From positions 1 through 42,423 of the forward strand of contig RZYK01000003.1 in assembly GCA_009930355.1 (NCBI GenBank): a stretch of 42,423 nucleotides of DNA, given 5' to 3'. A program made the translations under genes and the position numbers. The DNA comes from Campylobacterota bacterium. Its GTDB lineage: Bacteria > Campylobacterota > Campylobacteria > Campylobacterales > Sulfurospirillaceae. Below are positions 1 through 42,423 of the stretch, in pieces (position 1 is the first letter of the stretch; every line of letters starts with the position of its first letter). The notes under the pieces were generated by a model. The model worked only from the letters and a program-made list of their open reading frames with translations, ran no database searches and was not told the origin of the DNA.

Positions 1-38
1 TTGAAAAATTCTTCAACACTGTTAACGAACTTACCCAT
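1..38 (-). CDS. 5' end of a host gene running off the window (MGKFVNSVEEFF...)
   Basis: ATG on - strand at 38-36, open to the window edge; only 12 codons visible. Confidence 0.35.
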   Translation of the reverse strand, partial: MGKFVNSVEEFF

Positions 39-109
39 GTCTAACTCCTACAATTTTAAATTTTAGTAATTCTATCAGATTGAACTGAAAATAACGTTGC
101 CTTAATTGC

Positions 110-889
110 TTAAAAATTAATCAGTTTACGTTCCCTATTTTGAAATATTGCACATTTTTTATACCCATAATTTTTTGCAATATCTCTTAGCTCATTGCTA
201 CAAAAACCGATTTGCTCGAGCGCATGAGCGTCTGAGCCAAATGTAATCGAAATATCATGCTCTGCAATCAATTCCATAAGAGGGTTGCTTGGATACTGCT
301 CTTGAATAGGCTTTCGAAATCCAGCGGCGTTGAGTTCAATGGTCATATTAGCTTTTTTAATAGCTTTAATTGCATTTTGAGCAATACTTCGGACATCTTT
401 TTTAGGGAGGAATTTAAACACTTTAATTAAATCCAAATGGCCTACAATATCGAAGAGTTGACGTTTTGCCATGGCTTCAATTGCCTCAAAATAGTGTGTC
501 CAAATTTCATCAATATCTTTGTTCTGATATCCTCCAATAAATTCAGGATTATCAAAGCCCCATTTGTCTAAAAAATGAACCGATCCAATGAAATAATCAA
601 CCTTGCGCGAAAGTACTTTTTCATCAATATATCCTTCTAAAAAATCAACTTCATAGGCTAATAAAACGTCAATAGCAGATTGATATTTTTTCTTTACATG
701 TAAAACCTCTTTTTCATAATGATCCATCTCTAAAAAGCTCATACGGTAAGCTTCATCAAAGTTCATAGGAGCATGATCTGAGAAGCCAAAAATGTCTATT
801 TTTTGCTCAATTGCTGTTTGAACATACGCTTCAATACTCCCACTCGCATGGTTGCATAGTGTGGTGTGGTTGTGTAAATCTACGATCAT
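110..889 (-). CDS. PHP-domain phosphoesterase, histidinol-phosphatase-like (host flank)
   Basis: N-terminal DLHNHTTLCNHASG plus FGFSDHAP, IGSVHFLD, DIVGHLDLIK, ITFGSDAHALEQIG: classic PHP metal-binding motifs. Confidence 0.85.
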   Translation of the reverse strand: MIVDLHNHTTLCNHASGSIEAYVQTAIEQKIDIFGFSDHAPMNFDEAYRMSFLEMDHYEKEVLHVKKKYQSAIDVLLAYEVDFLEGYIDEKVLSRKVDYFIGSVHFLDKWGFDNPEFIGGYQNKDIDEIWTHYFEAIEAMAKRQLFDIVGHLDLIKVFKFLPKKDVRSIAQNAIKAIKKANMTIELNAAGFRKPIQEQYPSNPLMELIAEHDISITFGSDAHALEQIGFCSNELRDIAKNYGYKKCAIFQNRERKLINF

Positions 890-916
890 TTGTATTGCCT
901 TTTGCTTCAGGGTTTT

Positions 917-933
917 AAAGTTAAATTATATAA
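917..933. other. Candidate attL core, TAAAGTTAAATTATATA
   Basis: Identical 17-mer at 42303-42319; lies between the host gene and the integrase 3' end. Confidence 0.7.
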
Positions 934-939
934 AACATA

Positions 940-984
940 TTTTAAGACCGCCTTGTCATGGGGATTTCAAAGTGGTCTTAAAAT
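940..984. terminator. 11-bp perfect inverted repeat ATTTTAAGACC/GGTCTTAAAAT, possible bidirectional terminator
   Basis: 940-950 pairs with 974-984; AT-rich flanks; just past the integrase stop. Confidence 0.5.
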
Positions 985-986
985 TT

Positions 987-1007
987 TTGTGCCAAATTTG
1001 TGCCAAA
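987..1007. repeat. Arm-type direct repeat pair TTGTGCCAAA x2 (left end)
   Basis: Copies at 987-996 and 998-1007; same pair near the right end and at 11648-11669. Confidence 0.6.
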
Positions 1008-1010
1008 CGG

Positions 1011-2045
1011 TCACAATGAAAGCACTTTTTCAATACGCTCAACATCTTTTTCATCTTCAATGTAGTGAGCATAAACTCTGTTAATCATCGTCAGGTCTGC
1101 ATGACCAAGGAAGTGCTGAATCAGGGTAGGGTTTTCCCTCGCCTGAATGAGTAAACTTGTGAACGTATGTCTAATGGTATGTAAGCCTCTTTTGTTGTAG
1201 CCACACTCATCAAGAAGCGCATGAAAGTGTTGAACCATTTTCCCATACGTGCAGGGGAATAGCTCATCTCTTGCTCTCTCCTGTGTATCAAGAAAATCTT
1301 TGAGAGGCTTTAGCATCATAAGCGTTCTGGGCTTACCATTTTTTGGCTCATTCTCTCTCTTTTTCGGCACACGAGTTTTGGTGATGGACACTTTATCATT
1401 CTTCAAATCGTTCCAACGCAACGCCATAATCTCATTTGGTCTCGCACCTGTAAAGAATGCGAAATGCAAATAGAGTTTCAATAAGCCTTGCGCTTTATCA
1501 AGAAGTGTTCTCATTTGGATAATGTTAAAAACCTCTTTCTTTTTGTGCTTGATTTGAGGTTTTTTTGCAAAGGCTACTGGGTTTCGCTGTATGACCTCAA
1601 GTCTAATTGCCTCATTGAAAGCAAGTCGAATTGGGGCAAGATACAACGCTATCGTAGCACCGCTCGCACCATCTGCTTTGAGAATGTTTATGTAGCGTTC
1701 GATGTCTTGAATTTTGGTTCTATTGACATCCATATCGCCCATTGTTTTAAAGAACTTTTGAATCGCAAATTCATATGTTTCATAGGTGTTTATTTTTCGC
1801 TCTTCCTTTGCGAATTTAAGCACCATGCTCGTAAACTCAGAGAGCTTATATTCTCTAAATTCTACGCCAAACATAATCTTGCGCTCAATCTCAGGGACAA
1901 TGTGTTTTTTGGCATAAGCCATATTTGATTTTGTAGCCACGAGATTGAGTGATTTTCTCACTCGCCTCCCATGACAATCATAAAACTCTGCGTAAATCTT
2001 CTCTCCGTCTTTACTAAGCCGAGAGTACAGTTTTACTTCTGCCAT
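1011..2045 (-). CDS. int: Tyrosine recombinase / phage integrase
   Basis: TGARPNEIMALRWNDL, HTIRHTFTSLL, LIQHFLGHADLTMINRVYAHY match the catalytic R...HxxR...H...Y pattern. Confidence 0.95.
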   Translation of the reverse strand: MAEVKLYSRLSKDGEKIYAEFYDCHGRRVRKSLNLVATKSNMAYAKKHIVPEIERKIMFGVEFREYKLSEFTSMVLKFAKEERKINTYETYEFAIQKFFKTMGDMDVNRTKIQDIERYINILKADGASGATIALYLAPIRLAFNEAIRLEVIQRNPVAFAKKPQIKHKKKEVFNIIQMRTLLDKAQGLLKLYLHFAFFTGARPNEIMALRWNDLKNDKVSITKTRVPKKRENEPKNGKPRTLMMLKPLKDFLDTQERARDELFPCTYGKMVQHFHALLDECGYNKRGLHTIRHTFTSLLIQARENPTLIQHFLGHADLTMINRVYAHYIEDEKDVERIEKVLSL

Positions 2046-2310
2046 TTAATGCCTCCTCGTCAAGCAAGGCATCCCTAAACCACATGATAATATTATCACT
2101 TTTTTTATAGAAATGCTTGCCCTCAATATAAAAACCACTATAACGCCTTTGCTTCATTGCGTTACCTGTAAGCCCAATCATTAGACCTGCCTCTGAATCG
2201 CCTTTGATTTCAACAGGATAAAGCTTTTCATCAAGCTTTCTATTTATTTTCATTAATAATTTTTCAGCAACTTTTTCTGCAATGTCGTCTGCATTGATTT
2301 CTATAAACAT
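2014..2310 (-). CDS. Small protein next to int, possible excisionase/HTH protein
   Basis: 98 aa, overlaps the int start; position and central segment consistent with a small DNA-binding protein; family not certain. Confidence 0.4.
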   Translation of the reverse strand: MFIEINADDIAEKVAEKLLMKINRKLDEKLYPVEIKGDSEAGLMIGLTGNAMKQRRYSGFYIEGKHFYKKSDNIIMWFRDALLDEEALNGRSKTVLSA

Positions 2311-2534
2311 TAGTTTTTCTCCCTGATGAAATCTTTTAATATTTCTGAAACTGCAAAGCTAATAGCTATTGAGGCACAAAGAAAAGCAAAGTATATAACT
2401 CTTACTTCCTCATCTCCTCTTGCCAAGAAGCCAAGTAGGTCTAAATCCCAGCGTACAAAAGAAATAAAAAGATAGTTCCCAACAAACCCCATGACCACTA
2501 TTTCTAACATGGCTAATATTTTATTTCCCATCAA
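2310..2534 (-). CDS. Small membrane protein, two hydrophobic segments (ATG start at 2531)
   Basis: ORF plus hydrophobic stretches; listed start is non-ATG, first ATG at 2531-2529. Confidence 0.6.
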   Translation of the reverse strand: MMGNKILAMLEIVVMGFVGNYLFISFVRWDLDLLGFLARGDEEVRVIYFAFLCASIAISFAVSEILKDFIREKN

Positions 2535-2710
2535 TCCTCCATATCATCAAGCTCACTGCCCTCTACATAAGGGCTAATCGCCTCAACCTTTTCTTCCTCT
2601 TCTTCTTTCCCCTGTGTGGCAAACTCTTCTTTTACCAGTTTAGAATAACCGCACACTGGGCATTTTTTGTAATTGCTTGGCATTCTTGTTTGACATTTTA
2701 GGCAAATCAT
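2531..2710 (-). CDS. 59-aa zinc-ribbon protein (MICLKCQTRMPSNYKKCPVCGYSKL...), below the ORF-track cutoff
   Basis: Own translation; CxxC...CxxC; stop overlaps the next ATG (TGATG). Confidence 0.7.
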   Translation of the reverse strand: MICLKCQTRMPSNYKKCPVCGYSKLVKEEFATQGKEEEEEKVEAISPYVEGSELDDMED

Positions 2711-2904
2711 AATTCAGTCCTTGTTATAGAAATTTCACTTTGGGTCACTATGTAGTCAATCTCTTCATCAATCATCTCTTCTACTGACTCTGTGATGGTT
2801 GGTAGGTATCTTTTGAATACCATATCTTTAAACTCTTGACCTACCCCCAATGATGTGAGCTTGTCGTCAATAATTGTTCTTACTGATTCAGATAAATGTG
2901 TCAT
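2707..2904 (-). CDS. Hypothetical phage protein
   Basis: ORF in a tightly packed - strand operon. Confidence 0.55.
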   Translation of the reverse strand: MTHLSESVRTIIDDKLTSLGVGQEFKDMVFKRYLPTITESVEEMIDEEIDYIVTQSEISITRTEL

Positions 2905-3233
2905 GCGTTGTCCTTTAGTATTCCTAATAAATGCTCAAAACTGTCTTTTAAATATTGGTCTAAAAGTATCATTCTATTGATTTGTTCCTCAGTATATTTC
3001 AAAGCTGAGTATTTATTGCCAATTCTTAGGTATATTTCTGCTCCATGCTCGTCACCTTTATGTAAAAGATACTTTAAGTGTTTAATCTCTTCATCTTTTG
3101 CTTGAAGTTGTGTTTCAAGGTCATCGTAGATTGTACAAATCATATGGCTTAACAGTTCATTAACGGTCGTTTGCCCATTAGACCACTTTTCTGTTGCAAA
3201 TCTTTTTAGTGCCTCTTCCCTTGTCATGCTCAT
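2901..3233 (-). CDS. Hypothetical phage protein
   Basis: ORF with 4-bp overlaps to both neighbours. Confidence 0.6.
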   Translation of the reverse strand: MSMTREEALKRFATEKWSNGQTTVNELLSHMICTIYDDLETQLQAKDEEIKHLKYLLHKGDEHGAEIYLRIGNKYSALKYTEEQINRMILLDQYLKDSFEHLLGILKDNA

Positions 3234-3430
3234 TTATTACCATCCTTGTGTGGCACACAAGATAAGACACAAATCTCGCCAGTTCCTGCAAAATAAACAT
3301 ATTGATATGAAAGGTTATTGTCTTTACATTCTTTGATTTTGTTGGCTATCTCTGCTGTTGATAGTGGCTTTCTTCCGTTATCACATCCAACTACTAAAAA
3401 AGCAGTAATTAGTAAAATTATTTTTGACAT
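3230..3430 (-). CDS. Small putative lipoprotein
   Basis: MSKIILLITAFLVVGC: short signal peptide with lipobox-like LVVGC. Confidence 0.55.
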   Translation of the reverse strand: MSKIILLITAFLVVGCDNGRKPLSTAEIANKIKECKDNNLSYQYVYFAGTGEICVLSCVPHKDGNK

Positions 3431-3780
3431 CTGTATTCTCCATAAGCTTCAATGAGTTGCATTGAGCGTAATTCATTTTTTTCGCTTAACATTTTGTGTT
3501 CAGGGACTTTGAACTTCAATGAAAAAATTGTGCTGATGCTTCGATTTGTTTTGATGAGACCTTTTTTCTCCAAGAAGCGACCAAAATCATGTAGCTTAAA
3601 TGAGTCGGCAAGCTCATAATAAATTCGTTGATATTCTTCTGCAATTTTGTTTTTTGCATCCATTCTCGAAACAAAATAATCAACCGTTTCCTTGAGTGTT
3701 TTAAATCTTCTATTGCATTTTAAAACGTAGAAGTATCCTTTGCACACACCGTGCATTTGCTCCAATTCACATACTTTCAT
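3418..3780 (-). CDS. Hypothetical phage protein
   Basis: ORF in operon context. Confidence 0.55.
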   Translation of the reverse strand: MKVCELEQMHGVCKGYFYVLKCNRRFKTLKETVDYFVSRMDAKNKIAEEYQRIYYELADSFKLHDFGRFLEKKGLIKTNRSISTIFSLKFKVPEHKMLSEKNELRSMQLIEAYGEYRCQK

Positions 3781-4087
3781 CCCAACACCTTTCTAATTTT
3801 GCGTTATATTTTTTTATAATTCTTTGTTCTTGTTTTGCCTCTCCATCTCTTACGATTTGACCTACAAATTTAAAAAAACAGTCACTAATTGCTTGCCTTT
3901 TTAGAAAAGTCGATGAGTTGCGCCTAGTATTTGACAAAGCATAATTTCGTAATGTTGCCCTCGCTGTTTCTATGTTTGTGAACAGTTCCTCATCAACCAA
4001 AAAATCAATAAAAGCTTTTTGAGCTTCTGCCCCCATCGTTGCAAGGCTTTTTTTGATTTCACAAACCTCCATCATCTCGCCCACCAT
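3767..4087 (-). CDS. Hypothetical phage protein
   Basis: ORF in operon context; start may be one of the internal Met codons. Confidence 0.55.
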   Translation of the reverse strand: MVGEMMEVCEIKKSLATMGAEAQKAFIDFLVDEELFTNIETARATLRNYALSNTRRNSSTFLKRQAISDCFFKFVGQIVRDGEAKQEQRIIKKYNAKLERCWDESM

Positions 4088-4200
4088 TTAACATTTTTTA
4101 TTGGTTCAATGTTCATGTGTTTTTGTTTCTTGCTTCTTTTTCTCTTTTTGTAGAAAAATAAAAAAACCATACATGTTAAAATACCTGCGATATACATCAT
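4072..4200 (-). CDS. 42-aa small membrane protein (MMYIAGILTCMVFLFFYKKRKRSKK...)
   Basis: Own translation; one TM segment then basic tail; packed between neighbouring ORFs. Confidence 0.5.
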   Translation of the reverse strand: MMYIAGILTCMVFLFFYKKRKRSKKQKHMNIEPIKNVKWWAR

Positions 4201-4201
4201 G

Positions 4202-4363
4202 CTACTCTCCCAAATCATTTAGTGGTGTTGCGGATAGCAATATTTCGTGCATTCCCTCTTGAATTTCATCCTCGCTATCTGCTTCAACGACTCTTTCGAC
4301 CTCGATGTAGCAAAGCTCTCCATCTTCTTCTGTTTCATATGAAAAGACACATAAAAATTTCAT
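4202..4363 (-). CDS. 53-aa acidic protein (MKFLCVFSYETEEDGELCYIEVERVVEADSEDEIQEG...)
   Basis: Own translation; AAAGGAG ribosome-binding site upstream. Confidence 0.55.
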   Translation of the reverse strand: MKFLCVFSYETEEDGELCYIEVERVVEADSEDEIQEGMHEILLSATPLNDLGE

Positions 4364-4486
4364 ATCATTCTCCTTTTGAGTTTTTAAAAGATAACACCGT
4401 GCAAAACCATTTTTTGCTCAAAACGTGTACTAAAGATATAATTGTTGAATGCTTTGGTGTTATCGTTTAAAAGCTCTTTTGGAGAA

Positions 4487-4592
4487 CGCATAGGTGGTCG
4501 GACTCGAACCGACAGTCCTACCTCTTATCTGCACCATGCAACGGTAAAAACCGTATGAGAATCGAACTCATTAGTCACCATTGACCTATGCG
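4487..4592 (-). ncRNA. tRNA-like element X: closing stem (11 bp if extended to 4485-4594), canonical T-arm GTCGGTTCGAGTCCGAC, extra hairpins
   Basis: On - strand: AACGCATAGGT...ACCTATGCGTT closure; GTCA/TGAC, ATGAG-TTCGATT-CTCAT, ACGGT-TTTT-ACCGT and the T-arm. Confidence 0.5.
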
Positions 4593-4603
4593 TTTGTTTT
4601 ATT

Positions 4604-4705
4604 TAGTAGCCACAGGACTCTCACCTGTGGACGGCAACCAGTTTCTAATATCATAGTCGAATTGCCACTATCTCGTTTTAGCGTGTCTATCTTCCACCAC
4701 TACTA
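4604..4705 (-). ncRNA. tRNA-Leu-like element W, degenerate or atypical
   Basis: On - strand: TAGTAG...CTACTA closure; GTGGAAGATAGACACGCTA resembles the tRNA-Leu D-arm region; GGCAA...TTGCC and CCACAGG...CCTGTGG stems. Confidence 0.5.
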
Positions 4706-4765
4706 CCCTGCCGTCACCCCGATAGCTCTTGTGACCGATGATTCAGTGCGCTGTATTCACAGGGT
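4705..4765 (-). ncRNA. Third structured element V abutting W
   Basis: ACCCTG/CAGGGT closing repeat with internal ACTGA/TCGGT or GTCAC/GTGAC stems. Confidence 0.3.
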
Positions 4766-4767
4766 GT

Positions 4768-5289
4768 TTATTTTGCAACGAGAGTAATTGAGGGAATGTT
4801 TTTAATCATTTCCTCTGCACTCTGTTTTGTCTCGTAGTTAAAAATGCCGATAAGGCTATAATCAATCGTAGGGTATCTGTCTTGCTTGTAGGTCTTTCTT
4901 GCCCCAAGCTCAAAGATTATTTTTCTTTCGTGAAATTCAGGGTAGCATGTTCTTGCAACTTCTACATGTCGCTTTCTGCGCTTGTCAAATTCTTCAACAT
5001 TAATTGTCTTTGGAAGCACCTGCTTGATGCCAAGGACTATCATTATGTCGTTCAACATGTAAAATGCTTTTGTTGCCTTGCCCCCATTTTTGTGAGTATA
5101 AAGCGTGAAGATGGCTGTTTTTCCATCTTCTTCACTTTCAAACAAGAAGCGTATGCCACTTGTGCCATTTTTTGAAACAACATACTTTGCGAGTTTAATT
5201 ACACCACGATATACTCCTGAATCCATAATCGCATTTTTCATAAAGCCATCGGTGACTCTTATTGAATCAGGGTTTGCTGTAAAAATCAT
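4768..5289 (-). CDS. ssDNA-binding-like protein, paralogue of the next gene, lacking an acidic tail
   Basis: SGVYRGVIKLAKYVVSKNGTSGIRFLFES... aligns by eye with 5300-6016. Confidence 0.5.
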   Translation of the reverse strand: MIFTANPDSIRVTDGFMKNAIMDSGVYRGVIKLAKYVVSKNGTSGIRFLFESEEDGKTAIFTLYTHKNGGKATKAFYMLNDIMIVLGIKQVLPKTINVEEFDKRRKRHVEVARTCYPEFHERKIIFELGARKTYKQDRYPTIDYSLIGIFNYETKQSAEEMIKNIPSITLVAK

Positions 5290-5299
5290 CTAAGTCTCT

Positions 5300-6016
5300 C
5301 TAAAATGGGATTTCGTCATCGTCAATAACAATATCAACCGCATTGTCTCCATATTTGCTCTGTGTTTGAGTGTTGTGTCCATAGCCCCCTTGCGTAGATG
5401 CGTAAGAGGGTGCTACTGCGTTTGTCTGCTCTTGTGTTAGAGGAAGAAGCACATCTTTGTATCTCTCTTTTAATTGGTGTACTTTAATAGGCTCAACAAT
5501 TTGGTCTAAAATTTCACTCGCACTCAAAAGCGATTCCGCATCAAAGAAATGTTTGATATTGGCTTGTTTGCCGATGTCGCCATTGCGCTTTAAATACTCT
5601 TCAATTTGGAAGATAATAGCCACATCGCCACATAAATCAGGGTAAACGATGCCTTGCTTCTCGATGGTTTTCCTTTGTGTTAAGTCGTACTCTTTAACCA
5701 TCATTTCAACAGGGATGATTTGCTTTTTTCTAAGGCATGTCATAAGTGCTAAGACAAGGTTGTACCCAAAAGTTAAATCCCCATTTTGTTTGGCTGTCCA
5801 TATCGTGCTGACCGCTTTGCCAAGAGAGCATTCAAAAGTAAACTCAATGCCCTCTGTTTTTGAGCTTGAAAAAACTTGTTTTGCTTGTGTAATTTTTCCT
5901 ACATAAAGTCCACTGTGTGGGATGAGAGAATAAGATTCATCAGCCTCTCTTGCTTTTGCTCCATCTAATACATATTTCATTTTGTCCTCTTCCGTGAATA
6001 AAATTTCTTTCGCCAA
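5300..6016 (-). CDS. Phage ssDNA-binding protein (DUF669/SSB-like)
   Basis: C-terminal DIVIDDDEIPF resembles the SSB acidic tip; sits by recombination genes. Confidence 0.6.
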   Translation of the reverse strand: MAKEILFTEEDKMKYVLDGAKAREADESYSLIPHSGLYVGKITQAKQVFSSSKTEGIEFTFECSLGKAVSTIWTAKQNGDLTFGYNLVLALMTCLRKKQIIPVEMMVKEYDLTQRKTIEKQGIVYPDLCGDVAIIFQIEEYLKRNGDIGKQANIKHFFDAESLLSASEILDQIVEPIKVHQLKERYKDVLLPLTQEQTNAVAPSYASTQGGYGHNTQTQSKYGDNAVDIVIDDDEIPF

Positions 6017-6276
6017 CCTTGCATAAATTTTTCATGCTCGTCAGCTTTTTGTTTTTGTTCCTCATTATATTTTTTGACAATATCTTGAAGCCATGTTGTA
6101 TTTTCTGTGGCTTCTTGTGGGAGTTTGATTAGCTCATTAAATGCTTTTTCGCTTTTGAATATGGCTAAGAAAGTCGTCAAGATTGCTATCAAAATTATCA
6201 ATAATAACCATACATACATCGCTTTCTCCTCCAAGAGCTTTGAGTAATTTATCACGCTCTGTTGCAACCTCTGCAA
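5977..6276 (-). CDS. Small TM plus coiled-coil protein (probable start at 6219)
   Basis: MYVWLLLIILIAILTTFLAIF TM segment; GGAGG upstream of ATG at 6219. Confidence 0.6.
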   Translation of the reverse strand: MQRLQQSVINYSKLLEEKAMYVWLLLIILIAILTTFLAIFKSEKAFNELIKLPQEATENTTWLQDIVKKYNEEQKQKADEHEKFMQGWRKKFYSRKRTK

Positions 6277-6430
6277 GGTCGTGCATCAATGCTGTGTTTC
6301 TAAGCGTCAATCTTCTACATGTAAAAATCAAATCTTTCACATATTCGACATCAACGTTCATTTTGCCTAAACCATCAAAATTCCCTTTAATTAGACCCTC
6401 TTCATCAATTTCAATCGTCATCTTACTCAT
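6137..6430 (-). CDS. Hypothetical phage protein overlapping the preceding ORF out of frame
   Basis: ORF in operon context. Confidence 0.55.
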   Translation of the reverse strand: MSKMTIEIDEEGLIKGNFDGLGKMNVDVEYVKDLIFTCRRLTLRNTALMHDLAEVATERDKLLKALGGESDVCMVIIDNFDSNLDDFLSHIQKRKSI

Positions 6431-7134
6431 GCAACTTCTCCTTTAAATTCTTCAATAGCTCCCTTTAGAGCGTCCTCATCTGCCAAGAAAATTTCCATTT
6501 TCTCATCTGCCTCTTTTCCTTTAATTCCGAATTTAATCGCAAAATCTCGAATTGCAGGGGATGGAAGTCCTAACGAAATAGCTTTTTCTCTAAATTTATC
6601 AATCGTTGTGAGAGGCAATTTTTCAACCTTACCTCTTGTTTTTGGCGTATCTTCAATTTCACTCTCATCCAAAATACCAAGACCGCAAATTGAAAGTGTT
6701 ACACGTCTTTTTGCTTTGGTTTCGGCTTTCATCAATGCGTTTGCCAATTCAGAGCCTTTTAACCCTAACATGCTAACTGCGCCTGTGGCGGTGTCAAATC
6801 TCCCCTCTTTGTCAGTTGCTTTCGCTTCGACAATGAAAATATCTCCGATTTGATTTTTAGAGACAATCTCGATGCTTACACCATAAATTTTTCGTAGTTG
6901 GTCTGTTGCATCTTTTCGTGCATACAGTTTCAAAGAGCCATTTAATGTAACATATTCAAACGGCTTTGTCAGTGGATTAAGCCCAACGCTTTTACATACC
7001 GCACCATAATAATCCATGCGCTCATCTGAGCTTAGTTTTGATAAATCGCCCTCGATGAGAGCCATTTCATACTTGCCCTTTGCGCTTTCCCTAATTGCCT
7101 CTTCATTTTCAACTTCAATAACTGCGTTTCCCAT
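6427..7134 (-). CDS. Phage ssDNA-annealing recombination protein-like
   Basis: VGLNPLTKPFEYVTLNGSLKLYARKDATDQLRK and AETKAKRRVTLSICGLGILDESE are typical of phage annealing-protein families; next to nuclease and SSB genes. Confidence 0.6.
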   Translation of the reverse strand: MGNAVIEVENEEAIRESAKGKYEMALIEGDLSKLSSDERMDYYGAVCKSVGLNPLTKPFEYVTLNGSLKLYARKDATDQLRKIYGVSIEIVSKNQIGDIFIVEAKATDKEGRFDTATGAVSMLGLKGSELANALMKAETKAKRRVTLSICGLGILDESEIEDTPKTRGKVEKLPLTTIDKFREKAISLGLPSPAIRDFAIKFGIKGKEADEKMEIFLADEDALKGAIEEFKGEVA

Positions 7135-7136
7135 AA

Positions 7137-8027
7137 TTATCCTTTCACTCTAAAATACGTTGATGCTGTTGTTTTTTCAAATTTTGCGTACACGTCAGGG
7201 TATTCTTTTTTAAGAGCATCTTTATCAAACGCTTTTTTCTCATTTTTGTAATAGACTGCGTATCCCAAAATCTCTTTCGTGCCACTTTTTTCAAGTGTTT
7301 CTTTGATGAGATTCCCAGCTAATTCTTTGCGCTTTTTTGCCTCATCTTCGGCTTCTTTTGCTTCGTTGTAGTCTCTTACGAATTGTTTTAGAGCGTCACT
7401 GTTCTCAATTTCGTCAATCTCTTTTGCATCAGAATCTTTTTCAGGGGCGGTGTCTGCTGATTTACTACCATGTTCACAATAACCGTCACACATCTCGAAT
7501 GGGTCAAATTCAACATCATCTATGCCCAAACCATTTTCAACATGCTCATAAACCCATTTTGCTTTGTTGATTAATGCGTTCATAATCGCTGTATTTTCAG
7601 TGGTTGTCAAATCGACATCGAAGCATTTATATTCTCCAGTGTCACGGTTCAAATAAACAAATTTGACACTCTCAAATCCATCCATGTAGCGGTAGCAAAG
7701 AGCTTGTTGTAAATGCTCAATTTTTGGCTCGGTAATCTTGTTAAATTCCCAAGTTGAAACCGTTTTAAGCTCAAAAAGCTGTTTGGTTTTTTTGATATAA
7801 CCATCAATGTGACCTGTAAAATAATCACATGCAATCTCTTTCTCACGATACACGACCCTAACTCCCTCTTTTTTCTCAAAATAGGGGATAAATCCGCCAT
7901 GAATGATGCTACCCATCATTGCCTGTGTTGAGTCGCTTCCGCTCACTTCTTCTGCCGTCACGTATTCGACCAAACATTTTCTACATCGGTGCATACCTGA
8001 TGCTCTCAATCTTCTTTTTAAACTCAC
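7137..8027 (-). CDS. PD-(D/E)XK exonuclease, Cas4/RecB-like
   Basis: GHIDGYIKKTKQLFELKTVS...HLQQALCYRY nuclease core; HRCRKC and EMCDGYC possible Fe-S ligands. Confidence 0.75.
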   Translation of the reverse strand: MSLKRRLRASGMHRCRKCLVEYVTAEEVSGSDSTQAMMGSIIHGGFIPYFEKKEGVRVVYREKEIACDYFTGHIDGYIKKTKQLFELKTVSTWEFNKITEPKIEHLQQALCYRYMDGFESVKFVYLNRDTGEYKCFDVDLTTTENTAIMNALINKAKWVYEHVENGLGIDDVEFDPFEMCDGYCEHGSKSADTAPEKDSDAKEIDEIENSDALKQFVRDYNEAKEAEDEAKKRKELAGNLIKETLEKSGTKEILGYAVYYKNEKKAFDKDALKKEYPDVYAKFEKTTASTYFRVKG

Positions 8028-8290
8028 GCAACACCACCTAAAACATATTGCACATCATATTCAGGGGAGAGCGTTTTTTGAGGCACTTTTTCCTCGATAA
8101 AAAGCGGTTTTCCATCGGTATTGCGAGGCATTAAATCACGCTTCGCTTGAACGATTATTTTTCTTGCTTCATTGAGCATCAAGCGAATGCGCTTGGCTGA
8201 TGCTTTTGTACGTTTTCCGCCTATTGTTGCTGAAATTTCTTCACCTTTTATCTTCTCTGCCAGTTCTAAGAACTTTTTGTAACTATCCAC
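8024..8290 (-). CDS. Small basic histone-like phage protein
   Basis: KKFLELAEKIKGEEISATIGGKRTKASAKRIRLMLNEARK; 4-bp overlap with the nuclease gene. Confidence 0.5.
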   Translation of the reverse strand: MDSYKKFLELAEKIKGEEISATIGGKRTKASAKRIRLMLNEARKIIVQAKRDLMPRNTDGKPLFIEEKVPQKTLSPEYDVQYVLGGVA

Positions 8291-8363
8291 TCATCGCTCC
8301 TTATTAGGTTGTTTTGATAACCTTTATCGCCCCTTACATGTAAGAGGCTGTAAAAATTATTTA

Positions 8364-9017
8364 TCAGCTTTCGCTTTTTAATTTTCCCTCTTCAAACCAA
8401 TACCAAACGTCAGATTTGATAATTGTGTTTTTAATTTTTTTGCCTACTTTTGCGGAGTGAATATCTTTAATAAAATATTTTTCTCCGTTGCATTGCCAAT
8501 CCACAATTACAATCCAACCATTAACTGCTTTTGCTTTTGATTGGTAGCCTAGCGAGCATGCAACCGCTTCATCCCCTGACGTGTTGGCGTGGGCATAATT
8601 CCCTGACGTGTTGGCGTGGGCTTCATCCCCTGACGTGTTGGCGTGGGCTCTATACCCTGACGTGTTGGCGTGGGCTTCATCCCCTGACGTGTTGGCGGTA
8701 TCTGAATATGTTAGATTTTCGTACACCATTTTAAAGTGTGCTTTAAACATATTCCCGATACTAATAGATGAATCAATTTTTAATTTATTTGTCGCTACTT
8801 TGTCGTCACTTTCATCAATATCACCAAGAGCCTCAACTTCTGCATATTTCGCATTTGGAACAGGAGGGTAATAACCAAACACATCAAGGGGCATTTTGCA
8901 AAAGTGAAGCCCTGTATTACATGTACTAGGATTTACATCTTCTTCAAAAGTTTTTCCTAACTCAAATTTATAACCACGACATGACAAATCTTTGTCAAAA
9001 CCTTTATAACCTTTCAT
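8364..9017 (-). CDS. DUF7666-like phage protein with nonapeptide (ANTSGDEAH) repeats
   Basis: N-terminal MKGYKGFDKDLSCRGYKFELGKTFEED...STCNTGLHFCKMPLDVFGYYPP; central ANTSG repeats. Confidence 0.7.
   Translation of the reverse strand: MKGYKGFDKDLSCRGYKFELGKTFEEDVNPSTCNTGLHFCKMPLDVFGYYPPVPNAKYAEVEALGDIDESDDKVATNKLKIDSSISIGNMFKAHFKMVYENLTYSDTANTSGDEAHANTSGYRAHANTSGDEAHANTSGNYAHANTSGDEAVACSLGYQSKAKAVNGWIVIVDWQCNGEKYFIKDIHSAKVGKKIKNTIIKSDVWYWFEEGKLKSES
8574..8698 (-). repeat. Five 27-bp tandem repeats inside the DUF7666-like gene
   Basis: CCCTGACGTGTTGGCG starts at 8574, 8601, 8628, 8655, 8682. Confidence 0.95.
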
Positions 9018-9019
9018 TT

Positions 9020-9193
9020 TTAACCTTTCACAATGTATTGGATTATTCTTTGTTTTGCCAAGTAGCCATCTTCAAAAATGGTCGGTTTTGTTGAACCATC
9101 TTTGTAAACTTTGAAGTAGCCATTGTATTTTTCAACTCTTGCCCCATTGACTCTTTGAACGCCTTTTCTAAGGTCGATTTTGATTTCTTTCAT
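9020..9193 (-). CDS. 57-aa small protein (MKEIKIDLRKGVQRVNGARVEKYNGYFKVYKDGST...)
   Basis: Own translation; fills the gap between two - strand genes. Confidence 0.6.
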   Translation of the reverse strand: MKEIKIDLRKGVQRVNGARVEKYNGYFKVYKDGSTKPTIFEDGYLAKQRIIQYIVKG

Positions 9194-9248
9194 TTAAACC
9201 CCTTTTGATAAAATTTTATAAGGCGCACCGTGATACGCCCTAAAAACC

Positions 9249-10262
9249 TTATGCGCTTAACTTTTCAAGACCTAAAAGTTCTGCTATAATTTCAAGCTCA
9301 CTGAAAGGTATTTGATGGCAACCTACCGTTAAAACTCCATTTTCAAGTGAATTGACGGTGTAGTGTCCTAAGCTCATGCCGTCAATACTCTCATTTCTTT
9401 GAAGTCTGCGCCATAAACCTTTTGCCACTGTTGTTGGGATTTTCGCACCGTGTGAAGTTTCGATATTCTCGCCATCATCGCTAAGTCTTAAAAATGTGCC
9501 TCTATTAAAAGAATCAATAGTTAAGCCGTATCTTCTTGCAACCTCTTCAATTTTTCTGAATGCAATATAATCATCTGAACGGTAATTTCTTTTTTCACCA
9601 TTTCGCCACAATCTAACACTCTCTGCATTGTATTTTTCAAGAAAGTCTTTGTTATCTTCGATTAATTTCATCGCCTCTTTATGAGCTTTTGCATGTTCTC
9701 TTTCTGCTTTTTTGCGTGCCTTTTCGGCTTTGATTTTCTCTTCTTCACTCAACCCCAGAAAGAACGCAATAACATCATCAATATCGTGATTGACTTTTTC
9801 TAACGCCTTAAGCCAGTCCACCTTGATATTCAAATACTTCACATAAGCTTTTGCATTGTTAATAAGTGCAAAAATTTCATTTGAGTAGCTTCTCGTACGT
9901 GCTTTGATGTGCTTTTGGGCATAAACAAAAATCTCTTTTTTCATGTGATTTAAGTTTGCCTCTGTACTCTCTTCTATGTTAGGTATAAATATTTGCTCTT
10001 TATGGTTTGTGGCGTATTCCGCTTCTTGTTGGTGCTTTGTTGTAGTGTTTGAGTATTTATCGGTACTCAACAAAACGACATTTTTGTCTAAATCAATTTG
10101 AGCAATTTTTGTACGGTATGAATACAGGTAAGAAATACCGTTATAAACGCTCACGCTCGTTCTGTCCCCTGTCGAGTATGTACCATGTGCGCCTTGATAA
10201 CCGTTTGCCCATATATGCGATAATTCGCTTGAAGTTTGATAACACATTTTTTTTCTTGCCAT
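9249..10262 (-). CDS. DUF8033-like conserved phage protein with coiled-coil centre
   Basis: SELSHIWANGYQGAH...SVYNGISYLYSYRTKIAQI...KYSNTTTKHQ pattern. Confidence 0.6.
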   Translation of the reverse strand: MARKKMCYQTSSELSHIWANGYQGAHGTYSTGDRTSVSVYNGISYLYSYRTKIAQIDLDKNVVLLSTDKYSNTTTKHQQEAEYATNHKEQIFIPNIEESTEANLNHMKKEIFVYAQKHIKARTRSYSNEIFALINNAKAYVKYLNIKVDWLKALEKVNHDIDDVIAFFLGLSEEEKIKAEKARKKAEREHAKAHKEAMKLIEDNKDFLEKYNAESVRLWRNGEKRNYRSDDYIAFRKIEEVARRYGLTIDSFNRGTFLRLSDDGENIETSHGAKIPTTVAKGLWRRLQRNESIDGMSLGHYTVNSLENGVLTVGCHQIPFSELEIIAELLGLEKLSA

Positions 10263-10389
10263 TGTGAATCCTTTTTAAAAAATTTTATGGAACGTGCCAA
10301 GCTGACACGCTCTAAAAATCTTTTATTTGCCCTCTGTTGGACGTGGCGGATAAAGCAACTCAATCGCTTTCATGTTCTTCCTTTGTGTT

Positions 10390-10848
10390 CTATGCTACTC
10401 TCTCAAAAACGCCCTCACCATTCGAGAACGTGCCAATTTTTCGATACTCTCCAAACATCTTTTCAAATCGTGAAGAGATGCGACCACAAAAGCCCTTTGA
10501 TAGATTCGCCATTCTTTGACTTTCATCGTAACAAACGTCATCATATTCATAACGGCTTACCAAGCAAAGGGAAGCCAAACCGCCATACTCTGACACGGTG
10601 ACATATGCAAAGTCGTTTGCAAGAATCGCATGAACTTCACGCTCTAGCCATTTATTACATGTAACAAAAGAACTCCATTTTCCCATGATTTGTTCTTGCA
10701 CATTTTCTAGCCAAAAATCCCAATTTAATTCAGCTTGAAATTCGTTTTCAAACTCCACGCCATTTTCATCTTCACAAACTCCAAAATCTGAAACATCTAT
10801 GTAAGCGATTGCACTGTATTTTCGTGCGAAACTGACACTTCTTCCCAT
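10390..10848 (-). CDS. Conserved phage hypothetical (MGRSVSFARK... family)
   Basis: MGRSVS start, LNWDFWLENVQEQI, WLEREVHAILAND.AYVTVSEYGGLASLCLV as in many phage genomes. Confidence 0.6.
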   Translation of the reverse strand: MGRSVSFARKYSAIAYIDVSDFGVCEDENGVEFENEFQAELNWDFWLENVQEQIMGKWSSFVTCNKWLEREVHAILANDFAYVTVSEYGGLASLCLVSRYEYDDVCYDESQRMANLSKGFCGRISSRFEKMFGEYRKIGTFSNGEGVFERVA

Positions 10849-10942
10849 GATAAATCCTTTAAAATAAGTTTGTTAAACGCTACACATAGGGCTTAACAAA
10901 GATATAAAAAAGTTGGAATGGTATAAGCTCTTCTCGGCTTAC

Positions 10943-11057
10943 GTTCTCTCGTATGGCGCATATTGTTTTATAGTCCTCACGCTTTCAAAAGGTCGGACTT
11001 GAACGTATCGTGTTCATCTAGCTGACTTGCTAGGCGGTCATTTGTTTGACTGAGAGA
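10943..11057 (-). ncRNA. Multi-hairpin tRNA-like/leader RNA element Y upstream of the left operon
   Basis: TTCTCTC...GAGAGAA closure; GTCA/TGAC, CTAGC/GCTAG, TGAAC/GTTCA, AGTCC/GGACT, TATG/CATA stems; contains GTTCAAGTCCGACC. Confidence 0.4.
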
Positions 11058-11280
11058 ATTATTGCATAATGTAGTTAAATTAAAACTTAAAAAATATTGC
11101 AATTTGTGGTAATTTCCCAAAAAGAGATTTGTGAGAGTAGCAAAGGGGTAAAGTCCCTTATATGTATATATACACATAACACACGTATAAGGTTAATATG
11201 AGTAATAGAGTAATACAGGTATATGTTAAAAGGTTATATTGTGTATTTAGTAAAATAGTTAATTATTAGTAAAGATATGT

Positions 11281-11456
11281 AAATATGGGGCTTTTAATTA
11301 CTGAATATACTTAAATAGGGGGTTATTTATTACTAAATAGGGTTAAATAGGTGGCTTTTAATTACTGGATATGGTTAAATATAAGGGGTTTAATTACTAA
11401 ATATACTTAAATAAGGGGGTATTTGCTACTAAATTGATATAAATATGGGGGGAGAG
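11281..11456. repeat. 32-bp tandem direct repeat array, five full units plus a partial
   Basis: Units start at 11281, 11313, 11345, 11377, 11409, 11441; consensus about AAATAKGGGGSTTTTAATTACTAAATATRSTT. Confidence 0.9.
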
Positions 11457-11647
11457 AGTCCATAGGGGTGAGATGTTTTGCAAAATATTCTGCTTCATAG
11501 CATAAAACCATTAATCAAGGTTGGATATTTTTATATAAGAGTTATCCAATGTTCATCAAAAAAAGAATAGTATTTAATTAGTATTTATAGTGTCAAAGGC
11601 TACGCAATGCCGTATTCATGGGGGTTTGCTTGATGTTGTTGTGTGTA

Positions 11648-11669
11648 TTGTGCCAAGAATTGTGCCAAA
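11648..11669. repeat. Internal arm-type repeat pair TTGTGCCAAG/TTGTGCCAAA
   Basis: Copies at 11648-11657 and 11660-11669. Confidence 0.6.
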
Positions 11670-11910
11670 GGTTTGAGGAATGACGTGATAAAAAGCAAAA
11701 GGCACGAGCGTGAAGCATGGCAATATGTGAACCCTCCCCACCCCCTAAAATATACGTGCGAAAAGAGATATGCCCCAATCCCAGAAATTTTTTTATATCA
11801 ACACTCAATGAGCAGATTATTCAAAACAGAAGAACCCTATCGCAATCGAACGCAATGGGGGTAAATTTCAACGAAAGGGAGAGAAGCAATACTCGGAGTA
11901 GGGTAGATGG

Positions 11911-12351
11911 TTATCTCTCGTTATTTTTACCATACATGCTGATATAAAGAATACCTGCATAAATACTTGGCAATAAAACGTAGATAAGAAGAAAAATTAA
12001 AAATTCATCTTTTTGAAATTTAAAATGTTCAGAATAAAATAGCATTGGAACAAAAATAAACCCAACGAAATAGATAATTAATGGTCTAATTTTCGTGTCT
12101 TTTCTTCCTTTGGCAGTATCATAGATAACCCCAAAAAACATACTTGCGACCCAGCCCATAATGAGCATAAGGACTACCGATAGTGGTAGCACCACTAATT
12201 GAAAAAGTACAAATTTTACAAAGTGATAGTTAGCTGAGTCTTTAAAAAACATCTCGACCAAACAAAGAAATATTAAACAAAAAGGAAAAATTGTTATAAA
12301 AAATGAATTGATGCTTTCGATTATTTTTTCAGCTCTCTTAGACCCCATCAC
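11911..12351 (-). CDS. Four-TM membrane protein co-encoded with the repressor
   Basis: Four hydrophobic segments; 4-bp ATGA-type overlap with the repressor stop. Confidence 0.75.
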   Translation of the reverse strand: MMGSKRAEKIIESINSFFITIFPFCLIFLCLVEMFFKDSANYHFVKFVLFQLVVLPLSVVLMLIMGWVASMFFGVIYDTAKGRKDTKIRPLIIYFVGFIFVPMLFYSEHFKFQKDEFLIFLLIYVLLPSIYAGILYISMYGKNNER

Positions 12352-13034
12352 TTCCTCATCAGCATAGGACTACCAATCTTCACCAGAGCTACGACTTTGC
12401 CGACAATATCCCACTCTCCCTCTAAGGCTTTTTCCACAGGGTAGATTTGGTTGTCTGATATGAGCAAACAGCTTCCATCGGCTTGAAATGCACACCGTTT
12501 TATGTGTACGTTCTGCCCGTGAGTAATGAGATAAACGCCATTTACAGGGATAACATCGCCTCCGTTTCTTAGTTGGATAATAGCCCAATCATTCTCGTCC
12601 AAATACGGTGACATCGAATCTCCAACGATTCTGATAGAGGCAATTTTCTTTTTGTTCACGCCCATAGGTAGCATATCCACGTCAATGTCCATGCTATCAC
12701 TTGACATTTTGAGGTGTTCTAATAGCCCACTTGCGCCACATCCTGCGAGACCAAGTATCTTTGGGACTCTAATGGTGTTTGAATCGAGTGCTTTTGGGTT
12801 CATCATTGGAGCTTTCATCACAGGCATTGACTCATCTTTAGCCCCACCCATGAGCAAATAGTTGGCATCAACGCCTAAAATATTAGCCATAGCAACAATA
12901 TCTGATGGTGATGGCGTTCTCGTATTTACCGCCCACCCTGCGATGGCACTTTGGCTTTTCCCAAGTTTATTTGCTAAGTCCTGTTGTGTCATACCTGCAT
13001 CTTTCATAGCAGTTTTTAATCGCTGTCCAAACAT
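12348..13034 (-). CDS. Phage repressor, XRE HTH plus S24/LexA-like peptidase
   Basis: MTQQDLANKLGKSQSAIAGWAVNTRTPS HTH; IVGDSMSPYLDENDWAII and VYLITHGQNVHIKR catalytic region. Confidence 0.9.
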   Translation of the reverse strand: MFGQRLKTAMKDAGMTQQDLANKLGKSQSAIAGWAVNTRTPSPSDIVAMANILGVDANYLLMGGAKDESMPVMKAPMMNPKALDSNTIRVPKILGLAGCGASGLLEHLKMSSDSMDIDVDMLPMGVNKKKIASIRIVGDSMSPYLDENDWAIIQLRNGGDVIPVNGVYLITHGQNVHIKRCAFQADGSCLLISDNQIYPVEKALEGEWDIVGKVVALVKIGSPMLMRK

Positions 13035-13160
13035 GACTTACTCCTTTATATATTAAGAATTATATTACAAATCGTCATAAAAAGCGTAAATTTTAATAAA
13101 ATTACAAAATGCACTAAAAATTAATATTCCTTTTAACCACAATATGCAATAATTACCACC

Positions 13161-13370
13161 ATGAAAACAAGAAAAGAGATTAAGGCAGTCCTTTTGGACG
13201 TGGGGTACTCTTTGCAGATGGCAACCGCCATTATGGCAGGGCGTAGGGGAATTAGTTTTGAGGCACTTTGTGCGCTTGAAGAGCGTTATGGAGTGACCGC
13301 TTTGAGATTTAAGATGATGATAGATGCTCTTCCGAAGCATGAAAGAAGAAAGAGAAAAAATGTTGAATAG
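13161..13370 (+). CDS. Cro-like small DNA-binding protein
   Basis: Divergent from the repressor; short HTH-like sequence. Confidence 0.5.
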   Translation: MKTRKEIKAVLLDVGYSLQMATAIMAGRRGISFEALCALEERYGVTALRFKMMIDALPKHERRKRKNVE

Positions 13371-13626
13371 TAGCCAAAAAGAGTACGTCATTAAACGCTT
13401 GATGGAAGATGGACAAATTAGCCGAAATCATTGCTTATCACACTACATTTCACGCCTAGGTGCAATTATTTGTGATTTGAAAAAAGATGGATTTGAAATT
13501 AGTGGTGATTATGAAAAAGTAGGGAACGGCAAAGACTTTGTTTACAGACTACTCAATGCCGAACAACTTAAAAGTCAGGGTAATTGTACCACAAATGCCG
13601 ACTCATTACAAGAGGTGTCAGCATGA
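13324..13626 (+). CDS. Hypothetical, winged-HTH-like (Rha/CII-position) phage protein
   Basis: VIKRLMEDGQISRNHCLSHYISRLGAIICDLKKDGFEISGDYEK resembles phage HTH proteins acting on replication/regulation. Confidence 0.55.
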   Translation: MLFRSMKEEREKMLNSSQKEYVIKRLMEDGQISRNHCLSHYISRLGAIICDLKKDGFEISGDYEKVGNGKDFVYRLLNAEQLKSQGNCTTNADSLQEVSA

Positions 13627-14327
13627 AAAGATACATCTCGATTGATATGAAAGCGATGAAAGAAAACAATCTCTCACTAGAGGAATGGGTCTTATTAGAG
13701 AACATTTATTTTTTGAGCAACAATGAATACCGTGCATGTTATGCAAGTAAAGACAGCCTAAGAGAATACATAGGCGTGTCGAATGGACAGATTTATAAAA
13801 TCCTAAAAGACCTCGAAGAAAAAGGCTTCTTAGTAAAAAACTCATTTGGTCATTTACAGGTCACTCAAAAGTATTTAAACATGGTCTGTACACACTCTCC
13901 AAAAAATGGAGACACTCTCCAAAATATTAAGTATGACTCTCCAAAAAATGGAGACGAGACTCTCCAAAAAATGGAGACAAAGAAAGAGAATTTAAGAGAG
14001 TTATTAAGAGAGAAAGAAAAAGAATCTAAAGATTCTACAAAGAAAGCACCTTTTGAACTACCAACATGGCTCAACTTAGAAGCTTGGGAGAATTGGGTTC
14101 AACACCGCAAAGAAATCAAAAAGCCTCTAACGCCTACGAGCATCAAACAGCAAATCAAGCTCTTAGAAGCCAACAAATCTGACCACGTAGAAATCATTGA
14201 AACTTCAATCAGTTGTGGCTACATGGGGCTGTTCCCAATTAAAAGCGATGGCAAGAAAGCCCTAATGGACAGATGCCTAAACGAAAAAAAACGCAACTAC
14301 ACGATTGACCCAAACAACCCATTCTAG
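13584..14327 (+). CDS. Replication initiation protein, lambda O-like organisation (GNRS/GntR-type HTH at N-terminus)
   Basis: N-terminal winged-HTH-like DSLREYIGVSNGQIYKILKDLEEKGFLVK; internal iterons; DnaC-like gene follows. Confidence 0.7.
   Translation: MYHKCRLITRGVSMKRYISIDMKAMKENNLSLEEWVLLENIYFLSNNEYRACYASKDSLREYIGVSNGQIYKILKDLEEKGFLVKNSFGHLQVTQKYLNMVCTHSPKNGDTLQNIKYDSPKNGDETLQKMETKKENLRELLREKEKESKDSTKKAPFELPTWLNLEAWENWVQHRKEIKKPLTPTSIKQQIKLLEANKSDHVEIIETSISCGYMGLFPIKSDGKKALMDRCLNEKKRNYTIDPNNPF
13894..13978. other. Candidate phage origin: four palindromic iterons ACTCTCCAAAAAATGGAGAC
   Basis: Copies at 13894, 13914 (partial), 13936, 13959; AT/purine-rich DNA follows. Confidence 0.7.
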
Positions 14328-14330
14328 GAG

Positions 14331-15026
14331 ATGATGATGGAAATTAAAACTTTTACCTGCAAAAAACATGGAGACTTTAAAGCAAGAGCTATCGTGTGTC
14401 TTGGTATGGAGATTTCGCCTACGTGTCCTCTTTGTCAAAAAGAGTTGGACGATGCAGAAGCGAGAGAGATTGCTGAACGAGAAGAATACGATAAAAATGG
14501 TCGTATTTCGGTATGGGCGGAGAGAGCAAACATCCCAAAGTTGTACCGAAGAAGAGAGCAAATGATTCCAAATGGCAATCAAGTTGAGGCTTTAAACTAT
14601 GCGTTTGATAGAAACTTAATCATCGTTGGAAGCGTTGGAACAGGCAAGACAATGGTCGCTTCACACTTGGGCATGAAAGCGATTGAGCAACACAAAACAG
14701 TACGTTATCTCTACGCAAGTGACATCGCCACCAGAGTCAAAGATACATGGGGAAGCAAGGTTATTAGCGAGAGAGAAGTCATTGATGACCTCATTGCCTG
14801 TGACCTGCTTATCCTAGATGAGATTGGCAGATGCGAATACAACGAATGGATTTTTAAAGTTCTTGATGGTCGCTACATGGAGCAGAGACCGACAATTTTC
14901 ACAGGGAACATTGACGTAAAAGAGTTGCCAAAAATTTTAGGTGATGCTATTGCTTCACGCCTTAGAACAAACGTAAAAGTGATTACGTTTGGGGAAACAG
15001 ACCAACGAAAAGCGAGGGTTGCATAA
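14331..15026 (+). CDS. DnaC-like AAA+ helicase loader with N-terminal Cys motif
   Basis: IVGSVGTGKTMVASHL Walker A, DLLILDEIG Walker B, SRL motif; N-term CPLCQ. Confidence 0.85.
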   Translation: MMMEIKTFTCKKHGDFKARAIVCLGMEISPTCPLCQKELDDAEAREIAEREEYDKNGRISVWAERANIPKLYRRREQMIPNGNQVEALNYAFDRNLIIVGSVGTGKTMVASHLGMKAIEQHKTVRYLYASDIATRVKDTWGSKVISEREVIDDLIACDLLILDEIGRCEYNEWIFKVLDGRYMEQRPTIFTGNIDVKELPKILGDAIASRLRTNVKVITFGETDQRKARVA

Positions 15027-15202
15027 TGGCTAAACAGAAAAAAAATATCGAAGTGAACGAAAAAAAAGAACGATACCAAATCATTTGTCATTCGTGTGGC
15101 ACAAAGTGGAACACAGATTTTCTTGTTGGCTGTGCATGTGGCAACAGACATCTCTTGGTGAACGACCATGAAAAATTAACAAGCAGGTACTTAGACCTAT
15201 GA
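15026..15202 (+). CDS. 58-aa zinc-ribbon protein
   Basis: Own translation: CHSCGTKW...GCACGN; overlaps next ATG (ATGA). Confidence 0.7.
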   Translation: MAKQKKNIEVNEKKERYQIICHSCGTKWNTDFLVGCACGNRHLLVNDHEKLTSRYLDL

Positions 15203-15558
15203 CAACATCAATAAAAGCAAAAAAATATGGCAACAAAAAAGTTGAAGCTGATGGCTTCGTATTTGATTCGACCAAAGAGTTTAATCGCTACTACGAACTA
15301 AAACTCTTGCAACGTGCAGGGAGAATCAGAAAGCTTGAGGTGCATCCAAAATTTGAGCTTCAACCAAAGTTTATAGACAAGAGTGGCGTTGCTCATAGGG
15401 CTATTACTTACAGTGGAGATTTCGCTTACATCGAAAATGATTTACATGTAGTGGAGGATGTTAAGTCTGAGATGACACGCAAACTTGCACAATACAGAGA
15501 CAAAAAGAAAATGTTTCTCTATAAGTTCCCTGATATTATTTTTAAAGAGGTTCTATGA
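15199..15558 (+). CDS. DUF1064-like PD-(D/E)XK endonuclease
   Basis: KKYGNKKVEADGFVFDSTKEFNRYYELKLLQRAG...DFAYIENDLHVVEDVKS. Confidence 0.85.
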   Translation: MTTSIKAKKYGNKKVEADGFVFDSTKEFNRYYELKLLQRAGRIRKLEVHPKFELQPKFIDKSGVAHRAITYSGDFAYIENDLHVVEDVKSEMTRKLAQYRDKKKMFLYKFPDIIFKEVL

Positions 15559-16109
15559 AGTTGTCTCCTGCGGATAAGAAGCGTGTGCAAGAGAGTGTCA
15601 TAAAGCAATATGCCAAAGACATTTTCATTCAAAGCGATGTCACTCTTGAAGCATTGACTGAGCATATTAACATGGAGTACGAAAGAAAGTTCTCTGTAAC
15701 GACTCTAAATAAATGGTGCTTAGAAGATTTTTGGGATGACAAGAGAGATGAGTTTAAGAAAAAAGAGGCGAAGCTAAAAGAGAAAACAAAGCAGTATGAC
15801 CTCAAAAAAGAGATGGACGACAAAGACTACGACAAGATTACAGAATTGACGGAACTATTGGAGGAGAAATTTCGCATGAACCCAAATGCGAAAGACCTTG
15901 TAGCCGTCATTACAGGCATGAAATACGCAAGGGAACTTAGGACGAGCGCACTTGTAGATGAGAAGCACAATGAGATTTCTGTGATTCTTGCACAGTACAA
16001 CCAAACGGTTATCAATCAGGCTCAAATTCCTCAGCAAATTCAAGAAGCCAAAGATGAAATCGTATTTGACATAACAACGGAGATAGCAAATGTCAGCCGT
16101 AGTCACTAA
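15555..16109 (+). CDS. Terminase small subunit-like protein
   Basis: Immediately before TerL; HTH-like N-terminus and coiled coil. Confidence 0.6.
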   Translation: MKLSPADKKRVQESVIKQYAKDIFIQSDVTLEALTEHINMEYERKFSVTTLNKWCLEDFWDDKRDEFKKKEAKLKEKTKQYDLKKEMDDKDYDKITELTELLEEKFRMNPNAKDLVAVITGMKYARELRTSALVDEKHNEISVILAQYNQTVINQAQIPQQIQEAKDEIVFDITTEIANVSRSH

Positions 16110-17493
16110 AGCAGAAATGCAACAGTTTATCAAGCTATGCCAAAAGCTTGAAACCTTTGTCTTACATGTAATAAGAGCTACGCCATCAGAACAGCAGATG
16201 GATATTATCAGGGCGATTGATGCAGGGGATAAGCGTATTGCTGTGAAGAGCGGACATGGGACGGGTAAAAGTACCCTCCTTTCGTGGATTTCCTTGTGGG
16301 TTGGCGTGAGTAAGTATGATGCAAAAATTCCTATCACCGCACCATCTGCGCCACAGCTCTTATCTACGTTGATGCCTGAGATTAAAAAATGGCGCAATGT
16401 TTTGCCATCGGTTCTTCAAGAGAGCATCGACATCAAGATGGACACGGCTCATTTTAAAAATGGAAATGACCTTATCATGCGTACCGCACGAAAGGAAAGC
16501 CCAGAGGCGTTGCAAGGCTACCACGCCACCAACCTTTTCTTTCTCGTTGATGAGGGTTCAGGTGTACCTGACAATATCTTTGAGGTTGTAGAGGGTGCGC
16601 TTACAGGGGAACATAACGTCATTATCATGGTGGGAAACCCAACACGAACAAGTGGGTATTTTTACAATGCGTTCAACAAGAACAAGGAATTATGGAAAAC
16701 ATTTACGCTCAACGCAGAAAAGAGTTCAAACGTCAGTAAGGATGTAGTTGAACTTAGACGTAAACAGTATGGCATTGATTCTGACGTGTACCGTGTGCGT
16801 GTCCTTGGTGAGTTTCCTCGTGCTTCAAGCGATGCTCTTTTTAGCGTGGAAGTGTTAGAGGAGGCGACAAAGAGAGAAGTTTATGCGGATGATGGTGATG
16901 AGATATGGGGCTTAGACGTTGCTTGGTATGGCGATGATAAGAGTTGTTTGGCAAAACGTAAAGGGTACTTTTTAAGACCTCTTGAAACAAGAGAAAAACA
17001 AAGCACCTTGGAAACATCGAGTTGGGTTATCAGCGAATATCACAAAGCGCATATCAAGCCTGTGGCAATTTTTGTGGATAACAACGGTGTGGGCGCAGGT
17101 GTTTATGACCAACTCATTCAAGCAGGGCTACCAATTTTTGACGGTAACTCCTCTCGTGCAAGTTCAGAGTTTGGGTTGGCAAACAAGCGTATTGAGATGT
17201 ATCAACGCCTATCGAAGAAGCTTGATAATATGAAGATTCCTGATGATGATGATTTGATTGGTGAGCTTTCTTCTGTGCGTTATATCATAAGCGAAAAGGG
17301 TCTTTTGATGTTGGAGCCGAAAGTTGAGACTAAAAAAAGATTAGGGAGGTCGCCAGATAGAGGTGATGCGGTAGCATTGACATTTTATGAGGACATATTT
17401 ATTTCTGATGTGCAAGAGAATGTACAAAGTAAACGTATGGAAAAGGCAGATGAAATGCGTAACAGTAGTAGTGATGTGGGGATGGCATGGTAA
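16090..17493 (+). CDS. Terminase large subunit
   Basis: KSGHGTGKSTLLSWI Walker A, LFFLVDEGSGV Walker B, VGNPTRTSGYF, GLDVAWYGDDKS nuclease motif. Confidence 0.92.
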   Translation: MSAVVTKAEMQQFIKLCQKLETFVLHVIRATPSEQQMDIIRAIDAGDKRIAVKSGHGTGKSTLLSWISLWVGVSKYDAKIPITAPSAPQLLSTLMPEIKKWRNVLPSVLQESIDIKMDTAHFKNGNDLIMRTARKESPEALQGYHATNLFFLVDEGSGVPDNIFEVVEGALTGEHNVIIMVGNPTRTSGYFYNAFNKNKELWKTFTLNAEKSSNVSKDVVELRRKQYGIDSDVYRVRVLGEFPRASSDALFSVEVLEEATKREVYADDGDEIWGLDVAWYGDDKSCLAKRKGYFLRPLETREKQSTLETSSWVISEYHKAHIKPVAIFVDNNGVGAGVYDQLIQAGLPIFDGNSSRASSEFGLANKRIEMYQRLSKKLDNMKIPDDDDLIGELSSVRYIISEKGLLMLEPKVETKKRLGRSPDRGDAVALTFYEDIFISDVQENVQSKRMEKADEMRNSSSDVGMAW

Positions 17494-17759
17494 TAGATAG
17501 ATGGAATATGAACAGGGAAATCAATGCAGACATCCTTGTGGATTTATGTGGTGGCAACATTTTAGAGACTATCAATGTAGCCAAAAAATACAATGGTGTT
17601 AAAGTAACTGTGTCTTTAAAAACATTGGAACGCATAGCCGTTAAGCGTTTTGCAGATGCAGGTTGGAGCATTTTATCTATTGCTGAGGCGTTGCAGATTC
17701 CTAAAAGCAGGGTAACACGAATTATCACAAAGGAGGTTGAGTATGAGTGCAGGGCTTAA
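17487..17759 (+). CDS. Mor-like HTH protein between terminase and portal
   Basis: LVDLCGGN...VKRFADAGWSILSIAEALQIPKSRVTRII. Confidence 0.5.
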   Translation: MVIDRWNMNREINADILVDLCGGNILETINVAKKYNGVKVTVSLKTLERIAVKRFADAGWSILSIAEALQIPKSRVTRIITKEVEYECRA

Positions 17760-19326
17760 TAAAAATCAAGAACAAATTTTATCTTTAAAGAGTGTTGCCA
17801 TTAATGGATACGACAAGGTTGTTTCACAGTTTTTGGAACTCGAAAAAGGGTACATGGCGTTTTTAGGTGAGGACGTTATTAAGAGTTTAAGGAGAAGAGG
17901 AAAGTCTTATATCCCTACTCAAATCATTCGTGCAAAGGTGCGTAAGATTGAGAGAGACATAATGAAAACTTATTTTGCAACGGATGAATTGGGTACAGTT
18001 GAAATTGATGGCGATGAAAAACTTAGTGCAGTGATGCAAAAGAAGCTCGGAGAATATGCATCAGCAAAGGCGAGTCTTTACACCATCATGCGACCACTTA
18101 TACGAGATGCGTTGGTTTATGGCACAACGGTTTTGAAAGTGTATTGGAGTGAGGCTAAAAACAAGGTTATTATTCAGCCACGCTCTTTGTCTGAAATCTG
18201 CATTGACCCATACGCACGAAATCATTTTGATGCGAAGTTTATGGTTGATAGATTTTTTATGACCATTGCTGATGTTAGGGCATCGTTTAAAAAAGCAAAA
18301 AAAATGGATTTAAGCAATGCCATTAGCTCAACATCCTCTAATAATATCTTGAAAAATCAAGAGCAAACATTAAGTGAGTATCAACGTATTGAGGTTACAG
18401 AAGTGTACCGCTTGGTTGATGGCAAATGGTTTGTATCTACTATCGTTGGGAATGAATTTTTACGCACAGACGTTGAGTTAAAAGATGGCAATCCTATTAT
18501 GTTTGGTGTTATCTTCCCACAATTTGTAGGGCTAAAAGAGTATCAAGCAATTCGCTCTTACGGTGATAGTTACATTGCGCCAATGATACCTGTTCAAACG
18601 CAGTACATTGTTTCACGCAACCAACAGTTTGATGCGATTGATTTGCAACTCAACCCACGCTTTTTGGCAACAAGAAACTCAGGTCTTAGAGACGATGATT
18701 TGGGTTCTAATAAAAAGAAGATTCAGGTAAACAGTCTTGACTCGATTAAAGAGCTACCTGCTCCAAACATCAATCAGTCCATTTTTGATACGAATAAGCT
18801 GGACGAGGAGCTTCAAGAGGTTGGTGGTTTGCCAAAATTTGCACAAGGCATTGCTACATCATCAACGCCAAATTCGGCAACAGGTACATCGCTTCTATCT
18901 GAGAACGGAAATACAACCGTTGATGACATCATTACCTCATTGAATGAGAATTTGATACAAGCGTTGCTAACACGCATTTTGAAGCTGACATACAAGTATG
19001 AGGTTTCAACAGATTTTGCAGGGTGCGATAGGGCAAAAGAGATTGTTAAAAACGTGCGTATTAATGCAGGTATTGGCGCAATGACAAGGGAGACACGCCT
19101 TAGTAATCTCGATAACGCTATTTTGTCTCTATCAAATACTATCAAGCTTTTCTTAGATGGTGGAATGCAACAAAAGGCTGTGGAATACATTGTTGTTCTT
19201 GATGAACTAACTAAAGAAAAAGCCAAAATGCTCGGCGTTAAAAACATAGAGGAGAAAATGAAAAATGCAATCAACGTACTTGGACAACAGCCAATTTCAA
19301 TCAACGCAACAGGAGGAGTTATTTGA
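17737..19326 (+). CDS. Portal protein (podovirus-type)
   Basis: Position after TerL; size; MRPLIRDALVYGTTVLKVYW and YIAPMIPVQTQYIVSRNQQFDAIDLQLNPRFL. Confidence 0.8.
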   Translation: MSMSAGLNKNQEQILSLKSVAINGYDKVVSQFLELEKGYMAFLGEDVIKSLRRRGKSYIPTQIIRAKVRKIERDIMKTYFATDELGTVEIDGDEKLSAVMQKKLGEYASAKASLYTIMRPLIRDALVYGTTVLKVYWSEAKNKVIIQPRSLSEICIDPYARNHFDAKFMVDRFFMTIADVRASFKKAKKMDLSNAISSTSSNNILKNQEQTLSEYQRIEVTEVYRLVDGKWFVSTIVGNEFLRTDVELKDGNPIMFGVIFPQFVGLKEYQAIRSYGDSYIAPMIPVQTQYIVSRNQQFDAIDLQLNPRFLATRNSGLRDDDLGSNKKKIQVNSLDSIKELPAPNINQSIFDTNKLDEELQEVGGLPKFAQGIATSSTPNSATGTSLLSENGNTTVDDIITSLNENLIQALLTRILKLTYKYEVSTDFAGCDRAKEIVKNVRINAGIGAMTRETRLSNLDNAILSLSNTIKLFLDGGMQQKAVEYIVVLDELTKEKAKMLGVKNIEEKMKNAINVLGQQPISINATGGVI

Positions 19327-19582
19327 TGATGGCATAGAAGATTTTGGAAAACCTGAAACGGCACAAAAGCTTGAAACGCTTAAAATTTTTAAGGAGAGTT
19401 GGCTTTATGAGGAAATAATAAGTTCATTGCGAGAGAAATATCAGGCTCTGTTTGATGAGGCGGTGACTGAAACAAACAGGGATATTCGCTCTGATAAGTT
19501 AGAACAAATGAAAGGTGTTGCTTTTGCAACAGGAATATTTGACATGTTAGAAAATGAATTAAAACAACAACTAGGAGAATGA
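19265..19582 (+). CDS. Hypothetical head protein
   Basis: ORF between portal and scaffold-like gene. Confidence 0.5.
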   Translation: MQSTYLDNSQFQSTQQEELFDDGIEDFGKPETAQKLETLKIFKESWLYEEIISSLREKYQALFDEAVTETNRDIRSDKLEQMKGVAFATGIFDMLENELKQQLGE

Positions 19583-20103
19583 TAATGAACGCACCAATGA
19601 CACCCGAAATGCAACAAGCCCTTATGGCAGGACAAGCCCCAATGATGCAACAACCACAAGCCCCAATGATGCAACCACAGATGCCAATGCAACCTGAGGT
19701 TTCTGCCCCAAACGAGGACGATATTGCTCAGGCTAAAAAAATGCTAGGGCTTGATGTCTTAGAAGATAGCATGAAATACGATAAAAGTGTTGCCTCTACC
19801 TTGCAGACATTCCCTGAACTTACCAAAGATGTGATTGAAGTGGAACTCGTAAAAATTGAGGAAAAAGACCCCGTGTTGGCAAAACAGATTAGAACGAGTG
19901 AAGAGGGCATGAAGATGTTTGCACGAGGAATTATGCCATCAATCAAGCCTAATGCAAAACCTGATAGTGTTACCGATGACTCTTCTTCTTCTGCACAAGG
20001 AGGTGTGGATGCAGACCTTGAAACGAAAGTAAAACAAGGAACGGCTACGAAAGTTGAAGTTGGAAAATACATCGGTCAATTTAAGTCATCTTCAAAAAAA
20101 TAG
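19579..20103 (+). CDS. Scaffold-like Met/Gln/Pro-rich protein
   Basis: Low-complexity N-terminus; lies just before the capsid gene. Confidence 0.5.
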   Translation: MIMNAPMTPEMQQALMAGQAPMMQQPQAPMMQPQMPMQPEVSAPNEDDIAQAKKMLGLDVLEDSMKYDKSVASTLQTFPELTKDVIEVELVKIEEKDPVLAKQIRTSEEGMKMFARGIMPSIKPNAKPDSVTDDSSSSAQGGVDADLETKVKQGTATKVEVGKYIGQFKSSSKK

Positions 20104-20166
20104 GTATTCATTTCTAGCCTTGCTCCCTTGTAAACTTTGCTCGAAAGTAAAACAAGGGAGATAAAA

Positions 20167-21105
20167 ATGATTGCTTCGTACAACAATGGCATCAGTCACA
20201 AGCCCTCGATTATTGATAGCATTGTCAAGCTAGGTGTAAAATCTGCACCACTTGTCGAAACGCTTGGTTCAAAGCCAATCGCAAGTTATCTACATTCGTG
20301 GATTAGTGATAGATACCGTGACCCAAAAGATAACGCACGTTTAGAGGTTTCGGATTTTGCAGGTGGTTTAGTTCCTACTAAAACAAAAACAGCAAACCAA
20401 TGCCAAATTTTAACCAATGATGTTGATGTTTCCAAACGCCAACAAGACATTAGCCAATACGGCGAGGACGAGTTGCCTTATCAAAGAGCCAAAGTAGGAA
20501 TCGAACACGTAAAAGATTTAGAGTACGCACTCCTTGGTCTTGGAAATACAACGGTGTTTGATTCTCCAACAGCCATGACTGACAAAGTTGCAGGTCGTAT
20601 GGCAGGTCTTTTCTATTTTGTGCCAGAGGCTCATAGAAAAGATTATGACACCGATGGTGGCGACAACACTTCTGGTTTAACTGACTTTACGTTTGACCAC
20701 TTGCAAGAGATTATCCAGCCTGTATGGGAAAAGGGTGGGGTGGATGATGGCTCTTTTAGAGTTTACATGGGAAGCTCATTAAAGAACAAAGTGAACAAAT
20801 GGCTTGACACCATTCCTCACTTGCGAACTGTTCTTAAAGATGGCACAGTAAGTCCTTTGATTACAAAAATCGAAACAGACTTTGGAACGATTGACATTTA
20901 CTTACACCGCTTATTTGCAGGTGAAAAACTTAAAGACAAAATTTTGCTTGGTAAATTTGATGAGGCAAAAATCTGTTACTTAACAGAGACGGCTTTGGAA
21001 GATGTTGCGACCTCTAAAACCGCTACGTTTGAGCGTTATTATACCGATGCAACGCTTGAAGTGACAAACGCTGATTATTTTGCGTGTGCCTCTGGGTTGA
21101 AATAG
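20167..21105 (+). CDS. Major capsid protein, SU10/DUF5309-like (ATG at 20167)
   Basis: ARLEVSDFAGGL...NQCQILTNDVDVSKRQQDISQYGEDELPYQRAKVGIEHVKDLEYALL. Confidence 0.8.
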   Translation: MIASYNNGISHKPSIIDSIVKLGVKSAPLVETLGSKPIASYLHSWISDRYRDPKDNARLEVSDFAGGLVPTKTKTANQCQILTNDVDVSKRQQDISQYGEDELPYQRAKVGIEHVKDLEYALLGLGNTTVFDSPTAMTDKVAGRMAGLFYFVPEAHRKDYDTDGGDNTSGLTDFTFDHLQEIIQPVWEKGGVDDGSFRVYMGSSLKNKVNKWLDTIPHLRTVLKDGTVSPLITKIETDFGTIDIYLHRLFAGEKLKDKILLGKFDEAKICYLTETALEDVATSKTATFERYYTDATLEVTNADYFACASGLK

Positions 21106-21106
21106 T

Positions 21107-21496
21107 ATGACCCACAAAGAGATTAAAGAACATTTAGCGTTGAAGCTAAAAGGGGATAATAGCAGTTTTGTTTTAACCCCCTTGGCGTTGCGTGAGGCAC
21201 TGTTTGATGTCTTGCGTAACACTCGCCCAATCTCTTACGTGGAAACAACCGAAGAAACATCAAAATACTTTAGAAAAATATCAACCACAGAACACTTACG
21301 ACTCCCTGTGGTTGATGAAACTCTGAGCGATGACACCGCTATTGACATGGAAGAAGAGTTGTGCATGGCGGTTGTATATTTTCTGTGCAGTTATGGCTCT
21401 TTTAAAAACAAAGAAGCGCACGAAAAGAAAGCAACGAAACTCATTTCAACCTATGATGTAAATGTGATTGATGCTTCTTTGGAAGAAGTTGATTGA
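21107..21496 (+). CDS. Head completion/adaptor-like protein
   Basis: Position after capsid gene. Confidence 0.45.
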   Translation: MTHKEIKEHLALKLKGDNSSFVLTPLALREALFDVLRNTRPISYVETTEETSKYFRKISTTEHLRLPVVDETLSDDTAIDMEEELCMAVVYFLCSYGSFKNKEAHEKKATKLISTYDVNVIDASLEEVD

Positions 21497-21551
21497 CGAA
21501 AGAGAAATCTCTTTCGTGAGCCAATAGGCTTAATTTATTTAGGAGAAAAAT

Positions 21552-22775
21552 ATGGCAACAACTGTCGATACTGACAACATTGCATCGGTACTTCTTGAAA
21601 AACTCAATGAGGGTTCTATGCTTAGTTTCGTTACATCCGTAGCGGACACACTTAACAGCCAATCTGGTTCTGATTTAACAGGCGTTCAAGACCAAATCAA
21701 TCTTATTAAAACAAAGATGACGGAGGTTGAGGCTGAGGCTAAGGTTCTCTCGGCTGATGAACTTGCACAAGTTGAACAAGCGTTAAAAGATGTTTTAACA
21801 AACCTAAAATCAAATGGATTTTTAGGGCTTCTTTGTGTTGATATTGGTGGTCAAAAATATTCTATGACTGACCTTGTTGCTCGTATGGCAACGGCTGATA
21901 GAGTTCAATCTGTCGAACATTTATGGGATGCAAATTACAACAACATCACAACAACAAAGATGGTTCTTGAAGATGGTTCTATCATCTCTTTCACTCCAAC
22001 TGTTGAAGAGACTGATGTTGCTAAAAATTATACATTCAACGCAGATTGGAAAGGCTTACCTGCTTCTTTCATTGTGAATTTTGCAAAAGTTCCTCGAATC
22101 GCAAATATTAATGGAGCGCAAGTTACCAATACAGAGTTTGTTCTGACCAAAAAAACAAACATTCTCTTTAGTCTCACAACTGGTTTAAGCAACTGCGTTG
22201 AGACATCTATTGATGCGACTGTTCCTGATTTGAATGGTGATACCAAAATTGGCACACAACCTGTTGTAGCACCTGTGTTCTCTATCGCAAGTGCAAGTGG
22301 TAGCGTTGATGTTGGTTCAAGCGTAGCTGTTGCATTCTTGAATGCACAAGGTAGCGTAACTGCAATTTCAAGCGACAATGCTGTTGCTTCTGTTGTTGTT
22401 GGGTTGGATAGCGTTTCTATCACAGGCGTAAGCGCAGGTGATGCAACGATTTCTATTAGCGATGGCGTGACAACTCAAACTTACGCTGTAAATGTTAAAG
22501 CGGTTGCGGTTGTTACTCCAATGACAGCCAATAAGTCTGCATTGAGCATTGATGTTGGTTCAAGCGATACTGTGACTATGAGCAATGCTGATGGCGCAAT
22601 CTCTGCAATCTCTAGCAACCCTGCATTAATCTCTGTTAGCGTGGCAGGCAATGTTGTCACCGTAAACGCTCTTGGCGCAACTGACCCTGATACCGTCACG
22701 GTATCTATCTCTGATGGCGATGAGACTGTTGTTGTAACTGCTTACTCTGCTGTAAGTGGTGGTGGCGGTCTTTAA
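21552..22775 (+). CDS. Structural protein with two Big_2-like Ig domains
   Basis: Repeated VDVGSS...ISSDNAVASV...VSAGDATISISDG pattern. Confidence 0.7.
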   Translation: MATTVDTDNIASVLLEKLNEGSMLSFVTSVADTLNSQSGSDLTGVQDQINLIKTKMTEVEAEAKVLSADELAQVEQALKDVLTNLKSNGFLGLLCVDIGGQKYSMTDLVARMATADRVQSVEHLWDANYNNITTTKMVLEDGSIISFTPTVEETDVAKNYTFNADWKGLPASFIVNFAKVPRIANINGAQVTNTEFVLTKKTNILFSLTTGLSNCVETSIDATVPDLNGDTKIGTQPVVAPVFSIASASGSVDVGSSVAVAFLNAQGSVTAISSDNAVASVVVGLDSVSITGVSAGDATISISDGVTTQTYAVNVKAVAVVTPMTANKSALSIDVGSSDTVTMSNADGAISAISSNPALISVSVAGNVVTVNALGATDPDTVTVSISDGDETVVVTAYSAVSGGGGL

Positions 22776-22825
22776 TCTTTAGGTGAGGGAAACCTCACCT
22801 CTCACACTTTCTCAAAGGATTTAAA

Positions 22826-23179
22826 ATGGCTTTAAAAAAGCTTGAATATTTTATTAAGCCTAGTTCAGTAACAACTATTGCACAGGCACAAACAACTATC
22901 GTAAACGCACTCAACTCTACACAAGAAGCCGTAACCAACAAGCTCTCAGAGACAACCTACAAAGATGATTATTTTGCAGGGCTATTTGATGCAAGAGATA
23001 AAAAGACCTACATCGTTTTTAGTGATGTGGCAAAAACGAAAAACGGTATGCCTGAGTCTTTGATGGATATTACCCCAAGTGCAGGAAGCGTTGATTTAAC
23101 AGGCTATGCAACACATGCTTATGTTGATGAGGCTATTGCTAGTATCCCATCTGGCACAGATACTTACGTGATTGGATAG
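22826..23179 (+). CDS. Small virion-associated protein
   Basis: ORF in late operon. Confidence 0.5.
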   Translation: MALKKLEYFIKPSSVTTIAQAQTTIVNALNSTQEAVTNKLSETTYKDDYFAGLFDARDKKTYIVFSDVAKTKNGMPESLMDITPSAGSVDLTGYATHAYVDEAIASIPSGTDTYVIG

Positions 23180-23182
23180 ACA

Positions 23183-23530
23183 ATGGGTATTACAAAAAAA
23201 AGTTACGTCAATCAAGCGGTTGCAGTAGGAAGCTATGACATTACAGGGCAAGAAGCAAGTCGCAAAAAAATCAACACAATTACAGTTGGAAAAAACACAG
23301 GAGCAGGAACATCGCAGTCGTTTAAGGCAACGGTTGGGTATGCAACGCTAGGTTCTGCTTTAACAACAATATCAGTGATTGCAGAACTAGCACTCACAAG
23401 CTCTAGTACAGCCTTTCAGGTGTTTGATTTAGGTGGGATTGTAATCCCTGAAAACACATACTTCATCGTTAAGATTTCAGCATGTGGCAATGTCGCCATG
23501 AGCGTGAACTACGAAGAATATAGCCAATAA
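23183..23530 (+). CDS. Small virion-associated protein
   Basis: ORF in late operon. Confidence 0.5.
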   Translation: MGITKKSYVNQAVAVGSYDITGQEASRKKINTITVGKNTGAGTSQSFKATVGYATLGSALTTISVIAELALTSSSTAFQVFDLGGIVIPENTYFIVKISACGNVAMSVNYEEYSQ

Positions 23531-23546
23531 ATTAAAAGGATAAAAA

Positions 23547-24032
23547 ATGCTTACATTACGAAGTAAAAAAGGTTCTCCACTTACACATGAGGAGATGGAT
23601 GCGAACTTTAGAAACTCGCTATTGCTTATGAGTGCTATGTATGATTTTTCGCCACGTCAATCAGCAGATATTGTTGCGTATGTAGAGTCTGAACCAGAGG
23701 GAATTTCTCTTCCAGCCACTTTGCAGGAAAATTTTGTATTTAACGATGGCTCTAGCGATGATATGGTTGCGATACATGCGTTGCCATTAGGGCTGGTAAA
23801 CTTTAAATTTGATGTTACTTTCACAACCATTGGGGCAAATGCTAATGGGTATTTAGTATACATTGATAAGTCAGGTATGCTTTGCACTAAATACATTGAA
23901 AGTGGCAGTTCCACAACATTAACACCTTTGTTTCGCTTTTTTTTCATTTTAACAGGCAGTGTATCCCCAGAAGAAAATAGCCCATGCCAAATTGATTATA
24001 CGCTCACTGGTAGTTCCGAGGCTCTTGCGTAG
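23547..24032 (+). CDS. Tail/fibre protein with SPLTHEEMDANF N-terminal module
   Basis: Motif common at phage fibre N-termini. Confidence 0.55.
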   Translation: MLTLRSKKGSPLTHEEMDANFRNSLLLMSAMYDFSPRQSADIVAYVESEPEGISLPATLQENFVFNDGSSDDMVAIHALPLGLVNFKFDVTFTTIGANANGYLVYIDKSGMLCTKYIESGSSTTLTPLFRFFFILTGSVSPEENSPCQIDYTLTGSSEALA

Positions 24033-24064
24033 GTCTGCTTGAATATTGCTTAAAAAGGAAGCAT

Positions 24065-24451
24065 ATGAATATGTATGTAGAAAGTAATTATCACGACCCT
24101 CTTTACGCTGATGGAGACATCAGTGTAGCAGGGTATGTTGAAGATGGATATTATATAGATGGATATACAGATGGTGGTGGCTCTACTCCTGTGCCAACGG
24201 TGTCTATTGACATAAGTGGTGCGACTAAGTTCTTTGTCAAAGGGGCTTCAACAAAAACAAAAACTGAAATTGTAAACGCAGTTTTAGTGAAGCTTGGCGA
24301 ACTATCCAAAGAGATTGCATTGGTTTCTGATTTGAGAGACGGCACACAATACGCAGTGATTGTAGCTTCTAAACAAGCCGAACTCTCCTCTGGCAATAGC
24401 TTTATTGATATTGCAGGTGGTGGTGTTAGCGTTGAGATTATACAAGCGTAA
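24065..24451 (+). CDS. Small virion-associated protein
   Basis: ORF in late operon. Confidence 0.5.
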   Translation: MNMYVESNYHDPLYADGDISVAGYVEDGYYIDGYTDGGGSTPVPTVSIDISGATKFFVKGASTKTKTEIVNAVLVKLGELSKEIALVSDLRDGTQYAVIVASKQAELSSGNSFIDIAGGGVSVEIIQA

Positions 24452-24460
24452 GGAGAGATA

Positions 24461-24850
24461 ATGCTTTATAGAAAAGATGTGGGCAGACCGCTCACCAAAG
24501 AAGAAGTTGATGCAAACTTTAAACAACTAAGTGATGGGATTGCTTCGTTACAAGAAACACTAAGCCTTTTAGATGGGCTTGATGTTGCACAGTTAGACCA
24601 AATGTATCTTGATTTTAACGAAATGAAAGATGAGTTTGCCAATATCAATGAAACGCTTTTGGCAGATAAGCTTAGTGTGGTGTACGCTTCTTATACAGCT
24701 CAAATGGTGACACTTCAAAACAGTATCGACACAGACGTAGCTGAAATAGCAACAGCAAAAGCAACAGCTTTGAGTGAAATTGAAAATGCAAAAACACAAG
24801 CCCTTGCTGAACTACAAGCCTTTGTGACTGCAAACACAGGAGGGAACTAA
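24461..24850 (+). CDS. Tail/fibre protein with RPLTKEEVDANF N-terminal module and coiled coil
   Basis: Same module as 23547-24032. Confidence 0.55.
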   Translation: MLYRKDVGRPLTKEEVDANFKQLSDGIASLQETLSLLDGLDVAQLDQMYLDFNEMKDEFANINETLLADKLSVVYASYTAQMVTLQNSIDTDVAEIATAKATALSEIENAKTQALAELQAFVTANTGGN

Positions 24851-25431
24851 TGAAACTTAGACAAATTATCGTAAGCGGTTCTGCCGTGGATGCGGAAGCT
24901 TTTGTTAGAAGCTCCATTGCAGGAAACATAAAAAGTGACGAGGTTGCTTTTATCTCTTTTGAAGAAAATGGGATGGAGTTTATGGTGAGAGGTGGAAGTG
25001 TTTTTGTTTTAAAAAGTTCTCTTGATGAAAGTGCCGTTAATACGATTGTGACCAATGCGCTGAAAGATAGACCAACGTATGCGGATTTGCCTGAGCCTGT
25101 AACAGTTTCAACGGTGTTGGATGCGTACATTGATACTAAGATAGGACTTGCAACACAAGACTTGGCAACAAAAGCAGAAGCCACTCCATTAAGTGAGGCA
25201 CAGGTGCAGTCTATGTTTGATGCTGTAATGCAAAAAATTATGACCGATGGCAATGGAAACTTACATGTAAGCTACACGATGCCAACGCCTATGGCTAGGA
25301 TTGTAACACCACTTGGAAGCGTTGTGCTTCAAGATAGTTTCATTGACAATGGCGATGGTACATACCGATACACCTTTGACCCTGCTGTGTACGGAGAGGG
25401 TAATTATACTGTTGAAATCTCTATGAGCTAG
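24850..25431 (+). CDS. Tail-associated protein
   Basis: 1-bp overlap with upstream gene; late operon. Confidence 0.5.
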   Translation: MKLRQIIVSGSAVDAEAFVRSSIAGNIKSDEVAFISFEENGMEFMVRGGSVFVLKSSLDESAVNTIVTNALKDRPTYADLPEPVTVSTVLDAYIDTKIGLATQDLATKAEATPLSEAQVQSMFDAVMQKIMTDGNGNLHVSYTMPTPMARIVTPLGSVVLQDSFIDNGDGTYRYTFDPAVYGEGNYTVEISMS

Positions 25432-25439
25432 GGGGCATT

Positions 25440-28217
25440 ATGTTTATTGAAAAAAGCAAACAGGCTCTTGAAAAAACAGATGCCCATACAGGCGAGAGAG
25501 ATTACTTACATGTAAAAAAAGACGACACAGGCTTTGACATCAAAGTTCCAAATGGAAAAACGAAGCTCAAACTCACCAAAGGTTTTGGCAAGAGTGGTGA
25601 AGTATCGCAGGAGTTTGATGTCGTTGGTTCTGGTAATGCTATTGGCGTTGAGGGGATGAATAAGATAGTCGTTGGCAATGCGTTTGCTGACGACTACTGT
25701 GAGGCATACAGTGGGTATGGTATCTCTTCCAATGGTGCTGATTGTGCACCAAAACTTGCAGGTGCAGTGGATGGAATTGTTGTGTATCGCACCCCTTGCC
25801 CAAAAGAATTTTTTGAGTTTACTCTGAGCGAAAAGCAGAAGATAGAGCTTTATATAAACGACACGGTGTTGATTGAAAAAACATACAGCGCAGAGTTAAA
25901 ACAAAACCTTAATGTTAGAGAGACTCAGGGGCTTAAAATATTCGAGGAGTATTTTGGCACAGGCGTTATTTTGAATGAACTTCACGAAGCGAAGAGAATT
26001 GTCTTTGCTGATGGGTTACCAATCACGATTGACGATGATGATAAAATTATTGTTCAAAAAGACAGCGATGACGTGTTGGCTCTTACTTATGGTGCTAGTC
26101 GCATTTATTGCATTTATAAAAAAAATGGTGATGTTTATGTATGTGAAAATCATGTTGTATATTTTTATTTTTTGGAAATGAGTGATTTGCTTGAAAATAT
26201 AACATACCTAAAAAATAATTTTATTAGCACTAAAAATTTAAGCATTTCACACGCTTTTGAAATTGGGCTTGTTGAGGTTAAACTTTATGCAATTCCCTTG
26301 CCTGTTTTTTCGCTTTGGGGTAGCAATGAACGTGGTTATACAATTCGACTTTATAAAGAAAACTATGAAGAGATTTTGACAATTCGTGAAGAAATTAGCA
26401 TTAGCTTTTTGTTGAAATTTAAAGAGGATTGGATTAGAGAAAATGGGCTACTCCCAAAAATAAACACTATTTCTAATGCTAATACTGATTTATTAGTAGA
26501 CGGTCAGAATGCTGATTTTTATCCAACTTTTTATGTGCCAAAATCAAGCATATTTGATTTTACAAATCCTCGTTCTGATAAGTGGGTAAAGACACAGTAT
26601 AAGTTTCTTGACGTTATTCAAGGGCTTGGGTTATACCCTGTTATCAAGTTTAGAGACACTAATAATTTTTCCAATATTGTTAATAATTCTGGTGAAATTT
26701 ATTCTTCTGCTCTTGGTGGATGGAACAATAAAAAAATGCTTTCCTTGCTAGAGTCAAACCCAAATGTTCCTAAAATTAAAGTGTGTTCAAATGGAAGTAA
26801 TCACATTTGGCTGGTATACGCAGGTTATGGTAGTCGTTCAGACTATCTTTCTAAATTGGATAAAAATTATATTCCATTGCCACGATGGGGGTACACAAGA
26901 TATTTCAAATACGTGGATATTGGTAATCAGATTAAATTCGTGTATGATAAATCACTTAGACATTTAAACGTAATGGCAGATACCGATACTCCTGATGATG
27001 TTGGTCTAATTCAAAGAGTGATAACATTTATTGAAGAGCATATTTCACCCATAGCGTGTATTGATTTTCGTGGGTATACAAGGGTTTATAAAGATAGTCT
27101 TATTCTGTACCCTTCTAATATGAACTTGCTTGATGATGTCATAGCTAATTTTATGAATAAATCTGAACAAAATAAATATACTCTTCGTGGAGCTTATGGA
27201 AACCTGATAGAGAACAACAACTTAACCGACAAGTTTTTTAATATAGGGGACAGTATTCCTATTGATAAATTGAAACATTTTTTTACGTTTATAAATAATA
27301 ATGGAGTGGTTTTACACGCTCAAAACGATACTGTTTCGTGGAAAGGTTACCAATCATCATTGGTATTTTTGTATGCTTTGCTTGACAGCAAAGATTTTGT
27401 TTTAAAGTCGTTGTTTGTGAAAAATTACGAGAGAGTAGCAAGTTATCCAACCTATTCGTATTCATATGATTATGATTACTCACATTTGTGGACGACATAC
27501 GCAGATGGTCATTTTGCAGTTAGAGAAATCATTAATGATGGAAGTAATGCTAAAGTTCCTGCCTCTCTTAAAAAGTTTTTGGAAGAGGTTTTAATTCCTA
27601 AGCTTAACACCGCATATGAGAATTTACTACATGTAAAGATTTTGGTTACTAATAATGGTTCAGAGCTTGATGCCCCACTTAGCACAGTACAAATTCAAGG
27701 TTTGTTGCGAGGTCTTTTTAACCAATTTTTGTTAAAGAGAACTATGAATATCGCTTTTAGAGCGACCATTTCATACACTGGTTTAAATCCGTATGATGGG
27801 AAATTGTACACTGATGGAAGCGCTTTTAACTTTAGTGGAGTTGATGCTTTAGCCTCTGTTTCTGTTAATGCGACTATTAATTATGGAGGAGACGTGGTTG
27901 AAAATCATATTAGTGGTGTTGAATCTGCATCTGACGATGCAGTAGAGCCTAGCGAACCACCTTTGGACAAGGTTTCTATCACCGTAACGGACTCAGGAAA
28001 AACTCGCACTATTGGCTATGCCTCTCCTATCGCTATTGAAAGTATTTCTGTTGGAGGACAGCGCATTGATGCGATAAACCAAAAGCTTAAAGATGGAACT
28101 TTGCGTAAATTCAGTGTTGGAAGCTCCACCGTAACATGGGGTGGAAATATGATAACTATTTACAACTTTAGTACCGTAACATCGCTTAAAATTGGCGATG
28201 CAAGTTTTGTGTTTTAG
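25440..28217 (+). CDS. Large tail/fibre protein (925 aa)
   Basis: Long ORF in tail module; beta-rich character. Confidence 0.55.
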   Translation: MFIEKSKQALEKTDAHTGERDYLHVKKDDTGFDIKVPNGKTKLKLTKGFGKSGEVSQEFDVVGSGNAIGVEGMNKIVVGNAFADDYCEAYSGYGISSNGADCAPKLAGAVDGIVVYRTPCPKEFFEFTLSEKQKIELYINDTVLIEKTYSAELKQNLNVRETQGLKIFEEYFGTGVILNELHEAKRIVFADGLPITIDDDDKIIVQKDSDDVLALTYGASRIYCIYKKNGDVYVCENHVVYFYFLEMSDLLENITYLKNNFISTKNLSISHAFEIGLVEVKLYAIPLPVFSLWGSNERGYTIRLYKENYEEILTIREEISISFLLKFKEDWIRENGLLPKINTISNANTDLLVDGQNADFYPTFYVPKSSIFDFTNPRSDKWVKTQYKFLDVIQGLGLYPVIKFRDTNNFSNIVNNSGEIYSSALGGWNNKKMLSLLESNPNVPKIKVCSNGSNHIWLVYAGYGSRSDYLSKLDKNYIPLPRWGYTRYFKYVDIGNQIKFVYDKSLRHLNVMADTDTPDDVGLIQRVITFIEEHISPIACIDFRGYTRVYKDSLILYPSNMNLLDDVIANFMNKSEQNKYTLRGAYGNLIENNNLTDKFFNIGDSIPIDKLKHFFTFINNNGVVLHAQNDTVSWKGYQSSLVFLYALLDSKDFVLKSLFVKNYERVASYPTYSYSYDYDYSHLWTTYADGHFAVREIINDGSNAKVPASLKKFLEEVLIPKLNTAYENLLHVKILVTNNGSELDAPLSTVQIQGLLRGLFNQFLLKRTMNIAFRATISYTGLNPYDGKLYTDGSAFNFSGVDALASVSVNATINYGGDVVENHISGVESASDDAVEPSEPPLDKVSITVTDSGKTRTIGYASPIAIESISVGGQRIDAINQKLKDGTLRKFSVGSSTVTWGGNMITIYNFSTVTSLKIGDASFVF

Positions 28218-28223
28218 GAGGAT

Positions 28224-28448
28224 GTGATGGCGCAATATGAAGCAGTCATTACCACAGGTGTAGCACCTGATACAACGGTTGCTAAAACCGCCTTGTGGCA
28301 GTATGGGAAGAAGTATTATTTTGGGGATGTGGATGGGAATGTGGGGCATGTTGGTTGTAACAGAGACAACCCTCTAAAATTTAATGTTGCAAGAGCATTT
28401 TTATTTGTAAAAAATAGATATTCTCATGGCTATAGAATGGAGTGGTAG
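28224..28448 (+). CDS. Small virion-associated protein
   Basis: AGGAGG ribosome-binding site; late operon. Confidence 0.5.
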   Translation: MMAQYEAVITTGVAPDTTVAKTALWQYGKKYYFGDVDGNVGHVGCNRDNPLKFNVARAFLFVKNRYSHGYRMEW

Positions 28449-29550
28449 GTGTAAAATGGACAAAGAATGGTGTTTAAGTGCAAATGGATATTTTGCTGGG
28501 CAAATAAATCACCACTATCCTCTTGTGGACGGTGTTGTAAATAACATAGAGTTGGATGGCTTTTCACTCATCAACCTTGAACCGAAAAAACTTTTAAACG
28601 GTTTTATTTATTATCGGTATCTTCTTTTAAAAAGCGATAATAGTATTGCTTTGCTTGATAGCAACCTAGAGGAAATAACATCAACTCAAATAGCGTACAC
28701 ACGTTTTGCTGATGAGGTGGCTATTGAGGCAAAGGTTGAGAATAAGAAGTTTTATTTTAGGACAAACTATGGGGCGTACTATTCCAAAACTTTTGCGTAC
28801 ACGATTGATACCATGATGCTCTCTTCTAAGACAACTTCTTTAGGGGTTGGCATTAATGCTATGAGTGGGAGTGTGGTATCTGCAAAGCATACATTAGCAG
28901 GAGTTGAGAGGGAGGCTAGATACATATCCTCTGAAAAAAAAGAGAGTAGTGGAACAGTCAGTGTTCCAAAGGCGTATAGCACTATGCTTGGTATTACGAT
29001 TACGGTTGGGGGAACAGAGAACGCCCCTATGGTTATCAATGGTGAAACCGCATTTAAACCTTTAACGGCTTTCTTTAAAGATACAAACAATTACAAAAAA
29101 AAATGGGGCGGATGGGTAGGGAGCGGACAGCTAGGACAAACCGTAGAAACTCCTCCGAGATACTCTTGGCAAGCAACATTTCCGAGTAAACCCAGCATTT
29201 TAGCAGAAAAAGCACCTTATAAAATTAATACAGCCTTTTCGGAAAAAGGTGTTGTAATGAGTATGAGTTTTGGAAATAGCGAAACACCTATTTCTGAGCT
29301 TGATATTTCAGAGGACTCAAAATCGACCACTGTTTTTGAAGATGAATTTTCTTCTATGAAAGAATATACAAAAAAGTATCTCCTTTTTGCTGGGCAGAGG
29401 AATCTTCTTATTACAAACAGGGGTGGCGTAAAATCTAGTCTTATACCAGTTCGTAATTATATTGCGGATGTTATTCCATTACAAGATGTTGGAGGCGTAT
29501 ATGTTCATGCGCCTCTACCCATAGACGTTGAGCCGATACCCGCTTCTTAG
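28426..29550 (+). CDS. Tail-associated protein (start possibly 28456)
   Basis: Long ORF in late operon. Confidence 0.55.
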   Translation: MAIEWSGRCKMDKEWCLSANGYFAGQINHHYPLVDGVVNNIELDGFSLINLEPKKLLNGFIYYRYLLLKSDNSIALLDSNLEEITSTQIAYTRFADEVAIEAKVENKKFYFRTNYGAYYSKTFAYTIDTMMLSSKTTSLGVGINAMSGSVVSAKHTLAGVEREARYISSEKKESSGTVSVPKAYSTMLGITITVGGTENAPMVINGETAFKPLTAFFKDTNNYKKKWGGWVGSGQLGQTVETPPRYSWQATFPSKPSILAEKAPYKINTAFSEKGVVMSMSFGNSETPISELDISEDSKSTTVFEDEFSSMKEYTKKYLLFAGQRNLLITNRGGVKSSLIPVRNYIADVIPLQDVGGVYVHAPLPIDVEPIPAS

Positions 29551-29569
29551 AAATACCTCTCTATTTATC

Positions 29570-29606
29570 GCCTCCGTTTTTATATCATTGTGACAAAAAC
29601 GGAGGC
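29570..29606 (+). promoter_or_regulatory. 12-bp stem-loop covering the Shine-Dalgarno of 29610
   Basis: GCCTCCGTTTTT (29570-29581) pairs with AAAAACGGAGGC (29595-29606). Confidence 0.6.
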
Positions 29607-29609
29607 TAC

Positions 29610-29936
29610 ATGTTTATTAAGCAACCAAACGAATCTTTTAAAATTGCTTTTCGCTCAAAAATAAAAGGGCTTACCAACACGGATTTTACTGTTCTGTGTG
29701 AGAAAATGAGTGACCTTAGTACGGTTGAACTCAACACTTCGGTGAGCGAAATTTTGCGTGGGGAACAAAGCAGTGGTGATTATGTTGTTAGCGGATTTTC
29801 ATTTGCTATCGAGGGAGATTACCTGTTAAGCATCACTTCTGAGGCTCATAATATTGCGCTTAAGACAATGATTAGTATTCGTGAGAATGTTGTGGCAAGT
29901 GGGGCTACGGAGGAAAACTTTGGCATTATCTATTGA
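29610..29936 (+). CDS. Virion-associated protein
   Basis: ORF with GGAGG upstream. Confidence 0.5.
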   Translation: MFIKQPNESFKIAFRSKIKGLTNTDFTVLCEKMSDLSTVELNTSVSEILRGEQSSGDYVVSGFSFAIEGDYLLSITSEAHNIALKTMISIRENVVASGATEENFGIIY

Positions 29937-30492
29937 TAATCTGCACATGTTACAGCAGTCTTGCACTCTTATTTTAAAGTCAAAATCTGCAAAATTTTAT
30001 CAGGTTAAAACATACGATTTAAGCTTAAGCAAAGCGCACTACAAAAGCGTAATGTTTAAGAACGGTAGGTATCACTACACGTTTGATGGTTTGACGAGTG
30101 GTTTTTTGATTGTGGAAGTAGATAAAAAATTTATGGTCAAAAAAATTGGTGAGCATCTATTCCTTGCAGTGACATCAAAGAAAGAAAAAGATGTGTACGC
30201 ACTCAGCAGTGACTTGATTCAGACAAAGCTTGATGTGTTGTTTGAATTTGATGATTTGCGAATTTATAAATGTGAAGAGCCGTATTTCAAAATTGGTGAG
30301 CATATCTTACCTATGCAGAACAACCTTTACAAACTAAAAGGGAATTTGGGGATTAGTGAATTGGAATCTGTTGATTTTGGTGATATTAGCTTAGGTAGCA
30401 TCTCTTTTGGGCAGATAGAATTACCCTCTATTTCAATGCAAGAGTTTACATTAAATTCAGTACTCCCAACAGTCTCATTTAAGGAGCTATGA
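29881..30492 (+). CDS. Virion-associated protein (true start probably near 29948)
   Basis: ORF; overlaps previous gene at its 5' end. Confidence 0.5.
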   Translation: MRMLWQVGLRRKTLALSIDNLHMLQQSCTLILKSKSAKFYQVKTYDLSLSKAHYKSVMFKNGRYHYTFDGLTSGFLIVEVDKKFMVKKIGEHLFLAVTSKKEKDVYALSSDLIQTKLDVLFEFDDLRIYKCEEPYFKIGEHILPMQNNLYKLKGNLGISELESVDFGDISLGSISFGQIELPSISMQEFTLNSVLPTVSFKEL

Positions 30493-31289
30493 TGGCATTC
30501 GATGAAGAGCTTTACAAAAATGTAATTAGCACAACTAATAATCAGTTGGTCAGTGGAACAAATAGTACCTTTAGTGTTTCCGAACAAAAAATGAAAGAGT
30601 TTTTAGAGCAAAACACTGACATTACGGACACTGATAAGGCAAAGATTTATGCCGACTTCCTAACAAATATTACAACAACATCCTTACAGCAAACACTGAG
30701 TAATGCTAAGGAGATTGTGCTAGAACATGGACTAAGAGAAGCGCAAACCGCAACAGAGACTCAAAAAGTAATCTCGATGAAAGCGGAAGATATGGATAGG
30801 GCTAGAGAAGTAACGCAAAAGATTGTCTCGATGCAGGAACAAGATAAGGCACGTAATGCAGAAGTTGCAAGTCTTGTTGCTAAAACGAAGATAGAGATAG
30901 AGCAGAAAATCCCTGCTGAAATTGAAGCGTTAAGGGCAGAAGCAGACCTCAAAAAGCAAGAAGTTAGGCTTAAAGAAGCACAGCTACAACTCGAAAAAGC
31001 AAAAACAAAACTGACCGAAAAACAAATTCAAATTGAATCGTCTCGCCTTGATATTTTAAGAGAAGAACTTGAATTAAAACGAGAAATGAATGTTTTAGAA
31101 AGAGAAAAAATGGAGTTTTTTAAAGGCGAGAGTACCGCAAAAGTAGAGCTTATGGAAGCAGATAAGCTTTTAAAACACCAACAAGCAGGAGCGGTAAGCA
31201 CATCTCTATCGACAAACTTAGACATAGAAAGAGAAAAGATGAGAACCCAAATAGAAATAGCGACAATTTATGTTAAAGGAGGGAGATGA
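30489..31289 (+). CDS. Coiled-coil virion protein
   Basis: Long heptad-rich Lys/Glu region. Confidence 0.5.
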   Translation: MMAFDEELYKNVISTTNNQLVSGTNSTFSVSEQKMKEFLEQNTDITDTDKAKIYADFLTNITTTSLQQTLSNAKEIVLEHGLREAQTATETQKVISMKAEDMDRAREVTQKIVSMQEQDKARNAEVASLVAKTKIEIEQKIPAEIEALRAEADLKKQEVRLKEAQLQLEKAKTKLTEKQIQIESSRLDILREELELKREMNVLEREKMEFFKGESTAKVELMEADKLLKHQQAGAVSTSLSTNLDIEREKMRTQIEIATIYVKGGR

Positions 31290-32455
31290 TGAAAGTTAAT
31301 TCAGCCATAGAGACGATTATGAGTGAGCTAAAATTTCAAGCTCGTAGTGCAATCATTGAAAAATACAGTGCAACCGATGCCGATATTAGCGAGGATGGCT
31401 TTACCTATACCGTAAGCGAAGTCGTGAAATACAGGCATCCTTATGGGGCGATTACAACAGATGTTATTTTATCCTCAATTTATCGAGAAATGATTTATCT
31501 GTGTGTGCAAACTGTGCCACTCTCCTTGCTTGAAAGCAAAGGTGGAACAGCAAGTATTGTAAGAAATCTAAACAGTACGTGGGATATTAGAACACCAAAT
31601 TACCCTGTTGCAGGAGAAACCTTAGATATTGATGAGATACTAGCTCAAATTGCTATTTATAGAACGCTCTCTTATCTCGGAGTTAGTGCTTATACGGCTA
31701 ATGCGAAAGAGCTTTTAACCACGTACAAAGAGGGCTTAGTCGTGCCAACGGAAGATGAGGCGTCTGACTCGTTAGCATTTCGCTTTAGCTCAGATGGTTT
31801 GGAGTGGCACGATACCTACCAATCAGGCGACATGTACTTTTCTATCGGTAGAAATGCACAGTGGGGAAACAGTATCCCTATCGGAGGGGGTGGTAGTAGT
31901 GGTGGGGCTACAAAATTTATCCAACTAAGCGATGTTCCTCAAACATACAGTGCAGGAAAGATTTTAAAAGCAAATGCCTCTGGCACAGGTCTTGTTTTTG
32001 CTGATGAACAAGCCATTAAAAAAACATTTTTAGAACTAAACGATACACCATCTACCTATGTTGGAGGAAAATTTTTAGCGGTTAATAGCGCAGGGAGTGC
32101 AGTCGTTTTTGTGGATGCCCCAGCAGGTGGTAGTGGTCAGGATGCCTTGGTTGGATACCAAGCAACGATGCCTTATGACTTCGGCACAGAAACGTCAAAG
32201 CAGTTCATTACGCTTGATGAAAATACTACTTTTTCTGTGGCTCTTAATGCAGATGGGCTTACTCCAAAGATGGAGAAAGATACGATTTACCATATGCAAG
32301 TTTACCCCAGTTCTTATCTCTTTTCATTTAGTGATACGCAGATTAAAAAACCTGCTTCAACCCCTGCATTTACAGGCTCGGAATATGCTATAATCTTTAA
32401 TATGATGTGGGATGGAGATGACATTTTCGTCTTTAATATCAACAGCTATAATTAG
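31286..32455 (+). CDS. Tail fibre-like protein
   Basis: Duplicated QLSDVPQTYSAGKILKANASGTGLVF / ELNDTPSTYVGGKFLAVNSAGSAVVF repeats. Confidence 0.65.
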   Translation: MMKVNSAIETIMSELKFQARSAIIEKYSATDADISEDGFTYTVSEVVKYRHPYGAITTDVILSSIYREMIYLCVQTVPLSLLESKGGTASIVRNLNSTWDIRTPNYPVAGETLDIDEILAQIAIYRTLSYLGVSAYTANAKELLTTYKEGLVVPTEDEASDSLAFRFSSDGLEWHDTYQSGDMYFSIGRNAQWGNSIPIGGGGSSGGATKFIQLSDVPQTYSAGKILKANASGTGLVFADEQAIKKTFLELNDTPSTYVGGKFLAVNSAGSAVVFVDAPAGGSGQDALVGYQATMPYDFGTETSKQFITLDENTTFSVALNADGLTPKMEKDTIYHMQVYPSSYLFSFSDTQIKKPASTPAFTGSEYAIIFNMMWDGDDIFVFNINSYN

Positions 32456-32464
32456 GGGTGAGCT

Positions 32465-33982
32465 ATGAAATTTATTGCATTATTGATGGTGACAATTTTA
32501 TTGGGAGCGATAGGCATGGAAGAAGTTAAGACGACATACGCTCAACCTGATAGAGATGAGCATTTGTTGACAAAAGAAATCATCACAGGGGTGCTGACTC
32601 AAAATATTTTAAGTGATACCGCAAACGGCATCCCTATGTTTGAGAAATACGATTTTCCTCTTGATGTGCGAAAGGCAAGTGATGTTAGTGTGTATGAAAC
32701 CAGTGGTGGAGATGCTTACTTTGAGACCATTGAGAAAATGAAAGAGCGTATTTATCAGCCTGTTTTTGCACAAGCAGGAAGTGAAAATCTTGTGAGGCTT
32801 ACCTATAAGCCAAATGTTAGAAACTTAAGACACGCCCCAAAATATAACTTAACATCATCTCCAGAAACAAATACGCATGACCACGCCATTGAGGGGTTGC
32901 CACAAGGAGTAAGCAGTACCGCATATTATTGGGATGGTGAAACGGAGGCTTTTTTATTTTATAAGGAGTGGGTGTATTCTTATATTGACGGTAAGCTATC
33001 AACAGAAACGCCTGAACTTAAATGTTATCTGATGGATAAGAATGCAAAAATATTTAAAGCATTCACAATGAGTTACCCTACAAACACTTCTTATAAGACC
33101 CTGTATTTTGATTCAGCATCGGAGTACGACACAAGCATGTATGTGTATGGACGACTAACGGATGGCTTAGGTTATGATTATTATTTTGATGAAAACGGAA
33201 ATGCTATCCCTGCTGAGAACTTTGGAGAAGAGGTAAATCCTAGAAATGTTATTGTTAAATTCGATTTTAAAAGCAAAACATCAAAGGTTGTCTTTGAAAT
33301 TCCAGCCCCAGAGCAAAGAGAGCAAGCGTCACGCTTTTCCACAGAGAGATACATTCAGATAGGAACATCAAAAAAGATTTATATTTTTGATAAAAAGCAG
33401 GATAAATTTCACGTTATAGCAGGCGCAAATAATGGTAGTTTTCTCAACCCTGTTTTAAGAAGCGTTGCTGTTTTGGTTGGGGCTAATGTATGGGATATTT
33501 ACACGTTTAATGATGACGGTGTAACAAAGATTGCTTCTAGCGTATCTGGTGATGATGCAAAGTATACAAAATATGTTCTTGTGTGGGTAGGAAACTTAGA
33601 CTATGATTATATTGTAAATAAAAACGGAATCCTAAGTAATGATGTGAACGAGAGAGTTGTTGCAGGTGGTGGCAGAGGTCACTATCAAATCAATTTTGGA
33701 AACGTGGAATATGACAATTCTTTCCGCTACACAAAAAATGGGCAAAGGGTTACTTACAATAACTATTCGTCTTATTACCGAAGAAGCAATGTGGATGATG
33801 CTGATATTGTGCGTGGCTTTAATGGTGGTGACGGATATGACTATTATGCACCTGATAGAAAAAACTTTTTGCCATTTGAGGACATAGCAGGATATATCCG
33901 CCTATGGCGAAAAGACAAAGCAGTGCTGTCTGTTGAATGGGGCGTAGCTAGCACCACATATAAATTGCATTGGTACGATTAA
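32465..33982 (+). CDS. 505-aa protein with N-terminal signal/TM segment in the tail module
   Basis: MKFIALLMVTILLGAIGMEEVKTTYA. Confidence 0.55.
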   Translation: MKFIALLMVTILLGAIGMEEVKTTYAQPDRDEHLLTKEIITGVLTQNILSDTANGIPMFEKYDFPLDVRKASDVSVYETSGGDAYFETIEKMKERIYQPVFAQAGSENLVRLTYKPNVRNLRHAPKYNLTSSPETNTHDHAIEGLPQGVSSTAYYWDGETEAFLFYKEWVYSYIDGKLSTETPELKCYLMDKNAKIFKAFTMSYPTNTSYKTLYFDSASEYDTSMYVYGRLTDGLGYDYYFDENGNAIPAENFGEEVNPRNVIVKFDFKSKTSKVVFEIPAPEQREQASRFSTERYIQIGTSKKIYIFDKKQDKFHVIAGANNGSFLNPVLRSVAVLVGANVWDIYTFNDDGVTKIASSVSGDDAKYTKYVLVWVGNLDYDYIVNKNGILSNDVNERVVAGGGRGHYQINFGNVEYDNSFRYTKNGQRVTYNNYSSYYRRSNVDDADIVRGFNGGDGYDYYAPDRKNFLPFEDIAGYIRLWRKDKAVLSVEWGVASTTYKLHWYD

Positions 33983-33993
33983 AAGGATAAACG

Positions 33994-34929
33994 ATGGACG
34001 AAATTTCAGTAGCAAATAATTTCAACAACAGAAAAAAGCAGAACCAACTTAACGAACTTGACCAAAACACGAGCATGGCACAACAACAAGCCAATCTTCC
34101 TGTGGTGCAAAGTTTGGCGCAGAAAACAAACTTTGGTGATTATGGCAGTAGTTTCGCTAATGGAATGGTGAACAGACTTGCAAGTGCTAATCAAAATGTT
34201 CCACAACCGATTACGGAAGCACAAAACATAGACCAAAATGCGTACTTTGGAACAACGCCAAATCTTGCCAACAAGCCAACGCAGTATGAGCAAAATTGGA
34301 ACGCAAGGCAAGACAGGATGCTTAGTAATCCAGTGATTAATTCTATCCTTGCAACGAAAGCAACGCCTGAAACATTTACAAAGATTGATGGCTTTAGCGA
34401 TACAGCAAATAACGCTCTTAGAAGCGTAATCGACACCAATAATGCAAAGCGACAAGATGCGTACAATATGGCTCAACTCAATGCAATTACAAGCATGTAT
34501 AACGCTAACGCAGGTATTTACAATACCGAGATGGGGCTTGATGGGAAGAGCGCACAAAATGCACATCTTCTTTTCAAGGAACAGCAAGACCAGTTGAAGC
34601 TTAGAAACTCAATGGCTGACAATGTTTTAGCAGGAATTGCAGGGTACGCTGATTTGAGTGATGAAAATGTTAAAGGTAAAATTAGAGCTGATTACATTCA
34701 AAGTGGTGTTCTCCCTGAGAGTATTGAGAAAGACGGATGGTTTGGTTCTTACACCCCAAAATATTCTAGCTCCACGGTACAAGCTCCACAGCAAAATATG
34801 ACAGTAAATAATCCTAAGTGGGGTGCACAATTTAATGCTTTACAACAAAGTGGGCTTCAACCAAAGGTGAGAAATGTGAACGGCAAAGATTATATTGAAG
34901 TCAATGGGAAGTTTTACGAGCAACGCTAA
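33994..34929 (+). CDS. Internal/ejection-like virion protein, Asn/Gln-rich
   Basis: Composition and position before the giant protein. Confidence 0.5.
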   Translation: MDEISVANNFNNRKKQNQLNELDQNTSMAQQQANLPVVQSLAQKTNFGDYGSSFANGMVNRLASANQNVPQPITEAQNIDQNAYFGTTPNLANKPTQYEQNWNARQDRMLSNPVINSILATKATPETFTKIDGFSDTANNALRSVIDTNNAKRQDAYNMAQLNAITSMYNANAGIYNTEMGLDGKSAQNAHLLFKEQQDQLKLRNSMADNVLAGIAGYADLSDENVKGKIRADYIQSGVLPESIEKDGWFGSYTPKYSSSTVQAPQQNMTVNNPKWGAQFNALQQSGLQPKVRNVNGKDYIEVNGKFYEQR

Positions 34930-34949
34930 GAAATAGCACTCTATTTGAT

Positions 34950-34990
34950 TTTCTCACTCCGCTAAAATTAGCAAAAAACGGAGTGGGAAA
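34950..34990 (+). promoter_or_regulatory. 12-bp stem (one G-U) covering SD and first base of the start codon of 34990
   Basis: TTTCTCACTCCG (34950-34961) pairs with CGGAGTGGGAAA (34979-34990). Confidence 0.55.
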
Positions 34991-37900
34991 TGTCTCTTAC
35001 ACCAGAGCAAGAAAACGCTTTAAACACTTTTGTCTCTACCAATAACCTCAAACCAGTTTCTTTTGATGAACCTAAAGCACAAGACAGCATTTATGGCAAA
35101 GAAAAAGACGAACAATATTTGGCATTAGGTAAATTTTTAAAGGAGAATAGCTTAGCTCCTGTTGAAGATGAAAAAACTTTAGAACTTCTTACTAAAACAG
35201 ATAGCTCAACGAGTGGTCAAATTGGCTCTTACTTTGCAGGTGGTGCAAATAACATTGTTAAATATTTAGCATCTGGTGCAAAATTTGTAGGAGCAAAAGA
35301 TACCGCCAAAACACTCGACAACACAAGAAAGCACATCGAAGATAAGTACATTACCAACAAATACTCTGGCATGGTCGGTGACATGGTGCTTGACCCAATC
35401 AACCTTGCGCCAGCAGGTCTCTATACAAAAGGGGCTAATATTACAGCGAAAAGCGTTGGCACAGGTATGGCTCTTGGTGCAGGAACTTCTTTGGCTAAAG
35501 ATTATGGAAACTCAGATGTTAGCGCAGACAGCATGGCTCTTAACGCAGGTATTTCGGGCTTGTTTTGGGGTGGCATGAATGGCTTTTTTGCGAGTGGTGC
35601 TTATGACAAACTTGCCACCCCTGTAAAGAAAAAACTTTTCGGTGAAAACTATGGTGCTACAACACACAATGGAAATGATGTTGTTAATGTAACCCCAGAG
35701 CAACAAGAAGTTTTAGCCTCAATGAGAGCAAACCCTGAGCAGTTTGGCTTACATGTAGATGATGTTAAAAGTATTCCATCCCCATTGGAGGCAAGGGCAA
35801 ACCCTGACGGCTCTTATGGAGTAGGCGAGCGAATCATAGTGGATGAAAATAAGGGAACTAATTATCAACCAAACTGGATGTACGGAAATGCCGAACACCC
35901 ACCAGTGCCATATGATACACGAATTAACACAGCCGACAATATTTCACAATCTCAACCATCATTGTCGTTCAATGGGGAGAGACAAGGGTTGTTGCCAAAT
36001 AATTCTCAAAGCAACATGCTACCACCACCAAAGCCACGTCCTCCTCAAACGCCAATGGAGGCGATTGAAACGATTGTGCATGGCAAAGTTCACATGGATG
36101 CCCCTGTTGCTCCTGTGGCTGTTTCTGCTCCGCAAAACCCTATCATCAATTCAGTGCTTCCAAATTCAAGTGTTAGCAAAGCAGAGCCAATGGGAATGTA
36201 CCATTACAGCGAACAGCCTCGCAATATGTTGAGTGTTGGCAATACTCCAAAGACAGGCGGTCAAGAGGTTGGCAGATTGCAAAATGGTAAAAGCGATAAA
36301 GTTTTCTTGTATGGAAGAGGGCAATCTCCTGAAACTAACTTTGGAGTAGGGAATGGCGGTCAATACGTGCATGAGGTAGATGTGTCAAAGCTTAACATGT
36401 TTGATTCTTCAAATCCTGAGCATGTATCAGCCGTTAAAAATTCTATGAATGCTAAAAAAATGGAAGCCCTACAAAACGATACAAGCCTCAACAATGCTAC
36501 ACGCAACTACTACGCAAGTAATCTTGATGCCTACAACATAACAGATGGCAGAACCTTTAAAGAGAACGTGCTAAAAGAGTTGGGTTTCAATGGTGAGATA
36601 AACCGAAACGGCTCAGGGTACAGCTACGTGTTTGACAATGTAGCCCCAACAAGAGTGGCGCAAGTTGCAGAAGATGCCAAAAAAGCAGGAACAGAGTTTG
36701 ATGGCAGGTTCACTATGGCATCAGAGGCATTGCCGTCCATGAGCTTAGAGAGTGGTCAAAAGATTTCAAAGTTGGACTTGCAAAAACAACACGAATACCA
36801 CGCTGAAATTCAAAAACTTGTCACCGATGAAAATGGTTTTGAACACGTCTTAAAAGATGTTGGCTTTGAACAAGTTGATTCTATTGGCACAAAAGAGTTT
36901 TCGCCCTCAGCCTACGAGGGGCATGTTGGGGCAGGTGAGCAAACAGGTGCAAAAGTTCCAACCTTTGTTGATAAAGATGGCTTTGAAAATATCGCTGAAC
37001 ATGATATAGATAGACTCAAATTGGCAGGGATGATAAAAGCTTTCTTGCAAGACCAAGATGCCGTGACATTTAGATACATGAGACCTGCAAAAAATCTTGA
37101 TGAAGTAAACTCTTTGTCGTACAATTTTGGCAGACCTATTAGCCACGATGAGATGAAAGCACTCTCCCAAATCGTACAACGAGAGATGGGTGATGATGCG
37201 TGGAAAGTGGCACTTACTACATCGAAAGATGGCATCGACATTTTAGGAGTTGGAGGCTTAAAAGGAAAAGCTTTCCAAGATATTGCAGAGTCATTTAATG
37301 AAGTTTTTGGTAAAATAGATATACAAGATGTAACGATACATCATAATACGTTAGCTGAAAAAGGCTACATTGAGGGAGTAAAAGATGACAACCAATTCAG
37401 AGAGCAGTTCAAACTTCTTTCATCTAAGCTACGCCAAGGTGAGAGGGATAGAAACTTTGGAGGAACAACGAGCGATAAACTCCAATGGGGTTCAGATGAT
37501 ATGTATTCAGAAGCCCTCTTCAAAAAAAGAGACGAAATCAGAAGCGCAACTGATGACTTCATCAAACGAAACGAGCAACAAGGAGTAGAACTCCCACAAG
37601 AAAGAACAAAATTAAAACGTGTTGATGCTTCGGATATTGCCGACTCTCATGGCGGTATTGACTTTCAAAAACTCAACGATGGCGAGATGGTCGCCCATGA
37701 CAATCAAGTATGGTTTAAAAAAGAGGGTAAGGTTTACAGCTCTCTTGACAACAAGCCACAAAACTACGAAGATTTACCAGAATACCCACAAATTGAAGCT
37801 TACCAAAGACACTTAGACTCTATGCGTGGCGGTTTCACCACAGGCGCAATGGCTCAAAACCTTGTAGCAGGAAGCACAGGCGGTGCTGTTGGTGCAACAC

Positions 37901-40506
37901 AAGGCGATAATAACGATGAGAGATTGCGTAATGCACTTATCGGTGCAACCGTAGGCGCAGGTGGATTAAATGCGCTCTCAAAAGTAATGCGCTCAAACTC
38001 TCTTAAACAATCACAGATGAAACTTGACAAATACAACGAGCTTAAAACCGCTCTCTTGCAAAAAGAAAAGATGCCACAGGTGAAAGCCATTGAAGATAAT
38101 TCCCCTGTTAGATTTGCCCAAAGTAATGACAACATAGCAAAAGGAATTGATGCTAATGGAGTGCATATTGATAGACCGAACACTCTTAAGGACAACACAA
38201 CACCTTTTTACGCACAAGGCGCAGGGGCATTTTATGGCATAGAAGAGGGTGAAAATGGTGAGTTTAAATTTGACCCTGAAAAGGCAATGATTGGTGTTGC
38301 AGGTGGTATGATTGGGGCTAAAGCTTTTTCATCAAAATCAAAAGAGACAGTGGTTAATTATGTGCGAAAAGTCGTGGGAGATGAAGCGACTAAGCAATGG
38401 GGAGATGCGACAAATGACATAAAAAGGCTTTTTACAAATACCCTAAGCGCAAACTACATGGCAAAACGAGAAGATGTTATTAGTGCCGTGAATGGTGTGT
38501 CTCACAAGTTGGAAAATTTACACTATGCACTTAACAGCCTTGATGAAGAGGCGAGAGTAGGCATCCATAAAGCCTTAGTTGGAGAGGGTGTCGCTCCAAA
38601 AGGAACAGAGAATCTTGTTGGCAGTATCCGCAAAGAAGTTGATACGTTGAGCAATGAGCTTGTTGAGCATGGAGTTCTAAGCAAAGAAACCTTTGATGAG
38701 TGGAAAGGGTTTTATCTCCACAGAAGCTATGAAAAAGACATACGAAAAAGCTTGAATGATTTGATGAAAGGCAACTTTGAAGTCGGGGCAATTCTAAACA
38801 GGGGAAAAACCGAAACGATTACGGCAGGAGAATACGCAAATAGACTTTCTGATGGAAGCATAACGCAAGATATGCTGAACAAGCCTTTGAGAGAGGGTGG
38901 TATTAGGGTAGAACAACGAGGAAATAAAGTTGAGATAAGAAGAGATTGGACACCAGACGAGCGAACCTCAATGGGAGAAATTGTTGATGCTTCTTATACT
39001 GTACCTGAAACTCTTTTGCGTATGCACCGCATGGTTGAGAACGCAAAGTTCTTAAAGCAGGTCTCTGAGATGGTTGATGACAGTGGTGTTAAAGTTGTTT
39101 ACACTCCTGAGATTATTACCAAAGAGTTTGCAGGAAAAAGCAAGGAACAGATAGCAGATATTTTAGATAAAGAGGGCTTCAAAAAGCTTGGCGATAATGC
39201 AAAGTATGGTGCGCTTTCTGGGCAATGGGTTAGAAAAGATGTGGCGAGCGACATTACAAAGATAAATGATGAAGTTTATGGCACGTTTTATGGAAAAGAA
39301 AGCCCCATCGCTGACTTATGGATGAAGTACATGCGAACGTGGAAGATGAGCAAAACAGTATGGAATGCTCCTGCTCACGTAAACAACATGGTATCAAACT
39401 TGTTCTTGATGCACTTGAGTGGCATTGGAGCAAAAGACATTGCCGTAAACTATGGGAAAGTTTTGAAAGTCCTAAAAGACGGTGGGCGTGTGGACGAATT
39501 GGCAAGAAAGAAAATGATAAATAGCGCAACCCCTGATGAACTTAGAGAGCTTGCAGAGCTTGAGCCAACAACGGCACTTTATAGGGAAGCGCAAGAGATG
39601 GGATTGTTTGGAAGAAGCCAACTTCAAGATGCCCTAATGGGAGAAATGAATATCGCAGGGAAAAGTCTTTACGCTAAGGCAACTGATAAAGTTTCTCATT
39701 GGTATCAGATGGAGGACGTAGCAAGCAGGGTTGTAATGTATAAAATTTTACGTGAACAGCACAACCTTAGTGCGAAAGAAGCAAAGAGTGCGGTAACGTC
39801 CATCATGCCTGACTACACGAAACCATTGCCAGAGGGATTTAGAAAGCTCAGAGATAGTGGCATTGCACCATTTATTTCGTGGTCTTATTACACATTGCCG
39901 TCTATTGCCAAGGCTTTAAAAACAAAAGGTGGAGCAATCCAAGCCACCAAGGTTATCGCAACGCTCGGTGCGATGGAGTATGCCATGACAGGAATGACCC
40001 CTCTTGACAACATCCCTTTTATGGATACCAAAAAACCAGAGGACTTGAAAGGAAGAGGCGTTGGCATTGGTAAAAATGGCGACACAATAAATACTTTAAA
40101 AGTGGATAAATGGATACCGTACTTAGGTTTTCTTGACCCTGTTAATTATGCAAAAGGCATGTTTAGTGGCGTAACAACTTCAATGGCTCACAACTTAATG
40201 ACGGCAGGAACGCCAAATGGCGTGACACGAATGTATGACAACTACCCAGTTACACGAAAAGACAAAAGCTTTGGAGACAAGATTTTAGATTATGGGAAAT
40301 ATTATAGTCAAGCATATGTTCCAGTACCACAGGAAGCCTACAATTTAACAAATTTTGCAGAGTCTATGATGCGTGATGAAAAAAAGCGCAAAAACAGCGT
40401 AGTCATGTTGCCAAAGTCCGAGGGGCAAGAGATATGGAAGCTCCTAGGCGTAAATTCAAGTAGCTACTCTCGCTCTGGTCTTAAAAAAGAGCAAACTAAA
40501 AAATAA
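34990..40506 (+). CDS. 1838-aa ejection/internal virion protein, polyvalent-type
   Basis: Giant late ORF; glycine-rich hydrophobic segments; MYHYSEQ...YVHEVDVSKLNMFD polyvalent-protein-like domain. Confidence 0.6.
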   Translation: MSLTPEQENALNTFVSTNNLKPVSFDEPKAQDSIYGKEKDEQYLALGKFLKENSLAPVEDEKTLELLTKTDSSTSGQIGSYFAGGANNIVKYLASGAKFVGAKDTAKTLDNTRKHIEDKYITNKYSGMVGDMVLDPINLAPAGLYTKGANITAKSVGTGMALGAGTSLAKDYGNSDVSADSMALNAGISGLFWGGMNGFFASGAYDKLATPVKKKLFGENYGATTHNGNDVVNVTPEQQEVLASMRANPEQFGLHVDDVKSIPSPLEARANPDGSYGVGERIIVDENKGTNYQPNWMYGNAEHPPVPYDTRINTADNISQSQPSLSFNGERQGLLPNNSQSNMLPPPKPRPPQTPMEAIETIVHGKVHMDAPVAPVAVSAPQNPIINSVLPNSSVSKAEPMGMYHYSEQPRNMLSVGNTPKTGGQEVGRLQNGKSDKVFLYGRGQSPETNFGVGNGGQYVHEVDVSKLNMFDSSNPEHVSAVKNSMNAKKMEALQNDTSLNNATRNYYASNLDAYNITDGRTFKENVLKELGFNGEINRNGSGYSYVFDNVAPTRVAQVAEDAKKAGTEFDGRFTMASEALPSMSLESGQKISKLDLQKQHEYHAEIQKLVTDENGFEHVLKDVGFEQVDSIGTKEFSPSAYEGHVGAGEQTGAKVPTFVDKDGFENIAEHDIDRLKLAGMIKAFLQDQDAVTFRYMRPAKNLDEVNSLSYNFGRPISHDEMKALSQIVQREMGDDAWKVALTTSKDGIDILGVGGLKGKAFQDIAESFNEVFGKIDIQDVTIHHNTLAEKGYIEGVKDDNQFREQFKLLSSKLRQGERDRNFGGTTSDKLQWGSDDMYSEALFKKRDEIRSATDDFIKRNEQQGVELPQERTKLKRVDASDIADSHGGIDFQKLNDGEMVAHDNQVWFKKEGKVYSSLDNKPQNYEDLPEYPQIEAYQRHLDSMRGGFTTGAMAQNLVAGSTGGAVGATQGDNNDERLRNALIGATVGAGGLNALSKVMRSNSLKQSQMKLDKYNELKTALLQKEKMPQVKAIEDNSPVRFAQSNDNIAKGIDANGVHIDRPNTLKDNTTPFYAQGAGAFYGIEEGENGEFKFDPEKAMIGVAGGMIGAKAFSSKSKETVVNYVRKVVGDEATKQWGDATNDIKRLFTNTLSANYMAKREDVISAVNGVSHKLENLHYALNSLDEEARVGIHKALVGEGVAPKGTENLVGSIRKEVDTLSNELVEHGVLSKETFDEWKGFYLHRSYEKDIRKSLNDLMKGNFEVGAILNRGKTETITAGEYANRLSDGSITQDMLNKPLREGGIRVEQRGNKVEIRRDWTPDERTSMGEIVDASYTVPETLLRMHRMVENAKFLKQVSEMVDDSGVKVVYTPEIITKEFAGKSKEQIADILDKEGFKKLGDNAKYGALSGQWVRKDVASDITKINDEVYGTFYGKESPIADLWMKYMRTWKMSKTVWNAPAHVNNMVSNLFLMHLSGIGAKDIAVNYGKVLKVLKDGGRVDELARKKMINSATPDELRELAELEPTTALYREAQEMGLFGRSQLQDALMGEMNIAGKSLYAKATDKVSHWYQMEDVASRVVMYKILREQHNLSAKEAKSAVTSIMPDYTKPLPEGFRKLRDSGIAPFISWSYYTLPSIAKALKTKGGAIQATKVIATLGAMEYAMTGMTPLDNIPFMDTKKPEDLKGRGVGIGKNGDTINTLKVDKWIPYLGFLDPVNYAKGMFSGVTTSMAHNLMTAGTPNGVTRMYDNYPVTRKDKSFGDKILDYGKYYSQAYVPVPQEAYNLTNFAESMMRDEKKRKNSVVMLPKSEGQEIWKLLGVNSSSYSRSGLKKEQTKK

Positions 40507-40511
40507 CCCTC

Positions 40512-40554
40512 TATTTGATTTTCGTTTTTCACTAAGATTAGCGAAAATCAAATA
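40512..40554 (+). promoter_or_regulatory. 13-bp perfect stem-loop between ejection-protein and holin genes
   Basis: TATTTGATTTTCG (40512-40524) pairs with CGAAAATCAAATA (40542-40554). Confidence 0.6.
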
Positions 40555-40563
40555 AGGCTTCTA

Positions 40564-40998
40564 ATGGAAAAGCAGTCGGTACTTCTTAATTCTTTTCTCA
40601 TCCCTCTTGCATGGGTTATTCAATATCTCGAACTCGATTATAAAAAACTCACAATTTTAATAAGCCTCATGTGCCTTGACATGGTAACAGGGACGATTAA
40701 AGCTTATGTAGCCAAGCAAGATATAACCTCAAGGCGTTGGGTGGCAGGATTTTTAAGCAAGCTCGTTGTCTTGCTCATCCCTTTTGTAATTGCCCTAATG
40801 GCTAAAGGCGTTGATATTGACGTTAGATGGTTCGTTGGACTAAGCCTGTCAATTCTTATTGTCGCTGAATCTTATAGCATTTTAGGAAATGTGCATACGA
40901 TAAAGACAGGTGAAGCAGTCGCTGAAATTGATGCTGTAAGTGCCATTATTAAAGCATTGAGAGAGATTCTTGAAAACATGATTCAGAGGGGTAGATAA
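40564..40998 (+). CDS. Holin (phage_holin_4-like)
   Basis: LDMVTGTIKAYVAKQDITSRRWVAGFLSKLVVLLIPF; TM segments; lysis module. Confidence 0.8.
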   Translation: MEKQSVLLNSFLIPLAWVIQYLELDYKKLTILISLMCLDMVTGTIKAYVAKQDITSRRWVAGFLSKLVVLLIPFVIALMAKGVDIDVRWFVGLSLSILIVAESYSILGNVHTIKTGEAVAEIDAVSAIIKALREILENMIQRGR

Positions 40999-41408
40999 TG
41001 TGGCTTACGTTGTTTTCTTTTATTAAAAATCAAATGAGTGTATTGGATTACATTTTGGTTGGATGTATTGTCGCTCTTTTGGGGTGGGCAACCTCTTTGA
41101 AAATAGAAAATTGCTCCTTGACAGCGGATGTTAAGAGTCAAGCGGAAACGATTGCTAAAAACAACGTAGATATTCGAGACTTACAAACAAGCTTGGCTAA
41201 AAAGAGAAGCGAGATAAATCTTCAAAATAAACTTATTGAACAAAACAAAATTGACAAAGAAGCAAAAGACAAAGAGGTGAAAACTCAAAAAGAAGAAATT
41301 GATAAAAAATATAAGCTCAAAAGAGAAGAAATACAGAGATACAAAGGAGATGAAAATGCCTCGTCTTGTGATAACGCTCGCATGTTTTTTAATAGTGCTT
41401 ATTGGTAG
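40998..41408 (+). CDS. Inner-membrane spanin (Rz-like)
   Basis: One N-terminal TM then long coiled coil; next gene overlaps as o-spanin. Confidence 0.7.
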   Translation: MWLTLFSFIKNQMSVLDYILVGCIVALLGWATSLKIENCSLTADVKSQAETIAKNNVDIRDLQTSLAKKRSEINLQNKLIEQNKIDKEAKDKEVKTQKEEIDKKYKLKREEIQRYKGDENASSCDNARMFFNSAYW

Positions 41409-41616
41409 TGGGTGCGCCACAAAAGAGCCTTGTATAGACCAGATTGTGAACATCCCTCAAAAATGCCAAATGGATGAGGGCGTAATGCCAGAGATAGAGC
41501 AAAGAGAGTTTAAAAAAGGGGAAGAGTTGGAGCAAAACAAATGGGTGTACGGTAATTATTTGACAATGAAAGCGTATGCGGAAAAATTAAGAGCAGAGAT
41601 AGGGAGATGTAAGTAA
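41350..41616 (+). CDS. Outer-membrane spanin lipoprotein (Rz1-like), start ATG 41350
   Basis: MKMPRLVITLACFLIVLIGSGC lipobox; AAAGGAG ribosome-binding site; overlaps i-spanin 3' end. Confidence 0.7.
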   Translation: MKMPRLVITLACFLIVLIGSGCATKEPCIDQIVNIPQKCQMDEGVMPEIEQREFKKGEELEQNKWVYGNYLTMKAYAEKLRAEIGRCK

Positions 41617-42173
41617 TGGCTGATATAAAAAATGCCTTACCAATTTTGTATAAAGCAGAATTTTCAAGACCTGAAAATGCTTTACATGTAAACAAAACGG
41701 AGACAGGTTATACATTCATGGGGATTTACCAGACAGCTCATCCTACATGGAGTGGGTGGGGTATTGTTAGGGATAAATTAAAACAGTACGGAGGAGATAT
41801 AAAGCTTGCTTCTTCAATGCTGTATGATAATGAAAAAATGAGAGAGCTTGTTGAGTTCTTCTATAAAAGAAATTTTTGGGATAGGGCAAAGCTTGACCGT
41901 GTAAATTCGCAACATATTGCAAACGAAATTTTTATATTTGGTGTTGTGGCTGATATGCCTCCTGCAATAAAAAAAGCTCAACAACTTGTCGGTGTAACAG
42001 CCGATGGAAATGTTGGTGAAAAAACACTCACTGCTTTAAATAGTTTTGATGAAAAAGCTTTTGACTTGGCTTTCGATGAAAAGGAAATTGAATATTTTAA
42101 AACCGTTATTTCTTTGAAGCCAGAGAAAGAAGTTTTCTTAAAAGGTTGGATAAACAGGGCACATTTAGTCTAA
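41616..42173 (+). CDS. Endolysin, GH108-like plus C-terminal peptidoglycan-binding region
   Basis: ILYKAEFSRPENALHVNKTETGYTFMGIYQTAHPTWSGW; KAQQLVGVTADGNVGEKTLTALN. Confidence 0.75.
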   Translation: MADIKNALPILYKAEFSRPENALHVNKTETGYTFMGIYQTAHPTWSGWGIVRDKLKQYGGDIKLASSMLYDNEKMRELVEFFYKRNFWDRAKLDRVNSQHIANEIFIFGVVADMPPAIKKAQQLVGVTADGNVGEKTLTALNSFDEKAFDLAFDEKEIEYFKTVISLKPEKEVFLKGWINRAHLV

Positions 42174-42177
42174 TAAT

Positions 42178-42199
42178 TTGTGCCAAATTTTGTGCCAAA
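42178..42199. repeat. Arm-type direct repeat pair TTGTGCCAAA x2 (right end)
   Basis: Copies at 42178-42187 and 42190-42199. Confidence 0.6.
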
Positions 42200-42239
42200 T
42201 CATCTACCCAAATGGTGTTCCATAAGGGTAGTAATTTGG
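42195..42239. terminator. Stem-loop after endolysin, likely late-operon terminator
   Basis: CCAAAT/ATTTGG plus CTACCC/GGGTAG nested inverted repeats. Confidence 0.45.
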
Positions 42240-42302
42240 TTGCGTGTGGTTCGAGATGCCCTATTTGTTGTGTTTTAGAGATATTAACTAAAGCTCCTGC
42301 GC

Positions 42303-42319
42303 TAAAGTTAAATTATATA
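42303..42319. other. Candidate attR core, TAAAGTTAAATTATATA
   Basis: Identical to 917-933. Confidence 0.7.
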
Positions 42320-42368
42320 TAAAGTTCACTATAATAGACCATAATTTGTCTTTATTAGGAGAAAGCTT

Positions 42369-42423
42369 ATGACGCAAGAAGAACTTGATGCTTTAATGGC
42401 AGGTGAGTTAGATGATATGCAAG
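42369..42423 (+). CDS. 5' end of host gene, MTQEELDALMAGELDDMQ... (motility/chemotaxis-type N-terminus)
   Basis: AGGAG ribosome-binding site; EELDALM motif as in FliM/FliN/CheZ-type N-termini; truncated by window. Confidence 0.5.
   Translation, partial: MTQEELDALMAGELDDMQ

What the first reader, a model, noticed from the sequence alone, without database searches (positions are those of the whole stretch)
4487..4765. Three adjacent tRNA-like, non-canonical structured RNAs in the left operon
This non-coding stretch sits between the tail-less SSB-like gene and a 53-aa ORF. On the - strand it encodes three consecutive closed multi-hairpin elements. X (4487-4592) has a perfect closing stem (up to 11 bp) and a canonical T-arm GTCGGTTCGAGTCCGAC. 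It lacks a normal D-arm and carries extra hairpins (ATGAG-TTCGATT-CTCAT, ACGGT-TTTT-ACCGT). W (4604-4705) retains a tRNA-Leu-like GGTGGAAGATAGACACGCTA and a long variable-arm stem, but has an 8-nt anticodon loop without U33 and no TTC T-loop. V (4705-4765) abuts W. They look like tRNA-derived RNAs that no longer fit a translational tRNA. Possible roles are decoy or mimic of tRNA-binding factors, operon processing signals, or decayed tRNAs.
Basis: partly seen in the sequence, partly recalled or inferred. Interest (0 to 1): 0.68.

Follow-up and report, generated by a model that had tools for sequence, protein, structure and literature searches.

The report
Phage tRNA-shaped RNAs with hypervariable inserts
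A phage carries a row of small folded RNAs, two of them built on a tRNA-like frame whose decoding part is replaced by an ever-changing insert; the same frame turned up in dozens of other phage sequences and has no entry in the RNA family library searched, so it looks like an overlooked class of viral RNA whose job is still unknown.

Summary
The three elements are real, and a fourth (U) lies next to them. They are not decayed tRNAs. W (4603-4706, -) belongs to a family found in dozens of phage contigs: tRNA acceptor stem, U8-like spacing, short D-arm without G18G19, and T-arm, but a hypervariable 38-270 nt insert where the anticodon and variable arms should be. Acceptor, D-stem and T-stem covary strongly (31 sequences: 97.3% of pair cells kept, 150 double changes against 48 +/- 5.5 in shuffles, 0/500). 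X (4485-4594) is a second tRNA-frame element. In the closest relative found (L272, same gene order) X and W are kept with compensatory changes while W's insert is replaced. V (4705-4765) is not tRNA-like: it is a three-way-junction RNA conserved in 13 phage loci (97.9% paired; 52 double changes against 17). U (4390-4464) is a further family. None reaches an Rfam 15 gathering score; ARAGORN finds nothing in the window. The modules are shuffled between phages. Best reading: an early-operon array of structured RNAs in which constant frames (probably cut out or protected by host tRNA-handling factors) carry diversifying effector inserts. Identity and structure are shown; transcription, processing and function are inferred.

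The parts
4603..4706 (-). W: tRNA-frame RNA. Acceptor GTAGTAG 4706-4700 / CTACTAA 4609-4603 (6 of 7 pairs; first pair G-A); U8-like T4699; D-stem GTG 4697-4695 / CAC 4685-4683 with loop GAAGATAGA; insert 4682-4631 (52 nt); T-arm CCACAGG-TGAGAGT-CCTGTGG 4630-4610
   Evidence: member of a family in dozens of phage contigs with covarying acceptor, D-stem and T-stem; syntenic relative L272
4631..4682 (-). Hypervariable insert of W (in place of anticodon and variable arms)
   Evidence: 29.6% identity to the L272 insert, the level of shuffled sequence, while X beside it is 89.4% identical; insert length 38-270 nt in the family
4485..4594 (-). X: tRNA-frame RNA. P1 AACGCATAGG 4594-4585 / CCTATGCGTT 4494-4485; D-arm GTC-AATGGT-GAC 4585-4574; insert with hairpins; T-arm GTCGG-TTCGAGT-CCGAC 4513-4497
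   Evidence: Rfam tRNA model 18.6 bits (gathering 29); L272 homologue with compensated D-stem pair and compensated hairpin; z -2.67
4705..4765 (-). V: three-way-junction RNA, P1 (ACCCTGT/GCAGGGT) - GAATA - P2 (CAG/CTG) - ATCATCG - P3 (GTCAC/GTGAC) - G
   Evidence: 13 phage loci; 97.9% of pair cells kept, 52 double-change cells against 17.3 +/- 2.8 in shuffles
4390..4464 (-). U: fourth structured element, closing stem GATAACACC/GGTGTTATC, core AAGCATTCAACA ... AATGGTTTTGCAC
   Evidence: homologues in L005, L006/G010, L007, L026 and L272 with compensated closing stem
4465..4484 (-). Linker between X and U (CTCCAAAAGAGCTTTTAAAC; motif GAGCTTTTAA)
   Evidence: similar motifs 0.85/kb near V against 0.08/kb elsewhere in the same loci (motif chosen after the fact)
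10900..11080 (-). Structured leader-like stretch at the start of the early operon (AGTCC..GGACT, then AATATGCGCCA)
   Evidence: 77% identical core in G010/L006 and 88% over 178 nt in L272; function unknown

Best explanation
The stretch 4390-4765 is a modular array of four structured RNAs in the early (left) operon of a temperate phage. W and X are tRNA-frame RNAs: a conserved acceptor/D/T framework whose anticodon region is replaced by a variable insert. SHOWN: the families, the covariation, the replacement of W's insert in a syntenic relative, the reshuffling of modules between phages. INFERRED: the array is transcribed with the early genes, the frames are recognised by host tRNA-handling enzymes (RNase P and tRNA 3'-end enzymes) that cut out and protect discrete RNAs, and the inserts are the active, diversifying part, most likely binding a host target in a phage-host arms race. 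V and U are companion RNAs; V often starts just after a promoter-like -10, so it may act in cis at the start of early transcripts.
For: W-family: of 104 distinct D-arm matches, 94 parsed, most with 7/7 acceptor pairs and a T-stem abutting the acceptor. With no selection on acceptor pairing, two T-loop classes (35 and 18 loci) pair at 94.3% and 93.7% against 57% and 53% when 3' strands are shuffled. Formal count 97.3% paired, 150 double changes against 48.4 +/- 5.5, slid controls at most 30. L272 versus window: compensations in W's acceptor, D-stem and T-stem and in X's D-stem, with W's insert at shuffled-level identity. L006 versus L007: V 98.4%, U 100% and 98.5% identical, but the middle of module Y only 32.3%. 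V. Module orders differ: window V-W-X-U; L272 tRNA-Met, two tRNA-like elements, W-X-U-U-V; G010 V-U-U-Y; L026 U-V. TAYAAT within 25 nt upstream of V in 4 of 13, background 1.4%.
Against: No transcript evidence. Inserts are only mildly structured (mean z -0.82, 6 of 63 below -2) and show no antisense match to their own phage beyond chance, so a neutral spacer is not excluded. W lacks the D-loop GG and the TTC of the T-loop, which weakens the tRNA-enzyme part of the proposal for that class. CCA is encoded in few members. Conservation of the D-arm in the family is partly by construction, because the search pattern was W's own D-arm. No host target is known.
Confidence: 0.45

Rival explanations
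1. Cis-acting operon elements: the tRNA frames are processing or stability signals in the polycistronic early mRNA (tRNA punctuation), and the inserts are unconstrained filler. V and U are similar cis elements, V possibly a processive antitermination RNA that works like HK022 put.
For: Modules lie co-directional with early genes in untranslated gaps; V sits directly after promoter-like sequence in L034, L213, L214 and L215; insert folding is close to random. put RNAs are about 70 nt and sit downstream of early promoters (PMC9378689).
Against: The window, G294 and L026 have V in mid-operon; several loci hold many modules in a row; filler would not explain why sister phages keep the frame and replace the insert whole. 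V is a three-way junction, not two stem-loops.
Confidence: 0.3
2. Decoys: tRNA mimics that sequester host tRNA-binding defence or modification factors.
For: tRNA-like geometry kept by selection; phage setting; diversification fits an arms race.
Against: No anticodon arm, so they cannot mimic substrates of anticodon nucleases; W-class also lacks the usual elbow bases.
Confidence: 0.15
3. Working but unusual tRNAs: the insert is an intron or an enlarged variable region that is removed or tolerated, and the RNAs decode.
For: X has a loop with CGA at the anticodon position in the Rfam alignment; some relatives encode ACCA.
Against: No conserved anticodon arm remains when inserts are compared; no intron family matched in the Rfam searches run; W-class lacks D-loop GG and TTC.
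Confidence: 0.05
4. Decayed tRNA genes.
For: Resemblance to tRNA-Leu-like and other tRNAs; ARAGORN rejects them.
Against: Compensatory changes in acceptor, D and T stems and conservation in dozens of contigs; L272 keeps a canonical tRNA-Met beside them, not in their place.
Confidence: 0.02

Closest known systems
Transfer-messenger RNA (tmRNA, tRNA-like domain with a long insert)
   Same: tRNA-like acceptor and T-arm with a long insert where the anticodon arm would be
   Different: No tmRNA match at gathering score in the scanned sources (one 11.4-bit fragment); D-loop is tRNA-Leu-like GGAAnAUAGAC; inserts show no shared sequence; W has no G-U pair in its acceptor
Bacterial Y RNA YrlA (RF02553)
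   Same: Non-coding RNA with a domain that mimics tRNA; reported from bacteria and phages (own knowledge of Chen et al. 2014, not read here)
   Different: W-family sources give no YrlA match at gathering score and none in 4400-4850 at E up to 10; a Ro60 gene was not searched for specifically
Canonical and non-canonical tRNAs (RF00005; tRNA-Leu for W)
   Same: Acceptor, U8-G9, D-arm start and T-arm order of tRNA-Leu
   Different: W: no RF00005 match at E up to 10; X: 18.6 bits against 29; no conserved anticodon arm
skipping-rope RNA (RF02924)
   Same: Structured phage RNA; one copy lies next to the W-family member of L229
   Different: Does not match V, W, X or U
HK022 put RNA
   Same: V is about 60 nt, sometimes at the 5' end of an early phage transcript, with conserved unpaired bases
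   Different: put has two stem-loops and lies one per early operon (PMC9378689); V is a three-way junction and can lie mid-operon; antitermination not tested

Membership tests
tRNA (RF00005) | Score at or above the family's gathering threshold / ARAGORN call | tested here: not met
   no ARAGORN gene in the window; X 18.6 bits against 29; W no match
tRNA (RF00005) | Acceptor stem with T-arm abutting it | tested here: met
   for the W-family; X has 2 extra nt between T-arm and P1
tRNA (RF00005) | Anticodon arm with 7-nt loop | tested here: not met
   position taken by an insert that differs between relatives (W). X has a 7-nt loop hairpin there, conserved in L272
tRNA (RF00005) | D-loop G18G19 and T-loop TTC | tested here: inconclusive
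   Not met in W (GAAGATAGA, TGAGAGT); met in X (AATGGT, TTCGAGT)
tmRNA | Match to a tmRNA model at gathering score | tested here: not met
tmRNA | Tag reading frame and resume codon in the insert | not tested
   Inserts show no shared sequence; coding not examined
YrlA (RF02553) | Match to the YrlA model at gathering score | tested here: not met
   one search confirms that the accession is YrlA
YrlA (RF02553) | Ro60/TROVE gene nearby | not tested
   No such protein among the ten window proteins scanned or the eight, but not searched specifically
HK022 put (for V) | Location just downstream of an early promoter | tested here: inconclusive
   -10-like site within 25 nt in 4 of 13 loci; mid-operon in the window, L026 and G294
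HK022 put (for V) | Two stem-loop structure | tested here: not met
   closed P1 plus P2 and P3
HK022 put (for V) | Suppresses termination in cis | not testable with these tools
   Needs transcription assays

The most novel reading that the evidence does not exclude
A large, so far unrecognised class of phage RNAs: a constant tRNA-like chassis that displays a rapidly replaced insert, carried in shuffled arrays with other structured RNAs, acting in trans against diversifying host targets; in effect an RNA display system of phages.
Probability: 0.35. Interest if true: 0.93.

Novelty: new variant of a known kind. Interest (0 to 1): 0.8.

Why it matters
A tRNA-shaped RNA family spread over dozens of phage contigs had no match in Rfam 15 and is missed by ARAGORN, so it is probably absent from phage annotation. 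If the frame-plus-insert design is functional, it is a new way for a virus to vary RNA while keeping a host-compatible scaffold, and it can be tested directly by induction, small-RNA sequencing and insert swaps. V is a separate, strongly conserved phage RNA whose place at the start of some early transcripts makes an antitermination test simple.

Tried and rejected
Rfam gathering and E-value scans of the window region: only X near tRNA, below threshold. BLASTN of the region and of relatives against annotated phages and plasmids: nothing useful. Protein search for the neighbouring SSB-like gene in viral contigs: none. boxA idea for the linker: the host rrn leader does not show the linker motif; not supported. 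U's partial match in G163 (29.5 bits) and the pattern hit in G325 (GC-rich, does not close) were treated as chance. Insert as antisense to its own phage: mean longest match 8.8 against 9.1 expected. The D-arm pattern for X retrieved mainly ordinary phage tRNAs. Literature searches for such tRNA-like phage RNAs found no description, but only open-licence papers are held.

Full report
Setting. The window is contig 136 of a 2.5-Mb draft genome and is a temperate phage or prophage: integrase, CI-like repressor, RecE-like exonuclease, SSB-like proteins, DnaC-like loader, terminase and portal. The finding lies in the leftward early operon, between the 173-aa SSB-like gene (4768-5289) and a 53-aa ORF (4202-4363), in an untranslated gap read on the - strand.

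Observation. All three closed elements are present. Energy alone is modest (X z -2.67, W -1.76, V -0.69), and neither ARAGORN nor Rfam at gathering score finds anything. At relaxed threshold X matches the tRNA model with 18.6 bits, below the 29 required. The case therefore rests on relatives.

V. BLAST of the region in the same genus hit G010 exactly over V, with compensated closing-stem pairs. Pattern scans of viral contigs and covariance searches raised this to 13 loci. Twelve sequences aligned by MAFFT give 97.9% paired cells, 52 cells changed on both sides against 17.3 +/- 2.8 in shuffles (0/500) and at most 10 in slid controls. V is a three-way junction: variable P1, invariant GAATA, a short CAG/CTG P2, invariant CATCG, and P3 GTnnC/GnnAC whose loop ends in CGGG. 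P2 does not vary, so it is inferred. In L034, L213, L214 and L215 a TAYAAT hexamer lies within 25 nt upstream (4 of 13; background 1.4%; P 2.5e-5; L213 and L214 are related, so the events are not all independent). V is thus at the start of some early transcripts and inside others.

U. A fourth element, 4390-4464, was found because its relatives follow V in G010 and L007 and precede it in L026. Its closing stem is compensated, and two copies lie in L272.

W. W's D-arm GTGGYGGAAnATAGACRC, used as a pattern, hit 108 stretches of viral contigs. Most can be closed by a 7-bp acceptor-like stem, with a T-stem directly abutting it and a stretch of 38-270 nt between D-arm and T-arm. To avoid selecting for pairing, T-arms were then located by loop sequence only: in 35 loci of the GGTGRRAGTCC class and 18 of the GGTATCRAATCC class the acceptor pairs at 94.3% and 93.7%, against 57% and 53% with shuffled 3' strands. 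A formal count on 31 sequences with the insert removed gives 97.3% paired, 150 double-change cells against 48.4 +/- 5.5 (0/500), slid controls at most 30. Those 31 are rows of the 35-locus class (window included) plus L272; the remaining rows (two of L248, L249, L287, L291) were left out as near-duplicates or as not closing. The D-arm itself is conserved partly because it was the search pattern; its middle pair, left free in the pattern, is C-G 23, U-A 7, U-G 1. W-class RNAs lack the D-loop GG and the TTC of the T-loop. Some of the second class keep A after the acceptor and ACCA.

X and the syntenic relative. L272 carries the same SSB-like gene (173 aa), then a canonical tRNA-Met, two further tRNA-like elements with T-arm GGGAG-TTCGATT-CTCCC, W, X, U, U and V. 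X is 89.4% identical, with the D-stem pair C-G changed to U-A and a hairpin pair changed on both sides (the second rests on a gap placement). W differs by compensations in acceptor, D-stem and T-stem, but its insert is 29.6% identical, the level of shuffled sequence. The same pattern appears between L006 and L007: V and U 98-100% identical, module Y with identical ends and a middle at 32%. X has a weaker partial relative in L034 (E 0.039).

What it is. These are structured RNA modules kept by selection, shuffled in order between phages, and separated in several phages by a GAGCTTTTAA-like linker (motif chosen after the fact). Decay is rejected. Ordinary tRNA, tmRNA and YrlA membership fail the tests run. 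V does not meet the two-stem-loop definition of put RNA (PMC9378689), although it could work like it.

How it may work. Inferred: the frame is recognised by host tRNA-handling enzymes and yields discrete stable RNAs; the insert is the active part and is replaced quickly in response to changing hosts. For: frame conservation with insert replacement. Against: inserts are only mildly structured (mean z -0.82) and not antisense to their own phage, and no transcript data exist. The main rival is a cis-acting processing or antitermination array with filler inserts. Confidence is about 0.95 for the V and W families as real structured RNAs, about 0.8 for X, and about 0.35-0.45 for the mechanism.

Limits. 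The literature held is open-licence only; preprints and subscription papers could already describe the W-family. Hosts of most contigs are unnamed. The pattern-based survey gives presence, not frequency.

Noticed in passing
window 4390-4464 (-): Fourth structured RNA (U) with core CATTCAACA...AATGGTTTTG, conserved in at least five other loci, twice in tandem in G010, L007 and L272
   Followed up: yes
window 10900-11080 (-): Leader-like stretch of the early operon shares a structured core (AGTCC..GGACT, then ATGCGCCA) with G010 and L272
   Followed up: partly
L272 9301-9487: Two further tRNA-like elements with very stable closing stems (z -3.65 and -3.64) and canonical-looking T-arms but no evident anticodon arm
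   Followed up: partly
L212 114-231 and L213 879-984: Another shared element (T) with CAGCGGGTCGCTACCGTGATG beside V; a similar stretch in L247
   Followed up: no
L006 5782-5894, L007 3756-3865: Module Y: identical ends (GGTGAGTAGTCAAGTGG ... GGGCTACTCAC) with entirely different middles in two sister phages
   Followed up: partly
L214 4172-4566: W-like element on the opposite strand flanked by a long perfect inverted repeat (about 58 bp) that reaches the contig end; assembly artefact or invertible segment
   Followed up: no
L229 4685-4787 (-): Rfam skipping-rope RNA directly next to a W-family member
   Followed up: no
window 8364-9017 (-) and L200/L201: DUF7666 gene with tandem NTSGxxAHA repeats; in G294 it follows V directly
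   Followed up: no
L034 908-983 (-): tRNA-Trp(CCA)-like gene in the array with a poor D-arm, best matched by the tRNA-Sec model (30.6 bits)
   Followed up: no
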